The translations under genes and the position numbers were made by a program. From Cyanobacteria bacterium RU_5_0 (GTDB taxonomy: Bacteria > Cyanobacteriota > Cyanobacteriia > Elainellales > Elainellaceae): DNA of 64,000 nucleotides. The notes beneath the pieces are model-generated. The model made no database searches, was not told the origin of the DNA, and was given only the letters and a program-made list of their open reading frames with translations. The stretch lies in NCBI GenBank assembly GCA_012033255.1, contig JAAUSF010000010.1, positions 1 through 64,000 on the forward strand. The letters run 5' to 3'. Position 1 is the first letter of the stretch. Every line of letters starts with the position of its first letter. This document shows, piece after piece, positions 1 through 64,000 of the stretch.

Positions 1-259
1 GACCGGGCGATCGGTAGCTCCAGTGGGCAACAGCACGCCATCCAAGCGGAAGGCAGTCTGCTTAATCTCCACAGAGCGAAAACTCATAGGCGCTGGCATC
101 ACTGGCGGCTTGCCCCAATTAGCTCAAAGAAGAGGCTGGGGGAACGTTGAAAGAGGCGGTAGAACAGGGTATCGGTTTTCATGCTTGGGATGGAGAATTG
201 ACTGGGGGAGCGATCGCCTTTTGCTCATCCTACGACCATTGGCTGGGCGATTATACTTC
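1..259. other. gene-free left edge downstream of the STAND gene
   Basis: No convincing gene. One plus-strand frame is open from about 112 to 330 and looks fairly protein-like, but it has no start codon or ribosome site, overlaps the 3' end of the convergent STAND gene and resembles nothing I know. It could be the decayed tail of a neighbour lying outside the window. Confidence 0.4.
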
Positions 260-2581
260 TTACTCCCTGAATTCGATTCCCTCATCTATCGCTCCCAGGG
301 CAATGAGCGAAGCCCTTTGAGCATCCGTTAACCCTGTCGCACCTGTAATATTCGTGCCTTCATACAGTCTGGGCACTCTCAGGGTTGCTAGACATACCCC
401 TGTTTGGACACCCCATAGTTTAATCGTTCCATTGGCACTGCTGCTGGCAAGAGTCTGTCTATCGGGGCTGAAAGCAACTGACCATACCCAACTGATATGT
501 CCTTGCAGGATGTGCAGACATTGATGAGTCTTCAAATCCCACAATCGAATCGTCTGGTCTTGACTGCCACTCGCAAGCACCTGTCCATCGGGACTGAAAG
601 CGATCGAGCGAATTCGATCGGCATGTCCTTGCAGGATGTGCAGACATTGATGACTCTTCAAATTCCACAGTCGAATCGTCTGGTCGTCACCGCCACTCGC
701 GAGAGTTTGTCCATCGGAACTGAACGCAACTGACCATACCCAACTGGTATGTCCTTTATAGGTTGCCAGGTATTGCCTATCTCCAGTGCGCCACAGGCGA
801 ATCTCACCATTTCTATGACCTGTTACCAATAGTTTGCCATCCGGACTAAATGCCACCGAAGAAACAGTACTAAAGGTGTAAGTCAACACGGGGTTGACAA
901 AATGGGTGTTGGCAAGATTGACGTGATACAACTTCAATCCATTGAGATAGGCTTGTCTGATCGTTAAATGGGAAAAGTTGGAGTCGCTGATGTCTACCTT
1001 TAGGTAACACAGTAGATTCAGAAGATTTCCGGCTGCATAACCCACAGAGAGGTCTAAGCGTTCTCGAATGGATTGCAATATTGATTGCGATAATGCTGTC
1101 GCAAATGTCCTATTTGCATCGGCGATCGGCTTAAGAATTAAACGAACTTGAGTTTCTCGGATATAATCTTTCGCTGTTGCTTTGATTAAGGCATGGCTGT
1201 TAAACAGTTCAAGCGTACCAAGTTGTAATTCTTCATTGATACGTTCTATCAGTCGATCGGTGACATATTCCATCACAACGTTTTGTAGTGTAAACCCGAT
1301 CGCCCCTTTCTCAATCAGCGATCGACGCTCCAGCGACTCTAACGTTTCCAGTAATTTCTGGGGCGTAATGGGTGAAACGAAATCTTCACGCAACTCGGCA
1401 AGGGAGACAAGTTCTCGGTTAATGGCTAACCAATACAGTGTTGCCTTTCCCAATTCTGTAAGGCGATCGAATTGCTGGTCGAGCAGATCCCGGATATCTC
1501 CAAAAACGGCGGCTCCTTGTTCCAGAAAGGTAGAGATATTGCCGGAGAATAGCTCCTGAATAGTAGTTGCAGCAATTCTGACGGCTAACGGATTGCCTGC
1601 ATAGCGACTCAGTAATTCTTGCTGCTCAGCCTCAGTTCCAGAAGCTCCTTCCGCTTGCAGAATTTTTTGTCCATCCCTTGGGTCAAGTCCCTGCAATGGG
1701 CGAGAACGAACGGGACGTGTTTTGCCTTCTAATAAGCTAATCTCTTTGGGTTTCTCTCGACTCGTTAATACCAGGCAACTCTGATGGGGGGATTCCCCAA
1801 TTCTGCGAAACAGTTCTCCATACCCTGCAAACCCCTCCCGATACTGCCCTGCCCGTTCTCCGCCCCGTAAAATGGATTCAGCATTATCCAAAACCAGCAA
1901 ACACCGATGTTGATTCAGATATCGCATCAAGGAGGAGATTAGACCATCCAGGGATTTCGGCAGATCGATTGCTTGTGGGTTGGAGAGGAACTGGATGAGG
2001 CTTCCCACCATATCTTCAACCAAGGGTGCATTACGGAGCGATCGCCACACCACAACCTCAAACTCATCCTGAAGTTGCTCACCCAATTTTGCCGCAAGGC
2101 TGGTCTTGCCAATGCCACCCATCCCTAGCAAAGCGACTAAACGACAGCGATCGTCCACAATCCACTGCTTGAGCGTGGCGAGTTCTTCCGTCCGACCATA
2201 GAAGATAGAAACATCAACCGCTTCACCCCAATCGATGCGATTTTGGATTTTAGATTTTGGATTTTGGATAGGTTCAATTGACTCCTCTTCTTCTGCCTCT
2301 GCGCTTCGTGCTAGTAGAGGTTTACGGTAATCTGCTTCAGCCAATTCCAAGTTAAATGTGCGGAAGAAGCGATCGAGGGTGCGCCGATCGACTCCTTCTT
2401 CAGCATCTAAGACTTTGGCAACAGTTCCGGGGTCTAGTCCAGTTTGTCCGCTTAACTCTTCGATCGTGTATTTTTCACCAAAGTTATGCTCACGTTCAAA
2501 CTCCCGGATGACTTCCAGAAGCTTTTGTTTGCCTTGGGATGTGAGAATAACGCCACGTCTGCGTCGAGAAGGCTGCGTCAT
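260..2581 (-). CDS. STAND (NB-ARC) ATPase with WD40 sensor repeats
   Basis: Predicted signal-transducing NTPase of the NB-ARC class, 773 residues. Residues 1-90 form a helical HTH-like domain that is also present in the 4378-5982 gene. A linker at about 91-125 follows, then a P-loop GMGGIGKT (153-160), a Walker B region (LLVLDNAES), a TSRE sensor motif and [10 protein letters not shown]. The C-terminus carries four WD40 units of 42 residues (about 570-735), each ending in a IRLW/IKLW-type strand, and a YEGTNITG-type tail common in cyanobacterial AAA-WD40 proteins. Family knowledge: such proteins oligomerise after the repeats bind a ligand and are thought to act in defence or programmed death. 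No effector domain other than the N-terminal domain is visible. The linker contains a short repeat (NPKSKIQN) encoded by an AAAATC-type simple sequence that also occurs at 3160-3193. The gene looks intact. The ligand is unknown. Confidence 0.92.
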
Positions 2582-2626
2582 GGGCGATCGACCATCAAGA
2601 TTGGGGGCAGGAGTTAAGTCGGATTT

Positions 2627-2665
2627 TCAGGAAGATAAGTGAGTTTTCCTGATCTTAAGCGAACT
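2627..2665 (-). promoter_or_regulatory. inverted repeat upstream of STAND gene, shared with the second STAND gene
   Basis: Read on the minus strand, AGTTCGCTTAA is followed by a CAGGAAAA half and then TTCCTGA. The halves TCAGGAA (2627-2633) and TTCCTGA (2646-2652) are inverted with 19 bp between starts. The block TTAAGCGAACT lies at 2655-2665. The same elements in the same order lie at 6020-6070 upstream of the other STAND gene. The element sits 46-84 bp before the start codon, as expected for an operator or promoter. The binding protein is unknown; the shared N-terminal HTH-like domain of the two proteins is a candidate (inference). Confidence 0.55.
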
Positions 2666-2842
2666 CTCACAAGCAGACGATTAAATTCCACATGGTCTGA
2701 AGGGACGATCGCTACAGAGTTGCCTGATTCAATTTCGATCGGCTCCTAAGTTCACGCTTAACCCCTGGATTTTCCCTGGTTTGTCGGCTCCAGAAATCTG
2801 AAACTGAGGTTAATCCGATAGAGAGAAATCAGAGGTGAAGCG

Positions 2843-3115
2843 ATGACAACGACATTGCTAATAACAAACAAGCTTGGTCAAGGAGTGGTAGACAAATCGA
2901 TCGCCCCTCACCAACCAGGACGCATCAAGTTTCAGGGAACGTATTGGAAAGCGGCATTGGCTGATCCCAATTGTCCAAGGATAGAAGTGGGGGAGTTCGT
3001 TCAAGTAGTGGGTATGCGAGGAATCACGCTATTGGTAGTTCCAGTGGTAGTTCCAGAGGGCGATGAGCTTCCACCTCAGGCTGACAAGCAGGTAATACCA
3101 ATTTTGAAATTGTAG
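2843..3115 (+). CDS. small NfeD-like C-terminal (OB-fold) domain protein
   Basis: This 90-residue protein looks like a stand-alone NfeD C-terminal domain: GQGVVDKSIAP, then a P-G-R-I-K-F-Q-G strand, YWKA, and VGEFVQVVGMRGITLLVVP, the usual order of strands in the small beta-barrel. It lacks the protease and membrane parts of full NfeD proteins and has no signal peptide. A good ribosome site (GAGGTG) lies 5 nt before the ATG. It stands alone between a STAND gene and a toxin-antitoxin operon. Stand-alone copies are common in cyanobacteria, often beside stomatin-like genes, but no partner is present here. The function is unknown. Confidence 0.72.
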   Translation: MTTTLLITNKLGQGVVDKSIAPHQPGRIKFQGTYWKAALADPNCPRIEVGEFVQVVGMRGITLLVVPVVVPEGDELPPQADKQVIPILKL

Positions 3116-3159
3116 ATTAGGCAGATCGATGACTGAAAGCATCTCCCGGTGGAGCTTTC

Positions 3160-3193
3160 ACAATCCAAAATCTAAAATCTAAAATCCAAAATG
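3160..3193. repeat. AATCTAAAATC-type simple repeat
   Basis: Short tandem array of AATCCAAAATC/AATCTAAAATC units between two genes. The same unit, in coding form, makes the NPKSKIQN linker of the STAND protein (about 2235-2270), so it is a dispersed low-complexity repeat tolerated in both settings. Confidence 0.7.
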
Positions 3194-3242
3194 GTATGAG
3201 TAATCAATGGGGCAAGGAGCGATCGGTTTCTGTCGGTTTTCA

Positions 3243-3647
3243 TTAGCGAAACAAATTGGGTGGAATGTGAAACCGAGCCGCTAACTCGTTAATTTGACGA
3301 TCGGTGAGTTTGCGCTCGTTGTTCAAAACCGCTAGAACGATCGCTTCGGTTTCAAAAATCGGAAGTAGATCGTTCAACTCCAGCTCGGATTCTTCCATCA
3401 AAGCTTTCAGCAGCTCCCCTACACCCAGTGAGGGCATCGGTTCATACTTATCTTCGTAATCATAAACGAGTATCCCTAGCACCTTCAGATAATCGCGATC
3501 GTCCTGGGTTAAATTTCCTTTGTCCAAAATAGAATGAATTTGAGCTTGAGTTGCCAGTAACTCTGCTTCATTGGTAATGGGACGAGGAGGAAAGGAATTA
3601 ATCAATTCCATGTAGTAGCTACTGGGAGTTTTTAAACCAATCGTCAT
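3243..3647 (-). CDS. higA: HigA-type antitoxin
   Basis: Last gene of a compact toxin-antitoxin operon. The ATG at 3647 is chosen over upstream starts because AGGAGG lies 8 nt before it; this gives 134 residues and a 29-bp overlap with higB. The C-terminal half reads as a helix-turn-helix of the HigA type (LLKALMEESELELNDLLPI, then ILAVLNNERKLTDRQI.ELA..F). The acidic N-terminal half would bind the toxin. Family knowledge: HigA neutralises HigB and represses the operon through its HTH. The pairing with the overlapping upstream toxin makes the call strong. Confidence 0.85.
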   Translation of the reverse strand: MTIGLKTPSSYYMELINSFPPRPITNEAELLATQAQIHSILDKGNLTQDDRDYLKVLGILVYDYEDKYEPMPSLGVGELLKALMEESELELNDLLPIFETEAIVLAVLNNERKLTDRQINELAARFHIPPNLFR

Positions 3648-3930
3648 TTTTCCAATCCTCCTTGTCATATTCTGCATGAGTTAGTACCGCACGAATAAAA
3701 ACCATTTGATATTCATAGTCAATAAAGGTAATCAGGCGATAGTTGTTGCCGCTGATGTTAAAAACCGTGAAGTTGCTGACCAAATCAGCTGAAGGGAAAA
3801 TTTGGCGCAATTCGTTGAAAGTTTGAAACTTAGCTTTAGAGATCCGCTCATACCAGAGTAAAAGTCCAGATTGAGCTTTAGAGTGTTTCTCCCAAAATTC
3901 CCTGAGTGTTCTTCGACTAATCACTCGCAT
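3619..3930 (-). CDS. higB: HigB-type mRNA interferase toxin
   Basis: 103-residue RelE/HigB-superfamily toxin, expected to cleave ribosome-bound mRNA. Landmarks are an N-terminal helix REFWEKH, WYERISKAKF, a central FNISGNNYRLITFIDY strand pair, and FIRAVLTHAEYDK, the conserved HTHAEYD-like end of the family. The toxin precedes the antitoxin, the usual hig order. It overlaps the small upstream gene by 14 bp and higA by 29 bp, so all four genes should be translated from one message. Confidence 0.87.
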   Translation of the reverse strand: MRVISRRTLREFWEKHSKAQSGLLLWYERISKAKFQTFNELRQIFPSADLVSNFTVFNISGNNYRLITFIDYEYQMVFIRAVLTHAEYDKEDWKNDDWFKNSQ

Positions 3931-4081
3931 CGAATTTTTCTTCTCCTCGCACTTTATCTCTAATTTGCTGTTGGTAGGTTTCTAAAATTTTTTCGATCGC
4001 CTGCCAATCTTGATAATTGATCAGAACAGCGACAGGGCGCATCGATTCATCGGTAACAACATCACCCTTACTTACTGCCAC
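3917..4081 (-). CDS. 54-residue Phd/YefM-like antitoxin-type protein
   Basis: Tiny gene hidden between two longer ones. It starts at GTG (4081-4079), with GAGGA 9 nt upstream, and ends with TAG at 3917. It overlaps the 75-residue gene by 10 bp and higB by 14 bp. The translation contains GDVVTDESMRPVAVLI and YQDWQAIEKILE, which matches the C-terminal half of Phd/YefM-type antitoxins (AVLIS..DW..I..TL), but the usual N-terminal DNA-binding part is short. I infer a stripped-down antitoxin or toxin-neutralising peptide. Its partner could be higB or a lost toxin. Confidence 0.62.
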   Translation of the reverse strand: MAVSKGDVVTDESMRPVAVLINYQDWQAIEKILETYQQQIRDKVRGEEKFDASD

Positions 4082-4299
4082 TCGATCGCTTCCTCATCTT
4101 CAAGGGTATACAAATCAGGTTCGTCATGCCAAAAATCAAATGAACCGCCCTGCTCAGCAAGATAAGCCAACTCACGAGTTGAAGGATAGGGAAGTTCGCC
4201 TAAGAGCTTTTCTAGTAACAAAGACTGCTCTGCCGCTGGAAGAGAACGAATCGTTTGAACTAGAGATTCAACTAATTGGATATTAATCGTTTCATTCAT
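4072..4299 (-). CDS. 75-residue conserved antitoxin-like protein, first gene of TA operon
   Basis: Small acidic protein: helix NIQLVESLVQTIRSLPAAEQ, then LLLEKLL, and an acidic end (DFWHDEPDLYTLED). Proteins of this pattern commonly lie upstream of toxin genes in cyanobacteria and are annotated hypothetical or antitoxin-like. The ATG at 4299 begins the four-gene overlapping operon that runs to 3243. No catalytic motif is visible. I infer an antitoxin or accessory role from pattern and position only. Confidence 0.65.
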   Translation of the reverse strand: MNETINIQLVESLVQTIRSLPAAEQSLLLEKLLGELPYPSTRELAYLAEQGGSFDFWHDEPDLYTLEDEEAIEWQ

Positions 4300-4377
4300 T
4301 TGAACTCACTCTCAACAAATCATATTTAACTTTCAAATCCCCTAGTCATAGCTATTCTATATTTCCCATCGATCGCC

Positions 4378-5982
4378 TCACCCGCTCCACCTGCTTCGGT
4401 GCTGACCTCTTTTATCGATATTAAGAATATTATTATCAAAAATAGGGATTCTCCCCAATCGTGTTATTGATAAAGCGGTTGCATTAGCAAAATCTTCGAT
4501 AGTTAAATAATGGTAGTAAGCTTCATTAAATAAATGGTATTTACTGGCGGCTTTGGACTCCGATTGCCATTGAGATACATTTTCCCTTAAAAGTTCAATA
4601 TCTGGTTTACTAGCCCACCAAGGGTCTTGATCTTTTCTATGGTCATACTTATATGTCCAGAATTCTGCTGCTTTACAATTTGTTAGCTTCCAATCTTCGC
4701 CTTCTCTCAAGCGTGAAATCGCCTCACTCCGGATCACCGGATGTAACCAATACAATCTATCTTCGCACTCCACAAACGATCGCTCCTGCAACGCTTTAAT
4801 CACGCGCCTAAATCTGTTTTCAGGCACATCCCAAAGAAGGCAGAGTAGCCCTTCGATCGGCACTGTCGGAACATCTTGATAGCGGTAGCAACCCATGCGG
4901 CACAGCAGGTTGTAGGCATCTGAGTCGATCTGTTGCAGGCGATCGAACTGTCCAACCACTAAATCTTCCAGAGCGCGTTCAATCAACAGATCATCTTGAT
5001 TGGCTTGCCAGTACGCCTCAATACTGCCTGCATAGTCGATGAGAATCGCACCACAGAGAATATCCATTGCTTTAGCATTGCCGCCATAGGCTCTGTGAAG
5101 AGCAGGCAATATCAATTCGTTCTCGCTCTCTATGCCTTTGTCATTAGAAGCGAAAAGCTGAAAGCGATTTTGAAAATACTGTTTCCACGCTTCTAGTGAC
5201 AGATCTTTAAGCAAATAATGTTGCACTGAAATGCTGTATTCATTCAGGCGTTCACGACTGGTAATCAGAGTGGTAGATTGTACCGCCGGATCAGTCAACA
5301 CGCGCAGCAATTCCACATAGCGGCGATGCGGCTCAATGAATTTCCCAGCAAAGTCCAGAGCAGGTTCCAGGTTATCGATCAGAATCCCAATCCGCTCATC
5401 CTGAAGTTTGCGCTTGAGCCGATCGAGCGATACAAAAAACTCCCGCCCCGGTTCTTCACCCAGTTGCCGCAGCTTTTCTTCAATCAGGCTTTCGATCGAA
5501 GCAATGTCTTTGGTTTCCTTGGCGATCGGAAACTCCAAAAACGAGCCAAACTCCTGCTGCAAATACTTTCGCGCCAATGTGGTTTTACCAACACCGCCTC
5601 TTGCCTGGATAACAATTACTTTTGCTCCCCGATTGACCAACGTATTGAGGTCGGCGATCGCCCCTTCCCGTCCAACGAAATTGGGATCAGCCTGTACCTG
5701 GAGCCGAGAAGATGGAGCCAAGTCTACCTCATGCAGTTGCAACCCAAACGTGGTGAACAAACAACGAATTGATTCTGGATCGACTCCCTCCTTTGCCTTG
5801 AGGATTTTACGAGTTGTCCCCGGATCAAGTCCGCCTTCCTTGACCGCACTAGTCAGTTCCTTAATCCGCTCCTGCGTACACCGAACTTCGTGTTTCAGTT
5901 CCCAAGCACGAATTGCCTGCTGAAGGCGGCTCAGTCCATCTGGAGTAAGAATACGACCACGGTCGCGTTGCTTTGAACTCAT
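4378..5982 (-). CDS. STAND (NB-ARC) ATPase lacking C-terminal sensor repeats
   Basis: 534-residue paralog of the protein encoded at 260-2581 in its N-terminal region: RILTPDGLSRL through LDPGTTRKILKAKEGVDPESI, the same HTH-like fold. The NTPase has P-loop ARGGVGKTT, Walker B GILIDNLEPAL, LITSRERL and YGGNAKAMDIL. After the NTPase and winged-helix region a helical stretch leads to YYHYLTIEDFANATAL, where related proteins start TPR repeats. Instead the frame ends in a basic tail (RGQHRSRWSG). The sensor is therefore missing, probably by deletion or frameshift, and the protein may be non-functional or a regulatory remnant. A copy of the shared inverted repeat lies upstream at 6020-6070. Confidence 0.85.
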   Translation of the reverse strand: MSSKQRDRGRILTPDGLSRLQQAIRAWELKHEVRCTQERIKELTSAVKEGGLDPGTTRKILKAKEGVDPESIRCLFTTFGLQLHEVDLAPSSRLQVQADPNFVGREGAIADLNTLVNRGAKVIVIQARGGVGKTTLARKYLQQEFGSFLEFPIAKETKDIASIESLIEEKLRQLGEEPGREFFVSLDRLKRKLQDERIGILIDNLEPALDFAGKFIEPHRRYVELLRVLTDPAVQSTTLITSRERLNEYSISVQHYLLKDLSLEAWKQYFQNRFQLFASNDKGIESENELILPALHRAYGGNAKAMDILCGAILIDYAGSIEAYWQANQDDLLIERALEDLVVGQFDRLQQIDSDAYNLLCRMGCYRYQDVPTVPIEGLLCLLWDVPENRFRRVIKALQERSFVECEDRLYWLHPVIRSEAISRLREGEDWKLTNCKAAEFWTYKYDHRKDQDPWWASKPDIELLRENVSQWQSESKAASKYHLFNEAYYHYLTIEDFANATALSITRLGRIPIFDNNILNIDKRGQHRSRWSG

Positions 5983-6019
5983 GGCAGTAGCGGGGGAGGT
6001 TTCAAGGTGTCTCAGTCAA

Positions 6020-6070
6020 TCAGGAACTTTAGGGAAATGACAAGGACTTTTCCTGCATTTTAAGCGAACT
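6020..6070 (-). promoter_or_regulatory. second copy of the STAND upstream inverted repeat
   Basis: TCAGGAA at 6020-6026 and TTCCTG at 6050-6055 are inverted, 30 bp apart start to start, and TTAAGCGAACT lies at 6060-6070. The order and near-sequence match 2627-2665. The spacing between the inverted halves is 11 bp longer, about one helical turn, so the halves would keep the same face of the DNA. It lies 38-88 bp before the ATG at 5982. Confidence 0.55.
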
Positions 6071-6243
6071 TCCAGACTCAGAGATTGAACACCTCGATCC
6101 ACAACCATCGATTGGTGCTGGTTTCCACATACCCATAGCAAAAACTTAACTTCTCCTCAAAAGACCGCTCTTTCCCTGGAGGAAACCTCTTCAATCGCTG
6201 AAACTGCATGTAGTTCGGTTCTTTCAACCAGAGGTGTCCAGCC

Positions 6244-6606
6244 ATGAATCCATTCCAGAAACTTGCTATCACCCTTCGATCGGTGCTGAAACCTTCTATA
6301 TAGCAAGGTCGATCGCAAGGTCAATTTTCCACAACAACAGGAAATTCTGTTGAAGAGTTACGCCTTCGGATTGCTCTGGAATATCTGCGTCAAGCCCGTT
6401 GTAGCTTCAACTTATCTCTTGTAATTATCACAATTGGTGCCATCATCAGCTTCAGAGGAGCAGATATGCTCTTATCTGGCAAAACGACTGAAGGTGCAAT
6501 TGCTGCTGTTGCTAATCTCCTTTCCAGTGTTTGTCACATGCAATTGGTCAAAGACGCTAATGAAAGGCTGGAGAAAAGCGCTACAGCTTTACAGGATGAG
6601 CAATAG
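6244..6606 (+). pseudogene. remnant of a TRADD-N-associated two-TM membrane protein
   Basis: The frame ending at TAG 6604-6606 encodes LRIALEYLRQARCSFNLS, a hydrophobic hairpin (VIITIGAIISFRGADMLLSG, then EGAIAAVANLLSSV) and LVKDANERLEKSATAL. This matches the two-helix membrane domain that follows TRADD-N domains in cyanobacterial conflict proteins. The same frame has an ATG at 6244 but is broken by TAG at 6301-6303, and no other start lies upstream of the conserved part, so the N-terminal signalling domain is lost. It lies next to STAND genes, the usual partners of such adaptor domains. The family assignment rests on remembered motif similarity. Confidence 0.6.
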
Positions 6607-6782
6607 GTTAAGGCAATCCCTGATATATAACCTCAGCACGAAGCAAAGTGCAGCGTCGTGCTTTTCTACGCTTGTAATCCCAGGAAGTTCTCAATCATCG
6701 CTTGGGTGTCGATCGCCGGATCAGATGGAGCGAACCCGATCGCATACCTCAGCTTCAGTTCGGATATTGTCGTGCAACGAGT

Positions 6783-6899
6783 TTAGGGCTGGAGTGACTG
6801 TAACCATGCGGTCAACTCTGCGACACTGGAAAAATCCAAGAGGGCTTCCCCCAATTCCTCCAGTTGAGCCAGCGATAACGCCTGGATCTGAGCCTCGGC
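6783..6899 (-). pseudogene. DUF4351 fragment
   Basis: The minus frame gives ALSLAQLEELGEALLDFSS followed by VAELTAWLQ, a near-perfect DUF4351 motif (normally at the C-terminus of Rpn/PD-(D/E)XK-type proteins). It ends at TAA 6783-6785. The same frame has a stop at 6900-6902 and no nuclease domain upstream, so only the tail survives. Confidence 0.65.
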
Positions 6900-6985
6900 T
6901 TACTCTAACTCAACTCCCTCCAAGACAATCAGCTACTAAGCTGGAAAAATTGCGGCAGCGAGGCATTAATTCGGATGAGTTGTAG

Positions 6986-7467
6986 CGATCGAACAAGTTG
7001 GCTTTTGCATATCATAGCCGTAGCCAGCCTGGTTAGGACATTGCCCAAGGCTGAAAGGCAAACGGTCAATCAATCCTGACTCAGCACTCAGTCCTCAAAA
7101 CTCAGCACTTAGCTATACAAGAGAGAAGGAAGGGCTGGGGCTGTCGCCCTGTGATTAAAGAATGGAATCCAAACAGCCCTATCCATGTGGACATCATGAA
7201 AGATGCAGATGGAGAGCGTCAAAAGACGGGATGTAAAACATTGCGAGTTGTTAACTAATGCGATATGCAACTTCTTTCCATCTCTTGTGGGATGGGCATC
7301 TCGCCCGTCCAGGTTGGAGTAGGCATCTTGCTTGCTCCACCAGAAATCAAAGCTTATAGCCGTAACGTTGAACATGGCGTTAACGAGTGTTTTCTGTAGA
7401 GATTCAGCTTAGACCAGTTTAGGGTGAGTCAATGTAAACTACCGATATAGTCTCAGATTTATCGTGC
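6986..7467. other. intergenic region with short dispersed repeats
   Basis: No gene is supported. The stretch at 7010-7050 (a ...GTAGCCAGCCTGGTTAGGACA... unit) resembles one at 22245-22282, and GGGCATCTCGCCCGTCC near 7292 resembles a unit near 12240. The last 30 bp should hold the promoter of the BlaI-type gene. Confidence 0.5.
7438..7451. promoter_or_regulatory. candidate BlaI-family operator
   Basis: ACTA-N6-TAGT dyad 17 bp before the ATG of the BlaI-type repressor. BlaI/MecI/CopY repressors bind TACTA/TAGTA-like dyads and usually control their own gene, so position and half-sites fit. It is a weak call because the dyad is short. Confidence 0.3.
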
Positions 7468-7887
7468 ATGGCTCCTCTGCCCCATCATTCTCCAAAACAC
7501 CTTTCCCTCGGTCATCTAGAAGCCGAGATCCTGGATATTCTCTGGGAACTGGGTTCGGCAACGGTCAAGGATATTCACGATCGCATCCTGGCTGACCCCG
7601 ATCGCGAACTCGCCTATGCCTCCGTCACTACTGTCTTGCGCCGTCTCGCTGAGAAGGGTTGGCTGGCTTGTGATAAGCACGATCGCGCCTTCCAGTGGCG
7701 TCCGTTAGTCTCTCGTGATGAAGCGAAAATGTTACATGCCCACAATCATCTGCGCCAGTTTTTGGCAGTCGGGAATCCAGATCTTGTGGCAGCATTTGCA
7801 GATGATCTCGATCGCGCCAGTGTCGATCAGCTAGACGCCATTGCTCAACGCCTCAAAGCCGCTCGTCAAGCCAGGGAGGAAAAGTAA
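7468..7887 (+). CDS. BlaI/MecI/CopY-family transcriptional repressor
   Basis: 139 residues. The winged-helix N-terminal domain is clear: LGHLEAEILDILWELGSATVKDI, then AYASVTTVLRRLAEKGWL and FQWRPLVS; the C-terminal half is the dimerisation region. Family members repress until cleaved by a partner M56 metalloprotease. That partner follows at once, with the stop TAA overlapping the next ATG (TAATG). In cyanobacteria such pairs include PetR-PetP, which control the copper-dependent plastocyanin/cytochrome c6 switch; this pair may be that or another BlaI/M56 system. No beta-lactamase is nearby. Confidence 0.9.
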   Translation: MAPLPHHSPKHLSLGHLEAEILDILWELGSATVKDIHDRILADPDRELAYASVTTVLRRLAEKGWLACDKHDRAFQWRPLVSRDEAKMLHAHNHLRQFLAVGNPDLVAAFADDLDRASVDQLDAIAQRLKAARQAREEK

Positions 7888-8729
7888 TGCATCTCAGCTT
7901 AATGGTGATTGCCATTGCGATCGCCTGCCTCACTCGTCTTTGCAGATCCACCCCATCCCCTACCTGGACAGATCGCTGGCAACACACCCTCCTGACATTC
8001 CTGTTCGCGCCTTTGCTGTTATTCATGACGGCTGTAGCGGTGTTATGCATGGGAACTCAGGGGCAAATGCTAGGGTTGCCCGTTGGCTGGATTGGCTATC
8101 TGTTGGCGTTGACGTTCTTAAGTTCTGCTGTCTTGATGCTGATTGGGTTGGCAGGGCAGGGATGGCGATCGCTCAAGCAAATTCGTACCTATCCTCAAAT
8201 TCAGATCAACGGCGCAAACGGGCGTATTCTGGAGACTTCTTGCTTGTTTGCGGCTCAAATTGGCTTCTGGACACCAGAACTCGTGATTAGTCAAGGGCTT
8301 GTGGCTACACTCAGTCAAGAACAGCTTGACGCCGTCCTGACTCACGAGCAAGCTCATGCCCATCACCATGATACTTTCTGGTTCTTTTGGCTAGGCTGGA
8401 TTCGCCACCTCACGGCATGGCTTCCCAATACAGAACCCTGCTGGCAAGAACTCCTCTTACTGCGCGAACTTCGAGCCGATCGCTGGGCAGCCGAGCGAGT
8501 TGATTCGCTGGTCTTAGCCGAAACACTGCTACAAGTGATTAAATCTCCCCTGACAGACGCACAGCATTATTGTGCAGCATTTGGTGAAACCGTTTCTCTC
8601 AATCGCTTAGAAGAACGCATCGAAGCATTATTGACCCACTCAGCACAATCTTGTGAGACAAGACGGCTAGTATGGATTGGATTACTGTTCGCATTCCTTC
8701 CTTTGCTAACAGTCCTATTCCACAGCTAA
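7887..8729 (+). CDS. M56-family membrane metalloprotease (BlaR1/PetP-like)
   Basis: 280-residue polytopic protein. Membrane segments lie at about 1-17, 33-55, 64-90 and near the C-terminus. The zinc-protease motif HEQAH (HEXXH) is at 153-157, followed by the third-ligand region LLRELRADRWAAE. There is no penicillin-binding sensor domain as in BlaR1, so the signal must be something else; copper is the precedent in PetP. It is translationally coupled to the upstream repressor, which it should cleave. The N-terminus is short compared with BlaR1. Confidence 0.88.
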   Translation: MHLSLMVIAIAIACLTRLCRSTPSPTWTDRWQHTLLTFLFAPLLLFMTAVAVLCMGTQGQMLGLPVGWIGYLLALTFLSSAVLMLIGLAGQGWRSLKQIRTYPQIQINGANGRILETSCLFAAQIGFWTPELVISQGLVATLSQEQLDAVLTHEQAHAHHHDTFWFFWLGWIRHLTAWLPNTEPCWQELLLLRELRADRWAAERVDSLVLAETLLQVIKSPLTDAQHYCAAFGETVSLNRLEERIEALLTHSAQSCETRRLVWIGLLFAFLPLLTVLFHS

Positions 8730-8921
8730 AGATCCCTAAAAACGATCGAACACTTACGGATTTTGTGGATAGTATCTGAAAATCTGATTGAACAAATTAA
8801 TTCAAAGGTTTTCAGTTGAGCTATGTTTCTTCAAACATTTAGTCTCGCTACCGCATTTATCTTCACACTGGAGAATCCGCGTTGTTCTCGGTTTGATGTT
8901 GTAAAAACAGGTGAGTAAACG

Positions 8922-9551
8922 ATGTATCCCACGTATCCAACAATGGAAGTGCGCTGGTTTCTACGAGGAGCGATTCCAGATTCGATTCGTGAATGGTTTC
9001 TGCGTGAATCGATCGCCCCCTCTGACCCAGAAAGCCGCGAAGATTGGTACGTTGCTTTGCCGAACTGTGCCGATGTAGGCATCAAGCTACGACAGGGGAA
9101 AATTGAGATAAAGAAACGCATGAGCCATCGAGGTGTCCAGAAGCTTTCAAAACGGAGCAAAGGACGAGTTGAAAAGTGGGTAAAGTGGAGTTTTGAAACG
9201 AATTCTAAGAATCAAGAATTACCAGATATTCTTACTCCTGAAACAGCTTGGATTGCGGTGAAAAAAACACGCCAGCAGCAAGTGTATGAAGTGGCAACAA
9301 ATGGCGATGTGAGGGCGATCGAGTCTGGTACTCAAGTCAAGCAAGGTTGTAGTCTAGAAATCGCAGAATTGTTCATTCAAGATCAAGATTGGTTTAGCTT
9401 AGGGTTTGAAGCCTTTGGGCAAGATGATACGGTGGAAAAAAGTCTTGAACGGGTCACAGATCGCGTTTTGAAGCGGTTTGATTTTTTCCCATTAAAAGCA
9501 AGATATTCGTTGAGCTATCCCAAATGGCTAAAAATGATTCTGAATGATTGA
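8922..9551 (+). CDS. conserved hypothetical, possibly CYTH-like
   Basis: 209 residues, no signal or membrane segment. The layout of strands (MEVRWFLRG near the start, VGIKLRQGKIEIKKR, VEKWVKWSFE, WIAVKKTRQQQVYEV, then C..EIAEL and WFSLGFEAFG) resembles the CYTH/triphosphate-tunnel fold, with paired E-x-R and K-x-R motifs. The canonical ExExK start is not present, so enzyme activity is doubtful. The next gene begins about 40 nt downstream, suggesting co-transcription. I cannot assign a function. Confidence 0.6.
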   Translation: MYPTYPTMEVRWFLRGAIPDSIREWFLRESIAPSDPESREDWYVALPNCADVGIKLRQGKIEIKKRMSHRGVQKLSKRSKGRVEKWVKWSFETNSKNQELPDILTPETAWIAVKKTRQQQVYEVATNGDVRAIESGTQVKQGCSLEIAELFIQDQDWFSLGFEAFGQDDTVEKSLERVTDRVLKRFDFFPLKARYSLSYPKWLKMILND

Positions 9552-9592
9552 GAGCGATCGATCAGATTACTGTGATTAAACTAAATAAATCT

Positions 9593-10249
9593 ATGACACA
9601 AACAATTCAAGCCTCCGCGATTCAGATTGATGATTTGGAGTCAAAAACTGGCATTCAAGAAGTTCATGATCAGCAATTTTTTGGGGAATGGCAAAGGGAT
9701 CTACCGGAAATTGATGACTGGGAAAAACAAGCCTTAGATCGACTCAAAACAGGATATCTAAATTTACTTAAGAAGCCCCCGCTTTTGGAAAATGCGGTTA
9801 GGATGGCAATACTGCATCCATTGCTATTTATTGCAGGGTTATACCTTGCTCCCTTTCAAGCTAAGCCTGAAAAATCTTTAACGATTTCTCTTGAGGATGA
9901 AGATAACACGATCGTTGAAGGAAGAATGGATATTTTGGTATTAAAGGAACAGTTTTGGCTAATCGTGATTGAGTCTAAACGGGCTGGAATTGCGATCGAA
10001 GAAGGGATTGCTCAACTTCTCGCTTATATGCTCGGTAGCCCAAAATCAAATGAACCGATTTTCGGCATGATTACGAATGGCGGGAGTTTGATGTTTGCGA
10101 AACTCATCAAAGGTAAGACATCTCAATATGCGCTGTCTGATATGTTTGTGTTACGCAAACAAGAAAATGAACTGTACCAGGTATTGAAGATTTTGAAGCG
10201 TTTAGCGGCGATCGTTGAATCAGCCCCAATCCTCACGTCTGATTTCTAA
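9593..10249 (+). CDS. HsdR-N/PD-(D/E)XK nuclease-like protein
   Basis: 218 residues from the ATG at 9593; an earlier in-frame start at 9548 would overlap the previous gene. The core VEGRMDILVLKEQFWLIVIESKR gives D, then E-x-K spacing of the PD-(D/E)XK nuclease fold, followed by a helix GIAQLLAYMLGSP. This is the layout of small proteins annotated as restriction endonuclease subunit R-like in cyanobacteria. No methylase or helicase lies nearby, so it is an orphan. A different nuclease-like protein lies at 46589-47206. Confidence 0.7.
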   Translation: MTQTIQASAIQIDDLESKTGIQEVHDQQFFGEWQRDLPEIDDWEKQALDRLKTGYLNLLKKPPLLENAVRMAILHPLLFIAGLYLAPFQAKPEKSLTISLEDEDNTIVEGRMDILVLKEQFWLIVIESKRAGIAIEEGIAQLLAYMLGSPKSNEPIFGMITNGGSLMFAKLIKGKTSQYALSDMFVLRKQENELYQVLKILKRLAAIVESAPILTSDF

Positions 10250-10331
10250 AGAAGTTTCATGCTTTACGGTAGTCGCTTTGCATTTGCGTCAGGATAGAGT
10301 CAGGAGAACACTAGACGATCGCAAATTCAGC

Positions 10332-12059
10332 ATGATTGAGCATGATGTGATTATTGTGGGTGGTGGATTAGCCGGAACCAGAGCGGCTGTCGAAATTGCC
10401 AAAACTGACCCTCGCTTGAGTGTCGCGGTCATTGCCAAAACTCACCCGATTCGATCGCACTCTGTTGCAGCACAGGGCGGCATGGCAGCAACTCTTAAAA
10501 ACGTAGATGAAGCCGACACTTGGGAGGCACATGCCTTCGATACGGTCAAAGGGTCTGATTATCTTGCGGATCAAGATGCGGTTGAAATCCTGACTCGCGA
10601 AGCCCCCGATGTGGTGATTGACCTGGAACACATGGGCGTATTGTTTTCCCGTTTGCCGGATGGTCGAATTGCTCAACGGGCGTTTGGCGGACACTCCCAC
10701 AAGCGCACCTGCTACGCGGCAGATAAAACCGGACACGCGATCCTGCATGAACTCGTTAGTAACCTGCGTCGCTACGGCGTCCAGATTTATGACGAGTGGT
10801 ATGTCATGCGCTTGATTCTGGAAGAGGGACAGGCAAAGGGACTCGTGATGTTCCGCATCCGCGATGCCCAGATTGAAGTCGTCCGAGCAAAAGCCGTGAT
10901 GTTCGCCACAGGCGGCTATGGGCGAGTCTATAACACCACATCAAATGACTATGCCTCTACAGGCGATGGATTGGCAATGACGGCTGCCGCCGGACTGCCA
11001 CTGGAAGATATGGAGTTTGTCCAGTTTCACCCAACCGGACTCTATCCCGTGGGTGTGCTGATTTCAGAAGCCGTCCGAGGCGAAGGTGCCTATTTGATGA
11101 ATAGTGAGGGCGATCGCTTCATGGCAACCTATGCCCCTAGCCGCATGGAACTGGCTCCACGAGATATCACGTCGAGGGCGATCGTTAAAGAAATCCGCGC
11201 TGGACGAGGCATTCATCCCGATGGTAGTGCTGGAGGTGCCTTCGTTCATCTGGATGTACGTCACCTCGGTCAGGAACAGATCATGAGCCGGATTCCTTTC
11301 TGTTGGGAGGAAGCGCATCGGCTCGTCGGAATTGATGCGGTTCATCAGCCGATTCCCGTCCGTCCTACGGTTCACTACTCAATGGGCGGTATTCCCACCA
11401 ACATCAATGGACAAGTTCGCAGCAGTCCAGATGGCTTAGTAGAAGGCTTTTTTGCAGCCGGAGAAACCGCTTGTGTCTCCGTGCATGGGGCAAATCGATT
11501 GGGCAGTAACTCGCTGTTGGAATGCGTCGTGTATGGACGAAGAACCGGAGCGACGATCGCCCAATATGTCCAGGATCGCAAATTCCCCCATGTAGACGAG
11601 CCGCGTTACATCACCGAAGCACAGCAAAAAGTTCAGGCGCTTCTTGATAAACCGGGACAATATCGCATTGATCAAATCCGCCAAGCCTTCCAAGACTGCA
11701 TGACGGAATATTGCGGCGTTTTCCGATCTGAATCGCTAATGCAGGAAGGCTTAGAGAAACTAAAAGCCATTCGTCAACAAGCCGAATCGATTTACCTGGA
11801 TGACAAAGGCATCCTCTGGAACACTGAACTCACGGAAGCTTTAGAGTTACAAAGTTTATTGCTCGTTGGAGAAGTGATTCTCGCTAGCGCCCTCAATCGT
11901 CGAGAAAGCCGAGGTGCCCATTCACGGGAGGACTATGTCGATCGCGACGACCCCAACTTTCTCAAACACACGTTGGCATATTATTCTCCGGCGGGTGTCG
12001 AGATCCGCTATATGCCTGTCACAATGACCAGATTTGAACCGCAAGAGCGAAAGTATTAG
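10332..12059 (+). CDS. sdhA: succinate dehydrogenase/fumarate reductase flavoprotein subunit
   Basis: 575 residues from the ATG at 10332; longer upstream starts would add an unrelated leader that overlaps the previous gene. The FAD dinucleotide fold is at the N-terminus (HDVIIVGGGLAGTRAA). RSHSVAAQGGMAA contains the histidine usually linked to FAD, followed by FGGHSHKRTCYAADKTGH, EFVQFHPTGL, SRAIVKEIRAGRG and VHYSMGGIPTN. The enzyme oxidises succinate to fumarate and passes electrons to an iron-sulfur subunit; in cyanobacteria it feeds the thylakoid quinone pool. No sdhB or membrane anchor is adjacent, which is usual in cyanobacteria. SdhA is likely, FrdA-like use cannot be excluded. Confidence 0.9.
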   Translation: MIEHDVIIVGGGLAGTRAAVEIAKTDPRLSVAVIAKTHPIRSHSVAAQGGMAATLKNVDEADTWEAHAFDTVKGSDYLADQDAVEILTREAPDVVIDLEHMGVLFSRLPDGRIAQRAFGGHSHKRTCYAADKTGHAILHELVSNLRRYGVQIYDEWYVMRLILEEGQAKGLVMFRIRDAQIEVVRAKAVMFATGGYGRVYNTTSNDYASTGDGLAMTAAAGLPLEDMEFVQFHPTGLYPVGVLISEAVRGEGAYLMNSEGDRFMATYAPSRMELAPRDITSRAIVKEIRAGRGIHPDGSAGGAFVHLDVRHLGQEQIMSRIPFCWEEAHRLVGIDAVHQPIPVRPTVHYSMGGIPTNINGQVRSSPDGLVEGFFAAGETACVSVHGANRLGSNSLLECVVYGRRTGATIAQYVQDRKFPHVDEPRYITEAQQKVQALLDKPGQYRIDQIRQAFQDCMTEYCGVFRSESLMQEGLEKLKAIRQQAESIYLDDKGILWNTELTEALELQSLLLVGEVILASALNRRESRGAHSREDYVDRDDPNFLKHTLAYYSPAGVEIRYMPVTMTRFEPQERKY

Positions 12060-12420
12060 TGTATCTCTCAACTCTTCCTTTTCCGAACGCGCTGCGCGCA
12101 TTGGTCAAGGACGGTTTCAATCTTGCCCTGATGAGCATCCCGACGAGGCACCGAAACGGTATAAGCACGGGACTTCCCGCGAGTCAGTTAAAATGATCCA
12201 TTAGATGATAAGCTGATCCACACTTAGTTTGCATCAGTGGACGGGCAAGATGCCCATCCCACAAGAGCAATGTGAATTTATCTTTTTCTCAGGTAAATCT
12301 CATTTAATAACGCTTTAATAGGGAGCGGATGCCTCGTCGGATGAAACTCATTGTCAGACGATCGCCTCTATAACCACAGACACTCACCCGTTCCTTATTC
12401 CCTTTCATCCTTCATTCTCC
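12060..12420. other. intergenic region with a small protein-like remnant
   Basis: A minus-strand frame ending at TGA 12068-12070 reads RGKSRAYTVSVPRRDAHQGK and ETVLDQC, which looks protein-like (perhaps a HicA-like tail), but it has no start codon and is cut off by a stop, so it is a fragment at best. A hairpin-like GGGCAAGATGCCC unit near 12244 belongs to a dispersed repeat. Confidence 0.35.
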
Positions 12421-13089
12421 ATGTCTCGACTGATCGGGCTAAGTCGCACTAGAGCATTCCGCTTGGGTTTGGCAACCCTTGGTATTGTACTGCTTTGTCA
12501 CTGGGTTCCGATCGATCTTCTCTTCGATCCAGAGGCCTTCATTAAGCACATTCACATGGAGAAGGCGCGAGGGGCTTGTATCTTTGTTATTGCTCAAGTT
12601 TTAGCAACCGTGTTGGGGATTCCTGGCACGGTTTTGGTGATTGCAGGGGGAGCGATTTTTGGGTTAATGTGGGGCACGATCTGGTCAACAGTAGGCGCAA
12701 CCTTGGGAGCGATCGCGGCATTCTATGTAGCTCGATATCTCCTACGTGATCGGATAGAAGGCTGGCTCGGACACCACAATACTTTAAAGCGGCTAAATCG
12801 GGCGGTTTGCAGCCATTCGCTCAGTTGCGTTTTAGCGGTTCGCTTTGCCCCAATCTCCCCTTTTAATCTAATAAATTTTTTATTTGGACTAACCCCAATT
12901 GGCTTAAAACCTTACGCGATCGGCACCTTCTTGGGCATCATTCCGGGGACAGCCGCTTACACTGGATTAGGCGCATCAGGTCGAAAAATAGTGCATGGTG
13001 AAGGAATCTTGCAACTGTCGATCGCGCTGTGTGGGCTTGCGTTGCTATCGATCGCACCGATCGTCTTTAAGAAGCTTCGACAGAGTTAA
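12421..13089 (+). CDS. TVP38/TMEM64-family (VTT domain) membrane protein
   Basis: 222 residues with about five or six hydrophobic segments. The VTT signature is present: IPGTVLVIAGGAIFGLMWGT, GATLGAIAAFYVARYLLRD, RFAPISPFNLINFLFGLT and GTFLGIIPGTAAYTGLG. Related DedA/VTT proteins are linked to lipid scrambling or undecaprenyl-phosphate recycling; the role of cyanobacterial members is not settled. The gene stands alone on its strand. Confidence 0.88.
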   Translation: MSRLIGLSRTRAFRLGLATLGIVLLCHWVPIDLLFDPEAFIKHIHMEKARGACIFVIAQVLATVLGIPGTVLVIAGGAIFGLMWGTIWSTVGATLGAIAAFYVARYLLRDRIEGWLGHHNTLKRLNRAVCSHSLSCVLAVRFAPISPFNLINFLFGLTPIGLKPYAIGTFLGIIPGTAAYTGLGASGRKIVHGEGILQLSIALCGLALLSIAPIVFKKLRQS

Positions 13090-13286
13090 AGGGTTTCCGG
13101 ATCGAGCTTTCTCTAGTGGAGTCCCCCTTTACGCCAGAAGAAGCGCTGAATCCAGATTATTCGCCCGATTAGGAATGGGTTGAAGTAACGAAGCGATCGG
13201 TTGGATGAAGGGTAAGTGGGTCAGGCAACAGGGCGATCGTCGTCTACTAAGGTGCCCGACTCAGTTTGATTTTTGGACGATACATA

Positions 13287-13348
13287 GGGGCAGACCGATG
13301 TGTATATCCGATCGGGTGGGGTAGACCGATGTGTATATCCGATCGGGT
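13287..13348. repeat. two 31-bp tandem REP-like units
   Basis: Two nearly identical units (GGGGYAGACCGATGTGTATA..., 13287-13317 and 13318-13348) are followed by a TAGACACATAAGTCTACCCC palindrome to about 13370. They flank the transposase gene on its 3' side; related palindromes flank the 5' side. Confidence 0.75.
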
Positions 13349-13373
13349 AGACACATAAGTCTACCCCTACGAT

Positions 13374-13991
13374 TCATTTTGACGGATTCTCAGGATGTAG
13401 TTGATCTTGCTTCCATAGATGGGGGTTTTTAATGATGTAGTCACGAACTCTTTGAAGCGATCCTCCATTACGAATAATGCGTTCGTAATAATTACGCTGC
13501 CATAGCTTTTTGTTGAAGGACTGCCAACCTTTGTGTTTTACTCCTTGGATGTAGTCGTTGGTGGTCATTGTTTTGAACCACTGCACGATTTCAGGCAGGG
13601 GTGCACCTGTGTCTGTATCTTCGGGGTGGACACCTTCGGGGTAGACACCTTCGGGGTAGACACATAGGTCTACCTCTACGGATGTTGGATGGGTTGATGG
13701 GGGGTAGGTGTGTGGAGGTGTTCCTGTAATGACGATGATGCCGTGGAAATGATTGGGCATCACAATAAATTCGTCGGTTTTGATAGATGGGAATTTTTGA
13801 TTTAATTCCAACCACCAATGTTGAATCATTTGACCTGCTGGATTGGGGTTCATAATACCCCCAGAGATGTTTCCGAACAAGCATTCACGGTGTTGGGTGC
13901 AGATGGTGACAAAATAGGCTCCAGGTGTTGAATAGTCGTATCCCTGTAGGCGAATGGAACGGCGATGATGTTTATCTGGTTGGTAGGGCAC
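13374..13991 (-). CDS. REP-associated tyrosine transposase (RAYT, Y1/IS200-like)
   Basis: 205 residues. Family landmarks are RRSIRLQGYDYSTPGAYFVT, the HUH-bearing MPNHFHGIIV, IVQWFKTMTTNDYIQ, LWQRNYYERIIR with the catalytic tyrosine region, and RDYIIKNPHLW. RAYTs are single-copy, domesticated relatives of IS200 transposases thought to move REP palindromes. Oddly, a linker at about residues 90-130 (VYPEGVYPEGVHPE) is encoded by tandem copies of the same GGGGTAGACAC repeat that surrounds the gene (13619-13680), so the repeat has invaded the coding region in frame. Confidence 0.88.
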   Translation of the reverse strand: MPYQPDKHHRRSIRLQGYDYSTPGAYFVTICTQHRECLFGNISGGIMNPNPAGQMIQHWWLELNQKFPSIKTDEFIVMPNHFHGIIVITGTPPHTYPPSTHPTSVEVDLCVYPEGVYPEGVHPEDTDTGAPLPEIVQWFKTMTTNDYIQGVKHKGWQSFNKKLWQRNYYERIIRNGGSLQRVRDYIIKNPHLWKQDQLHPENPSK

Positions 13992-14035
13992 CTCAATTCT
14001 CCAAAAAAGAGGACGTGTTCCCTAATTGTTCCCAC

Positions 14036-14245
14036 CCTATAGGGGCAGACACATAGGTCTGCCCCTACCCATGCATTTTTGGGGTACACACGGGGGGTTG
14101 TCGATCGGGTACACACGGGGGGTTGTCGATCGGGTAGGGGCAGACCTACGTGTCTGCCCTGCCCATGCATTTTGGGGGCACACACGTAGGGGGCACACAC
14201 GTAGGGGGCACACACGTAGGGGGCACACACGTAGGTGTGCCCGTA
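14036..14245. repeat. cluster of REP-like palindromes with a 4 x 15-bp tandem array
   Basis: Units of the GGGGCAGACACATAGGTCTGCCCC type and GGGGTACACACGGGGGGTTG occur in series. An exact 15-bp unit GGGGCACACACGTAG is repeated four times at 14175-14234, followed by GTGTGCCC, which closes a palindrome. The cluster lies just upstream of the RAYT gene, its probable mobiliser. Confidence 0.85.
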
Positions 14246-14364
14246 CGGTTGAAAAATGGATATGAATATTGCCCTAGAAAATTTGATCGCGCTTCGTGCG
14301 AAAGAGAGGAAAAGAAGAAAAAGAGCAAAGTTAAAAGGGTAAAAGGATAAAAAAGAATCCTGGG

Positions 14365-14600
14365 CTAAACACAAACTACCCGAAAACCAATGCTGATGAC
14401 CTGAAACTCTGGGGCGTTGCGGCTACGATCGGCAGAACGGCAGCGATCGGGATTGCGGAGCCACGAACCGCCGCGCAGCAGCCGCGATCGATTATCATTT
14501 CCGTCTACCCAAGTACTGCCATCGATCGACGCACCTCGTAGTGCATATCGTAAAGTCCAAATGCATTCGGGGGAAACCTGCTTACGTCGATCGTTGCTCC
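14365..14600 (-). pseudogene. decayed formylglycine-enzyme (SUMF1/FGE)-like gene fragment
   Basis: The minus strand carries FPPNAFGLYDMH in one frame (about 14530-14580), and in another frame DGNDNRSRLLRGGSW, CRSADRSRN and IGFRVVCV, ending at 14365. These are consecutive motifs of the C-terminal FGE-sulfatase domain, but they are in different frames, with the GNVWEWC section between them lost. The intact protein at 25895-28600 has the same motifs in one frame. It is a broken paralog. Confidence 0.8.
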
Positions 14601-14763
14601 ACGATATTTTCCGGCTGGTTCGGATCGAAGGAGGGTACTGTTGTTGGAGCGATGGACTGGGGAGCGGTGTCACGGTGGGCTTCAGTAACTATGGAACCGA
14701 TGGCTCCACGCCAGCCACCTGGATTTCTTGGTTCTAATCGAGAATCGGCTGCAATTGCTGTTC

Positions 14764-14823
14764 GGTAACCACGCCGGGATTGCCCCGACGCCACGGCAAC
14801 CATCAACAGAAAATTTACAGGTG
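14764..14823. repeat. right-end fragment of the MITE family
   Basis: Contains the GGGATTGCCCC unit and the terminal block CATCAACAGAAAATTTACAG GTG seen at the right end of the complete copy at 19900-20059. No left end is found within 200 bp, so this is a solo end. Confidence 0.7.
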
Positions 14824-14990
14824 AAATGTTTTCTGCTTCATCAGAAGCGGTTAAGCCTTAGCAGGAAATGGGTAAGCGATCGCCGCGAATGAAGAAACTT
14901 GATTAATTTATCCAGGTGATTTAATCTGAGCTTTATGCCAGGATTGGGATAGGCGAATACCACCCAGGTTTGGGGATTCTGGGCTGAATG

Positions 14991-17900
14991 TTAGACGATC
15001 GCCGCTTCTGGTAATCCGCCTTTCATCCGGCTCAAATAGTCAATCAAGTTTTCCAATTGTTGATCGGCTTTTAAGATGCCCAACCCTCGCACCGTGACTT
15101 TGTTGGGCGTATAAACAAAACGGGTTTTCAAGTATTCGGGCAGATTTTCTTTCAGCAGATTCCAGGCGGGTTCTTCCATTGGCGTTTCTAAAACAATGTG
15201 CTGTTTGCCTTCCGGTTTGATGCGGCTGAAGCCGAGTGATTTAGCAGCTTGCTTCAGTTCCATCACTCGTACCAATCGCTGAGCCGCAGAAGGAATTGCA
15301 CCATAGCGATCGCTCCAATCGGCGGCAATTTGCGCCAGTTCTTGTGAGGATTGAGCCGATGCCACCGCACGATATGCACTCATCTTTTGATCGAGATCGG
15401 GAATGTAATCTGCTGGGATAAAGGCAGTCACATTCAGATCAATTTGCGTATCATCGACTTGGGGAATTTCTTGTCCACGGATTTCCTTAAGTGCTTCTTC
15501 TAACATTTCCATGTAGAGATCAAAGCCGATCGCATCCATTTGTCCGGATTGTTCCGCACCCAAGAGATTTCCCACGCCTCGGATTTCCATATCACGTACT
15601 GCTAATTGATAACCCGATCCGAGTTGGGTGAATTCTTGAATCGCTCTGAGTCGTTGTCGAGCCGTATCCGTCAGTTGGCTTTGTTTCGGATAAAACAACC
15701 ATGCATGTGCTTGAATTCCGGCTCGACCCACACGACCGCGCAACTGGTAAAGCTGTGACAATCCGAAGCGTTGAGCATCTTCGATCAGAATCGTGTTGAC
15801 TCGCGGAATATCTAACCCAGATTCAATAATGGTCGTACAGACGAGAATTTCCGCTTCGCCATTGCTAAACGTTAGCATGGTGGCTTCCAGTTCACCTTCC
15901 TGCATTTGACCGTGGGCGATCGCAATTCGGGCACTGGGCACCATTTCTCGAATCCGACCGGCAATTTCTTCAATGCCTTCCACACGCGGCACGACATAAA
16001 AAATCTGTCCACCGCGATCGAGTTCTTGTCGAATCGCCGTTCGCACAACCTCCGGATCATAGGGCGCTAAGTGCGTTTTAATCGGACGACGAGACGGCGG
16101 TGGGGTCATAATCAAGCTCATCTCTCGCACTCCGGAGAGTGCCATGTAAAGCGTTCGTGGAATCGGAGTTGCACTCAACGTTAATACATCGACTTGCGTT
16201 TTGAGAGATTTGATTTTCTCTTTTTGGTTCACGCCAAATCGCTGTTCTTCATCCACAACCAGTAATCCCAAATCCTTGAACTGAACCCCTTTCCCGAGGA
16301 GTTGATGCGTTCCGACGACGACATCAAGTTCGCCCGTTGCCAATCGTTGCTGAATCTCCTTGCGTTCTTCAGCCGTGCGAAAACGGTTTAACAACCCAAC
16401 TTGAATCGGGTAGGGGGCAAAGCGTTCCTTGAGCGTGTGATAGTGTTGCTGCGTCAGAATCGTGGTGGGCGCGAGGAGAGCCACCTGTTTTCCGGCCGTG
16501 ACAGCTTTGAAGATGGCACGGATAGCAACTTCGGTTTTCCCGAAGCCAACATCGCCACAAACCAAGCGATCCATTGGACGCGGATTTTCCATGTCTCGTT
16601 TGACATCTTGAATCGCTTTAAGTTGATCCGGGGTGGCTTGGTAAGGGAAGGAATCCTCCAGTTCTTGTTGCCACGGCATGTCGATCGGATAAGTAAACCC
16701 TTCTTGTTGGGCGCGTTGAGCATAAAGCTGGAGCAGGTCGATCGCCACTTTCTTAACGGCTTTGCGAACCTTGCTCTTCGTCTTCTCCCACGCCTTACTC
16801 GACATTTTGTTGAGTTCAGGAACTTTGTCCCCCACTCCCCGGAATCGCGACAACGCCCCCACTTGATCTGCCGCCACCCGCAACAACCCATCAGCATATT
16901 GCAATACCAAATACTCGCGGGTTTCATTGTTGATCGTCAGGCTCTCTAGCTTCAGAAAGCGACCGATCCCGTGATGCCGGTGCACCACATAATCGCCCAA
17001 TTGTAGCTTGTTCGGATCAACCTGTTTAGATACCGCCTGGCGACGCTTGCGGACATAGGTTGGAGTGGCTAACGTATGCTGTCCGAAAAACTCTCGATCG
17101 GTGACTAAAACGAGTCGGAAGGTCGGCAGAATAAACCCTTCTAACTCCGCCAGCCCCGAATACTTTACTGCCACTGGAACACGCTGCGACTGAAGCTTGT
17201 CGATCGCCAAATAATCGCGTGGATTGGGCACAAACTGCGCCGGACAATCATGTTCTTGCAGTAGAGCCACCGATCGCGAGGGTTGAGCCGACACTAGCCA
17301 AATTGCAAAATTCCGCTCTCGCTCCTGTCGCAACGTCTCCGCCAACTTTGCAAACTGATGTGGGATTGCCGGAACTGGGCGACTTGACAAATTCAGCCCA
17401 TTCTTCTCCTCCGCCAATTCGGAAAGGTAGAGGCGATCGAATTGTTCTATAACCGCGATCGAGTCATTGAAGGAACGATGAATCTTTGGGAGTTCTTTGT
17501 TCTTTGTTCTTTCTGCTTCATCCTCGCTGTCTCCCGATAATGAATGACCACCGAGCAATGCCCACTGTTCTTCCGCAGATTCAAACCACCGATCGCTGTG
17601 TGCCCGACACTGTTCAGGTTCGTCGATCGCCACCAACGTATTTTTTGGCAAATAATCTAAGAGTGAAGCAGGCTGAGCGAATGCCACACCCAAAAATCGC
17701 CGCATTCCCTCCAATGGCTTACCAGACTGCAATTGCTCTAATTCTTCTGGCGAGAGGAAGGAAGAAGGATCTCCCTTGTCTCCTGGCTCCCCCCTCTCCC
17801 TCTCTCCCCATCCCCTCAACCTTTCCGCAATGATCGGTCTAAAATCCGTGGTTGTCAGCACCAGCCGAGTGATGCTGTCGAGAGAACGTTGCGTGGAGGG

Positions 17901-18563
17901 GTCAAATTCGCGGATCTGATCGAGTTCGTCTCCAAATAGCTCTAATCGCACGGGCAGTTCTGAGGCGACCGGAAACACGTCGATGATGTCTCCGCGACGG
18001 CTCCACTGTCCCTCGGTTTCGACGAGAGAAACGCGATCATACCCTAGCTGAGCCAACTGCTGACTGAAGGCTTCTAGATCAAGCTCCATTCCTCGATTCA
18101 GCGTAATGCAATAGGGACGGAAGGCTTCAACCGGAGGCAGATGAGGCTGGAGCGCACGTTCTGTAGTGACGATCGCAAAGGGCAAAGGCATTTTTCCAGT
18201 TTCATCCTTCATCCTTCCGCTTTCATCCTTGACCAGATCTGCCAACACCTGCAACTGTCCCCAGGTCATCTCCGACTCTGGATCAAACGGTTCATAGGGC
18301 GATGCTTCTGAGGTGGGGTAGAAGTGCATCGTCTGCCAACCCATTGCATCCAGTTGGGTTGCCCAGCGTCCGGCTTCCTCCAGGGTTGCAGTAACGACGA
18401 GCAGATTACGCTGCTGGCTTTGGGCGAGGGCAGAGGCGACCAGTCCTTTAGGGAGTCGAGGGATGCCACTGAGCATCAGAGAGTGTTGCTGATTAAGTTT
18501 GGTCAGCAGTTCGGTGGTGAGGGGCGATCGCCCTAGTGAGCGGGTAATCGAGGAGAAAGCCAT
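14991..18563 (-). CDS. mfd: transcription-repair coupling factor Mfd
   Basis: 1190 residues from the ATG at 18563 (an upstream TTG at 18581 is less likely). The order is a UvrB-like N-terminal module, the RNA-polymerase interaction domain starting near [18 protein letters not shown], and a RecG-like translocase with [12 protein letters not shown] (Walker A), [11 protein letters not shown] (DEEQ box), [11 protein letters not shown] and [11 protein letters not shown]. The C-terminal TRCF domain follows. Mfd removes stalled RNA polymerase and recruits UvrA. Three low-complexity inserts break the N-terminal half ([42 protein letters not shown]), each encoded by simple repeats also found between genes. 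The gene remains open, so they are tolerated. Confidence 0.97.
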
Positions 18564-18581
18564 AGGATTGCAGCAGAACAA

Positions 18582-19172
18582 GGTGAAGTTGGCACAGTTA
18601 GGGATTAAGTGTATCGTTATTAATTTTTACTATTCTAAAATTTCCCTCTAAGACTGTTAGGGTTGGTAGGCTCTATCCCCCGACACAAAATTGGGTTGGC
18701 AGGTGATCAGGGATTTTAAAGTTTAACGCGATAATTTAATAGCTACATCAAGCAGCAAATTTTCGCCAGCATCGCCTCCATACCCTCTGCAATGCAGAGC
18801 GTCCTTACGCTAAGAACCTGTTTGACAAAGATTCGATCCCCTCTAGCCCCCTTAAAAAGGGAACCGAGCTATCAAAGTCTCCCTTTTGCTGGCGAAGCCG
18901 TCCCACAGGGTAGAAGTGAGGGGTAGATGGGTTGAGGGGTGGAGGGGTCGATGGGTCGATGGGTCGATGGGGAAGTAAAGGCAAGCGGTGTTGGATGTCC
19001 ACTCATCCACCCCTCCACTCATCCACTCATCCACCCCTCCACTCATCCACTCATCCACCCTCCACTCATCCACTCATCCACTCATCCACTCATCCACTCA
19101 AGGTTGACACTCTACTAGATAACATCACAAATCGCATTCAACTGAAACCTGCTCATCGCTTCAACGCTAGAG
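18582..19172. other. repeat-rich intergenic region
   Basis: No gene is supported. 18582-18700 could hold the mfd promoter. 18828-18900 contains a CCCCTCTAGCCCCCTTAAAAAGGG-type dispersed unit, and 18905-19108 is the octamer-array element described separately. Confidence 0.6.
18905..19108. repeat. octamer tandem arrays flanking a conserved core (copy 1)
   Basis: Left arm: GGGTCGAT/GAGGGGTG-type short tandem units. Core: GGAAGTAAAGGCAAGCGGTG followed by TTGGATGTCCAC. Right arm: runs of ACTCATCC and ACCCCTCC 8-mers. The same core with complementary arms recurs at 25705-25816 and 32083-32216. The arms are roughly inverted, so the element can fold on itself. It resembles cyanobacterial short tandemly repeated repetitive (STRR) sequences. 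Confidence 0.8.
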
Positions 19173-19814
19173 TTAACCCATCTGCGATCGCAGCATACTC
19201 AATGTGATGCGCTCATCATGATGTAATTTCTGATTTAAATTATGAATGACTTGAGTACGATTATCGTGATCGCTTGGATCGGCAACTCGTCCTGACCAAA
19301 GAACGTTATCAATCACAATCACTCCACCCGATCGCACTAGTTGAAGCGATTGTTCATAATAATTGTCGTAATTGCTTTTGTCAGCGTCGATGAACGCAAA
19401 ATCAAATGTATTTGCCTGTCCTTCTAACAAGAGATGATCCAGCGTTTCGATCGCAGGTGCAATTCGCAAATCAATTTTATGAGCCACGCCTGCGAGTTCC
19501 CAATAGCGACGGGCGATCGCCGTATACTCCTCATTCACATCACATGCAACCACCTTGCCATCGGCTGGTAATGCTAATGCCACACACAGCGAACTGTATC
19601 CGGTAAACACACCCACTTCTAATGTTTTTTTAGCTCCCATCAGTTGCACTAACAACGCCATAAACTGCCCTTGTTCTGGTGCAATTTGCATTTGGCTCAT
19701 GGGATGATTGACCGTTTCCTGTCGCAGCGTTTGCAGGATGTCGGGTTCTCTCAGGGAGACAGAGAGGAGGTAATTGTAGAGGCGATCGTCCAGATTCAAC
19801 GTTTTATTTGACAC
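19173..19814 (-). CDS. SAM-dependent O-methyltransferase (CCoAOMT-like), frameshifted C-terminus
   Basis: 213 residues from GTG 19814. Family motifs: QMQIAPEQGQFMALLVQLMG, TLEVGVFTGYSSLCVALALP (SAM site), DFAFIDADKSNYDNYY (metal-binding acid region) and VIVIDNVLWSGRV. Members methylate catechol-type hydroxyls with Mg2+. The frame ends in LSMLRSQMG, but shifting one base at the GCGATCGC octamer (19184-19191) yields IADGLTLALKR and a stop at 19153-19155, the normal family ending (LPIGDGLTLA.KR). One C seems to have been lost from CTGCCGATCGCA. The missing 12-residue tail packs near the active site in relatives, so activity is uncertain. Confidence 0.88.
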   Translation of the reverse strand: MSNKTLNLDDRLYNYLLSVSLREPDILQTLRQETVNHPMSQMQIAPEQGQFMALLVQLMGAKKTLEVGVFTGYSSLCVALALPADGKVVACDVNEEYTAIARRYWELAGVAHKIDLRIAPAIETLDHLLLEGQANTFDFAFIDADKSNYDNYYEQSLQLVRSGGVIVIDNVLWSGRVADPSDHDNRTQVIHNLNQKLHHDERITLSMLRSQMG

Positions 19815-19891
19815 GCAGGGGACTCCATTAAACTTCTAGTTCATGTGAACGATTCGGAGAGGTTTAGCAACATCTTGATTGCTGATGTCCC

Positions 19892-20067
19892 CATAAATTC
19901 CACCTGTAAATTTTTTGTTGATTTTACAATCGGTCGGGGCAGACCCATGGGTCTGCCCTCTAATCCAGGGCAACCACACCGGGATTGCCCCTACACCGGG
20001 CAACCACACCGGGATTGCCCCTACACCACACCATCCATCAACAGAAAATTTGCAGGTGGCATAAATT
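19892..20067. mobile_element. complete MITE with 8-bp target-site duplication
   Basis: 160-bp element (19900-20059). The left end CCACCTGTAAATTTTTTGTT GAT and the right end ATCAACAGAAAATTTGCAGG TGG are inverted copies. It is flanked by CATAAATT on both sides (19892-19899 and 20060-20067). Inside lie a GGGCAGACCCATGGGTCTGCC palindrome and two GGGCAACCACACCGGGATTG units. It carries no coding capacity, so it must move in trans. Other copies or ends are at 14764-14823, 24326-24364, 59767-60028 and perhaps 62708-62723. Confidence 0.85.
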
Positions 20068-20233
20068 TGGTCGATGAAAGGTGGCTCCGTCTTGCTCCCT
20101 AACTGAATGATAACTTCTGCTCCAGCTTTGAAAACATGGACGTGGCAGGGAAGATAATCATTGGGATAGAAAGCTTTTTATCGTCTCCAGGACGATCGAT
20201 CTCTCTTGCGAGGGATCGATCGTCCTGTACCAT

Positions 20234-20464
20234 TCATTCCATGTAATAACGAACTAGAATCCGAATCACTTCACCCTCGATCGGGGAAGGCAAGGGCGGA
20301 CTCCATTCGCCTGCTTCAGCGAACTGGGCGACATGCAGTTGATGAATGAGCAGATCGACGCCAGCCGAGACACCGCAAACCAGGATGCGGATCGGCTGTT
20401 TACCTTCAGGCGCATTTGGAATGGATGCCCGGAGGAGTTCCGGGACAGATTTTGGATGTATCAT
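20234..20464 (-). CDS. small conserved cyanobacterial hypothetical protein
   Basis: 76 residues from the ATG at 20464 (a longer start at 20485 is possible). The pattern PIRILVCGVSAGVDLLIHQLH then FAEAGEWSPPLPSPIEGEVIRILVRY resembles a family of short cyanobacterial proteins with a conserved EWSPPLP motif. No membrane segment or catalytic motif is visible and the function is unknown. It ends beside GATCGATC-rich inverted sequence at 20190-20225. Confidence 0.62.
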   Translation of the reverse strand: MIHPKSVPELLRASIPNAPEGKQPIRILVCGVSAGVDLLIHQLHVAQFAEAGEWSPPLPSPIEGEVIRILVRYYME

Positions 20465-20715
20465 GGTGATCAAATTGATGAACAAACTGACAGGCGATCG
20501 CTCAAAGTTTCCCAGGCTAGGGGTTTTCCAGGCTAGGGGTTTTCCAGGCTAGGGGCGATCGCTTTTTGGTTTTGCATGAATGAGTATAGGTTGAAGCCAC
20601 TCTTTTTACAATACCTCGCAATAATTAATTAGCATCTGACGCTATCGAATCAGCGACGTATAGTTCGTGATGCTAGCATTTGCCTGCAACATAACAGCTA
20701 GGTTGGGCAATGGCG

Positions 20716-20936
20716 TGGTGATTCGCTGGCGATTGGCAATTGTGATGGCTGAGCGCGATATACGTAATAAAGATCTAGCTCGGCTCACTGGTTTGCATCC
20801 AACCAGCATTTCTAGACTGAAAAATGAAAAACGCTTTCCCAAAATTGACGAATCGACTCTTAGTGCGCTCTGCAAAGCGTTGAAATGTCAGCCAGGAGAT
20901 TTGATGGTCTACGAGGAAGATGTGCCAGAGAAGTGA
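20716..20936 (+). CDS. small XRE/Cro-type HTH regulator
   Basis: About 73 residues from GTG 20716 (GTG 20713 and ATG 20670 are alternatives in the same frame). VIRWRLAIVMAERDIRNKDLARLTGLHPTSISRLKNEKR is a standard Cro/C1 helix-turn-helix, followed by TLSALCKALKCQPGDLMVYEED, as in small HTH_26 proteins. A DNA-binding regulator; these are often antitoxins or element-borne repressors, but no toxin gene is adjacent. Confidence 0.8.
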
Positions 20937-20978
20937 ACTTCGCAGCCCAATCCAGTCAGCAATAAGCGTCAAATACAG

Positions 20979-21035
20979 CAGTTTTCAGTTGAATGTGATA
21001 TGTGAAGGGGCACAACATGCTGTGCCCGTTTCATC
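20979..21035. repeat. dispersed palindromic repeat (GGGCACRxCATGxCGTGCCC family), copy 1
   Basis: CAGTTTTCAGTTGAATG followed by a GGGGCACAACATGCTGTGCCC hairpin. The same pair of blocks, in the opposite orientation, lies at 22884-22935 and 24212-24272. All are intergenic. Confidence 0.7.
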
Positions 21036-21051
21036 CCTCATCCTTCATCCC

Positions 21052-21606
21052 TCATCCGTCCTTCGCTTCGTCTTGCTCGGCTTTCCAGAATTGCTCTGCG
21101 AAGACAACCGCAGGATGAATGGGAGCTTTGGGCTTGGTCTTTAGAGTCATGCCTGCTTCATGGGGAACGCGATCGCCCTTCGTGGAGTTGCATTTCTCGC
21201 AAGCGGTAACGACGTTATCCCAGGTATGAGTCCCTCCCTTCGATCGAGGAATGACGTGATCTAGCGTCAAGTTTCGAGTGCTACCACAGTATTGGCAGGT
21301 GTGGTTGTCCCGGCGCAGGACTTCCCGCCGATTCACAGGAGGCACCTTCCACAACCGTTCTGGATTCCCTATCGTCAGACGAATGTGTTCTGGAACATGC
21401 AGGACAAGGCTAGGAGAACGGACTTGCCACGTTTTAGTGCTGCTGAACTCTAAAGATTCTGCCTGTCCCGTGATCAGCAAAGCGATCGCTCGTTTGATGT
21501 TGATCCGGGCTAGAGGCAAATAGTTTCTAGAGAACACCACCACTGAGTTTTGCAAGACGGATGGGATCTGATGAGGCTGTGGTTGACTGTCTGGTTGAGC
21601 AGGCAT
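21052..21606 (-). CDS. HNH endonuclease family protein
   Basis: 184 residues. An N-terminal strand-rich part (VVVFSRNYLPLARINIKRAI) precedes the HNH/zinc domain: CQYCG, LTLDHVIPRSKGG with the catalytic His, W.NVVTACEKCNSTKG. The two CxxC pairs bind zinc. This architecture is very common and conserved in cyanobacterial chromosomes as a single gene, so it is probably housekeeping rather than mobile. The substrate is unknown. The tail (KAEQDEAKDG) is encoded by CATCC-type simple repeat sequence that continues downstream. Confidence 0.9.
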   Translation of the reverse strand: MPAQPDSQPQPHQIPSVLQNSVVVFSRNYLPLARINIKRAIALLITGQAESLEFSSTKTWQVRSPSLVLHVPEHIRLTIGNPERLWKVPPVNRREVLRRDNHTCQYCGSTRNLTLDHVIPRSKGGTHTWDNVVTACEKCNSTKGDRVPHEAGMTLKTKPKAPIHPAVVFAEQFWKAEQDEAKDG

Positions 21607-22395
21607 GGGATAAAGACTCCTTAAAAATGAACCCCCGCTACTTGGTTTTAGAAGCGAGGGTGGGAAGCCGATTGGTAGGTTGCCCTATAGTGGTGCAGCA
21701 TTTTTGCACCTCCCGCTTAGAATTAGTCGATCGAAATGAAATCTACCTTCATTGTTATAGTTTTGGGTTCCGACAGCAGATTTACCCCAGGCGAATAAAT
21801 ACAGTTCTTTGCAATTTAATTTGCCAAATGCTGATTTCCCACTCTCAGACAGCGCCATCCGTACCGCGAATTTGGCGATCGGTCGGCAGGGTGTCAGGCT
21901 AAGTAGAGGGTGGGAAGAACGAATCATTGAAGGCAACACTCTCGTTTTGCGATCGATATGCTACAAGTGTAGTATATCCTGGTTTGTTATCTGAATCAAC
22001 ATTTTGGCTTGATCCCATTCCGGATTTGAGCAGGATTCATACCATTTTCAATCAAAAGTATTACAGATAGTCGGGGCAATTCGTGAACGATTACAGATTT
22101 AGCCCCAAAAAGGCAGGTCAATGACCTGCCTCCCAAGAGCAATTGATACTATCTCTTTTGTGAACGTGACAGAGGATGATTCCCCTAATCCCCCTTAAAA
22201 AGGTCTACCGTGTACACACAAGTGACGACAACAAAATCGACGGGTAGAAATCATAGCTGTAGTCAGCTAAGTTAGGACAGGAACATTTTTGTGGGGCGGC
22301 TTCGCCACCCCACAAAAATGTCCTAACCAATAGGGCTATCGCTATATTATCCAGAGGGTGTCGGGATAAGCAGCACAGAAGGTTGAGGTAAAACG
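21607..22395. other. 789-bp region without a supported gene
   Basis: Two overlapping opposite frames near 21685-21994 are open but have no ribosome sites and no recognisable motifs. The region holds an AGGCAGGTCA/TGACCTGCCT hairpin (22111-22131), a solo ACCGTGTACACACAAGT end (22207-22223) of the 38664-38825 element, and the long hairpin at 22274-22326. Confidence 0.5.
22274..22326. repeat. long near-perfect hairpin
   Basis: ACATTTTTGTGGGG (22283-22296) pairs with CCCCACAAAAATGT (22308-22321) around a GGCTTCGCC tip. Outer TTAGGACA/TGTCCTAA extend the stem with a small bulge. It lies about 75 bp before the deoxyribosyltransferase-like gene. It is probably a dispersed palindromic repeat rather than a terminator, since no U-run follows on either strand. 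Confidence 0.7.
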
Positions 22396-22866
22396 GTGCC
22401 AAAGAGGATCTACTTAGCAAATCCGTATGGGTTTTCTCAACAGCAACGAGACATGTTGCTCCCTCCGATCGTCAAAAGACTGGAATCCTTGGGGGCTGAA
22501 GTTTGGGAACCATTTGCGCGAAACAATCAGATTGATTTTTCTCAGACTGAATGGGCATATCGGGTGGCTCAAGCCAATTTGCAGGATGTGAAAGCGTGTG
22601 ACGGAATTTTTGCGATCGTCAATGGCACACCCCCTGATGAAGGCGTAATGGTGGAATTGGGTGTGGCGATCGCGCTCAACAAAGCCATCTTCCTGTTCCG
22701 AGATGATTTTCGTCGCTGCACTGACAGTGAACAATATCCACTGAATCTCATGCTGTTTGCTGGCTTACCCGAAATCGGGTGGGAAGCGTTTTACTACACC
22801 TCTGTTGAAGCGATCGCCTCTCCTCAAAAGGCACTCTGTCAATGGTTGAGGTTTGAATCCAATTAG
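22396..22866 (+). CDS. nucleoside 2-deoxyribosyltransferase-family protein
   Basis: 156 residues from GTG 22396. RIYLANPYGFS at the start, WEPFARN, and the active-site block CDGIFAIVNGTPPDEGVMVELGVAIALNK are diagnostic of the family, with the catalytic Glu in VELG. Members swap bases on deoxynucleosides or hydrolyse nucleotides (purine salvage); the specific substrate is not clear. The gene stands alone between palindromic repeats. Confidence 0.88.
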   Translation: MPKRIYLANPYGFSQQQRDMLLPPIVKRLESLGAEVWEPFARNNQIDFSQTEWAYRVAQANLQDVKACDGIFAIVNGTPPDEGVMVELGVAIALNKAIFLFRDDFRRCTDSEQYPLNLMLFAGLPEIGWEAFYYTSVEAIASPQKALCQWLRFESN

Positions 22867-22883
22867 ACAAAACTGAGTATGGG

Positions 22884-22935
22884 CACGGCATACCGTGCCC
22901 CTTCGCATCATTCAACCGAAAACGGCTATCAATCT
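22884..22935. repeat. dispersed palindromic repeat, copy 2
   Basis: GGGCACGGCATACCGTGCCC hairpin followed by CATTCAACCGAAAACGGCTAT, directly after the deoxyribosyltransferase-like gene. It may double as a transcription barrier between converging genes. Confidence 0.65.
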
Positions 22936-22948
22936 TTGCTCCTTAGAA

Positions 22949-23923
22949 TTAAATAAAGACTGAATCTGTAATGGTGTTCGGACTTACCCCAATCAAACGC
23001 GCTAAGTTATCTCCTCCACCTCTAATCATCGTGTTGCGACCTTGCCGAACGATCGTCAGATCATCCGCATCTAAACCGCCCAGTAGATCCATACGATCGT
23101 CTGCTTTGAAATCTCTGACGATGTTGAGTCCGGGTCCTCGTCTCATCACGAAGATATCTGCACCCGCACCACCGATCATCGTATTCGTGCCTCTACCACC
23201 GTCAAGCCGATCATCGCCAGCTAAACCGCGCAGTCGATCGTTTCCATTCAAGCCTCGCATCACGTCATCCCCTGCGGTGCCGACCATGTTGTCATTGCGT
23301 CTGCTGCCTGTAATCGTGTCTCCTGACTCTGATTCTGATTCTGCGCCTCGCTGAAGTTGTCCTCGAACGGCACCGCCCGGAAACTGGGTTGTATGGACAT
23401 TCCAATACAAACCAATGTCATCATTCGCTGATGCATCACGAATTTCGCTGACAAAGTTGTTGAGCGGCAGAGTGGTATTATCCGATTGCTCCCAGATTCC
23501 CGTAATTGTCACAGAATCATTAGAATTCTCGACAATTCTAAAATCATCGTCATCTTGGTTTTGAGTTCCCGCTCCAAACAAATTCAGCGCAACGGGACCA
23601 TTCACACCCCGATCGCCATCGTGAATATGAATCAGGGTGACATCATCGCCCGTTCCGGGAGTTTGTGCGCCTGTGCCAAGCACCTGACCGAAATCGAGTC
23701 CAGCGACAGTGAGGCTGTAGCTCAGGGCATTCCCCGCTTCATTGAGGCTCAGCGTCGAAGTTCCCCTTGCCGATGGGCTGCCAGTCGGAACTTCTTGATC
23801 TCCCGTCAGCGATGCCGACAGCGAAATCGATTTGCCATTTCGAGAAACACGAGTTCCAGTATTTGGGTTGGGGGTGTCGTGCTGATGATCAGTACCGTGC
23901 TTAGGAGTCATGCCAGATGTCAT
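22949..23923 (-). CDS. secreted CHRD-domain protein with RTX calcium-binding repeats
   Basis: 324 residues, acidic, no classical signal peptide. Residues about 33-195 form a CHRD domain (SLSASLTGDQEVP, ALSYSLTVAGLDF, VTLIHIHDG, then LYWNVHTTQFPGGAVRGQL). A Ser/Glu linker follows, then hemolysin-type nonapeptides (GTAGDDVMRGLNGNDRLRG, GDDRLDGG, GGAGADIF) and a C-terminal RTX tail. RTX proteins leave the cell by type I secretion with the signal at the C-terminus. CHRD domains occur in extracellular and spore or sheath proteins of unknown function. Transcribed towards the preceding gene, with 82 bp between stops. Confidence 0.87.
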   Translation of the reverse strand: MTSGMTPKHGTDHQHDTPNPNTGTRVSRNGKSISLSASLTGDQEVPTGSPSARGTSTLSLNEAGNALSYSLTVAGLDFGQVLGTGAQTPGTGDDVTLIHIHDGDRGVNGPVALNLFGAGTQNQDDDDFRIVENSNDSVTITGIWEQSDNTTLPLNNFVSEIRDASANDDIGLYWNVHTTQFPGGAVRGQLQRGAESESESGDTITGSRRNDNMVGTAGDDVMRGLNGNDRLRGLAGDDRLDGGRGTNTMIGGAGADIFVMRRGPGLNIVRDFKADDRMDLLGGLDADDLTIVRQGRNTMIRGGGDNLARLIGVSPNTITDSVFI

Positions 23924-24577
23924 GATGTTCTACCTTGTTCAAACTATATGGAGGTGAAATGAGACAAACCGCTCAGACGTTGCTGTGCAGCAGAAACAAG
24001 CGGTTTTAGAACCACAAAAACCGAAGACAGGCAACCCATTCTTGTAGGGACGAATCGCCGTTCGCCCTTACAGTAGATACAACTAACGACAACAATTGGC
24101 TGCTTAATTAGAACCAGATAAACTACGACGATTCTAATTAGTGAATACAGACTACCATTCTTGAACACAGGATATATAGCCGTTTTCAGATGCATTCAAC
24201 ACAATCAACCTTGTACGGGCACGACATGCCGTGCTCCTTCGCGTATTGCATTCAACTGAAAATGGCTGTAATCGCTAGACGGACTAACTAATCTACAGAG
24301 ATGCAGTGGAAATGGATTTAAATTTCACCTGTAAATTTTTTGTTGATTTTGCCCCGACACCACGCCACACCTCAACAGCAATTTTCTGTAGGGTGGGCAC
24401 TGCCCATCAAACCGTAAAATGCTTCTGTGCCAAACCTTTGTGGGCAATGCCCACCCTACGATTTGGGGTCATTCATCTGCAAACTGCTGTAAATTTGGCG
24501 CAACGATCGTCTGATTTCTGTAAGCCATTGCCCATTACCAGTCAACCACAAAGGCACAAAGAGATATCGCCATCTCC
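23924..24577. other. 654-bp intergenic region made mainly of dispersed repeats
   Basis: No gene is supported. It contains a GGGACGAATCGCCGTTCGCCC palindrome near 24045, copy 3 of the GGGCACG palindrome (24212-24272), a MITE left end (24326-24364), and a GTAGGGTGGGCACTGCCCA / TGGGCAATGCCCACCCTAC inverted pair at 24388-24460. Confidence 0.65.
24326..24364. repeat. left-end fragment of the MITE family
   Basis: CACCTGTAAATTTTTTGTTG ATTTTGCCCC matches the left end of the 19900 copy. The element is then replaced by a different GGGTGGGCA inverted repeat, so it looks truncated by, or fused with, another repeat family. Confidence 0.7.
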
Positions 24578-25630
24578 TCAATCAGAGGCGTGAGACAAAG
24601 CCATCAGGTTGCACAGCTTATAAACTGTCCTCGCACCGACGTTTCCATCCCACTCTCCATTGCCGACTTCAGAGACATCAAAGCCAATAATCTGCCGTCC
24701 GCTATTCACGACTTCGCGAAACAAACAGAAGGTTTGTTCTAATTCTAATCCGCCTGGAACAGGTGTGCCTGTATTCGGACATAGCTTGGGATCAAGTCCA
24801 TCAACATCAAAACTGATGTAAACGTGATCCGGAAGTTCTATGACAATTTGCTTGCAGAGATCCAACCAGGGAACGCCAGCATAAAGCTTTTGCTTCAACA
24901 ACGGATCATAGTATGCTGAGATTCGTCCTGCCGATCGCTCAATCAAACGCACTTCATCATGACAGAGATCACGAATGCCAACTTGAACAAGTTTAGACAC
25001 TTGTGGTAACTGAAGTGCATTGAACATAATCGACGCATGAGAGAACTGAAATCCCTCATAGGCATCTCGCAGATCAGCATGAGCATCGATATGCAAAATT
25101 CCAAAGTTTGAATAGCGATCGGCTAACGCTTGCAGATATCCCAATGGCACACTGTGATCGCCTCCAATCACCGCGACTTGTTTCCCGCGATTCATTGTCG
25201 TTTGAGTCTGTTCAAACAACCATTGATTGACGGCTTGACATTCCTGATTAATTCGTTGCCGAACTTGAACCAAAGCCGGATCATCTTCAACTCGTTTGCC
25301 TTGCTCTAGATGCGCGATGATTCGATCCGCCTCTTGCCTCAATTCCTCATTCTTTTGCTGAATGTGAGCAGGAATTTCAGCCATAAAAATTCCCTGCTTC
25401 CAACCATCAGGATAATCAAAATCATAGATATCGAGTTGACGAGATGCCTCTAAGACGACTTTAGGACCTGTGGCAGTGCCAAGACCATAGGAAACTGTGA
25501 CTTCCCAAGGCATCCCAAATACGATGATCTGAGCAGCGTCATAGTCAAAGGGAAGCCCTAATAGGTTGCCATTATCTAGCCCAATCCCACTGGGATCAAA
25601 AGTCTGGAGGATATCTTCTTGAGTCACCAT
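24578..25630 (-). CDS. arginase/agmatinase-family ureohydrolase
   Basis: 350 residues. Binuclear metal site motifs are intact: VAVIGGDHSVPLG, LHIDAHADLRDAYEG and VYISFDVDGLDP, followed by GGLELEQTF and FDVSEVG. Ureohydrolases of this fold hydrolyse guanidino groups with Mn2+ or Ni2+. Substrates in cyanobacteria include agmatine, arginine and free guanidine, and I cannot choose from sequence alone. An extra charged helical insert of about 60 residues before GGDHS (KNEELRQEADRIIAHLEQ) is longer than in bacterial SpeB. The gene stands alone. Confidence 0.9.
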   Translation of the reverse strand: MVTQEDILQTFDPSGIGLDNGNLLGLPFDYDAAQIIVFGMPWEVTVSYGLGTATGPKVVLEASRQLDIYDFDYPDGWKQGIFMAEIPAHIQQKNEELRQEADRIIAHLEQGKRVEDDPALVQVRQRINQECQAVNQWLFEQTQTTMNRGKQVAVIGGDHSVPLGYLQALADRYSNFGILHIDAHADLRDAYEGFQFSHASIMFNALQLPQVSKLVQVGIRDLCHDEVRLIERSAGRISAYYDPLLKQKLYAGVPWLDLCKQIVIELPDHVYISFDVDGLDPKLCPNTGTPVPGGLELEQTFCLFREVVNSGRQIIGFDVSEVGNGEWDGNVGARTVYKLCNLMALSHASD

Positions 25631-25704
25631 TGAACCCGTCCTGAATCGATCGCTCTTTTCAGTCTACTCTCTCGTGACTGGCTCAGTTCTTCCCTTTTTC
25701 AAGG

Positions 25705-25816
25705 GAGTGGAGGGGTGGAGGGGTCGATGGGGGAAGTAAAGGCAAGCGGTGTTGGATGTCCACCCATATCACCCATATCACTCATCGACCCCTCCACCCC
25801 TCCACTCATCCACTCC
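25705..25816. repeat. octamer-array element, copy 2
   Basis: GTGGAGGGGTGGAGGGGTCG, then the core GGAAGTAAAGGCAAGCGGTG TTGGATGTCCAC and a right arm of CCCATATCA and CCCCTCCA units. The core is identical to that at 18970-19000 and the arms differ in unit and number. Confidence 0.8.
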
Positions 25817-25894
25817 ACAATTTCGGGGCGCTCCGCGCCAAAGGGAAGAGAAAAGAATAGAGTGAATAGTGCAAAAGTACTATAGTGCAGAGGG

Positions 25895-28600
<2,706 letters not shown>

Positions 28601-28612
28601 GCTCGGTTCATC

Positions 28613-29641
28613 CTACTTATCGAGGGGGCGAAACAGCTTGTCAATCAAGCGATCGGGCGCTTTTTGTTGGGTAATTAAATAGACTGCATTCAGCAGTTGA
28701 TCCGTAGCGCGATCGCCACTCCCACTCTCGCGTTTTTTGTGAAATTCATCAATCAACCCCTCTGCTTGTTTTGCCAGTGCTTCATCAAGCTGGGTGGCAA
28801 CAATTTGGCGCAGGCGCTCCTCGCTGGGTTGCTGAATATCTAGTCGCAGACAACGGCGCAAAAAGGCCGGCGGAAACTCTCGCTCAGCATTGCTGGTGAG
28901 AATCACAAAGGGAAATTGTTGACAACTAACCCGTCCCCCCTCAATGGGCACAGTCGCCTGGTCGATCGCTTCCGGTTTATCCCGGTAAGCCGTCTGCACT
29001 GTGACGACGGGTTGTTCCTCCGCAATCCGCTCTAGCTCAGGAATGCTGAACTCTCCCTCTTCAAAAATATGCAGCAGGTCATTCGGCAGATCAATATCGC
29101 TTTTATCAATCTCGTCGATCAGCAACACACGAGGCTTATCTGATTTTAAGAAAGCGGTTCCTAGAGGTCCCAGGCGAATATATTTGCCAATGCGACCCAG
29201 GATCTCTTCCTTGGGAATGTCTTGCTCTTTAGACAACTGAAAATCCTGCAATCGCCCGATCGCATCGTAGTTATACAGACCATCCTTCAGCGTCGTGCGC
29301 GTGGTGATGGGCCAATACAGCACTTCTCCCAGGTCTAACTCATAGGCAACCGCATAGGCTAACGACGTTTTGCCCGTCCCTGGTTTACCCGTCACCAATA
29401 GGGGTCGCCGCAGATACAGCGCCGCATTCACCATTTCAATCTCCGCCTCACTGGGATAGAACGTGGCTCCCCGTCGTTGCTTTTTAGTAGCCTGTTGTTT
29501 CGAGTCTGCTTCAGGTTGCTTACTAAAATCCCGCCAGCGCGGTGGATCTGGCAAAGCGGCGATCGCTTCAGGTCGCGGTTGATAAGACTCAGCCGTTTGG
29601 TTTGGGTCACGCCCTTTGAAGATGTACCAGTCTTGACTCAT
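28613..29641 (-). CDS. MoxR-type AAA+ ATPase
   Basis: 342 residues from the ATG at 29641 (10 residues shorter than the longest frame). A leader rich in Pro/Gln (about 1-60) precedes the AAA core: GKPGTGKTS (85-93, Walker A), VLLIDEIDKSDIDLP (Walker B), FVILTSNAEREFPPAFLRRC (sensor 1 and arginine finger). MoxR ATPases act as chaperones that open or load vWA-domain partners with ATP, and the vWA-like partner is the next gene. It lies between the trypsin-VMAP-like and SAV_2336-FGE genes in a tight operon, and should energise or gate the system. Confidence 0.9.
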   Translation of the reverse strand: MSQDWYIFKGRDPNQTAESYQPRPEAIAALPDPPRWRDFSKQPEADSKQQATKKQRRGATFYPSEAEIEMVNAALYLRRPLLVTGKPGTGKTSLAYAVAYELDLGEVLYWPITTRTTLKDGLYNYDAIGRLQDFQLSKEQDIPKEEILGRIGKYIRLGPLGTAFLKSDKPRVLLIDEIDKSDIDLPNDLLHIFEEGEFSIPELERIAEEQPVVTVQTAYRDKPEAIDQATVPIEGGRVSCQQFPFVILTSNAEREFPPAFLRRCLRLDIQQPSEERLRQIVATQLDEALAKQAEGLIDEFHKKRESGSGDRATDQLLNAVYLITQQKAPDRLIDKLFRPLDK

Positions 29642-29697
29642 AGTTGTGCCGGAGAAGAAAACAGAAGGCACTATTGTACCCGTCTGAATTTTACCGT

Positions 29698-31572
29698 TCA
29701 GGCAGACATTCTCAGTCGTGGGGGTTGGATTGCTCCAGGTGGAACCAGTTTGGGGTCTTCCCAGATTAAGCCGATATTCTCTCCCATGTGGGGGTTACTC
29801 TGATCCTGTCGATCATGCGCTTCCTTTCTCAGCCGTGTCACCCTGGCAGGTAACTCTGATAAACAATACCCCAACAGTTGAGAATATTCTTGTTCACTGT
29901 TGGGCACGGGCTGGTGGAGCCAGAGTGCTACAGATGCCCCTGTACCGACCAGGACTGAAAAGGGACAGGGATCGTTTTCTGAAACAGGTTGAGGCGGCTG
30001 AAGCCGATGCCAACCCATCACCCGATTTGGAGACAACTCACCGAATAGGCAGCCAGGCTCCTTATTGTCACCACAAATCAATCGGTCAGCAGCAGGGCTG
30101 TGTTGCATCTTTTCGTCTTGAATCTTTTCCAAAACGCTCCACTTCCTTTTCCATAGAACCCTCATTTGGGGAGTACATTGCCGTTCATCCAAACGCTCAA
30201 CCAGCCGCAAAACGACCCTATAGCGAGAACCCACGGACTCAGGCCTGGGATTAAAAATTGTCTTCTGATCCGCAGACCATTGATCCACTTGCCAACGTAG
30301 ACACCGACGAGATAGAAAAACCTCCACTTGCATCGCAGGTAAATCATCTTGCTCTTGGGTTAACTCTCGAACACTTTCATTGAGAGCATCCTGCAAAACG
30401 TTCTCAAGCTCAGACTGACTAACTTTTTCATCCTCTTCTGCTGCAAAACGTTGAGCCAAGTCTTTGAGTTGTTTCACGCCTGTCCAAGCGGCAGGGTTAT
30501 AGTGTTCGCGGTTTGGAATCAGATATGCCTGGGCAAAATAGCGATCGCTGTTCAACTCTGCCTGCACCCAAAACAGCAGGTGAGGAGCCAGTCCTGTTGC
30601 CTGTTGCGCCTGCTGAATTCCTTTTTTCTGCCTGACTGCTTCCAACAGAGCATTTGCGTCTGCAACCTGTTTCTCCAACCACTGGAATAGTCTGGGCTGT
30701 ATGAGTAGCCCTAACTCCGGCAAAGCCAGGTAGCCAATAAATTGGGCGATCGCCCGATAGCTACTACCCTGTTCAGTCATATTCTGGACTTGCAGAATCG
30801 CTTCCTGAAAAGTTTTTGGATAGGGTTCTGTAGAAATTTCAGGTCTGACCAATCGATAGGCTCTTTGCCAATGCGATTCAAGCTTGGCTGCTTCAGGCAG
30901 CAGCAGACCGAAAAGGGCGATCGCGTCCAGTGCAGGTTTGAGCTTTAGGTAGGGAATCATGAAGCCAACTTTGGCATCTTCCCGATCTTTATCACGGGCA
31001 ACCGTCATACCGGCGATCGCGCCTAACGCTTCATCCCAAACTGGCGCACCGCTAAATCCTGGTTCAATGGCTAAGCCCTCAGCTTTAGTATCTTCCATCT
31101 GAATCCAGCCGTTAGTCCGTTCCCCCAAGAATTCCCCTTTAGCCCATATCCCATCTGAATGACCGTCTGGAAATCCATAAACGTGATAGCGATGCTCCCG
31201 ATAGTAATCAGATTCCGGAAATGGCAGAGGACTTACCCTGTCTGGAATTGCCTCTAAAATCTTGAGAACGGCTAGATCTTGATCGTTCAATTTCCATAAA
31301 TCTGGCAGAACTTCCGCGTTTTGAAATTGCTCTTTCGCCACAAAGGGAAAATCAACCTTAATGAGTTTGCCTGCTACAACATCTACCGCAACCCCCTGTG
31401 GCTTTGTCCCTAGGCTCAAACATTGAGTGATAACGTGGGCACAGGTTAAGACATAGCCGTGATTAATATAGAACCCTGCTCCAACAACTTTATTGCCCTG
31501 ATGAAACCGAACCAGTCCTGCTTTGTATCCTAATTCTTGTTCTGCGGTGAATTTTTGTTCTGCGGTGCTCAT
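29698..31572 (-). CDS. trypsin-like protease with VMAP-type C-terminal domain
   Basis: 624 residues, no signal peptide, so cytoplasmic. The N-terminal serine protease has an intact triad: H46 in VLTCAHV, D99 in DQDLAVLKI and S174 in EPGFSGAPVWD. A helical middle (about 230-400: GSSYRAIAQFIGYLALPELG) and a C-terminal domain (VEVFLSRRCLRWQVDQW, VGSRYRVVLRLVERL, then the GASVALWL block) match the M and C parts of vWA-MoxR-associated proteins. Established model for such systems: MoxR plus vWA sense and relay, and the VMAP N-terminal domain is the effector. Here the effector would be proteolysis. The upstream Trypco1-like gene supports this. Confidence 0.87.
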   Translation of the reverse strand: MSTAEQKFTAEQELGYKAGLVRFHQGNKVVGAGFYINHGYVLTCAHVITQCLSLGTKPQGVAVDVVAGKLIKVDFPFVAKEQFQNAEVLPDLWKLNDQDLAVLKILEAIPDRVSPLPFPESDYYREHRYHVYGFPDGHSDGIWAKGEFLGERTNGWIQMEDTKAEGLAIEPGFSGAPVWDEALGAIAGMTVARDKDREDAKVGFMIPYLKLKPALDAIALFGLLLPEAAKLESHWQRAYRLVRPEISTEPYPKTFQEAILQVQNMTEQGSSYRAIAQFIGYLALPELGLLIQPRLFQWLEKQVADANALLEAVRQKKGIQQAQQATGLAPHLLFWVQAELNSDRYFAQAYLIPNREHYNPAAWTGVKQLKDLAQRFAAEEDEKVSQSELENVLQDALNESVRELTQEQDDLPAMQVEVFLSRRCLRWQVDQWSADQKTIFNPRPESVGSRYRVVLRLVERLDERQCTPQMRVLWKRKWSVLEKIQDEKMQHSPAADRLICGDNKEPGCLFGELSPNRVMGWHRLQPPQPVSENDPCPFSVLVGTGASVALWLHQPVPNSEQEYSQLLGYCLSELPARVTRLRKEAHDRQDQSNPHMGENIGLIWEDPKLVPPGAIQPPRLRMSA

Positions 31573-31585
31573 GGGCGGCGATCGC

Positions 31586-31921
31586 TTACTTATTCCACTT
31601 CAACGTCACTTCAAAGCTGGCTTCAGTACCTGCACAGATCAGCACCCCAACATCGGCAGTCAATTTAAAGCCAAACTTGATTTCTACTTCATCAGCAGGA
31701 GTCGTTAATCCAGACACTAACCGATGAATGACGGCATTCGCCACTGGCTTGACTTTATCTAATGCTTTCTCAAACGTTCCCGCTGCACCCTCGGCAATTT
31801 TGTAGACCTCTTCTCCTAACGCAGCCTCTTCAACAGCAGTACCGGCAGAAGGTTCTGGAACCTCAACGTAAACTTGAGTGCCATCTTCTAAGGTAAATTC
31901 AGCGATCGCCTGTTTATTCAT
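31586..31921 (-). CDS. trypsin-co-occurring domain 1 (Trypco1/CU044_2847)-like protein
   Basis: 111 residues, first gene of the operon and 13 bp before the trypsin gene. IAEFTLEDGTQVYVEVPEP, then a helix (KALDKVKPVANAVIHRL), PADEVEIKFGFKLTADVGVLIC and FEVTLKW give the compact beta-alpha-beta order of the Trypco1 domain, which recurs beside trypsin-like proteases in predicted conflict systems. It may be a protease substrate, inhibitor or sensor; there is no direct evidence which. Confidence 0.82.
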   Translation of the reverse strand: MNKQAIAEFTLEDGTQVYVEVPEPSAGTAVEEAALGEEVYKIAEGAAGTFEKALDKVKPVANAVIHRLVSGLTTPADEVEIKFGFKLTADVGVLICAGTEASFEVTLKWNK

Positions 31922-32082
31922 TAGTTCAGATTAGGTTATGGGTTATGGATAGTTAAATCTGAGATGCCACAACTACATTTCTGCAATGTGTTACTGGCAT
32001 CAAACCGCCTCGATCGAGGCTATCTCATCCGTTATATCTTCAGATCTATCTTCAGATGCACTAGTCGTCTGTCAACGTTGAA

Positions 32083-32216
32083 GTGAGGGGTTGGGAGTGG
32101 AGGGGTGGATGGGTCGATGGGGGAAGCCAAGGCAAGCGGTGTTGGATGTCCACCCATACACTCATCCACCCATACACTCATCCACCCATCGACCCATCGA
32201 CCCCTCCACCCCTAGC
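32083..32216. repeat. octamer-array element, copy 3
   Basis: Left arm GGAGTGGAGGGGTGGATGGG TCGATGG, core GGCAAGCGGTGTTGGATG with one small change (AAGCCAAGG for AAGTAAAGG), right arm of ACTCATCC and CATCGACCC units. The arms are inverted to each other. Confidence 0.8.
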
Positions 32217-32292
32217 CGTAGCTTACTCATCTGAAAATTGCTGTAGTTGCACACCGCGTAAAGTGTTATTCGACATCATTATTTATACAGAT

Positions 32293-32324
32293 CAACAAAA
32301 GCCCTCGAACATGTGTTGAGGGCT
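32293..32324 (-). terminator. candidate rho-independent terminator for metF
   Basis: On the minus strand AGCCCTCAACA pairs with TGTTCGAGGGCT around a short loop and is followed by TTTGTTG. It lies 135 bp after the metF stop, rather far, but is the only hairpin with a T-rich tail there. Confidence 0.45.
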
Positions 32325-32459
32325 GGAGTTCCTGAAAATCGTCACTGCTCGAATCATGACAATCCTTTACGAAAACCACAAGGGGGGTGTGACCCATCAG
32401 GGGGATGAGGGGATGAGGAGATAGGGGATGAGGAGATGATAAGTAGCCCTTTTATCCGA

Positions 32460-33410
32460 TTACTCTATCACCCCATGCCCCACAAGCGGCACGATTCCGG
32501 CTCGATCGAGGATCTGCGGAATGAGGTCTTCTCGTTTGATTGCCATAATATGAACGCCTTGACAGAGTTGACGTGCCATTTGAACTTGTTCGGCAGCGAT
32601 CGTCATGCCCTCCTGCAAGGGATCAGAGGCACTCGCGAGGCGATCGATGATTGACTGAGGAATCTGGACTCCGGGAACGTTACGGTTAATGAATTGGGCG
32701 TTTTTAGCCGATTTGAGGAGGAAAATACCCGCCAGGATGGGTTTGTTGCAACCCACTGCAATCTGATCCATAAATTTTTCTAGTCGATCGAAATCTGAGA
32801 TTAATTGGCTCTGGAAGAACTGCGCCCCAGCCGCGAGTTTTCGATCGAAACGACGTTGCACCCCCGACCAACTTGGACATTGCGGATCAACGGCGGCCCC
32901 AGCAAATAGGTCAGTTGCGCCATCAGTGAGGGCGTTATTGTTGAAGTCTAGCCCCTGATTAAGATTGCCAATTAGCTTCAGGAGGCGAACTGACTCTAAC
33001 TCAAAGACTCCTTTAGCATCAGGATGATCACCTGCTTTGACCGGATCTCCAGTGAGTGCCAAAATATTACGGATACCTAGAGCTTGAGCGCCCATCAAGT
33101 CAGCTTGCAAGGCAAGAGCATTGCGATCGCGACAGGCAATCTGACAAATGGGTTCTAATCCTTGCTGTAGCAAAATTACGGAGGCAGCTAGTGATGACAT
33201 CCGCAGCACTGCCCGACTACCATCCGTAATATTGAGCGCGTGAACTCGTCCTCGCAGCATATTTGCCATCTTAATCATGTGAGATGGATCACCTCCTTTC
33301 GGAGGCATCACCTCTGCCGTGATCAAAAATTCTCCTGACTGCACGGCTTGACGTAAGCGCGAAATGGACTTAGCGAGGGATGGAGGAGCGTAGGAGTGTA
33401 AGTCAGTCAT
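32460..33410 (-). CDS. metF: 5,10-methylenetetrahydrofolate reductase
   Basis: 316 residues. LITAEVMPPKGGDPSHM carries the catalytic Glu region, then VHALNITDG, CRDRNALALQADLMGA, RNILALTGDPVKAGDHP, FFQSQLISDFDRLEKF, KPILAGIFLLKS and a final Q..HIMAI. The flavoprotein makes 5-methyl-THF for methionine synthesis. The gene stands alone with about 165 bp to the divergent cupin gene. It is normal for cyanobacteria, with FAD-binding residues of the usual pattern. Confidence 0.9.
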   Translation of the reverse strand: MTDLHSYAPPSLAKSISRLRQAVQSGEFLITAEVMPPKGGDPSHMIKMANMLRGRVHALNITDGSRAVLRMSSLAASVILLQQGLEPICQIACRDRNALALQADLMGAQALGIRNILALTGDPVKAGDHPDAKGVFELESVRLLKLIGNLNQGLDFNNNALTDGATDLFAGAAVDPQCPSWSGVQRRFDRKLAAGAQFFQSQLISDFDRLEKFMDQIAVGCNKPILAGIFLLKSAKNAQFINRNVPGVQIPQSIIDRLASASDPLQEGMTIAAEQVQMARQLCQGVHIMAIKREDLIPQILDRAGIVPLVGHGVIE

Positions 33411-33575
33411 AACAAGACGTTAGACACCTGATTGAACTCAGCAGAATCCGAGGGTAGATTTGAGCGATCGAGTATAAAGTATTGTTACCTAGTATGCCTT
33501 AGTTGATTATTCTCAACGTGAGGATACCTGGATTTCGTATTTGCTTTACGCCAACTTAACAAAGGGATAACCAAT

Positions 33576-33920
33576 ATGAAACAAACTGCACTTAATCTCC
33601 TCCCTGAAGAACCTGTGTCTCATAATCCAGCTATCAAGAAAAAAGTGATGTTGCGCCTGGGAGACTTACCTCACCTGACAAATTTCTCTCAAGCCCGCTT
33701 TGCTCCGGGTCAGATAGCGATGGCTCATGCCCATCATAATATGTGTGAAGTCTTCTTCATAGAAGCTGGAACAGGCATCATCTATATAGACGATCGCCGG
33801 TATCCCCTCGATCCAGGAGTCTGTATTGCCGTCGAACCCGGAGAAGTGCATGAAGTGATCAATAACGGCTCAGAAGAGTTAGTACTTACCTATTTTGGAT
33901 TGCGCGTGGGGGATGGGTGA
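33576..33920 (+). CDS. small cupin-domain protein
   Basis: 114-residue single cupin_2 barrel. Motif 1 HAHHNMCEVFFIEAGTG (G..H.H....E) and motif 2 PGEVHEVINNG supply metal ligands His, His, Glu, His. Substrates of such small cupins cannot be told from sequence. The next plus-strand gene (bvdR) follows after 175 bp, so co-transcription is possible but not required. It ends beside a GGATGAGTGGATGAGTG short tandem repeat. Confidence 0.85.
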   Translation: MKQTALNLLPEEPVSHNPAIKKKVMLRLGDLPHLTNFSQARFAPGQIAMAHAHHNMCEVFFIEAGTGIIYIDDRRYPLDPGVCIAVEPGEVHEVINNGSEELVLTYFGLRVGDG

Positions 33921-34095
33921 TGGGGTGGATGAGTGGATGAGTGGTAGGGTAGATGAGTGAATGATTTGGATGAGGAGTAGGAATGGCTAGACAAGATACT
34001 CTGCAACTAATTGATTTGCCCATTTGCCCCTCTACCCCTCCATTTTACTCTTCTACCCATTCCCCCTCCCCCATCCCTCCCCCACAAACCTCGCT

Positions 34096-35070
34096 ATGTC
34101 CCTAAGAGTCGGTCTAATCGGTACGGGTTATGCAGCACGACTGAGAGCCGAGGCGTTACAAAAAGACGATCGCGGTTATCTGGTTGCGGTGGTTGGTCAT
34201 ACGCTGGATAAAACTCAGGTATTTAGCCAAACCTATTCGGCAGAGGCTCTCCAGTCTTGGGCTGAATTGGTGGAGCGATCGGATGTTGATTTGGTGATGA
34301 TTGCAAATGTCAATCGGGATCATGGGGCGATCGCACGAGCAGCCCTCCAGGCTGGAAAACATACGGTAGTGGAGTATCCGCTTTCTCTGGATATAGCGGA
34401 AGCAGAGACAATTATTCAACTCGCAGAGATGCAGCAGAAGTTGCTCCATGTGGAACATATTGAACTGTTAAGTGGCATTCATCAAGCAATCAAGACAGCG
34501 TTACCGGCGATCGGCACTCCGTTTTATGTGCGGTATAGCAGTCTTAAACCAGAACGTCCTGCTCCGCAAAAGTGGACCTATGATCTAGACCTGTTCGGAT
34601 TTCCGCTTGTTGGAGCCGTTTCACGAGTGCATCGCTTAATCAATTTGTTTGGAAAGGTGGCTACGGTCAGTTGTCGAGCTAGATTTTGGGGAAGAATGGC
34701 ACCATCAAATGCCTACACGGCGTGTCTTTGTACGGCTCAACTGGAGTTTTCTAGTGGATTAATTGCAGAGGTGATCTACGGTAAAGGAGATGCAATTTGG
34801 CAGCCGAGTCGATCGTTAGATATTCACGGGGAGCAAGGGGCAATCTTGATTGATGGAGAACAAGGAACGCTAGTGAAGCCCGATCAACAGTTTCCGCTCA
34901 GCATGGGAACTCGTCACGGGCTATTCGTCAAAGACACAACAATGGTGCTAGATCACTTAACTACAGGCACAGCGCTCTATGTTTCAACTGACGCCAGTTT
35001 ATATGCTTTGCGTGTGGCGGATGCGATTCGTCAATCTGCCGTAACGGGGCAAACGATTCGCCTAAGATAA
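34096..35070 (+). CDS. bvdR: biliverdin reductase (Gfo/Idh/MocA fold)
   Basis: 324 residues from the ATG at 34096; the longer frame upstream is only CCCTCC-rich repeat. The NAD(P) fold has VGLIGTGYAARLRAEAL. Strong BvdR landmarks follow: AALQAGKHTVVEYPLSL, LLHVEHIELLSGIHQAI, PAPQKWTYD, FGFPLVGAVSRVHRL, LIAEVIYGKG, GTRHGLFVKDT and LDHLTTGTALYV...ASLYALRVAD. The enzyme reduces biliverdin to bilirubin with NADPH; in Synechocystis its loss affects phycobilisomes. The length matches slr1784-type proteins. Alternative: another Gfo/Idh/MocA oxidoreductase, but similarity along the whole chain favours BvdR. Confidence 0.87.
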   Translation: MSLRVGLIGTGYAARLRAEALQKDDRGYLVAVVGHTLDKTQVFSQTYSAEALQSWAELVERSDVDLVMIANVNRDHGAIARAALQAGKHTVVEYPLSLDIAEAETIIQLAEMQQKLLHVEHIELLSGIHQAIKTALPAIGTPFYVRYSSLKPERPAPQKWTYDLDLFGFPLVGAVSRVHRLINLFGKVATVSCRARFWGRMAPSNAYTACLCTAQLEFSSGLIAEVIYGKGDAIWQPSRSLDIHGEQGAILIDGEQGTLVKPDQQFPLSMGTRHGLFVKDTTMVLDHLTTGTALYVSTDASLYALRVADAIRQSAVTGQTIRLR

Positions 35071-35187
35071 TTTTCATTCTGGAAACGATAGTTTTGAGAC
35101 TGTAGCCATCCCAAGGCGGCTGTCATGCGGCTTTGTGAATGCGATCGCCGCCTTTACTCCACTAACCAAGCTCAACCTCGATTTCAA

Positions 35188-36441
35188 TTAATCCGCCGAT
35201 CGCAAATCACCCAAGCGGTTGAAGCCAAACAGGCGAGTCGATTCAGGACTGGCAGTGCTACTTGCAATCAGTTGGAAGGCAGAGTTCAGGCGCTCAGCCG
35301 CTTGTTCGGCGGCCTCTGCACTGGGTGCTTCAATGATTAAGCCATCACTGAGACGAGGATCGTCTAAACATGAGCCGGGTTGCATTGCCGCGCAAACCGC
35401 AAAATCTCGACGATCGCGCGTGAAGCCAGAGGTGATGAAGAAATTATCGAGGTTGAAATCAAGGATCTCAAATCGTTCAGAGACGGTATGGCAAGCCGCA
35501 ACGCCATCTAGATCCGTCAATTCTTCCCATTCGGGTGTCCAGCGAATCACATTCGCTGTCGTTCCATCCCGCCGTCTTACCATCGTGGCTGGCGTTCTGC
35601 CGCTTTCATCACAGAAAAACCGGGGTAACTCTGGGGCAGTACCCGATTCATCGACTGTCACCCACAGATTAAATTTACCGGGATCACGACTGCGTGTTGT
35701 TGTGGCGATCGAGTAAGTTCCATCTGAGGGTAATGTGTACACGATCCGGGCATTCCGACTACCTGCGCTACTGTCGTCTTCCGCCACAATTGTGTCATCC
35801 GGGTCGAATAACGTCAGATACGCATCCAACTCCGAACTTGACATCATCACAATCACCTGTTGACTTGCTCTCCCCTCAAACTCATAGAAGGCAGAATAGA
35901 GAACCCCATCGTCATCATCGTCATACTCGTTTTTGGCAAATCGAGCGTTTCTTAGCCACACTTGTGGATTCGGTTGTCCTCCTAACGTGAGCGTGGTGGA
36001 ACGGGGGATCAAGAAACCGAGGATGTAGGGGCCGCTCGATCGCGTTGCCGTACTTGAAGCCCGAATAGTGTAAGTGCCATCAGCAGGCAGCTTCATATAA
36101 ATTCTGGCACTAGGAGTTTCACAACAATCATTATTTTCCGCAATCACATTGCCCTCAGAATCAAGCAGCGTCACGATCGGGTCAAAATTATAGTAGGGGC
36201 TGTTCATTGAGATGATCACTCGTTGCCCCGCCGTCCCTTCAAATCTGTAGAGATCAAAATAACGACCATTTCGCTGCTCATCACGGGCACCCAATGTTCC
36301 GGAAACCAACATACTGCGACCTTGCGTAGCCGGAGAGAGTCTCACAGTATCCGCTCTAGCAACTTTAAAATTGCCCAGAGCTAGCAAGGTAGAAACGAGG
36401 GTTCCGATCGCTAAAGTGGCAAAGAATTTCGGTGACATCAT
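35188..36441 (-). CDS. secreted PPC-PPC-COP23 domain protein (A)
   Basis: About 417 residues from the ATG at 36441. A signal peptide (FATLAIGTLVSTLLALGNF, cut near ARA-D) precedes two PPC beta-sandwich domains (FDLYRFEGTAGQRVIISM...DGTYTIRAS; SAFYEFEGRASQQVIVMM...DGTYSIATT). A C-terminal COP23-like domain follows (RFFCDESGRTPATMVRRR, VIRW, AACHTVSERFEI, FAVCAA) with paired Cys. COP23 was described as a circadian oscillating membrane-associated protein in cyanobacteria. It follows the kinase gene by 79 bp on the same strand. A paralog of the same architecture lies at 38989-40185. Confidence 0.82.
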   Translation of the reverse strand: MMSPKFFATLAIGTLVSTLLALGNFKVARADTVRLSPATQGRSMLVSGTLGARDEQRNGRYFDLYRFEGTAGQRVIISMNSPYYNFDPIVTLLDSEGNVIAENNDCCETPSARIYMKLPADGTYTIRASSTATRSSGPYILGFLIPRSTTLTLGGQPNPQVWLRNARFAKNEYDDDDDGVLYSAFYEFEGRASQQVIVMMSSSELDAYLTLFDPDDTIVAEDDSSAGSRNARIVYTLPSDGTYSIATTTRSRDPGKFNLWVTVDESGTAPELPRFFCDESGRTPATMVRRRDGTTANVIRWTPEWEELTDLDGVAACHTVSERFEILDFNLDNFFITSGFTRDRRDFAVCAAMQPGSCLDDPRLSDGLIIEAPSAEAAEQAAERLNSAFQLIASSTASPESTRLFGFNRLGDLRSAD

Positions 36442-36520
36442 GGTTTTTAAATCGGTATGGCAACCCAAATAGGGGGTTTTCTAATCCATTCCACGGTCAC
36501 TCGCCGATCATCAGGATTGT

Positions 36521-38419
36521 TTAAAAATCGGGTACCTCAAAATAAGGAACATCCGGCTGGGGTGGTACAGGATCGGCGGCAGGCGGAACGTAGGGTTCCG
36601 GATCAGGTGGCGGTGGATAGTAGGGTTCTGGATCGGGTGGCGGCGGATAGTAGGGTTCTGCCGGTGGAACATAAGGTTCCGGATCGGGTGGCGGAATATA
36701 AGGTTCCGCCGGTTCCACGGGCGGTGGTGGATCAGCCACAGGTGAAGGATCAGAGGCGGGTGGAGGTGTTGCCTCTGCACTAGGAGATGGACTCGGTTTA
36801 GGAGGAGTAGGGCTTGGAGTGGGAGATGGGGGAGCGGTTAAATTGGATTCCGGATTTGGGCTTGGAGTAGTCGTGATCGTGGGCGTCGGTTGAGGTTCAG
36901 GATTTTGTGCAAAGACGAGTGCATACACCAGTCCACCACCCGCCAGTAGAAGGGCGATCGCCCCACCAATCAACAGCAACCGTTTAGAGGCTCCTGGATC
37001 TTTGCTAACCGCTAACGGATTAGACTGCGGTGATCGATTTTGTCCAGGCAACGGAGTCGTTTGAGGTCCAGCTAGATTTTGAGGCTGAGGAATCGGTGAA
37101 TATCCAGGTTGACCATATTCACCAGGGGAACCGTAGACAGGCTGACCATAGTTCGGTTGGCTGGGTAACGTCGGACTGGGCTGACCATAAGGAAATCCAT
37201 CTGGAGCCGTCTGGGTTGGCGGAATACTCGGAATCGCCTCCGTTGGCATCACAGGAGCAACAGATTGCGTTTGAGGAATGTTCGGAATGGATGGAGGAGA
37301 ACTTGGCGTTAAGCCAGCTTCTTGACGGGGAGGCGTGATTCCCGTTGCCGGGATTGGGGGAGACAAATGGGGCAGGGGCGCAGGCGTCCCAGGCAGAGGC
37401 GTGGGAGTGTAGGGGATGGGAGCCGGTGTTTGAGGGGCGGGTAGAGGGGTAGGATAAGCCGGAGGAGAAGCCTGAGATGGAATGATTGGATTAGTTGGCA
37501 GGGGTGTGGGGGTATAGGGAACAGACCCAGGATAGCTGCCTGTTGACACCTGAGTTGGAGGGAGATACCCAGGACTGATTCCAGGAGGAGCAAGGGTCGG
37601 AGTATTGAGGTGATGGAGAGCTTGCAGAACCTCAGCCGCCGTCTGATAGCGATGCTTGAAGTAATGCCGCACCATTTTGTTGAGAATGGCAGCAAAACTA
37701 TCACCGACTGTCGCTTGGTCTTGCCAAACCACTTCCCCGTCTTCATCTTCTGGCAGTTCAGTCGGCATCCGTCCGGTGAGTGCCTGGATACCGACCATGC
37801 CAACCGCATAAATGTCACTGCTAGGGCGAGGTTTACCGCTCGATTGTTCGGTGGGCATATAGCCCGGAGTGCCGATCGCCACAGTGACACTCGCCTGTCC
37901 AACCAGCGTCGGTTGCTGCATCCGCACCTGTTTCACTGCGCCGAAATCAATCAGCACAATCTTATTGTCGTGTCCTCGTCGGATGATGTTATCAGGTTTA
38001 ATATCCCGATGAATCACATTTTGACTATGAATAAATGCCAGGACACCCAAAATCTCCTGCATTAGCAGAACCACTTGCGGCTCTGACCAGCGTTGCCCCA
38101 TGGGTAATTCGACGCTGAGGGGATGTCCGTCGATAAATTCTTGAACCAGGAAAAATTCTTGATCCTGTTCAAAATAGGCCAGAAGCCGAGGAATCTGATC
38201 GTGATTGCCCAACCGCTCTAAAATTTCTGCCTCCGTTCCAAACAGGCGTCTGGCGATCGTCAGCACAGCCGGATCAGTGCTGGCAGGTCTTAGCTGCTTG
38301 ACCACACATTTAGGGTTGCCCGGACGCAGAATATCTTCAGCGACATACGTTCGACCCATGCCGCCTGCACCCAGGACGTTAACGATCTTATAGCGATTAC
38401 TTAATGTAGAACCTATCAT
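36521..38419 (-). CDS. membrane Ser/Thr protein kinase with proline-rich external tail
   Basis: 632 residues. The kinase domain (about 1-265) has GAGGMGRTYVAED, Lys in CVVKQL, catalytic HRDIKPDNI, DFGAVKQV and GTPGYMPTEQ, the usual cyanobacterial PknB-like form. A long Pro/Gln/Thr linker with YxQP units leads to one membrane helix (LLLIGGAIALLLAGGGLVYA), then an extracytoplasmic tail of tandem PPPPDPEPYYP/EPYVPP units. The tail could bind wall or sheath glycan, as the PASTA repeats of PknB do (inference). It sits between two PPC-COP23 genes, suggesting that kinase and secreted proteins work together. Confidence 0.92.
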   Translation of the reverse strand: MIGSTLSNRYKIVNVLGAGGMGRTYVAEDILRPGNPKCVVKQLRPASTDPAVLTIARRLFGTEAEILERLGNHDQIPRLLAYFEQDQEFFLVQEFIDGHPLSVELPMGQRWSEPQVVLLMQEILGVLAFIHSQNVIHRDIKPDNIIRRGHDNKIVLIDFGAVKQVRMQQPTLVGQASVTVAIGTPGYMPTEQSSGKPRPSSDIYAVGMVGIQALTGRMPTELPEDEDGEVVWQDQATVGDSFAAILNKMVRHYFKHRYQTAAEVLQALHHLNTPTLAPPGISPGYLPPTQVSTGSYPGSVPYTPTPLPTNPIIPSQASPPAYPTPLPAPQTPAPIPYTPTPLPGTPAPLPHLSPPIPATGITPPRQEAGLTPSSPPSIPNIPQTQSVAPVMPTEAIPSIPPTQTAPDGFPYGQPSPTLPSQPNYGQPVYGSPGEYGQPGYSPIPQPQNLAGPQTTPLPGQNRSPQSNPLAVSKDPGASKRLLLIGGAIALLLAGGGLVYALVFAQNPEPQPTPTITTTPSPNPESNLTAPPSPTPSPTPPKPSPSPSAEATPPPASDPSPVADPPPPVEPAEPYIPPPDPEPYVPPAEPYYPPPPDPEPYYPPPPDPEPYVPPAADPVPPQPDVPYFEVPDF

Positions 38420-38663
38420 GATGCAGACGGCATCCAGCGCCCGGTAATGAATAGATTAGAAGGAAGGGAAGCATTGAAGGAACCTGCAGAAGACTACAGC
38501 GTCTATCAACGTAATTTCGGTTACTTTATCAAGCCATCACGGATCACCCCTTTGTGTAATGTCCTTTACAGCCCCAATTATCAATCTCTGATACTTGAAA
38601 AGCCCTGATGACAATCTGCGGTCTTAGAGGAAGTTTGAAAAGTTCTCATTGATCTATTCAACC

Positions 38664-38825
38664 ACCGTGTATACACAAGTGGTTGAATCTAACCCAACCC
38701 CTGCCGAACCGCCCCCTAACCCCCAATGCTGGGGGAACCGAACCGATCAAAGTCCCCTAGAATTGGGGGATTTAGGGGGCAAGACACCGTTCAACCCCAA
38801 CCCGATCGACTTGTGTGTACACGGT
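38664..38825. mobile_element. 162-bp inverted-repeat element (second MITE-like family)
   Basis: ACCGTGTATACACAAGT (38664-38680) and ACTTGTGTGTACACGGT (38809-38825) are inverted ends. The middle holds a CCCCTAGAATTGGGGGATTT unit also found near 57404. No open frame. No clear target duplication is visible. A solo end lies at 22207-22223. Confidence 0.65.
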
Positions 38826-38988
38826 AGCCTTTTGAAAGGGGGCTAGGGGAGATCAAGCACGTTTTGATACTTTTCAAACATCCTCTTTAAGTTGAAGCCC
38901 TAAGTTAATAGTACTTTCCTAGTTTACTGTCGCACATCGGGATAGTTGGGAGAAGTTGAGTTGCCTTATCTTTACCTTCGAGTCCATT

Positions 38989-40185
38989 CTAATTGGCGAT
39001 CGCCACTCTCTGAAATGCCAGATTTAGCCGACCGACCAATTCACGAGCCGCTACTTCATCCGGTGCCTTCATAATCAAGCTGTCCACTGAACATTGCTCT
39101 AGCTCTTGAGAAGCCGGAACCGCACAGACCACAGGTTGACCATTGAGGACACTCGAAGTAATATACCATCGCTCGAAGGTTGAATCGAGGATTTCTAGCC
39201 GCCGAGAGATAACGCGACACGCTGTTTCAGGTGAAGTGGTACCTATCGACGTTTGATGAATTGGATCGAAATCTACAATGGAATACCCTTGGAGTAACGA
39301 TAACCACTCATCTGTCCATTCAATGAGCGGCATGATATTGCCATCGCGACGACGGGCGATCGTCATCGGCACATCACTTTGTTTATCACAGTAGAATCGC
39401 GCAGTATTGGACGCTGATTGTGAATCATTGACAGTAATCCACATACTATTTGCAGCGCCTTCACCTACATCATTTTGAAAGGACGCTTTCACAGTATAGG
39501 TGCCGCTCATTGGTAAGATAAAAACAATTCGAGCATCTTGATTGCCACCACTGTCATCATCTTCAGCTAACTTGTTGCCATCCACATCAAACAGGGTCAA
39601 ATGGGGATCATCTGATGCTCCACCACTCATTGAAATAATCACTTGTTGACCTGCTCTTCCAGCAAATTCGTAGTAATTAGAGAAGCGAGATTGAATGACA
39701 TCGCTAATCACAAAGGCTTGAGGAATACTTTGCTGATTTAGGGTTAGAGTGATTGGTGTTCGCACCGATAATTGATAAGTTCCAGTTGCCTGACTGTTAG
39801 TATAAACCTGTATGGTATAGACTCCATTAGCAGACAGATTGTAATCAATAAAAGCACTCTGATTTCGATTCGTTGAATTATTTGCTTCAGCTAAAATAGT
39901 GCCATCTGAATCAAGCAATATCAGATACGAATTTATCTTTCGACTCGCCATCGAAATCAGAACTCGCTGATTCGTGATTCCTTGAAAGGTGTAAGAGTCG
40001 TAATAATTCCCTGTATCCGGAAACCGATCGTCGCTTAATTCCAATGTTCCAGCGATCGGGGCATTCGATTCTGCCAGTTCGAGCATCTGAGTATCCGCTC
40101 TCGCAGAGTCAGAGGTATTGAAGGTGAACAACGTAGAGGCGATCGATCCGATCACCCAAGCAGTGACGAGCTTGAACGACATCAT
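38989..40185 (-). CDS. secreted PPC-PPC-COP23 domain protein (B)
   Basis: 398 residues with a signal peptide (VTAWVIGSIASTLFTF, cut near ARA-D), two PPC domains (YDSYTFQGITNQRVLISM...NGVYTIQVY; SNYYEFAGRAGQQVIISM...SGTYTVKAS) and a COP23-like C-terminus (ARFYCDKQSDVPMTIARRR, LIEWTDEW, ACRVISRRLEI, VVCAVP). Same order and length as protein A, so a tandem paralog now separated by the kinase gene. It should be extracytoplasmic. The 570 bp downstream hold a MITE-like element, so it is probably transcribed apart from the kinase. Confidence 0.82.
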   Translation of the reverse strand: MMSFKLVTAWVIGSIASTLFTFNTSDSARADTQMLELAESNAPIAGTLELSDDRFPDTGNYYDSYTFQGITNQRVLISMASRKINSYLILLDSDGTILAEANNSTNRNQSAFIDYNLSANGVYTIQVYTNSQATGTYQLSVRTPITLTLNQQSIPQAFVISDVIQSRFSNYYEFAGRAGQQVIISMSGGASDDPHLTLFDVDGNKLAEDDDSGGNQDARIVFILPMSGTYTVKASFQNDVGEGAANSMWITVNDSQSASNTARFYCDKQSDVPMTIARRRDGNIMPLIEWTDEWLSLLQGYSIVDFDPIHQTSIGTTSPETACRVISRRLEILDSTFERWYITSSVLNGQPVVCAVPASQELEQCSVDSLIMKAPDEVAARELVGRLNLAFQRVAIAN

Positions 40186-40497
40186 GGCTTACCCAATGGA
40201 ATACGTGAATGGAACTCCAATATGCAGGTCTAGGAGCCTATCCGATTATTTTGTATCGGTAGATTCCCCTAGTCAGTTTTCTAGCCTGAGTCTAAAGGGA
40301 ACGTCAGTTGTTCTAGTTATGGTAGCCACTGTACCAGTTCTTTGTCATCGGGTCGTATCTGGTAACACTTACCGAAACCGAATTTGGGCGATCGTGCCTG
40401 CTAATGCAATTCCCTCTCCTGAGATGAGGGTGCCGCACAGATTACATGGCGATCGTTGCTCCCAATATTCAAGACTCCAGATGTGATATACCAATCG

Positions 40498-41307
40498 TCA
40501 AACCTCAGAATTCAAGCCCTGAAACGCTTGCCTGACTTGCTCAACCTCCAACTCTAATGCCTGAGCAATTTGTTCAATGCTAAGTCCAAGAGCTAAAAGC
40601 TTGGGAACCGTTTCCAGTTTGCCTTCCAGTTTGCCTTCCAGTTTGCCTTCCAGTTTGCCTTCTGCTTTCACGTCTTGAAAATACCGGGTTTGCTTCAACT
40701 CATTCAATCCAAACATGGTTTCTATCTCCTGGCGGCTTAAGTTCTTCAGTTTGTAGACCACGATCGTTTCAATTAATTCTAGAACTTTTCGTTTGAAATC
40801 TCGATCGAGGGATTCTTGTTGCATTCGTTGAAACAACCTATTTGCCTGATCGATCGTAGTAATCTCATCTGCAATCACGAGTTGCACAATCTCCAAACTA
40901 AGGGCTTCATCGGTTTCTTCTGCTAACTCATCTAAATACACAAACTTGACTTGCTGGCTCATTAGCAGCCCTCGATACTGTCTGGGTACCGATGGATCGA
41001 GTTCACGGCTAGCAAATATAGCCACTGCACACCAATCATGACTGGGTTTGTATTGTCCTAAATACAGAAAGATCTCAGTGAAAAATCGCCAATAGAAATC
41101 CGATTTGGGCTGAAACTGCACTTCAACAAAATAGATGGGTCGATCGATTGTCGGCAAAAACACACCATCAAATCGGAATGCCAATTCTTTAATTTCTTTC
41201 GATGAAAACTCGTAGCCTTGTGCATTGTCTGGTGATTGACCAATGAGTTCAAATAGCAAACCGGGAAAGGTCTGAAATAGTTGATAAAAGATTGTGTCCG
41301 TTTTCAA
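40498..41307 (-). CDS. Rpn/DUF2887-family PD-(D/E)XK nuclease-like protein
   Basis: 269 residues. N-terminal MKTDTIFYQLFQTFPGLLFEL, LAFRFDGVFLP then YFVEVQFQPKSDFYWRFF supply D and E-x-Q of the altered nuclease site; FVYLDEL and ETMFGLNELKQTRYFQDV are DUF2887 landmarks. Related Rpn proteins promote RecA-independent recombination and are often called putative transposases. A 12-bp unit repeated four times gives a KLEG/GKLE tandem run near residue 218. It is followed by SIEQIAQAL..EVEQVRQA, a short helical tail. Confidence 0.85.
   Translation of the reverse strand: MKTDTIFYQLFQTFPGLLFELIGQSPDNAQGYEFSSKEIKELAFRFDGVFLPTIDRPIYFVEVQFQPKSDFYWRFFTEIFLYLGQYKPSHDWCAVAIFASRELDPSVPRQYRGLLMSQQVKFVYLDELAEETDEALSLEIVQLVIADEITTIDQANRLFQRMQQESLDRDFKRKVLELIETIVVYKLKNLSRQEIETMFGLNELKQTRYFQDVKAEGKLEGKLEGKLEGKLETVPKLLALGLSIEQIAQALELEVEQVRQAFQGLNSEV
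40612..40659. repeat. 4 x 12-bp in-frame tandem repeat
   Basis: TTCCAGTTTGCC repeated four times exactly, inside the Rpn/DUF2887 gene. On the coding strand it encodes GKLE units. Multiples of 12 keep the frame, so copy number can vary without harm. Confidence 0.9.
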
Positions 41308-41316
41308 GGATTCAGA

Positions 41317-42903
41317 TTACTCACTAGAGATCAAAACCTCGGACGATCGAGGGATCGGGGCAGAAGGTGAACCAGGTTCGGGCATAGGTGCGGTGACAGG
41401 ATCATAGTATGGCATAGGGACAGGCGAAGGCATGGCAGTCAGAATCGGGCTAAGTGTGGGAGTTGATGGAGGAGTGAAGCCAGGAAGCGCTGTTTTCAAG
41501 CAGGTCAGGGCTTCTGCGATCAGGATGGGATCGCCAGAGGCGAGGTAGTTTTGCATTTGGGTCAGGTGAGCCGTTTGATAGTGATGGTCTTTGAAGCGAT
41601 CGATCGCTTCTCTTGCCGCACTGGATGATCCCTTTCCGGCATCGGGTAAAGAATTACACCCTGTTGATTGAGAAAATTGGTCTACGCGATCGTTGAAAGC
41701 TTGACTGAAACTGGAATTACTATCTGTTGAGGGGAATAAGCTTGTAGAACTATGACGGTTAGATGCGGTTTCACAGCAATCTAATCCGTCTAGTTCAAAT
41801 GAAGTGGGGGGGTTTGGGGGGGGTTCCACAGATTCCACAAGATAACTAGGGTGCCAGAGGTCACGGTGTCGGTAGAGGGAACTGCCACCGATACCAAAGC
41901 CAGTTAATGCTTGGAAGCGGGCAGTTGTAGTTGTGGGCAGAGCGTTCGTTTCGAGGAGATGCCCGATTGCCTGTCGGATCTTTTCTCGCGTTGCCTCGGA
42001 TTGGCGTTGATTCCAAGTTGGTTGTTCTGTGACGGGTTCCGTAAGTTGCGGCGTTTCACATTTGCCATACCGCGACCCGTAGTGGAAGTAGCGACTATTT
42101 TCAACGCATCTTGCCCACTCAGCCGCCCGTTCTTCAATCTCATGCTGATGACAGCAGCATTCTTTGTAGCCAGGAAGGGACTGAGCGATCGCCACAATCT
42201 CGTCAACCAAGGCTTGTCCGGATAGGGGTTCTCCGCCAAACAGAACATGATGGAACACGTAAGCCCGCATCGCAATCCGTCCTAACAGTCGATTAGTTTG
42301 TCCGGAACCTGTCCAACCAGCTTCAATCTCAGCATTGAGATCATTGATAAATTTCTCCGCTCGACCAGAGACTCGATAAGGCTTGCGTTTAACTTGCTTA
42401 AGAATCTGCCTCAGCGAGACAGTAGATAAATCATTGCGGCTTTGGGCAAATCTCCAATGCTGAACAAAAGAGGAACGATCGCCCCAAATTGGCTGAAAAT
42501 CAGCGTTTAGTAACCATGAACCAGCTTGTAAAGGCAGACGATGAGCATTAAACAAACTTGGACGGCTCTCAACCGCATAGAGTTTGGGATTGGGGAACAC
42601 TTCTAGCTGCCCTGGAGTCACTCGAAGCCCCACATTTTCCAGAAGCGTGGTTACGGCTACAGCTAACTCCCAAGAGTTCTGTGCTGACTCAAATGGAAAG
42701 TAGAGATGGATGCCACCGCTATCGCTAGAAGTACAGGCAATATAGCTGACTAGTCCTAGCGGTTCTAGAGCATTGAGAATCCGTGAGATAGCCAACCGAT
42801 CGCGCTGAGGATGGTAAGCACTCCCTACGTCAATATCAAGAAGGCAGTAGTGGGTCAATGAACCGAACCGAACCCCAAATAGACAGGAACCCTGGCGAAC
42901 CAT
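41317..42903 (-). CDS. primase-polymerase (AEP)-like replication protein, broken at the 5' end
   Basis: 528 residues from the first ATG, but homologous-looking sequence continues upstream in frame without a start (to about 43049: KFQYVGEWDDEFLALFPHRF, then WRTESRHPLSD), and then in another frame (NLTGLNAIRSVIGGAAS, to about 43156). A one-base shift near 43040-43049 is likely. Within the frame, THYCLLDIDVGSAYHP holds the DxD acids and SSDSGGIHLYFPF the S..G.H motif of archaeo-eukaryotic primases; QTNRLLGRIAMRAYVF and CCCHQHEIEERA.EW follow. The Pro/Ser-rich C-terminus is low complexity. Such proteins occur on cyanobacterial plasmids and islands. It lies next to a large HTH protein and an Rpn gene. 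Possibly inactive. Confidence 0.7.
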   Translation of the reverse strand: MVRQGSCLFGVRFGSLTHYCLLDIDVGSAYHPQRDRLAISRILNALEPLGLVSYIACTSSDSGGIHLYFPFESAQNSWELAVAVTTLLENVGLRVTPGQLEVFPNPKLYAVESRPSLFNAHRLPLQAGSWLLNADFQPIWGDRSSFVQHWRFAQSRNDLSTVSLRQILKQVKRKPYRVSGRAEKFINDLNAEIEAGWTGSGQTNRLLGRIAMRAYVFHHVLFGGEPLSGQALVDEIVAIAQSLPGYKECCCHQHEIEERAAEWARCVENSRYFHYGSRYGKCETPQLTEPVTEQPTWNQRQSEATREKIRQAIGHLLETNALPTTTTARFQALTGFGIGGSSLYRHRDLWHPSYLVESVEPPPNPPTSFELDGLDCCETASNRHSSTSLFPSTDSNSSFSQAFNDRVDQFSQSTGCNSLPDAGKGSSSAAREAIDRFKDHHYQTAHLTQMQNYLASGDPILIAEALTCLKTALPGFTPPSTPTLSPILTAMPSPVPMPYYDPVTAPMPEPGSPSAPIPRSSEVLISSE

Positions 42904-43156
42904 TCGATCGGAAAGGGGATGACGGCTTTCGGTGCGCCAATTGGGTTTGGTACCGAGTTCGGGATAGTCGGCATAGATATAGTCAAACCGATGAGGAAAG
43001 AGGGCAAGAAACTCATCATCCCACTCTCCGACATACTGGAATTTTTGAGCAGCAGCAGATATAGCGATGCCGCACCTCCAATAACGCTACGAATAGCGTT
43101 TAATCCTGTCAGATTTGTTTGGATGAGGTTGGGTAAACGATCAGACTGATCGCTTA

Positions 43157-43617
43157 ATTAGAATGTCTTATCCAGGCTGAAATTGAGAGAGACTAAGCTC
43201 TTCAAAATCGCAAGGTGATGTCATACGGAGAATCAAGCAAGGCGATCGGGAGAACCCGTGAATGCTTACGGATGAGTTTGTCTCACGCTAAAGGCTACCT
43301 ACATAAAGCGATCGAGGTTATTTCTTGCAATTATTCGGTATGAGACAAAGAACCATGACTAGTGACAGGATACGGATAACGTTGTCTCAGTAGTAGTAGT
43401 GAGCAGTGCCCACTCTACAAAATTAGGTTTTTGGATCGGCTCTAAGGCACAAAGAAAGCACTTAGGAGATTTCCGACAGATAAAATACCTGCGTAGGATG
43501 GGCAAAGGCATCCGTGCCCATCCATGATTCTGGCTGACGATGGGCACGGGTAAGACCCTTTGCCCACCCTACGAATTGGTAGATTCTTTGCTGGAAATCT
43601 CCTTAGATGAATGTGTC
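43157..43617. other. intergenic region with GGGCA-type inverted repeats
   Basis: No gene is supported. GCGTAGGATGGGCAAAGG (near 43491) and CCTTTGCCCACCCTACG (near 43557) are inverted, around a GCCCATCC/GATGGGC pair. A related pair lies at 24388-24460. A solo GAGCAGTGCCCACTCTAC end lies near 43399. Confidence 0.6.
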
Positions 43618-45603
43618 TCAGAGGTGTAACAGTTTACGGAGCTTGGGGTCGAGTTCAGGAGTGATGAACCGATCGACCCGCTCTAACTTGCCGATGTAAT
43701 CTGCACTTAAACCTAAGAAACCCCCTAATTCTTTTCGGTTCCAACCCAGCTTTTCTCGACCATCGCGAATTTGATCTCCGGTGAGTTCTTTGACTGGTAA
43801 GGCTTCCGATGGCTTTGGCTTTTTGGGTTCAGTGATCTTTGCCAGCAAACTTGGAATCGGATGCGGCGGTTTGATAGTGAGTTTTGCTTGAAATAGACGA
43901 TCGATCACTTTGAGCTTGCGCCAATCTTCTGGTTTAGGGGCAGTACTTCCGGGTTGCAGCCAATCAGGGTAAGTGACAGGATCAAATTCAATTTGCCACC
44001 CAAGGCTCATAAGCAACTTGAGAGCATTGTTCCAACGGGTTTTTAAATCTCTGGCTTTATGCTTGTTTTGTAAGGCGCGATCGATTTCTGGTTTGGGTAA
44101 AACTTCCTCAATCAAGTGAATGACACGGTAGCCGTAAGGATTTTGATTTCTAACGCGAACTCTGGCATCTAGCGTGAGTTGAATCGCTAAACGCAAGGCT
44201 ATTTCATGATGATACGGATCGATTTGCAAAATATCTTTTGCAAGATAACCAAACTGATAAAGAGCTTCCTTCGCTCGGCTACCCGCTCGATTCAAAAAAT
44301 GTTTTGTCCATAAGCCAGGGCGAACCGTAATGTAAACTTCTTCTGGTTTTTCGATCCTTCCTGTCGTCCAATCCATTTGTCCGTGGGGATCAATCAACAC
44401 GTCCCACATGCGACCGATCGGAGTACTAGCATCAACTTGCCGCTTTTCGTGTCCTTCAATCCAAACCGATTTGACTAATAGGCAAGACAACGCATAGGCG
44501 GTAGTGGCTACGGCATTTCGTTTGTCAGGCAAACTGGTGTTGTGATTCTTATCCCAGCCTAATAGTTGAATAATATCGCTTGCTTTTAAAGTAAATGTGC
44601 TATTCCAGGGTTCATTTTCCTCCATCGTTCGAGCAGCAAAAATCAGTTGAAGTTTAACGGTATCAAACCCGAATTTATTAATAATTTGCTCCGCCGCTTC
44701 CCAAGGAAGAAGCGCAATGTCACCAGGGTTGGTAATGTAATGTTCAATGTAATTGTTGGGGTTTGTTTTACTACGATGCTGAAAAATAGCGAGTTTGGCA
44801 TCTGTTTTTTGTTGCCACAAATCAGGACGGAGTTGGGCACGAATACTGCTGGCGATCGGGATGGCTGTCGGAATGACAGCGACTGGATCTAGCGCAAGGC
44901 TGGTTTCAGTTCTTGCTGGAGGTTTAGGTTTCAGTCCCAATAATTTTTCAATATCTTGAAGTGAGCAATCCGGCAGATTCAGCCCTTTGATCGTTTTCTT
45001 AGTAAGATCCTGACATGATAGCTGCCCAAAAAATTCAATTCGTTCCTGAAATGCATCCGTCTCCAACGTTGCCAAATAGGACTGAATCGATCGAGTGAGT
45101 TGCTCATCCGTAAGGGCACTAAACGCCTGAGTTCCTATTCTTGTTTCCAGACTAGCGATCGCCTGAATGACTAGATTTGTTCCGATCGCGTTTGCCAATT
45201 CCTCCCAAAAGCCAGCATAAGTAAAAAATTCAGATAGTGAAGTCCTCAAATAGGTTTTGATTTGCTTTTCATTAAAAACAAATTCTATCCTGTCTCCTTG
45301 ATTGCGATCGTTAACTCGCTTGAGATGAGGAAGATTCTCAATTGCCTCAACTCCTTCCATCTGGATCACAGCCTCAAGTTTATGCTGATAGACCTTAAGA
45401 AGATGTTGAAAAAGCTGTGCGGTTACTAACTCCAACAGAGACGATCGATCGCGTAGAATTGTGACTAGATTGGCAAGGTAATCAAGCGTGAGAATACTGC
45501 GAATAATTTTTGCAGGATGATGGTTTTGAGCGATCGATTCTAAACTTTCAAAATCGTCATCAAATTCATAAATTCGATCGTCAACTTGCTTCTGTTGTGT
45601 CAT
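43618..45603 (-). CDS. large accessory-element protein with C-terminal XRE HTH
   Basis: 661 residues from the ATG at 45603. Mostly helical with no recognised enzyme motif. The C-terminal 55 residues are a Cro/C1-type HTH (TGDQIRDGREKLGWNRKELGGFLGLSADYIGKLERV). The middle contains VDASTPIGRMWDVLID and LTLDARVRVRNQNPYGYRVIHLIEEVL, seen in proteins of similar size on cyanobacterial plasmids and islands. It lies 460 bp upstream of the visible part of the primase-like gene on the same strand, so a replication-initiation or element-control role is my inference. The function is not known. Confidence 0.68.
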   Translation of the reverse strand: MTQQKQVDDRIYEFDDDFESLESIAQNHHPAKIIRSILTLDYLANLVTILRDRSSLLELVTAQLFQHLLKVYQHKLEAVIQMEGVEAIENLPHLKRVNDRNQGDRIEFVFNEKQIKTYLRTSLSEFFTYAGFWEELANAIGTNLVIQAIASLETRIGTQAFSALTDEQLTRSIQSYLATLETDAFQERIEFFGQLSCQDLTKKTIKGLNLPDCSLQDIEKLLGLKPKPPARTETSLALDPVAVIPTAIPIASSIRAQLRPDLWQQKTDAKLAIFQHRSKTNPNNYIEHYITNPGDIALLPWEAAEQIINKFGFDTVKLQLIFAARTMEENEPWNSTFTLKASDIIQLLGWDKNHNTSLPDKRNAVATTAYALSCLLVKSVWIEGHEKRQVDASTPIGRMWDVLIDPHGQMDWTTGRIEKPEEVYITVRPGLWTKHFLNRAGSRAKEALYQFGYLAKDILQIDPYHHEIALRLAIQLTLDARVRVRNQNPYGYRVIHLIEEVLPKPEIDRALQNKHKARDLKTRWNNALKLLMSLGWQIEFDPVTYPDWLQPGSTAPKPEDWRKLKVIDRLFQAKLTIKPPHPIPSLLAKITEPKKPKPSEALPVKELTGDQIRDGREKLGWNRKELGGFLGLSADYIGKLERVDRFITPELDPKLRKLLHL

Positions 45604-45678
45604 CACTTGCAAGAATTGAGTAGAAATTCAGACCCATTTTAGATTTTAGATTTGAACTGTTTCTATTCCCTTCATTCT

Positions 45679-46581
45679 TCATTCTTCATTCTTCATTCTT
45701 TCCCCTTTAACAGCTGCAAATAACGCCGAATAATCTGCATCCGCTAAGCCGCTATCACAGGCGATCTCCAGAATTTTACGCACTCCTGCGAGACTGTCAA
45801 CTTGAAGGCCGAGGGCGATCGCTTCATCCAAAAATAGCGTCATGTCTTTGAGCAAATGTTTGGTTGGGAAGTTAGGATGATCATAATTGTTGTCTACCAT
45901 CCGTTGAAGTTTCTTGTCAAAGGTTGGAGCATAGAGCGCACTTTTGCGTAAGATTTGCATAAACGTTTCGACTTCAACGCCTTGCGCTTGAACGAATCCT
46001 AGGCTGAGCGCGAATGCGGTTGTCAAGGAGCCAATCAGTTGATTTAACGCCAGTTTAAGTGCGGATGCAGATCCCACTTCACCGATCCGCATAGGGATAC
46101 CGAAGTGTTGCAAGATGGGCAACCATCGATCGAACTGTTCTGGCGTTGAACCCACCATCACTTGCAGTTTGCCTGCATTAACTTCCGAAATGCTGCCCAA
46201 CACAGGCGCTTCTAAATAGGTTCCTCCTGCTGCCATAATTTCATCCTGGATGTGATGGCTCTGGCTAGGGGCGATCGTTCCCATCTGGATCACCGTGCGA
46301 TCGTTCAAATATGGACGTGCCTCCTCAGATAGCAACATCTCACGGATCGCGTCTGCGTTGGTCAGCATGGTCATCACACCCTGACACGATTGCAACAAGT
46401 CAATGACAGAGGTCGCAATTTCAGCACCAGTCGATCGCAAGGGTTCCAGCTTTTCAACGGTGCGGTTATACACTACCAATGGTACATTGGCGGCGATCAG
46501 ACGTGTCGCCATTGGCAGTCCCATCAGTCCTGTCCCGATTAATCCAATTTTGATCGTGGAAATGTTGATTGGTTGCACCAT
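45679..46581 (-). CDS. NAD(P)-dependent 3-hydroxyacid dehydrogenase (HIBADH/GLYR family)
   Basis: 300 residues. N-terminal Rossmann motif IGLIGTGLMGLPMATRLIAA, then MTMLTNADAI, YLEAPVLGSISEVNAGKLQVMVG, GSASALKLALNQLI with the catalytic Lys, and HLLKDMTLFLDEA. The family reduces or oxidises 3-hydroxyisobutyrate, tartronate semialdehyde or succinic semialdehyde; the substrate here is not clear. The last residues (GERMKNEE) are coded by the start of a TTCATTCTTCATTCTTC tandem repeat that continues past the stop. Confidence 0.88.
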   Translation of the reverse strand: MVQPINISTIKIGLIGTGLMGLPMATRLIAANVPLVVYNRTVEKLEPLRSTGAEIATSVIDLLQSCQGVMTMLTNADAIREMLLSEEARPYLNDRTVIQMGTIAPSQSHHIQDEIMAAGGTYLEAPVLGSISEVNAGKLQVMVGSTPEQFDRWLPILQHFGIPMRIGEVGSASALKLALNQLIGSLTTAFALSLGFVQAQGVEVETFMQILRKSALYAPTFDKKLQRMVDNNYDHPNFPTKHLLKDMTLFLDEAIALGLQVDSLAGVRKILEIACDSGLADADYSALFAAVKGERMKNEE

Positions 46582-46588
46582 AAGTCAT

Positions 46589-47206
46589 TTACTTGCTGAG
46601 TATTGGAACAGAATTCAATGTAGCTACAATGATGCCCAAAATTTGCTCGATCGCGCTGATGTAATAATCATTCATATCAATAAAAACGGAGTTATTAACG
46701 AGTTTGAGAAACTTCCAATCCGTTCCAGTGGTGACAGCGCCATAAATTGCATCTGTTGGGTTTCCCTGTTTTTGGTTGAATATTTGTGCAGCAATCATAG
46801 TAGCAATGCACTGTCCCAAGCCAGATTTGATACTTTCATTTTTCGCCTCTACGATAGTCATGACAGGGTTAGTGATGTCATATTGTTCGGGCGATCGACT
46901 CAAGATAAAATCACATCGCCCCTCCAAGCCCTTGTCAGCATCAACATTAAATTCTGAACCAGAAAATACACTGATCTGATACTGGAAGTATCTTCTAACC
47001 TCAATCAGAACAGGCATAATTACAAGTTCAGAGTGTGCCTTTTCCGTATTGATGGCAGTGACAAGCGGTAAATGTTCTTTGAGGATGAGTGTGAGATAAT
47101 CGCTAGGAGGAATTGGCTGAATCGTAGAGAACAGTTCAGTATTTTCGTAAAAAATTAATCCAAAGTTGGCTTTAATTTTACTAAGACTGAAATTGCTATA
47201 CGCCAT
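46589..47206 (-). CDS. PD-(D/E)XK nuclease-like conserved hypothetical
   Basis: 205 residues. FNVDADKGLEGRCDFILSRSP then MTIVEAKNESIKSGLGQCIATMIAAQIFNQ gives the D...E-x-K core of the PD-(D/E)XK fold with the following helix, and DAIYGAVTTGTDWKFLKL is typical of these orphan cyanobacterial proteins. The stop lies 8 bp before the dehydrogenase start, but a functional link is unlikely. No partner methylase is visible. Confidence 0.72.
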   Translation of the reverse strand: MAYSNFSLSKIKANFGLIFYENTELFSTIQPIPPSDYLTLILKEHLPLVTAINTEKAHSELVIMPVLIEVRRYFQYQISVFSGSEFNVDADKGLEGRCDFILSRSPEQYDITNPVMTIVEAKNESIKSGLGQCIATMIAAQIFNQKQGNPTDAIYGAVTTGTDWKFLKLVNNSVFIDMNDYYISAIEQILGIIVATLNSVPILSK

Positions 47207-47289
47207 TATTACCCTCCCTAGGAAGTTTTACAGCCCGTCTTTTGACGCGATCGTCCATCTCACTCACCATAGTATGGAGCATTGTGTGC

Positions 47290-47364
47290 AAATCGGCGTT
47301 GCTGAAGAATGGGATGAAACGATTTACATCCCCAATGGTAGGGGTAGGCACAAGCCTACCCTGG
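47290..47364. repeat. dispersed 75-bp repeat, copy 1
   Basis: AATCGGCGTTGCTGAAGAAT GGGATGAAACGATTT...CCCCAATGGT..GGGGT.GGC...CCTACCCTG. It matches 53669-53744 along its length. It lies upstream of the SafE-like gene. Confidence 0.8.
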
Positions 47365-47426
47365 AAGATTTCGGACACCCACAAGGGGATGCCTCTACCA
47401 ACCATCCATCACTCCATCACCCCCTC

Positions 47427-48656
47427 ATGCTGGACTTACTACTAATCACAAGCTTGGGTTTTCTGGGCAGTTTTGGGCACTGTGTGGGGATGTGCGGTCC
47501 CATTACCGTGGCATTTTCGTTGTCCCAGAAGCAAGAGACTCCGCCGAGTGTATGGCAGCAACTCTGGTTTCATGGGCTGCTTAATCTAGGGCGGATTCTT
47601 AGCTATGCCTTAGTCGGGGCGGGAATTGGCTGGTTGGGGTCGGTACTGATTGCAGGAGGGCAGTTTGCGGGAATTGGCAGTGTTTTACGGCGAGTGATGT
47701 CGCTGCTGGCGGGCGGAATGTTGATTTGGTTTGGGATCACGCAGATTAGTCCGGGATGGTTGCCTAAGATGCCGTTGCTCAATCCGATGGTCAAAGGGGG
47801 ATTGCACGATCGCCTCAGTCAGGCTATGGTGAATCTTTCGTTCCAACGTTACTGGTGGACACCAGCCCTGCTAGGCATGGCATGGGGGCTGATCCCATGT
47901 GGCTTTTTATATGCGGCTCAGATTAAGGCGGCAGAAACCGGGGATGGGTGGAAGGGCAGTTTGACAATGCTGGCATTCGGATTGGGTACATTGCCGATGA
48001 TGTTAGGCGTTGGCATGTCTACGGCATGGCTCAGTCGCGATCGTCGCAGTCAACTGTTTCGGATGGGCGGCTGGATAACCTTGGCGATCGGCATGCTCAC
48101 CGTGCTGCGAACCGGAAACACAATGGTAGACTACACCGGACATGCTGCCTTGATCGGTTTAATCTTGGCGTTGATTGCTCGTCCGATTGGTCGCTTATGG
48201 GCGGCTCCGCTTCGCTATCGTCGAGGATTAGGAGTAGGCGCGTTCGTGCTTGCTCTGGCTCATACAGTACACATGATCGAGCATACCTGGGGATGGAACC
48301 TGCACGCTCTCGTCTTTATGCTGCCTCAGCATCAGTGGGGAATTTGGTTCGGAGTCGTGGGACTGCTACTGATGGCTCCGGCTGCTTTCACTAGCTTTGA
48401 TTGGGCACAGCAGCGATTAGGGCGACGATGGCGATCGATTCATCTTTTGGCAATTCCAGCCCTGATCTTATGTGCCGTTCATGCCGTCTTGATTGGGTCA
48501 CATTATCTAGGGCGATTGCAGTTGAATATGTGGAATTGGGGACAAACGATCGCGTTAGGCATCGGGGTTCTGGGCGTATTATTGATGCGCTCACATTGGA
48601 TATGGTCTTGGTTGGCGCTGGAGAAATTTTATGTTCCACCGAATCAAAAAAAATAG
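47427..48656 (+). CDS. SafE/UreH-like exporter domain fused to ferric-reductase-like membrane domain
   Basis: 409 residues from the ATG at 47427; longer frames include only repeat sequence. N-terminal half: LGFLGSFGHCVGMCGPITVAF, a SafE/UreH-type signature, and WGLIPCGFLYAAQIKA with a CxxC-like GMCGP/PCG pair in membrane helices. C-terminal half: about five more helices with paired His (LAHTVHMIEHTWGW, WNLHALVF, IHLLAIPALILCAVHAV), as in haem-binding ferric-reductase-like domains. This suggests transfer of electrons or metal across the membrane. It overlaps the next gene by 26 bp. Fused forms occur in other cyanobacteria as far as I recall. Confidence 0.8.
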   Translation: MLDLLLITSLGFLGSFGHCVGMCGPITVAFSLSQKQETPPSVWQQLWFHGLLNLGRILSYALVGAGIGWLGSVLIAGGQFAGIGSVLRRVMSLLAGGMLIWFGITQISPGWLPKMPLLNPMVKGGLHDRLSQAMVNLSFQRYWWTPALLGMAWGLIPCGFLYAAQIKAAETGDGWKGSLTMLAFGLGTLPMMLGVGMSTAWLSRDRRSQLFRMGGWITLAIGMLTVLRTGNTMVDYTGHAALIGLILALIARPIGRLWAAPLRYRRGLGVGAFVLALAHTVHMIEHTWGWNLHALVFMLPQHQWGIWFGVVGLLLMAPAAFTSFDWAQQRLGRRWRSIHLLAIPALILCAVHAVLIGSHYLGRLQLNMWNWGQTIALGIGVLGVLLMRSHWIWSWLALEKFYVPPNQKK

Positions 48657-49277
48657 GCGGCTCAGGTTCAGTTTCAGTTGGATGGTGATGCTGATTCTAC
48701 TCGTGGCTCCCGCGATCGCTCACCAAGTTGAAATTGCCGGTGAGGTAGGTGGCACTGTTCATATTGAACCCAACGACACCCCTCAAGCTGGAGAGCCTAG
48801 CCTCACCTGGTTTGCCTTAACTCGTCAAGGTGGCGAACTGATTCCACTCGCCGCGTGTGATTGTCAGTTGGCGGTCTATGCCCAACCTCATTCAATGATA
48901 CGCCTCCGGTTCAGGAGCCTCCCTTAAGGGCAGTGTCCGCCGAGGGATATGACGGGATTCCAGGCGCAGACATTACCTTCCCACAGGTTGGAGCGTATGA
49001 ACTGGTGCTGCGAGGTCAACCCATTCCCCCAGAGGAGTTTCAGCCGTTTGATCTGAGGTTTTCCATCACCGTAGCCGCAGGACAAGGACAGCGATCACCA
49101 AGTCCCCAGATTGAAACGATCGAATCGCCTTCACCAGCCGCGATCGAGTCTCCACAGCCTGACCCGACTCAACCTGAACGATCCTCTGGGCTAGCCTGGA
49201 TTGTTCTGTCCATTTCTCTAGTGGCGAGCATTGCCATTGGGGTGTTGTTGCGATCGATTAAGGTGAGGCGGAAGTAG
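48631..49277 (+). pseudogene. secreted membrane-anchored partner of the SafE fusion, frameshifted
   Basis: The first frame (48631-48927) gives a signal peptide (MVMLILLVAPAIA) and HQVEIAGEVGGTVHIEPNDT ... LAVYAQPHS. The continuation NDTPPVQEPPLRAVSAEGYD ... ITFPQVGAYELVLRGQP ends at 49277 in another frame, with a C-terminal membrane helix (LAWIVLSISLVASIAIGVLL). The junction is at CATTCAATGAT (about 48890-48900); restoring one A (TTCAAATGAT) yields a single 215-residue protein. It is either a real recent mutation or a sequencing error. A periplasmic metal-binding or accessory role is inferred from the neighbour only. Confidence 0.78.
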
Positions 49278-49331
49278 GGGGTACAGCATGTCGTGCCCTG
49301 ATTTCTTGTGGGGGAGGCATCTTGCTATTCT

Positions 49332-50831
49332 TTAATCCTTGAAATCAGGTGCTTTGAAATCTGGCGCAATATGGTTTGTGGCTGGGACAGGTTGAGTCAG
49401 ATAGCCAGAGATCCACGCTAAGGTCACACCAATCCCAAATCCGACGATCGGTACCACGAGCTTGAGCCGTTTACGCAAGTGATCCTGGGAAAGTGGCGAG
49501 TTTAGCTCAGCGAGGGCTTGTTGTTCGATCGCCCGAACATTACTCTCACTCAAATTGAAGCTGAGGGCCTCCTGGTTTAACGATTCTCGGACAGCATCCG
49601 GGAGGGGATAGCGTTGACGAACGGCTCGGATGAAGCGATCGTGATATTGATTCCAGTTAGCTTGATGAGTTTTGATAATTCGGCTTTGGATCAAGTGAGC
49701 CACTTGGATATCTAATGATTGACTGGCAGACATTTGATCGAGTTGCTGTTGAGTCTCTTGACGGAGTGGAAATTGTTGCCAAACCGCTTGGATCACTCGA
49801 TTTCGGTAAGCCTGGACAGAATTTTGATAGCTTCGGCAAAGGGTGTCTCGAATCAAATTAGCCAGATCCGAGCGAATGTTGAGAGTTTGAGTGCAATGCT
49901 GGAGAGACTCTCGAAAGTCTTGCACGGAAACGCGATCGTCATTGCTCGACAAATAGTGTTTGCTGAGGCAGTCAAGACACACTTCTTCATACTGCTGGAT
50001 CTTGCGGCTGTAAGTGTTGGTCACTTCCGTTTTGATCTGTTCAATAGCGGTATCGCTGAGGCGAGGAGGGGATTGCAATTGGCGGATTCGTTGACACTCT
50101 TCATCGCTAATGCGATCGGCCTTGTGAATAAGCATCGTCAGTATTGTTTCAAATTCTTGCTTTTTGTGTTGATAGGCTGTCAAAACGCTGCGCTTGATTC
50201 GCAAGACAATATCCATATTGAGTGGAATAGAGTGTTGATTCTGCTGTATCCACTGCCAATCTGCATCTGTAAGAAAAATTTCTTGATAAGCAAATTGAGT
50301 AATAATCTGTTCAATTTGCTGTTTTTTCTGCTGATAGGTAGCGATCACTTGTTGCTTGATTTCAGCAATGACCTTTTGATTCAGATAGGGTAACTCTTGC
50401 CATTCCCGCATCCACTGACAGTCATCTTCACCCAGGCGATCCTGTTGGTGTAGCAACCCCGTAATCGCTTGCTTAAACTGTTGCTTTTTGTAGAGATATT
50501 TCATAGCAACGTTAATCTCAATCTGCGCCACAACCACGGTAGCCAGGTGGGGGTGAGGCTGCGATCGGCGAATCCGTTGACTATCCTCTTCGGTCAGGCA
50601 ATCCCGTTGATGCAATTGATTGGTAATCGCTTGCTCAAACTTTTGCTTCTTCTGTTCGTAGGCTTCAATCACTTGTTGCTGACAAAACAGAGCCATCTCG
50701 TCATTCAACTGTAGCGCCTGCTGAAGCCGATTCAACTCCTCGCGAACCTCACCTCCTAACCCATCAAGTTGATAAATTAGTTCGGTGAGCCTATCCTCAT
50801 ACTGTTGAAGTTTCAAAGCGTAAAGCGACAT
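49332..50831 (-). CDS. tail-anchored protein of ~60-residue helical repeats
   Basis: 499 residues. From about 50 to 300 there are four or five units with the pattern YQQKKQxFExxITxLxHQxD, LxxxDxQxIRQxQ, then xPxLxxxxVxxIKxxV. Two or three more divergent units (YRNRVIQAVWQQFPLRQE; YHDRFIRAVRQRYPLPDAVRESL) reach residue 450. A single hydrophobic segment (LVVPIVGFGIGVTLAWISGYL) near the C-terminus would anchor it, leaving the repeats in the cytoplasm. The PL..xVRxxL pattern is known to me from regions of cyanobacterial kinases and stress proteins, but I cannot name a family. It stands alone. Confidence 0.75.
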   Translation of the reverse strand: MSLYALKLQQYEDRLTELIYQLDGLGGEVREELNRLQQALQLNDEMALFCQQQVIEAYEQKKQKFEQAITNQLHQRDCLTEEDSQRIRRSQPHPHLATVVVAQIEINVAMKYLYKKQQFKQAITGLLHQQDRLGEDDCQWMREWQELPYLNQKVIAEIKQQVIATYQQKKQQIEQIITQFAYQEIFLTDADWQWIQQNQHSIPLNMDIVLRIKRSVLTAYQHKKQEFETILTMLIHKADRISDEECQRIRQLQSPPRLSDTAIEQIKTEVTNTYSRKIQQYEEVCLDCLSKHYLSSNDDRVSVQDFRESLQHCTQTLNIRSDLANLIRDTLCRSYQNSVQAYRNRVIQAVWQQFPLRQETQQQLDQMSASQSLDIQVAHLIQSRIIKTHQANWNQYHDRFIRAVRQRYPLPDAVRESLNQEALSFNLSESNVRAIEQQALAELNSPLSQDHLRKRLKLVVPIVGFGIGVTLAWISGYLTQPVPATNHIAPDFKAPDFKD

Positions 50832-51255
50832 AGCTAGATTGAGTGCGAAACGTTAAATCAGCGATAGCTCTATGGCTAATGGGGTATGCAATACGTAGCT
50901 TTCAACTGAGTGGGTCGATCGCTCATATAGCATTTGATCAGGTAGCATTTGATCAGGGCAACAACCCTGTGAATATACGTAAAAAAAAGGGAATGTCAAA
51001 TCTTGAGTTGTGAAAACACGATCGCATTTCTGTATTATTACTGTTAAAGTGCAACTTTGCAAAATCTTTAAGGTGTTTTATTACACTCAGCAAATTCTGG
51101 CGATCGAATATTCACTTCCCTCTAGGAATGCTATATTCATCCTTGAGTATCGTCAATCAGGACTATTCACTGGATCAACAATAGGATTCTAGTACGTGAT
51201 GCATTGGGGCGAACGGCTGTTCGCCCGTACACAAAATATTTATTCAACAGAAAGT
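50832..51255. other. intergenic region with a 15-bp tandem duplication
   Basis: TAGCATTTGATCAGG is repeated exactly at 50928-50942 and 50943-50957. The palindrome GGGGCGAACGGCTGTTCGCCC lies near 51207. No gene is supported. Confidence 0.6.
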
Positions 51256-51798
51256 TTAGGTGGATGAATTGGCAGGTTGAGCGCCACCCATGCGAATTTC
51301 GGAACAGAAAGATGCCATGCTGAAGCCGCCAAACCGCTTGAGAATGCTCGTGCGGAGTCGCAAATTAGGGCTGGCAAACCACAAACGCTCTTCAGAATAC
51401 ATCGTTTCATATTCAGTGATTAGGGTCAGAGCGTTATCGTTCCCCATCACATAGCGACCTGCAACCGGGGCTTTCTCGGCATACCCCATTTCCCGCAGCA
51501 ATTTTCCTTCGTTGGGATTTTCTGGATCAGCAATGGGTACCAGAATGGTGGAACCCGCGTGTTTTTCTTCATCCCATTCCATTGTGCCGTCCCAAGTGAC
51601 TCGTGCCCCGCACAATGCCAGCGTTAGATCAACTTCGTACTGCTGACACAGTTTCACGACAGCCGGATCATCTTTGGGCAGCATTTCAATCACCAGATCC
51701 GACTTGCCTCCCTCCGATTGTTTGAAGGCAAGATGATGACTGGTACGCTGAGAAAACCATTTACCAGAACTTTGCTGGAAAAACTCGACAATATCCAT
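51256..51798 (-). CDS. cpcS: phycobiliprotein chromophore lyase CpcS/CpeS
   Basis: 180 residues. [35 protein letters not shown] is the family's conserved start, followed by [18 protein letters not shown], the central [18 protein letters not shown] and [16 protein letters not shown]. This lipocalin-like protein attaches phycocyanobilin (or phycoerythrobilin) to Cys-82/84 of phycobiliproteins. CpcS and CpeS cannot be separated safely here; no phycoerythrin genes are in the window, so cpcS is the working name. The gene stands alone. Confidence 0.93.
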
Positions 51799-51932
51799 GA
51801 GGGCGATTTAGAAAATAACGAAATTCTAACAGTTCTTAATATCCTTCATCTTATCGTGGTGGTTTACAACGCGATCGCTCCTAATTGAAAGCAGTGTAGG
51901 TTGGCAAGAGCATCTCTCACTATAAACTCTTC

Positions 51933-53635
51933 CTATTTTCTGCTGGGCGGTTGCAAAATGCATTGTGCATCCAGGATAAACAACTTACTGTTTTGACCTT
52001 GAAACGCCATACATCGATCGCGCATTCTCTTCAAGACTGGAGTGCCTTGTCTGATGTTACGTTTTGCCCGATCGAAGGCTTCAGGGTATTGTTTGAGCCA
52101 ACTTTTCTCTAAAAATTTTAATTCAAATGAGTCGCGATGAAGAAGCCAATAGTCAATACCATAGTTGCGAATGAAGCGTTTGAGTTCTCCAGGTTTGAGG
52201 CTATATTCAGCTTGGATCAGATCGGTGGCTCGTTGCCGAAATTGGTTGGCGTAACCGACATGATAAGGGATAGCATATTCTCGACCTATCAGGATCGATC
52301 GCTGAGAATGAGTGGGGAGATCGCTCACTTCTCGCAGCGTGGAGGCAATGAGGATATCTTTGGGCTGTTGGGCGAAAAATTGATAGAGTTCGGGATAGTT
52401 GCCTTCCTGGTAATTTGATTTTGGAAAAGTAATACCGATCGTGGGTGCAATCAGCAGGAGGATTCCCAGTAGGCCAGTGAGTCCCCCAACCATCGTTCGT
52501 TGGAATGCCTTTGGTTGGGCTTGTGGTCTTAGCGACTGCAATCCGGCATCCAGCACGATCGTCAGGGTGAGGGCAGTGGCGATCGCAGGGTAAACCGCAA
52601 TGTGTAGGCGGTGTAGCGGCTGGGCAAGTGCAGCTTAAATAGAAGCAGATGAGCCACTAAAAATAGTCCGAGAGCAGTCGCGACAATTTGCAGCAGGATA
52701 CGACTGTGATCAGTGATTTGGCGAATAAGGGGAAAGCGATCGGGGAATCGGAGCAAGAGTGGAAGGAAGCCGCCGATGGCGATCGTGACGGGTCGAAATG
52801 CCGGAAAAACTCCACTGCGCTCAGCATAGAGCCAGAATGCCCAAGTATCCTGGATAAAAAATTTGCTGCGTCCATCTTCACTGAATTCGGCTAGTCCTCT
52901 GGCTTCTGTGGCGGTAATGGTAGGACCATAATCATTAGCGGTCAAGGCATAGGGCAACATGACCAGAAAGGCGACTGCCAACGCTGCGCTACAGAACCAA
53001 TAGTCTTTTTCTTCGGTAGAGAGTTTGAATCGTCCTTGTTCCCATCGCAACGGTTGCAATAGGATGATGCCAGAGAAAACAAAAACATACTGCGGATAAA
53101 ATAACCCTTCGAGGGCGATCGTGACCAAACACGGTACAAGTTGACGGTGCATCAAATAGTACAAGAACGCCAGAAAGATTGGCGGCATGAAGCCTCTGGG
53201 ACTTGCTGATGCAATATCATCATGCGTCCATACCACTTGTTCAATGAGCAGTGTTCCCAAAAAGGCGGCAAACGGGACAGGTAAGAGTTCGTAGCATACT
53301 CCAAAACCATAAGCGGCTGTTACTAGTCCCAATGCCATTGGTAAGAGTTTGCTCAGCAGCAATGGATCGATGCCAAATGTGGCAAAAAATCGGTAGACGT
53401 TCGTATAGCCCCAGGGCGCGACCGATTGAAAATAATCCGCTATTCGATCGTTCGGGAAAAGTGCAGGATCGAGAAATCGCCGCATCCAAAACACATGCTG
53501 ACGCGCATCATCTTGCACGACATACTCAGTACTAAACGCTTGCTGCAATGCTAAAATTCCGCAGATTACGGCAACCATGAGGCTGAAGCTGAACCAAAAG
53601 GTCAGGTTCGATCGCGATACCTTCGTTGCTGTCAT
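51933..53635 (-). pseudogene. polytopic GT-C-like membrane protein, frameshifted
   Basis: The 5' part (53635-52562) contains VVQDDARQHVFWMRRFLDP and about nine membrane helices, ending out of frame in LRFTLRSPLPSP. The 3' part (52556-51933) continues with LDAGLQSLRPQAQ, LYQFFAQQPKDILIAS and a soluble tail. The intact neighbour at 53663-55564 has both halves in one frame. The junction is exactly at GCGATCGC (52579-52586): restoring one C (CTGCCGATCGCC) gives TLPIATALTLTIVLDAG, matching the neighbour. The family carries the acidic D-D-A-R-Q-H motif in the first loop, as in GT-C glycosyltransferases; the substrate is unknown. Confidence 0.8.
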
Positions 53636-53662
53636 CAAATTCAAAATGCTACCCCTCACGTC

Positions 53663-55564
53663 TCACATAAAATCTGCGTTGCTGAATGATGGGATGAAAC
53701 GATTTGCACCCCCAATGGTCGGGGTCGGTCTTGTGCCTACCCTGCCCAAAATACAGGTTGCGTTCACTACTATAAATTTGTCTTCTTGAAAGACAGTACA
53801 TTGTTCAGCGACCCGTGCCAGGGCAGGGGTTCTCTGTCGAAATTGCGGTCTGATTTCTTTTGCAACGATCGGAAATTCTTCAAAAACGGGGTTGGTTTGC
53901 AAGTATCGCGGACGGAATGACAAATCTTCTAATAGCCAAAAGTCTACGCCATACGTTTGAATGAATTGTTGCACTTGACTCAAGTCAGGACTGTATTGGG
54001 CGTTGATGAGATCGATCGTGCGTTGACTCATGTCCTGGTAGTAGCGTGAATGATAGGGCAGAAGATAGCCTTCACCGCCTATCAAAATCGATCGTCGCGA
54101 GAAACTCGGTATCTTGTTAACGCTAGGAGCGATCGAGGCAATGATCGTATCTTTGGGCTGTTGTGCAAAGAATTGATAGAGTCCTGCCTGACGACCAATC
54201 ACATAACTGGTGACAGGGAGAGAGGTGTCATCGACTTTAAGAAAGAAAGGACAGAGTAACAGCACAATGCCCAATCCGGCGGCAGTACTGATCGCAATCG
54301 GCGATCTTTTGGTGGAGACGATCGCCCCATCCTCTTTTGTTTCACTGGAAGTTGGCAGAGAGCGGAATCGAAGCAACGCCTCTAACACTAGAGTCAAGGC
54401 GATCCCAGCCGCCAGAACTGTAATAATTCGCAGGCTGTGTTCGCTGTAGCGATTGGGCAGATGTAACCGAAACAGTAAGGCATGTGCCGTGAAAAACAGA
54501 CCGATCGAGACGAGCAGCGTTTGCGGCAGAAGAAGGAGATTAGGACGAATCTGCTGGACGATCGGAAACTGAACAGGTCGCATCAGCAAAAATGGCAGTA
54601 GTAATGCCAACCCAATAGGCGGCAGCAGCAAGGCTCTCAGAGGATTAGCTTCCGCGTCTTCGAGGTCAGGCAGAAAGTCATAGGTAATCCAGCACCACTC
54701 AGACGGTAACATCCCACTGCGCTTGCCGCACAACCAAAAATCCTCAAAATCATCGGTGAAAAACGCCGACCAATGACCAGGCGAAAAAGCTGGAATTGCT
54801 CTAGCTTCCGATGCCGTGATCACAGCGCCAAACTCAGAATCACCAAGTGCATAGGGCAACATCACCAAAAATGCGGCTCCTAAGCCAGCCACTGAAAACC
54901 AATAGTCGGTTCGATCGCTTGATAACCGCAGTCGCCCCTGTTCCCATTGGCTGAGTCGGATGAGCAGAATTCCGGCATAGACAAAGACGCACTGCGGATA
55001 AAACAGCCCTTGCAAGAGGATTGTTCCTAGACAGGGTAATAGCGATCGGCGGAGAAGATAGTATAGAAACGCCAGAAAAATGGGATAGACAAAAGCGACT
55101 GGCGTTGCGGAGACAATATCATCTCGCATCCACAGGCTCAGGTTCAGCAGTAGCGAGGTGAGGAATCCGGCAAAGGGGATGGGCAGAAGTTGCAAACACA
55201 CACCAAAAGCATAGACTGTACTGATTAACGCCAATCCTAGCGGCAAACATTTGTGCAGGAACAACGGATCGATTCCTACCCACGCAAACAGGTGATAGAA
55301 ACTGGAGTAGCCCCAAGGCGCAACCGACTGAAAATAATCTGCAATCAGATCCCCTGGAAATAGCGCTGGATCGATAAATCGACTCATCCAGAATACGTGC
55401 TGACGCGCATCATCTTGCACGACATACTCACTGCTAAAGGCTTCTTGTAGCGCCATGATCGGGAAAATCATCGCACTGATCAGGCTAAGACCCAACCAAA
55501 CGATCTGGCGCGATCGAGGGGTTTTATCGGTAGGAGTAAAGAGCATGGGGTACAGAGCAGTCAT
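53663..55564 (-). CDS. polytopic GT-C-like membrane protein, intact paralog
   Basis: 633 residues with about ten membrane helices in the first 430 and a soluble C-terminal region. EYVVQDDARQHVFWMSRFID, IADYFQSVAPWGYSSFYHLF, LPNRYSEHSLR, LYQFFAQQPKDTIIAS and YGVDFWLLEDLSF are shared with the frameshifted neighbour. Early acidic loop, many helices and late soluble domain recall GT-C transferases that use lipid-linked sugars. The last 30 residues (VGTRPTPTIGGANRFIPSFS) are not family sequence: they are encoded by a dispersed repeat (53669-53744), which also supplies the stop. It lies 12 bp after the 561-residue membrane protein gene, so one operon. Confidence 0.78.
   Translation of the reverse strand: MTALYPMLFTPTDKTPRSRQIVWLGLSLISAMIFPIMALQEAFSSEYVVQDDARQHVFWMSRFIDPALFPGDLIADYFQSVAPWGYSSFYHLFAWVGIDPLFLHKCLPLGLALISTVYAFGVCLQLLPIPFAGFLTSLLLNLSLWMRDDIVSATPVAFVYPIFLAFLYYLLRRSLLPCLGTILLQGLFYPQCVFVYAGILLIRLSQWEQGRLRLSSDRTDYWFSVAGLGAAFLVMLPYALGDSEFGAVITASEARAIPAFSPGHWSAFFTDDFEDFWLCGKRSGMLPSEWCWITYDFLPDLEDAEANPLRALLLPPIGLALLLPFLLMRPVQFPIVQQIRPNLLLLPQTLLVSIGLFFTAHALLFRLHLPNRYSEHSLRIITVLAAGIALTLVLEALLRFRSLPTSSETKEDGAIVSTKRSPIAISTAAGLGIVLLLCPFFLKVDDTSLPVTSYVIGRQAGLYQFFAQQPKDTIIASIAPSVNKIPSFSRRSILIGGEGYLLPYHSRYYQDMSQRTIDLINAQYSPDLSQVQQFIQTYGVDFWLLEDLSFRPRYLQTNPVFEEFPIVAKEIRPQFRQRTPALARVAEQCTVFQEDKFIVVNATCILGRVGTRPTPTIGGANRFIPSFSNADFM
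53669..53744. repeat. dispersed 75-bp repeat, copy 2, inside a gene end
   Basis: GCGTTGCTGAATGATGGGAT GAAACGATTT...CCCCCAATGGTCGGGGT. It matches 47290-47364. Translated on the minus strand it forms the C-terminus of the 633-residue membrane protein. Confidence 0.8.
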
Positions 55565-55576
55565 GAAGAATTTGCA

Positions 55577-57262
55577 TCACATCCCTGTTGGTTTGGCGTA
55601 TAGCACATAGTCTGAGTTGCGATGGGCGATCGGCAGATCTAATCGGTGTTTTCTTACCGTTGCGAAGTAGGTTGCCTGATATTTGTCCATTAGTGCGATG
55701 ACTTGATCGGTGGTCAGACGATTGTAGCCCTCTGTGAGTTGATCTTCAATTTCCTCGCGATTGTCTTGGGTCGGTTGAATGGTTGCCCATGTCGATCCTA
55801 TTCCACCCAAGTCACCGAGTCGTTCATACCAATTGATGATTCCGAGTTTGGTTTGAGGCAGGAATTTGAATTTGGCGATCGTGGCGCGTTCGGTGAGCCA
55901 GGTGAAATCGATCCATTTGACGGGTGGAGAGATGATCTGAGCATCTGTGGGCGTGTTATTGCGAATCCAGGTGTAAAAATCGCGCCGTGTAGCATCAATG
56001 TCTTGGGTTTTCCCTGGAAACTCGCGCAGGGCAACGGCTTGATTGAAAAAGTTAACCGTGCGAGTGCTGAAAACAACGCTCAGCAGCACAATACAGAGGA
56101 TGAGGACAATTTTTTGAGTTTGCCCGGTGAACGATCGCTGCAACACACTGCTCAGCAACAAGCCCGTACTCAGGGGTAGCATCACATCGCCCAAACGAAA
56201 CGGATAATATTGCAACAATTGACCCTGTGTATCAACGGGCGCAATGATCAATCCCAGGACGAATGGAACCAGTGCCATCAGGGTGAATTGGGCGAGTCCG
56301 ATGCTGGCATCTTGTTCGGATGTCAGGGTTCCTAACTGGCGATCGGCTTTCTGTGTCCGGCGAATGAGCGTCACACTCATCGTGAACAGAATGAGCAGCA
56401 CGATCGGTCTGATCCATCGCTCTGATGCCCATGACAAAGGATTAAGGTGGTGAGGCAATCGCAGGAACACATAGATCGCAGAGGGTTGAATGACTCCTGT
56501 GACGGCTGGAGACGTTAACTGATTGAGGACAGGTTGGATGGCAAATAGACTGGCTCCCAGGTAAATTAAGCCAATCACTCCCCAGTGCCAGGGCTTTTCT
56601 GACGAGAATTTGCGATTGAGTAACAGCCAGCCGATCGTCGCCAAAAACACCCATCCGCCGACCAGCACATGCAAGGAGGTCATGAGTCCCATCAGCAATG
56701 CCATGCCATAATATTGCCCCTCTAGCAGTAGCCAAATCGCCAGAGGGAACACGCTGTAGGCTAGGGCTTTTGCTTCTAATCCGCCGACCATCCATTCATT
56801 GGCGATCGCGCCCTGTTGAGATCCGCAATTTACGAAGAGTTCACGACAACCACCATACAAGAACAGGCTGATGGCTAACAGTAGGAATGGCGTCGTTAGT
56901 CCTAGCTTGCGTCCGAGTAACACGATTCCAGTGGCAAACAGACTGTAGCAGCTGAATCGACCCACGATCGATGTAGCTAAAAAACCCCAAGCGGCAGCCA
57001 TGTTGCCAAAGATCACTTGGAACAAGAAGCGATATCCGGCGGGTTGATTGAGATACCAATCTTCCGCAACCCAAGTTGGATCGGCAAAATGTCGAGCGAG
57101 AGGCAGCACGTCAGTCTCATTCCAACTGATTCTGCCCATAACCAGGGATAACAGAAGTTCTAGCGTGAGTAGGGCTAAAAGCACTAAAATCTGAACCCAA
57201 ATAGGCGATCGATCAGGTTTGCCAACAGTGGCGTGGGATGACGGAGGTGTGCTAGATACCAT
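55577..57262 (-). CDS. polytopic membrane protein with C-terminal soluble domain
   Basis: 561 residues, about eleven hydrophobic segments between 20 and 400. Landmarks: FADPTWVAEDWYLNQPAGYR in the first loop (acidic ED pair), GCRELFVNCGSQQGAIANEWMVGGLEAKALAY, PHHLNPLSW, TRRDFYTWIRNNTPTDAQIISPP. The tail holds ERATIAKFKFLPQTK and IALMDKYQATYF. The layout again resembles GT-C-type membrane transferases or the DUF6798 group. First of three same-strand membrane genes with 12-bp and about 30-bp gaps, so an operon for envelope or extracellular glycan work is likely (inference). Confidence 0.75.
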   Translation of the reverse strand: MVSSTPPSSHATVGKPDRSPIWVQILVLLALLTLELLLSLVMGRISWNETDVLPLARHFADPTWVAEDWYLNQPAGYRFLFQVIFGNMAAAWGFLATSIVGRFSCYSLFATGIVLLGRKLGLTTPFLLLAISLFLYGGCRELFVNCGSQQGAIANEWMVGGLEAKALAYSVFPLAIWLLLEGQYYGMALLMGLMTSLHVLVGGWVFLATIGWLLLNRKFSSEKPWHWGVIGLIYLGASLFAIQPVLNQLTSPAVTGVIQPSAIYVFLRLPHHLNPLSWASERWIRPIVLLILFTMSVTLIRRTQKADRQLGTLTSEQDASIGLAQFTLMALVPFVLGLIIAPVDTQGQLLQYYPFRLGDVMLPLSTGLLLSSVLQRSFTGQTQKIVLILCIVLLSVVFSTRTVNFFNQAVALREFPGKTQDIDATRRDFYTWIRNNTPTDAQIISPPVKWIDFTWLTERATIAKFKFLPQTKLGIINWYERLGDLGGIGSTWATIQPTQDNREEIEDQLTEGYNRLTTDQVIALMDKYQATYFATVRKHRLDLPIAHRNSDYVLYAKPTGM

Positions 57263-57651
57263 GAATACTCGTTTGGATGAGAGCCATTGAATCGGTGAGG
57301 GGGCACTTCTCTTTGGACAGGGGAGTCAACACCTAAAGGATGTTTGAAAAATGCTATTCCTTGCTAAACTTGCCCCACTTCAGGAGGGATCAAACTCAAA
57401 GTCCCCCAGAATTGGGGGATCTCGGGGGCGAATGCAAAACGGTTTATGTTTCTCAAACATCTGCTTAGGGTGGAAGTTTCCATTACGAAGTTTTATCAGG
57501 AGATTGTAAAGAGGAGAAATCGGGTTTTGCTAAAGCTTACCTGATCCTGTAAACTTTTTTGGACTCAACTCGCTTTTAGGCTTGTGTGGTAGTTATGAGG
57601 AGTTAAAGAGGTGCAGGGATGGCGATTTACCTCCGGAGAGGCTGAGTCTAA
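57263..57651. other. divergent intergenic region with dispersed repeat
   Basis: CAAAGTCCCCCAGAATTGGG GGATCTCGGGGGC near 57401 matches a unit inside the 38664-38825 element. Paired GTTTGAAAA and TCTCAAACAT blocks flank it. The promoters of the two divergent membrane-protein genes should be here. Confidence 0.55.
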
Positions 57652-59241
57652 ATGCAGCCCGCTAAATCATCTCCATTTCCAGCTTGGTTTCGCTATGGCA
57701 TCATTGTTGTGCTAGTGTTGGGCATCTTTTTCCGGTTCTACAACCTCGACAAAAAAGTTTATTGGATCGACGAGGTGAATTCATCCCTACGATCGCTCGG
57801 TTACAGCAAAACCGAGGTGGTTGATGAAATGTTCACCGGAAAAGTGGTCACGGCTGGCGATTTACAGCAGTATCAACGCCTCAGCCCTGATAAAACCTGG
57901 AGAGATACCTTCAATTCTCTGACAGGCACCGCAGAACACGCGCCTCTATACTTTCTGCTATCCCGGTTATGGGTGGGATGGGTGGGACATTCGATCGCCA
58001 CGATGCGTTGTCTGGCTGCGATCTTTAGTGTACTGGCGTTTCCTTGTCTCTACTGGCTCTGTCGCGAATTGTTTGAGGCTCCGGGGGTGGCATGGATCGC
58101 GATCGCCCTAGTCTCTGTTTCCCCATTGCATATGCCCTATGCTCAAGAAGCCCGTCCCTATAGCCTGTGGACAGTGATGACATTGCTCTCTAGCGCAGTG
58201 CTGCTGTGGGCAATGCGAACAAAGACTCGTGTGAGTTGGGTGACTTATGGGATGACGATCGCCCTCGGACTATACACTCAACTGCTGTTTGGAGCCGTGG
58301 CATTGGTGCATGGGATCTATGTTTTGATCAGGGAACAATGGCGATTCAGCAAGACGACGCTCTCTTACGGATTAGCCGCTGGAATTGGATTTCTTAGTTT
58401 TGTGCCGTGGATTATCAATTTCATTCACAACCTTGAGAAAGTCAAAGAGTCTACTTCATCTCTGACAGGTGGCTATTCGCTGAATTACATGATCGATCGC
58501 TGGTTTTTGAGCATCAATCAGGTATTGCTCGATCGAGAATTAGGTGGCTTGAATATCATTCTGGTCTTGCTGACTATTTATGCTTTCTACTATCTCTGCC
58601 GTCATGCGCCCAAGCGATCGGGGCTATTCATTTTGACACTAGTCGCTGTCTCGTTTTTAGTATTGGCGCTACCCGATTTGATTTGGGGAGGAAGGCGATC
58701 GTTGCGAATTCGCTATCTGTTTCCGTTCTTTTTAGGCATTCAAATTGCATTGGCTTACCTATTCGCGACTCAAGCAATTTGGGCGAAAACCTGGAAGCAG
58801 AAGATTTGGCGACTGGTGATGATTGTCTTGATCGTGAGTGGGATGATATCAGCCAGTGTTAGTTCACAAGCCACCGTTTGGTGGAATAAAAGTGTTCCGC
58901 GCAGCAGCTACTATCCGTTGTTGGGTGAATGGATTAATCGAACGGCACAGGTTGAGACTCCGATCGTCATCAGCGATGGCTCTCCCACGGATACCTTAGC
59001 CTTTAGTTATTGGCTGAATCCAGAGGTGAAGATGATGCTAGCACTGGAACCTCGGAAGCTAAAGCTAAGGCAGATGGAGCAATTTAAACCGATCTTCTTG
59101 CTCAACCCTGAAGAACCTACGAAGAACTTTTTGAATCGACGCGGATATGATCTAACGCTGCTGTATGAAGACACCGTTGACCCGGAAGATATTGAACAAC
59201 GGCTTTGGCTAGTGAAGCAGCGTGATCCGTCTGCACAATGA
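57652..59241 (+). CDS. glycosyltransferase family 39 (PMT/ArnT-like) membrane protein
   Basis: 529 residues with about eleven helices. FFRFYNLDKKVYWIDEVNSSLR carries the acidic D-E in the first loop that binds metal and lipid-linked sugar in GT39/ArnT proteins. SLTGTAEHAPLYFLLSRLW, ISVSPLHMPYAQEARPYSLWTV and a soluble C-terminus (PIVISDGSPTDTLAFSYWL) follow. It should move a sugar from a polyprenyl phosphate to an extracytoplasmic acceptor. Transcribed divergently from the three-gene membrane operon. Confidence 0.82.
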   Translation: MQPAKSSPFPAWFRYGIIVVLVLGIFFRFYNLDKKVYWIDEVNSSLRSLGYSKTEVVDEMFTGKVVTAGDLQQYQRLSPDKTWRDTFNSLTGTAEHAPLYFLLSRLWVGWVGHSIATMRCLAAIFSVLAFPCLYWLCRELFEAPGVAWIAIALVSVSPLHMPYAQEARPYSLWTVMTLLSSAVLLWAMRTKTRVSWVTYGMTIALGLYTQLLFGAVALVHGIYVLIREQWRFSKTTLSYGLAAGIGFLSFVPWIINFIHNLEKVKESTSSLTGGYSLNYMIDRWFLSINQVLLDRELGGLNIILVLLTIYAFYYLCRHAPKRSGLFILTLVAVSFLVLALPDLIWGGRRSLRIRYLFPFFLGIQIALAYLFATQAIWAKTWKQKIWRLVMIVLIVSGMISASVSSQATVWWNKSVPRSSYYPLLGEWINRTAQVETPIVISDGSPTDTLAFSYWLNPEVKMMLALEPRKLKLRQMEQFKPIFLLNPEEPTKNFLNRRGYDLTLLYEDTVDPEDIEQRLWLVKQRDPSAQ

Positions 59242-59383
59242 TTTGATTCTCTGATGGCGATCGGGATCTGTATCTAGAGATAGAAGATTTGTTAGTAGGC
59301 ACCTTCATAAAATCTCCCCTAGCTTTACGATGCGCTTTCGCATTTTGTTGAGCGAGAGAATTACATAATTAGGAGCATTTGAT

Positions 59384-59725
59384 ATGCGATACATGATTTC
59401 TAATTTCATGCAACAACTTCACAACGGAATTTTGCTGATTGTATGCGTCTGTCTATTCGGTATTTTGTTCAGTACTTTGAGTCAACCGAGCTACGCGGTT
59501 TCAACGCCCAAGCAAGCCCTCACAGAAATTCGCAGTGACCAATCAACACAGAGTCCCGAAGAAGCTTATGAAGAAGCGGCAGAAGTGATTGATGATCCTA
59601 AGATGGGCGTGGAAAAAGAATATGAGCAAAACATTGATAAATATTTTCAGGAACACCCTGAAGAAGGTGGATTGATTGAAAGCGCGAAAGAGCTTATCAA
59701 TCAGGTGACAGGGGGCGATCAGTAA
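59384..59725 (+). CDS. small secreted or lipoprotein-like cyanobacterial protein
   Basis: 113 residues, start ATG 59384 with AGGAG 9 nt upstream. A hydrophobic signal (ILLIVCVCLFGILFSTLS) ends near SYA-V. The mature part is short, acidic and helical (PEEAYEEAAEVIDDPKMGVEKEYEQNIDKYF). Similar small signal-peptide proteins are widespread in cyanobacteria with no known function. Not clearly linked to its neighbours. Confidence 0.75.
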   Translation: MRYMISNFMQQLHNGILLIVCVCLFGILFSTLSQPSYAVSTPKQALTEIRSDQSTQSPEEAYEEAAEVIDDPKMGVEKEYEQNIDKYFQEHPEEGGLIESAKELINQVTGGDQ

Positions 59726-59766
59726 GTTGGGGCGATCGGCGAAGGGACAGGGCATCCCGTGTCCGT

Positions 59767-60028
59767 TGTAAATTTTTTGTTGATTTTGTAATCGATCGGG
59801 GCAGGCCCACGTGTCTGCCCTTTCAGCCAGGGGCAACCACGCAGGATTGCCCCTACGTGATGGCAACCATACCGGGTGTCACGGCAACCATACCGGGCGT
59901 GATGGCAACCATACCGGGATTACCCCGACGTCACGGCAACCATCAACAGAGAATTTACAGGTGGAAATTAGTCGTTCGACGTCATGGCAACCATCAACAG
60001 AGAATTTACAGGTAGGAAATTAGTCGTT
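59767..60028. mobile_element. MITE copy with a tandemly duplicated right end
   Basis: Left end TGTAAATTTTTTGTTGATTTT at 59767, internal GGGGCAGGCCCACGTGTCTG CCC and several GGCAACCATACCGGG units, right end CATCAACAGAGAATTTACAG GTGG to 59964. A 51-bp block (59926-59976), made of the right end plus TTAGTCGTT of the neighbouring gene's 3' end, is repeated at 59977-60028. No target duplication is visible at the left. Confidence 0.78.
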
Positions 60029-60973
60029 GGGGTTTCTTAAACCTTTGGTTAAGGTGAGATACTGTCCTAAGAAGGGTAAACCGCCGATCGCAGGCAATAG
60101 ATATCGTGACGTACACAATACGCCGAGCGCGGCTGCCGTTGCGGCGTCAAAATAGGGTTGATAGAACAGAATCAGGGCGGCATCGCGAGTTCCAATTCCG
60201 GCAAAGGTTAAGGGCAATAGACCTGCCAAAATTGCCAATGGGGATAGAGCAAGATTTGCTAGAAATGGCGCAAATGCCTTGAGTGCCAGAATGAAAAACC
60301 AGATTTGTAGGAGATGTAAAAACCAGGTGAAAATTGAAGTGAAAGCTATTTTGAATAAATGACGTTTGTTGCTCCAAAAGTAATCATGCATTTCTTGCCA
60401 TGCGTAGCTCATTTTACCCAATTTTGCTCTCAATTTTTTAGGAGCAATTTTTTGCCCTAGCGCAAAGAAAGATTTGGCAAACTGCGGTGAACTGAGAATT
60501 AATAGTCCTAATCCCAATCCAGCCATTACACTGATGGTCATTACCCCAAACAACCAATCTTTTGCAGGGTAAATTAATAGCCCAAAGGCACACCAGAGCA
60601 GCAGTGAAAGCATATCACAAGTTTTTTCAAACACGACGATCGACAACGCCAATGACCCACTCAAATTTCCTCGATCTTGCATAAAATAAGCTTTGGCGAT
60701 ATCTCCCATTTTGGAGGGCAAGACCATGTTAAGCGTACTTGCGGCCAAGATCAGACGATTGGCTTCAATAAATCCTAATTGTGCATGGGGCGGCATGAGT
60801 TGTTGTAATCGCCAAGCCGTGATCAGAGTGATGGGAATGACCATGCTGAGACTGATCGGCATCCAGAGTCGATCGCACTCCCAAAACACCTGAATCAAGC
60901 CTGCAAAATTGATCCTCCAGTAGATCAGCAACAAGATAACTAAGCTCACACCAATTGAAATCAATCGTTTCAT
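60020..60973 (-). CDS. LPG-synthase-TM/UPF0104-family membrane protein
   Basis: 317 residues with seven or eight helices. WRLQQLMPP, LNMVLPSKMGDIAKAYFMQ, ALSIVVFEKTCDM and PLTFAGIGTRDAALILFY are diagnostic of the AglD/LPG-synthase-TM family (flippase- or transferase-like membrane proteins acting with polyisoprenoid glycans). No synthetase domain is attached. It starts with ATGA overlapping the stop of the upstream 62562-60970 gene, so the two are translationally coupled. The stop codon lies in the duplicated MITE flank. Confidence 0.87.
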   Translation of the reverse strand: MKRLISIGVSLVILLLIYWRINFAGLIQVFWECDRLWMPISLSMVIPITLITAWRLQQLMPPHAQLGFIEANRLILAASTLNMVLPSKMGDIAKAYFMQDRGNLSGSLALSIVVFEKTCDMLSLLLWCAFGLLIYPAKDWLFGVMTISVMAGLGLGLLILSSPQFAKSFFALGQKIAPKKLRAKLGKMSYAWQEMHDYFWSNKRHLFKIAFTSIFTWFLHLLQIWFFILALKAFAPFLANLALSPLAILAGLLPLTFAGIGTRDAALILFYQPYFDAATAAALGVLCTSRYLLPAIGGLPFLGQYLTLTKGLRNPND

Positions 60974-62562
60974 AACTCACGCTCCACGGTCAGGGTTTCT
61001 CCCGGAGCTAATTTTCGCACCTCTTCTGTTAAATCTAACCAGGGCTGTAATTGTCCGAGTTGAAAGGTTCGGCTCATCACGACATAAATTGATGTTTGAT
61101 CGCAACCTATTCCAGCCGAAATCACAGCATCCCAATCTTGGGCTTTTAGTTCATCAATGACTGTCCAGTAACCATTTTTCCAGCGCAACTGGCGAGAAAA
61201 TTGAAAAGGGGCATTTTTCTTCCCGACAATCAACACTTTTTGTAGCAGCGATCGAATTAAATTGGGGAAAAATCGTCCAATGGTCAACATCACCACGCGC
61301 AGAATCATTAAATTCAATGGTGTCATTTGTTTTTGCTTTGCCCATCCCAAGTTGCCCCGAATTAAAATGTCATTCTCCGCAACATCGACAGTGTAGTTAC
61401 TTACTAAATGTCCGATCGCATTTTTCACGTTTCTTCCATGTTGCACTTGTAGCGAAAATTGCGTATCAGAGACAACTAATTCATCCTCTCGAAATAGTTT
61501 AAATGCACCGCCTTTATTGAGTGCTAGATAAAGTTCAGTATCGTCCCGTCGATCGATTAATAATTTCGCCTGCTTCAACCAAATACGCTCGTCTTGTCGC
61601 CTGGAAATACTGGGTCGATCGTCTACAAAATCGTGCCATGCTAATAAGTAGTTCCAGGTGTGATGTCCAATAATATGATCGTCGGCATAACAAGGCGCTT
61701 TATGGTTAGCAAGTCCCTGTAAAAAGCGATCGTTAATCGCAAGTGCGTCTGGCATCCAGCGCCCCACTAATTCAAAGCCATGCGGAAAGAAATTGTAGGT
61801 ATTGCGACTGGTATATTCACCGCCATACGAGCCATCCGGATGCACAAAATAATCAGCTAATTTCACGGCTCGTATCAACGATTCCTGCAATCGCGGATCA
61901 GAATTGAGCTTATAAATGCGGGCTAAACACGAAATCGTCAGCGTATGATAACCCGGATCGCAGCCTTCGTATTCTTGAAACCAACCTTCTTCATTTTGCC
62001 AGGACAAAACTTGCTCTAACCGCTGCACTTTTGCCTTATTCCAGCGATCGGTTTTCAACAACCGCGACAATAACTCCAAGCACAACACAATTAAGGCTTG
62101 ATGATTGGTCAACTGTCCGCTTTCCTGATGATGCGCTAACCAATCAGCACGATGGCTGAAGAAGTCGAGGAGCGATCGATCGTGCAATCCCAACCGCAAA
62201 TAGCTTTCAATCCCCGCTAGCAGTGAAAAGGCGGCGGCTCCAGCCGCCCGTTCATAGGGGAAATAATCATCGCAGGAACCGTCTGCATGGGCGCTTTTAG
62301 CCGCGTACCGAATCCCAGCTTCTACCCATTGCTTAATCACAGGCTTGCGATAAAACGGATTTCTGGAAATATTTGTGCTGAATGCCAACGCCAACGGCAG
62401 CACGAATTCTTGCGCCATCCCACTTGGGAAATCAATAATTTTATAGTGCCAGAAGTTGCGATCGAAACACCCATAGGTTGGGCTGTGGGGGTTGCGATCG
62501 AGCAGCGTCAAGATTTTGGGGATTTGGGCAAGGGCTTCACGGGCGAACAGGTCTTTCTGCAT
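60970..62562 (-). CDS. alpha/alpha-toroid protein, heparinase-like, glycan-related
   Basis: 530 residues from the ATG at 62562. The N-terminal two thirds are helical repeats with YGCFDRNFWHYK, HADGSCDDYFPYERAAGA, GWFQEYEGCDPGYHTLTISCLARI and DGSYGGEYTSRNTYNFFPHG, the look of an alpha/alpha-toroid carbohydrate-active domain. The C-terminal third is beta-rich. No signal peptide is evident. It is coupled to the LPG-synthase-TM-like gene by a 4-bp overlap. Probably modifies or builds an exopolysaccharide; the substrate is unknown. It resembles heparinase II/III-like proteins only in overall layout. Confidence 0.72.
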   Translation of the reverse strand: MQKDLFAREALAQIPKILTLLDRNPHSPTYGCFDRNFWHYKIIDFPSGMAQEFVLPLALAFSTNISRNPFYRKPVIKQWVEAGIRYAAKSAHADGSCDDYFPYERAAGAAAFSLLAGIESYLRLGLHDRSLLDFFSHRADWLAHHQESGQLTNHQALIVLCLELLSRLLKTDRWNKAKVQRLEQVLSWQNEEGWFQEYEGCDPGYHTLTISCLARIYKLNSDPRLQESLIRAVKLADYFVHPDGSYGGEYTSRNTYNFFPHGFELVGRWMPDALAINDRFLQGLANHKAPCYADDHIIGHHTWNYLLAWHDFVDDRPSISRRQDERIWLKQAKLLIDRRDDTELYLALNKGGAFKLFREDELVVSDTQFSLQVQHGRNVKNAIGHLVSNYTVDVAENDILIRGNLGWAKQKQMTPLNLMILRVVMLTIGRFFPNLIRSLLQKVLIVGKKNAPFQFSRQLRWKNGYWTVIDELKAQDWDAVISAGIGCDQTSIYVVMSRTFQLGQLQPWLDLTEEVRKLAPGETLTVEREL

Positions 62563-62711
62563 GAACAGGAACCAGCGAAGAGACAACCATCACATTTCCA
62601 GACAGTTGCTATGGTACAGTACAACCCGTGGCGGCGATCGTCCCTGGCGATCGAAGAGGATATCTGTACTTGCCAACCGCCGTGCTTCCCGCCCAAAAAT
62701 CACCCGATTAT

Positions 62712-63305
62712 TTACAGGTGGAAAACTTGTTGAGCCGTAAACGGGAGGGTTTTAAAACTGGGAGATTGAATTAGGGCAGTGCCTTGAGATCTACTGAATT
62801 CAACATACTGACCATCCTTGAGTTCCAAAACCTCGATCGTTTCTGGTTCTGGGTTTAATAACCAGTACTCTGGGATACCACGCTCCTGGTATTGCATTCG
62901 CTTGGCGGTGTAGTCGCGTCTGTGATTGTCACTTCCTGGACTCACGACTTCGACCACCAACTGTGGATTGGGCATATCTAGCCGAATAAACAGCCGCTTC
63001 TGAGTCAGACTTAAATGCTCCTCTCGCAGAATCACCAAGTCTGGATAGCGTGTCTTGGGTTTGCCTGATACCTCCACTTCACAGGCATAAAGACAAATCA
63101 AATTGAAGGGGATACCTGCATTGACCAAGAGCAGAAATAGATAATGAGCAATTCTAGTATTGATTCCTGATTCAGACGGCAATTCAAACAACTCTCCATT
63201 TTCAACGTACTCACACCGTCCTTCTGGCAAGCCAAGCTTCACCCAGTCTTCAGCGTCTAGGCTAGCGTATTCCTCAAAGGTTAATCGTGTCTTTGTTTGT
63301 GTCAT
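62712..63305 (-). CDS. Uma2-family (DUF820) PD-(D/E)XK nuclease-like protein
   Basis: 197 residues. Start MTQTKTRLTFEEYASL, then GRCEYVENGELFELP, KTRYPDLVIL (D of the site), PQLVVEVVSPGSDNHRRDY (E-x-V) with a following Y...K, and PEYWLLNPEPETIEVL. Uma2 proteins are extremely abundant in cyanobacteria, without proven function. The stop codon lies in TTCCACCTGTAA, which matches the end of the MITE family, so an element may have shaped the gene end. Confidence 0.9.
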   Translation of the reverse strand: MTQTKTRLTFEEYASLDAEDWVKLGLPEGRCEYVENGELFELPSESGINTRIAHYLFLLLVNAGIPFNLICLYACEVEVSGKPKTRYPDLVILREEHLSLTQKRLFIRLDMPNPQLVVEVVSPGSDNHRRDYTAKRMQYQERGIPEYWLLNPEPETIEVLELKDGQYVEFSRSQGTALIQSPSFKTLPFTAQQVFHL

Positions 63306-63467
63306 AGCGATCGTCCTTCTATCCCTCTACAGGTTTGGCTAGATCACGCATTCCTAGCTTTCCAAGTTTCATTGGATTGAGCTTCCCCTTCGCATAGTGT
63401 TACTGTCATCATACCAAGTCTCATTTAGCGCAACATTTGCAGGACGATCGCGATATTGGCGAATTTC
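63306..63467. other. gap between the Uma2 gene and the partial STAND gene
   Basis: No gene is supported. The frame of the upstream STAND gene stays open for more than 20 codons past its TGA (63468-63470). Confidence 0.4.
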
Positions 63468-64000
63468 TCAGCAAAGATATTTTCGGACATACTCCTTCAG
63501 CAACGGTGGCAAAGGAGAATAAGCCGATGGTTTGTCTGCGATCGATCGGGTTTTCAAAGCGTTCAGAACTTCCAATAAAACTTTTGTTGAAATGGAAGGT
63601 GAAAGTTGCGATCGGAGGTCTGAAAATGAGAGAGAGGCATCCTGGGTGGCCAGAACGCGCATCACTTCTTTTTCTAGATCCGATACTCCCCCAAGTTGTT
63701 GATCTAACAACTCACGAATATCATCAAACATTAAGATGTTGTATCTCAAAAATTCGGTGATATTGCCATCAAATAATTGTTGAATTGTTTTGGCAACAAT
63801 CCCCAGAATCAAAGGATTGCCATCGTAATAGTTCACTAAGCTATCCCAGTCAGCCGCCGTTCCCTGGAATATTCCTCCAACCCTAAACATCTGTTGGATA
63901 TCTGCCACTGACAACCCTCGAATCGATAAGGAGCGGATGCCGAACCTGTTTCCAGACAGTAACCAGAACGGTTTCAGTTCGGATCGACTGGTTAAGATCA
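63468..64000 (-). CDS. STAND (NB-ARC) ATPase, partial, cut by the window edge
   Basis: The frame stays open to the end of the window, so the N-terminal and P-loop parts lie outside. Visible: ILTSRSELKPF (sensor motif), YDGNPLILGIVAKTIQQLFDGN (the GNPL motif), a DIRELLDQQL..L..LEKEVM winged-helix region and a short end (LKEYVRKYLC). This closely follows the same region of the 260-2581 protein. WD40 or TPR repeats do not follow, because a TGA ends the frame; the downstream codons continue protein-like (EIRQYRDRPANV), so the sensor may have been lost by a nonsense mutation. Confidence 0.8.
   Translation of the reverse strand, partial: ILTSRSELKPFWLLSGNRFGIRSLSIRGLSVADIQQMFRVGGIFQGTAADWDSLVNYYDGNPLILGIVAKTIQQLFDGNITEFLRYNILMFDDIRELLDQQLGGVSDLEKEVMRVLATQDASLSFSDLRSQLSPSISTKVLLEVLNALKTRSIADKPSAYSPLPPLLKEYVRKYLC

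Follow-up and report, generated by a model that had tools for sequence, protein, structure and literature searches.

Introduction

Filamentous cyanobacteria commonly encode STAND (NLR-like) proteins; to our knowledge, it is not known how most of them are switched on. Several described systems resemble the pair of STAND genes reported here. MalT carries a LuxR-type HTH at its C-terminus, and two regulators of the Xre family, HipB and the restriction controller C.Esp1396I, act as dimers on palindromic operators. MalT is a STAND activator whose multimer binds repeated MalT boxes cooperatively through its DNA-binding domain (PMC4381067). The cyanobacterial Pho box recognized by SphR is made of direct repeats of the 8-bp CTTAACCT separated by a 3-bp linker, which gives an 11-bp period (PMC1906773). 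In multicellular bacteria, conflict systems have been described in which AP-ATPase-TPR STAND genes lie beside TRADD-N genes (passages of PMC8195603).

The locus investigated here belongs to a window of 64,000 nucleotides from Cyanobacteria bacterium RU_5_0 (contig JAAUSF010000010.1). It recalls MalT by a putative STAND NTPase with a predicted DNA-binding domain and by repeated boxes, and one relative of gene 2 matches a MalT-like TPR region; it differs by an Xre-type, N-terminal HTH and by the sequence of the boxes. With HipB and C.Esp1396I it has in common the predicted HTH fold and a site that closely precedes the gene of the putative regulator itself, whereas the direct layout of the boxes and the large size of the STAND protein set it apart. 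The SphR Pho box is similar in being built of direct repeats of CTTAAC.T, but its period is 11 bp instead of 20-21 bp, and the present sites belong to a STAND cassette and not to phosphate genes. Finally, the divergent partner of gene 2 matches CyanoTRADDas_TM, which recalls the TRADD-N systems; the text of PMC8195603 mentions neither NfeD nor HigB, and no shared operator is described in those passages.

Two STAND genes with a common N-terminal domain

The two genes and their N-terminal domains are the following.

260..2581, minus strand: gene 1 (the 'D' gene of the cassette), encoding an HTH - AP-ATPase-like NTPase - WD40 protein of 773 aa
2282..2581, minus strand: Xre/HipB-like HTH domain predicted at the N-terminus of the gene 1 product (Pfam HTH_26, AlphaFold, Foldseek)
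4378..5982, minus strand: gene 2 (the 'U' gene of the cassette), encoding an HTH - NTPase protein of 534 aa
5683..5982, minus strand: the corresponding N-terminal domain of gene 2 (42% identity between the two)

The WD40 match of gene 1 and the predicted HTH are clear; the NTPase of gene 2 gives AAA_22 and NB-ARC matches that are both below the Pfam cut-offs. The product of gene 2 is shorter than its relatives L198, L199 and L201, which reach 769-794 aa and end in C-terminal TPR repeats. An HTH-like N-terminal domain common to both proteins, claimed in an earlier note on this DNA, agrees with the 42% identity and with a predicted Cro/C1-type (Xre/HipB-type) fold. Pfam HTH_26 matches the gene 1 domain only below cut-off (E=1.4e-3); the AlphaFold model of this domain has a pLDDT of 88.6 and retrieves HipB, ClgR and C.Esp1396I in Foldseek with probabilities of 0.95-1.0.

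A control sequence shared by both genes

The same note described inverted TCAGGAA/TTCCTG(A) halves accompanied by TTAAGCGAACT upstream of both genes, and these are present. In gene 1, TCAGGAA lies at 2627-2633, TTCCTGA at 2646-2652 and TTAAGCGAACT at 2655-2665, that is 46-84 bp before the ATG; in gene 2, TCAGGAA lies at 6020-6026, TTCCTG at 6050-6055 and TTAAGCGAACT at 6060-6070, 38-88 bp before the ATG. The halves are separated, start to start, by 19 bp and 30 bp respectively.

TTAAGCGAACT alone was discarded as a marker: the genome holds 5 copies of it, against 13 of the reversed control, and three of the five are not near any gene that encodes the N-terminal domain. A 48-bp motif profile was built from both window sites and related sites. 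In the organism's own genome (5.9 Mb), it retrieves only the two window sites (E 2.5e-9 and 5.1e-4), the next match having an E-value of 0.5; the likeness of the two sites is beyond chance. In 390 cyanobacterial genomes, 24 of the 25 matches of at least 24 bits fall at N-terminal-domain genes or cassette loci: 18 precede a gene whose product has this N-terminal domain and six lie in the same cassette from which that gene was lost. Matches followed by no STAND gene were considered as decayed promoters, a reading dropped since these 'orphans' are cassette loci with NfeD still present. Across the own genome and the 390 others, the site is conserved upstream of the putative regulator's own gene and its N-terminal-domain relatives and almost absent elsewhere; it is neither missing before orthologs nor equally common before unrelated genes, the outcomes named in advance as contrary to a kept operator. 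On this comparative evidence, the shared control sequence of the paired NLR-like (STAND) genes is real and evolutionarily kept.

Direct boxes rather than an inverted repeat

Alignment of the sites resolves them into the following candidate elements.

2646..2659, minus strand: gene 1 operator, box 1, CTTAAGATCAGGAA, containing a -10-like TAAGAT
2626..2639, minus strand: second box of the gene 1 operator, CTTATCTTCCTGAA, spaced 20 bp from the first
2609..2618, minus strand: third box of the gene 1 operator, CTTAACTCCT, spaced 21 bp from the second
2660..2667, minus strand: flank of gene 1 box 1, AGAGTTCG, with AA.TTCG conserved
6050..6064, minus strand: gene 2 operator, box 1, CTTAAAATGCAGGAA, matching the profile
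6032..6044, minus strand: second box of the gene 2 operator, CTTGTCATTTCCC, degenerate and with the usual spacing from box 1
6020..6026, minus strand: additional TTCCTGA arm in the gene 2 operator, the far half of the earlier note, also found after the usual arm in L129 and L014

The operator is best described as direct boxes in a row, cTTA(A/T)(A/C)(A/T)TCC.GAA, spaced by about 20-21 bp or two helical turns. Invariant alignment columns recur after 20 columns, the best direct lag is 20 and the second 40 (0.292 at lag 11 vs 0.496), and a third box is detected beyond the span of the profile (combined p about 2e-12). The inverted arms show no compensatory changes above those of shuffled alignments, and inverted symmetry is not what describes the site best. 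The proposal of a kept operator bound by a dimer on one face of the DNA can be retained in its first part, the operator-like element, and not in its second: direct repeats fit better than a palindrome for a dimer. The spacing change of one helical turn between the two genes is not confirmed either. In L129 and L014, relatives of the gene 2 type, the usual arm stands at +25/26 and is followed about 10 bp further, at +35, by an additional one resembling TTCCTGA; in gene 2 the usual arm is degenerate and the additional one is also present, so that non-equivalent arms had been compared.

Box 1 includes a -10-like TAARAT, 77-94 bp upstream of the STAND start. A search for consensus sigma-70 promoters found none, and assigning the role of a -10 to box 1 is a guess.

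Divergent elements and the cassette

The remainder of the two upstream regions had been considered unlike. Both contain, however, a second, divergent element located 115-120 bp upstream of box 1, cTAA.TTC-N17/18-TTTCCCTGG, which faces a small gene, NfeD-like or CyanoTRADDas_TM.

2746..2779, plus strand: divergent element directed towards the NfeD-like gene, CTAAGTTCACGCTTAACCCCTGGATTTTCCCTGG, whose CCAGGGAAA starts 120 bp from gene 1 box 1
2843..3115, plus strand: NfeD-like gene (PF01957), divergent from gene 1
3243..3930, minus strand: HigB-type toxin gene (3619-3930) with a partner of 144 aa (3243-3677); relatives likewise have this pair between the NfeD-like gene and gene 2
6145..6179, plus strand: divergent element upstream of gene 2, CTTAACTTCTCCTCAAAAGACCGCTCTTTCCCTGG, 115 bp from gene 2 box 1
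6244..6606, plus strand: CyanoTRADDas_TM-like gene (PF20712), divergent from gene 2, its frame broken in the window; an intact relative is L199:268-639

In the own genome, the paired-element pattern is found at exactly two places. In gene 1-type loci the divergent element is 119-122 bp from box 1, while in gene 2-type loci this distance is variable (98-208 bp). The gene order is conserved: CyanoTRADDas_TM divergent from an HTH-STAND-TPR gene, then HigB and its partner (or DUF29), then NfeD-like divergent from an HTH-STAND-WD40 gene. The two window sites are best explained as copies of one operator belonging to this conserved cyanobacterial cassette. Conservation, specificity, direct-repeat layout and near-fixed spacing all follow from the comparison of the sequences.

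Proposed regulation and competing explanations

The operator is probably bound by the DNA-binding end of the STAND proteins themselves. Most likely, copies of their Xre/HipB-like N-terminal HTH would occupy adjacent boxes along the same face of the helix. As box 1 overlaps the likely promoter, binding there would hold down the expression of the gene that encodes the bound protein, and the two STAND genes would cross-regulate each other because they have the boxes in common. The back-to-back element, 119-122 bp away in gene 1-type loci, would bring the divergent partner, NfeD-like or TRADDas_TM, under this control too, perhaps via a single nucleoprotein complex or loop. Binding by this HTH, repression and the effect on the divergent gene are inferences. 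Autoregulation, suggested earlier, is plausible given a predicted Xre/HipB-type HTH in genes that bear a kept operator-like element. Taken as a whole, the evidence is best read as a cassette operator bound by the proteins' own HTH, which would serve autoregulation and also act on the divergent partner; in this reading we place slightly more belief than doubt. 

Such an operator, with conserved box spacing and common to two STAND genes and their small divergent partners, offers a concrete test of self-regulation of dose and a way to examine whether STAND proteins report activation as transcription. It also suggests that the NfeD-like, TRADDas_TM and HigB-pair genes belong to the STAND system. 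More tentatively, and with doubt prevailing, a new type of STAND (NLR-like) control may be envisaged: cassette NTPases, probably oligomeric, would use their own N-terminal HTH on the direct boxes of a divergent double operator whose length, about 120 bp, is nearly fixed, their oligomeric state being read out directly as transcription of themselves, of the sister STAND gene and of the small partner (NfeD-like or TRADDas_TM).

The motif is clustered on the tree of the N-terminal domain (6 changes vs 16.5). An Asp at the start of the recognition helix is found in 20/20 domains with the motif and in 4/34 without it, with too few independent pairs to exclude shared ancestry. The boxes are no general feature of the domain, since most of its subfamilies lack them: a box search at the remaining N-terminal-domain genes gave 5/64 at p<0.05.

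A regulator encoded elsewhere could bind the boxes, the STAND HTH acting at other places or not on DNA. We consider this rather unlikely, yet it has the most to recommend it among the alternatives. Another binder is possible because operator and NfeD are kept together in at least six loci without a gene 1 homolog, and because G030 retains the operator beside NfeD when its best N-terminal-domain match is as weak as E 3e-10. In G009, one three-box site precedes a SWIM zinc-finger gene. By its letters, the nearest known site is the SphR Pho box, likewise a direct repeat, CTTAACCT being identical to CTTAACTT at 7/8 positions. This identity is rejected on the period (11 bp vs 20-21 bp), and no phosphate gene is found among the strong matches whose downstream gene was read. 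The restriction of strong matches to one gene cassette and one domain clade is also unlike a global regulator.

It is improbable that the element mainly serves the small partner, NfeD-like or TRADDas_TM, and that the STAND genes simply adjoin the control region of that partner. The loci that keep operator and NfeD in the absence of a gene 1 homolog, and the near-fixed distance from divergent element to box 1, would agree with it; the boxes, however, point at the STAND genes, at a near-constant 77-94 bp from the start of the domain, and they occur with no NfeD match in the fetched flanks at gene 2-type genes, G005, G037 and G304:C1:3541430.

Still less credit can be given to shared ancestry alone, in which a cassette inherited or duplicated as a block has sites that have yet to diverge. 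The conserved cassette order and the sites remaining after gene loss are compatible with it, but boxes and distances are kept around a largely randomised spacer (37% identity in gene 1-type loci, 27% when shuffled, vs 61-72% in the elements), and conservation spans several cyanobacterial families whose N-terminal domains are only about 40% identical. A hairpin formed by the 5' untranslated RNA, suggested by the complementary seven-base arms of gene 1, 12 nt apart, is scarcely credible, as a structured leader was rejected for want of compensatory base changes in the stem above shuffles and would leave the third box and the divergent element unexplained.

A conserved operator upstream of the STAND genes

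Two neighbouring STAND genes of the window, one of the WD40 type (gene 1) and one of the TPR type (gene 2), encode proteins with N-terminal domains that are 42% identical.

260-2581, minus strand: gene 1, 773 aa, NTPase and WD40
4378-5982, minus strand: gene 2, 534 aa, NTPase

Relatives of gene 2 reach 769-794 aa with C-terminal TPR, and the shorter window copy may therefore be truncated. Upstream regions of N-terminal-domain genes were drawn from 40 relatives, and a scan covering 84,980 species genomes supplied others. A subset of them shares the consensus GCTTAARATCrGGAAAA...CTTATCTTCC.GAA at a near-constant position; in the seed set it lies 77-94 bp 5' of the domain start. A DNA profile of this operator, built from 15 sites, detected in the organism's own genome the two window sites alone (rough Infernal E-values of 2.5e-9 and 5.1e-4; next match 0.5), at two of the five genes encoding the domain. 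In 390 cyanobacterial genomes it produced 25 matches of at least 24 bits, about half of which were absent from the profile-building set. Eighteen lie directly upstream of an N-terminal-domain gene (motif end to gene +53 to +66 bp where measured), six adjoin a divergent NfeD-like gene at loci without a gene-1 homolog, and one, in genome G002, is without explanation. These counts agree with the kept operator proposed in the earlier note, whose sequences and coordinates (TCAGGAA...TTCCTG(A), 2627-2665 and 6020-6070) are correct. No description of this operator was found in the openly licensed papers searched.

Layout of the operator

Judged from its sequence, the operator is best read as a series of direct repeats, cTTA(A/T)(A/C)(A/T)TCC.GAA, about two helical turns apart. 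The invariant columns of box 1 reappear 20 columns on, in box 2, and most sites have a third box, CTTAACTTCC, at +39 to +41, beyond the profile. Scored with box 2 of other clades, the third box gives a combined p of ~2e-12, a guide only as the sites are related. In a self-match scan, direct lags of 20 (0.496) and 40 (0.407) rank first and second, against 0.399 for the inverted register that the earlier note had taken for the layout, and covariation between the inverted arms does not exceed that in shuffles. The proposed shift of spacing by one helical turn is likewise unsupported: the far arm at gene 2, about one turn further, is an additional one, and two other gene-2-type loci (L129 and L014) carry both this arm and the usual one. 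Box 2 of the gene 2 operator is degenerate (CTTGTCATTTCCC).

The only strong three-box site seen upstream of an unrelated gene (L203:1206-1300, genome G009) consists of three near-perfect boxes 28 bp 5' of a SWIM zinc-finger gene, with NfeD divergent. In its letters the Pho box comes closest among known sites, but it repeats every 11 bp, a period at odds with that of the operator (PMC1906773).

Gene cassette and divergent element

In the window and its relatives, the gene order runs from a CyanoTRADDas_TM gene, divergent from an HTH-STAND-TPR gene (gene 2 type), through HigB with a 144-aa partner, or DUF29, to an NfeD-like gene divergent from an HTH-STAND-WD40 gene (gene 1 type); the TRADDas_TM gene was checked in this order at the window and at relative locus L199. 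The window copy, a CyanoTRADDas_TM-like gene (6244-6606, plus strand) that diverges from gene 2, is interrupted by a stop and a frame change, and an intact relative lies at L199:268-639. The HigB-type toxin gene (PF09907, E 2.4e-31) and its partner, of no Pfam family, occupy 3243-3930 on the minus strand; this pair separates the STAND genes in the window and in G103, G041 and G242, and a DUF29 gene is found there in other relatives. The TRADD-N paper (PMC8195603) reports AP-ATPase-TPR neighbours of TRADD-N genes and holds no mention of NfeD.

The NfeD-like gene has a conserved element of its own, cTTAA.TTC...CTTAAC..CTGGATTTTCCCTGG, back to back with the gene-1 operator. Its CCAGGGAAA begins 119-122 bp before box 1 at the 15 gene-1-type loci measured, and the spacer is 37% identical (27% when shuffled) versus 61-72% in both elements; at a further locus, in G010, the gap is 214 bp instead of 97. 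The element is also present at gene-2-type loci, where the distance is 98-208 bp, with 115 bp in the window. A search of the own genome for TAANTTC-N13-20-TTTCCCTGG gave two matches and no more, at 2747 and 6147; across 60 genomes the pattern matched 17 times, and its reversed control twice. Of the 17 loci fetched around these matches, 9 contain an operator site according to the profile. Since the element stands upstream of both STAND genes, the remainder of the two upstream regions is not unlike, contrary to what had been claimed.

The N-terminal domain and proposed control

A Cro/C1-type HTH fold is predicted for the N-terminal domain. Its AlphaFold model (mean pLDDT 88.6) has the corresponding helix layout, with residues 47-54 of the modelled stretch as the putative recognition helix, and the top Foldseek matches are a phage repressor, HipB, ClgR and C.Esp1396I (probability 0.95-1.0, E only 0.02-0.1). 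Motif-bearing genes group strongly together in a tree built from 54 domains (6 changes vs 16.5 in shuffles). An Asp opens the putative recognition helix in 20/20 motif-bearing domains versus 4/34 without the motif, an association that fits co-evolution of domain and site and is confounded with ancestry.

Sequence comparison shows the site, its specificity, the layout of its repeats and the near-fixed distance. For the binder, the sign of regulation and the effect on the divergent gene, we infer as the best reading that the STAND proteins would contact the boxes with their N-terminal HTH, restrict their own promoters (the -10-like hexamer TAARAT falls within box 1) and control the divergent small gene. 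A consensus sigma-70 promoter was looked for and not found. The boxes are common to TPR and WD40 types, so that the paired genes may regulate each other. HipB and restriction controllers share with this domain its predicted fold and the autoregulation proposed here, but they bind palindromes whereas the boxes are direct. A functional model is provided by MalT, a STAND protein whose multimers bind repeated boxes (PMC4381067), although its HTH differs in type and position.

The strongest counter-evidence to binding by the STAND proteins is that the operator is kept beside NfeD where gene 1 was lost, and in genome G030. There (L200:10779-10819), operator and NfeD-like gene are kept with no strong N-terminal-domain gene (best E 3.3e-10). 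This persistence could mean that NfeD depends on the site, that the site serves another regulator, or that the losses of gene 1 are recent.

Other sites and neighbours

Members of a domain subfamily with an IHPITVRKIL helix (L022, L034, L049) have a different upstream palindrome in common, TTTTCCAAAAT(T/C)GGAAAG, about 70-150 bp 5' of the N-terminal domain, a hint that every domain subfamily may keep a site of its own. In the subclade of L017, L090 and L193, LTPDT replaces LD.GT in the recognition helix and the site is changed to CTTTAAGATC or CCTTAAGATC, then AAGATCAAGATCTTTC, about 95-105 bp 5' of the domain. Downstream of the cassette, the window carries a gene pair for a BlaI-type repressor (PF03965) and an M56/M48-type peptidase (7468-8729, plus strand). 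The window also has an IS200-like transposase gene (13374-13991, minus strand) whose Y1_Tnp match is slightly under the Pfam cut-off.

Follow-up and report, generated by a model that had tools for sequence, protein, structure and literature searches.

The minus strand of the window (that is, of the whole 64,000-nucleotide stretch of DNA analysed) contains an open reading frame for a protein, hereafter the window protein, which is predicted to consist of a tandem array of helical units and a membrane helix:

49332..50831, minus strand: open reading frame of 499 amino acids with an ATG start, encoding eight predicted helical units followed by a predicted C-terminal transmembrane helix
50673..50813, minus strand: unit 1, residues 7–53, by the unit profile
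50517..50651, minus strand: unit 2, residues 61–105, by the unit profile
50349..50489, minus strand: unit 3, residues 115–161, by the unit profile
50193..50327, minus strand: unit 4, residues 169–213, by the unit profile
50025..50165, minus strand: unit 5, residues 223–269, by the unit profile
49842..50003, minus strand: unit 6, divergent, with a 7-residue insertion, residues 277–330 (277–311 covered by the profile, the rest by alignment)
49683..49820, minus strand: unit 7, divergent, residues 338–383 (340–383 covered by the profile)
49518..49658, minus strand: unit 8, with YPLPDAVRESL, residues 392–438, by the unit profile (pLDDT 96 in the model of the units 7–8 tile)
49392..49466, minus strand: transmembrane helix predicted from hydropathy, residues 456–480, preceded by RKRLK
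49335..49391, minus strand: short C-terminal tail, residues 481–499, with APDFKAPDFKD, by sequence (model pLDDT <50 from residue 459)

The repeat is real: self-comparison of the protein by offset, a check proposed in the preliminary description, gives a main peak at 54 residues (z 14.0) and a secondary one at 108 (z 10.8), as compared with a maximum z of 4.6 over all offsets in 200 shuffles, and the profile delimits eight tandem units. Of the initial estimate, namely a ~60-residue unit occurring at least four times plus two or three divergent copies, the repetition stands, whereas the period is corrected to 54 residues and the total to eight. The four copies said to share Y..KKQ.FE..I..L.HQ.D are units 2–5, pairwise 30–45% identical, and the divergent ones are units 6–8, the last of which bears the YPL..AVRESL pattern; unit 1 is a more distant relative of units 2–5 (23–31% identity).

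A single C-terminal helix had been credited with anchoring the protein, and indeed residues 456–480 are the only strongly hydrophobic stretch of the 499, with a Kyte-Doolittle 19-mer mean of 2.0 versus 1.2 for the next best (before residue 430). As in tail-anchored proteins, one predicted helix lies ≤~50 residues from the C-terminus and other hydrophobic segments are lacking. Because the net charge ahead of this helix is +3, the repeats are predicted to face the cytosol.

Distribution and partners of the repeat

None of the models in Pfam, NCBIfam or PADLOC names the units of the window protein, the best Pfam E-value being 0.066, and a search of the PDB sequences returned sub-threshold helical matches only; the PADLOC CARF+PIN model scores E 1.8e-4 and 19 bits over residues 160–234. 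Up to E 10, neither the caspase models PF00656 and NF047832 nor any Pfam HEAT model is found in the protein, and the caspase domain is not present. A mobile-element origin was considered and rejected, plasmid and phage searches with the window protein having yielded no match.

The family to which the units belong was reached by profile. A profile started from three caspase-linked units, with the window protein excluded throughout, recognizes seven domains in the latter (84.7 bits, E 2e-28), the best of 1000 shuffles reaching 8.9 bits, and the wide search with an HMM of the units that had been suggested at the outset collected, upon iteration, 131 units (E <0.01) in 25 ORFs, the window ORF being one of them. 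At the level of the phylum, 32 of 194 genomes contain the repeat according to a two-unit profile (E ≤1e-5); at that of the class, 88 of 388 do so according to a profile made from the 54-residue type (E ≤1e-8). The whole window protein, used as query, is matched over part of its length in 18 of 98 relatives (E ≤1e-3) and in 10 of the 388 class genomes (E ≤1e-6), its own genome being counted in both cases; those read are mostly longer proteins having a caspase domain ahead of the array. No ortholog was found among the 98 relatives and 388 class genomes, where the matches, as far as read, arise through caspase-type arrays, nor was one confirmed in an all-species contig scan with the single window protein. 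Of the 40 loci retrieved by the all-species contig scan, 38 have cyanobacterial titles and the other two are metagenome bins. These two repeat-caspase genes lie on contigs of gammaproteobacterial bins (L041, Methylobacter; L073, Tatlockia) and encode proteins resembling cyanobacterial ones; both contigs may be misbinned, and for L073 this seems likely because of its close resemblance to the Aliterella locus L066. Spread beyond the cyanobacteria was rejected accordingly. Judging from sequence, we are dealing with a real and widespread repeat that the family libraries searched do not contain, and the window protein represents a new, solitary, membrane-anchored form of it.

Elsewhere the units, 1 to 12 per array, occupy the stretch between a catalytic N-terminus (a caspase or, less often, a Ser/Thr kinase) and variable C-terminal modules. 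Peptidase_C14 exceeds the Pfam cut-off in eight of ten relatives scanned, being absent from L005 and L016, and the C-terminal modules in the same ten are GUN4 (two proteins), FGE-sulfatase, PBP_like_2, Peripla_BP_6 and TPR (one each). The NCBIfam EACC1-associated caspase type is above cut-off in five of the ten and below it in four; L005, the TPR protein, matches the NCBIfam caspase model below cut-off only, and L016 matches neither caspase model. Further arrays follow kinase-like motifs, one of them confirmed as Pkinase with WD40. Three other proteins in the window's own genome bear units, namely those on contigs C229 (with a caspase), C10 (with GUN4) and C209 (with short units and GUN4); Peptidase_C14 occurs at ten places in this genome, and the unit profile matches the one on C229 alone. 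Directly before the C229 caspase-repeat gene, where EACC1 would be expected, lies a 124-residue ORF (L030:2580-2951, minus strand) that no NCBIfam model matches.

The closest known counterparts are the arrays of cyanobacterial orthocaspases (NF047832, EACC1-associated caspase; PF00656), in which the unit is by profile the same as that of the window protein, occurs in tandem and in several cases is followed by a transmembrane helix; the window protein differs in having neither caspase nor C-terminal module, and its units span 54 residues as opposed to mostly 57–61 in EACC1-type arrays. Parts of two earlier accounts mention superstructure-forming repeats in general terms and do not describe the present one (PMC8195603, PMC7159879), and domain surveys, in the portions consulted, leave the repeat region of caspases and GUN4 proteins blank (PMC8283722, PMC3501461). 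The filler of many of these cyanobacterial proteins is now identified. The initial suggestion of a new interaction module is plausible as regards interaction, whereas the module is not private to the window protein, the array serving as connector in many cyanobacterial caspases, some Ser/Thr kinases and GUN4 proteins.

A recurring arrangement is the split of such systems into a caspase-repeat gene and a second gene that usually encodes repeats and a transmembrane helix. In six loci (L115, L116, L117, L118, L066 and L073), chosen for display on account of their split appearance and hence no measure of frequency, an out-of-frame ORF comes after a repeat ORF and overlaps it by ~17–56 nt, as calculated from the coordinates between the first ATG of the second ORF and the end of the first ORF's stop codon. 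The caspase is evident in four of the six (by Pfam in L066, L073 and L116, the last being the same locus as L017; by motif only in L117), whereas in L115 and L118 it falls outside the contig. Units are present in the second ORF of five of the six loci and a hydrophobic helix above the hydropathy threshold in that of four, this cut-off missing the helix in L073 and L117. In L119 a caspase-type start, four units and a transmembrane helix are fused in one ORF. The overlaps L066:3363-3409, L073:4636-4685, L117:6696-6748 and L116:4495-4550 measure ~50 nt and, in L066, L073 and L117, split a repeat unit; both products could arise from translational coupling or frameshifting.

Passages of Kaur et al. 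(2021; PMC8195603) describe neighbourhoods of EACC2-caspases with an ECF sigma factor and DUF1822. The DUF1822 genes upstream of three of the split caspase-repeat genes (3/3 scanned match PF08852) fit such systems, as does an array spacing of ~54 residues, like that of the window protein; the ECF sigma factor is less well supported, since of three ORFs scanned upstream a single one gives a weak match, at E 0.0027. Unlike in the EACC2 group, none of these genes was found adjoining the window gene: no EACC1, DUF1822 or sigma gene was detected nearby (three ORFs scanned in Pfam and six in NCBIfam, one being shared), the unit profiles find no second array in the 64 kb, and the gene has neither a caspase gene nor a repeat gene next to it. 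The adjacent ORFs that were scanned either encode unrelated proteins (CpeS, an oxidoreductase and a TauE/MsrQ-like membrane protein) or match nothing. The window gene looks like the second, membrane half of the split systems, standing alone.

Predicted fold and similarity to Tic110

Structure prediction, likewise among the checks first proposed, gives a confident all-helical array: for the full-length protein the AlphaFold2 model, made with 24 aligned rows, reaches a mean pLDDT of 82.2 and a pTM of 0.52 and displays helices of ~32 residues, common to neighbouring units, alternating with helices of 9–14 residues, and units 7–8 alone (40 rows) are modelled with pLDDT 96.1 and pTM 0.81. Foldseek returned nothing at E 0.001 or better for either the whole model or the tile. 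The fold list of the whole array is headed by cullins and also includes a TerB protein and an FF-domain tandem, HEAT-like scaffolds obtaining middling scores only; the Z values of array and tile alike are in the tool's "common arrangement" range. The best fold match of units 7–8 is the ENT domain 5zx1, a eukaryotic chromatin domain (Foldseek probability 0.89, rmsd 1.6 over 61 columns, E 3.8; VIA Z 9.9 with 81 residues aligned and rmsd 5.0, a Z below the trusted level for helical bundles); 5zx1, unlike the present protein, is not a tandem array.

A known protein was reached through a shorter subtype of the repeat, represented by the first unit after the caspase. The C209 protein of the window's own genome (L148:967-2607, plus strand; 546 residues) has seven short units of 44–49 residues before its GUN4 domain. 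Its array matches the Pfam model of Tic110 (PF16940) with 38.8 bits (cut-off 27) and E 5.8e-10, the reversed array and four shuffles giving no match, and when the short-unit profile was run against 177635 PDB sequences, Tic110 of C. merolae (4bm5) came first with E 7.4e-4, the next match having E 0.25. In hhalign comparisons, long-only and short-only units align with a probability of 97.2 (reversed, 1.4) and the short units align with the 4bm5 fragment at 92.6 (reversed, 0.2); for the long units against this fragment hhalign gives 15.5 and HMMER 15.3 bits, a score as high being reached by 0 of 2000 shuffles. Thus the preliminary statement that the repeat cannot be named holds for the window units, which no Pfam or NCBIfam repeat matches; only the short subtype exceeds a Pfam cut-off, that of Tic110.

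A direct link between the window protein and Tic110 was dropped as not significant: PF16940 is unlisted for the window protein up to E 10, 4bm5 is missed in the PDB by both long-unit profiles, A1 and A5, and the short-unit profiles score the window protein without significance. Nor does 4bm5 appear among the matches listed when the whole model and the tile were compared by fold. The Pfam tile scan was discarded as sole evidence, since 6 of 40 two-unit tiles match Tic110 at E ≤1 (best 4.1e-5), with Apolipoprotein, MHB and Nas2_N doing at least as well. Across the class, PF16940 is found in 3 of 194 genomes at E ≤1e-3 and passes its cut-off in one, the window's own; none of 14 named control genomes matches at E ≤1e-3, and in a looser search 4 of the 14 match at E ≤1, none above cut-off. 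For the short subtype the link to Tic110 appears good; the window units are connected to it only transitively, via that subtype.

Tic110, whose Pfam model and PDB sequence the short subtype matches, is portrayed in parts of its structural description as a membrane-anchored rod of helical repeats and a proposed scaffold, and Dali neighbours named there include cullins and Nup107 (PMC3823011); it is also cullins that head the fold list of the window array. The differences are that two N-terminal transmembrane helices precede the repeats in Tic110 whereas the window protein has a single predicted helix at its C-terminus, and that Tic110 acts in plastid protein import. 

A proposed membrane scaffold and its alternatives

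The reading to which we incline by a modest degree is that the window protein is a membrane-tethered scaffold gathering repeat-bearing partners. The eight 54-residue units would build up an elongated rod at the cytosolic side of the membrane, in which the single C-terminal helix would fix it; the rod would bind other proteins having the same repeat, or a ligand shared with them, and caspase or GUN4 proteins would thereby be held at the membrane. GUN4 is a tetrapyrrole-binding sensor. An encounter of repeat-bearing proteins at the membrane is suggested because the repeat is the part common, within one genome, to a protease, GUN4 proteins and the membrane-anchored window protein, and because anchor and protease are adjacent or fused elsewhere. 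A testable rule is hereby offered, namely that repeat-bearing proteins should meet at the membrane.

The solitary position of the gene, with no ortholog found in the genomes searched and no adjacent caspase, and the strong divergence of its units would also suit a relic. The protein would then be what remains, on the membrane side, of a caspase-repeat system whose other half has been lost, and would now be drifting or a mere spacer; we consider this improbable, as the frame of 1.5 kb is uninterrupted, each of the eight units can still be recognized and the genome has kept three other repeat proteins. An equally small chance is given to a spacing role, in which the array, as a rigid stalk or ruler, would keep an unrelated partner at a set distance from the membrane and the repeats would not bind one another: the long shared helices of the model would yield a rod and array length varies widely among the proteins, but the window protein, made of units and anchor only, has no terminal domain to be kept at a distance. 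A nucleic-acid-binding role akin to that of sigma-70 region 4 is very hard to credit. The RpoD C-terminal NCBIfam model does match residues 343–454 (E 0.0014) and PDB 1tty gives a weak match (E 0.024), but the sigma-model scores are far below their cut-offs (18.3 bits vs 354 for RpoD; 14.6 vs 24.1 for Sigma70_r4), the long shared helices of the predicted array do not seem to be arranged as helix-turn-helix, and the fold-search lists of the array are headed by cullin and nuclear-pore scaffolds.

The membrane-scaffold reading can be extended, more tentatively and with the odds somewhat against it, to the origin of a plastid import component: the repeat may be the cyanobacterial source of the Tic110 rod, a module tying caspases and GUN4 proteins together, sometimes at the membrane, that was recruited as an import scaffold, the window protein being a free-living, membrane-anchored form of it. 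We know of no accepted cyanobacterial homolog of Tic110, and in the portions of the literature searched no paper was recognized as naming one. If the proposal is true, Tic110 gains a possible cyanobacterial source and this plastid import component a concrete prokaryotic candidate for its origin.

A minor observation concerns positions 48631-49277 of the plus strand of the window, where ORFs 48631-48927 and 48861-49277 overlap and look as if a frameshift or a sequence error had interrupted a single membrane protein.
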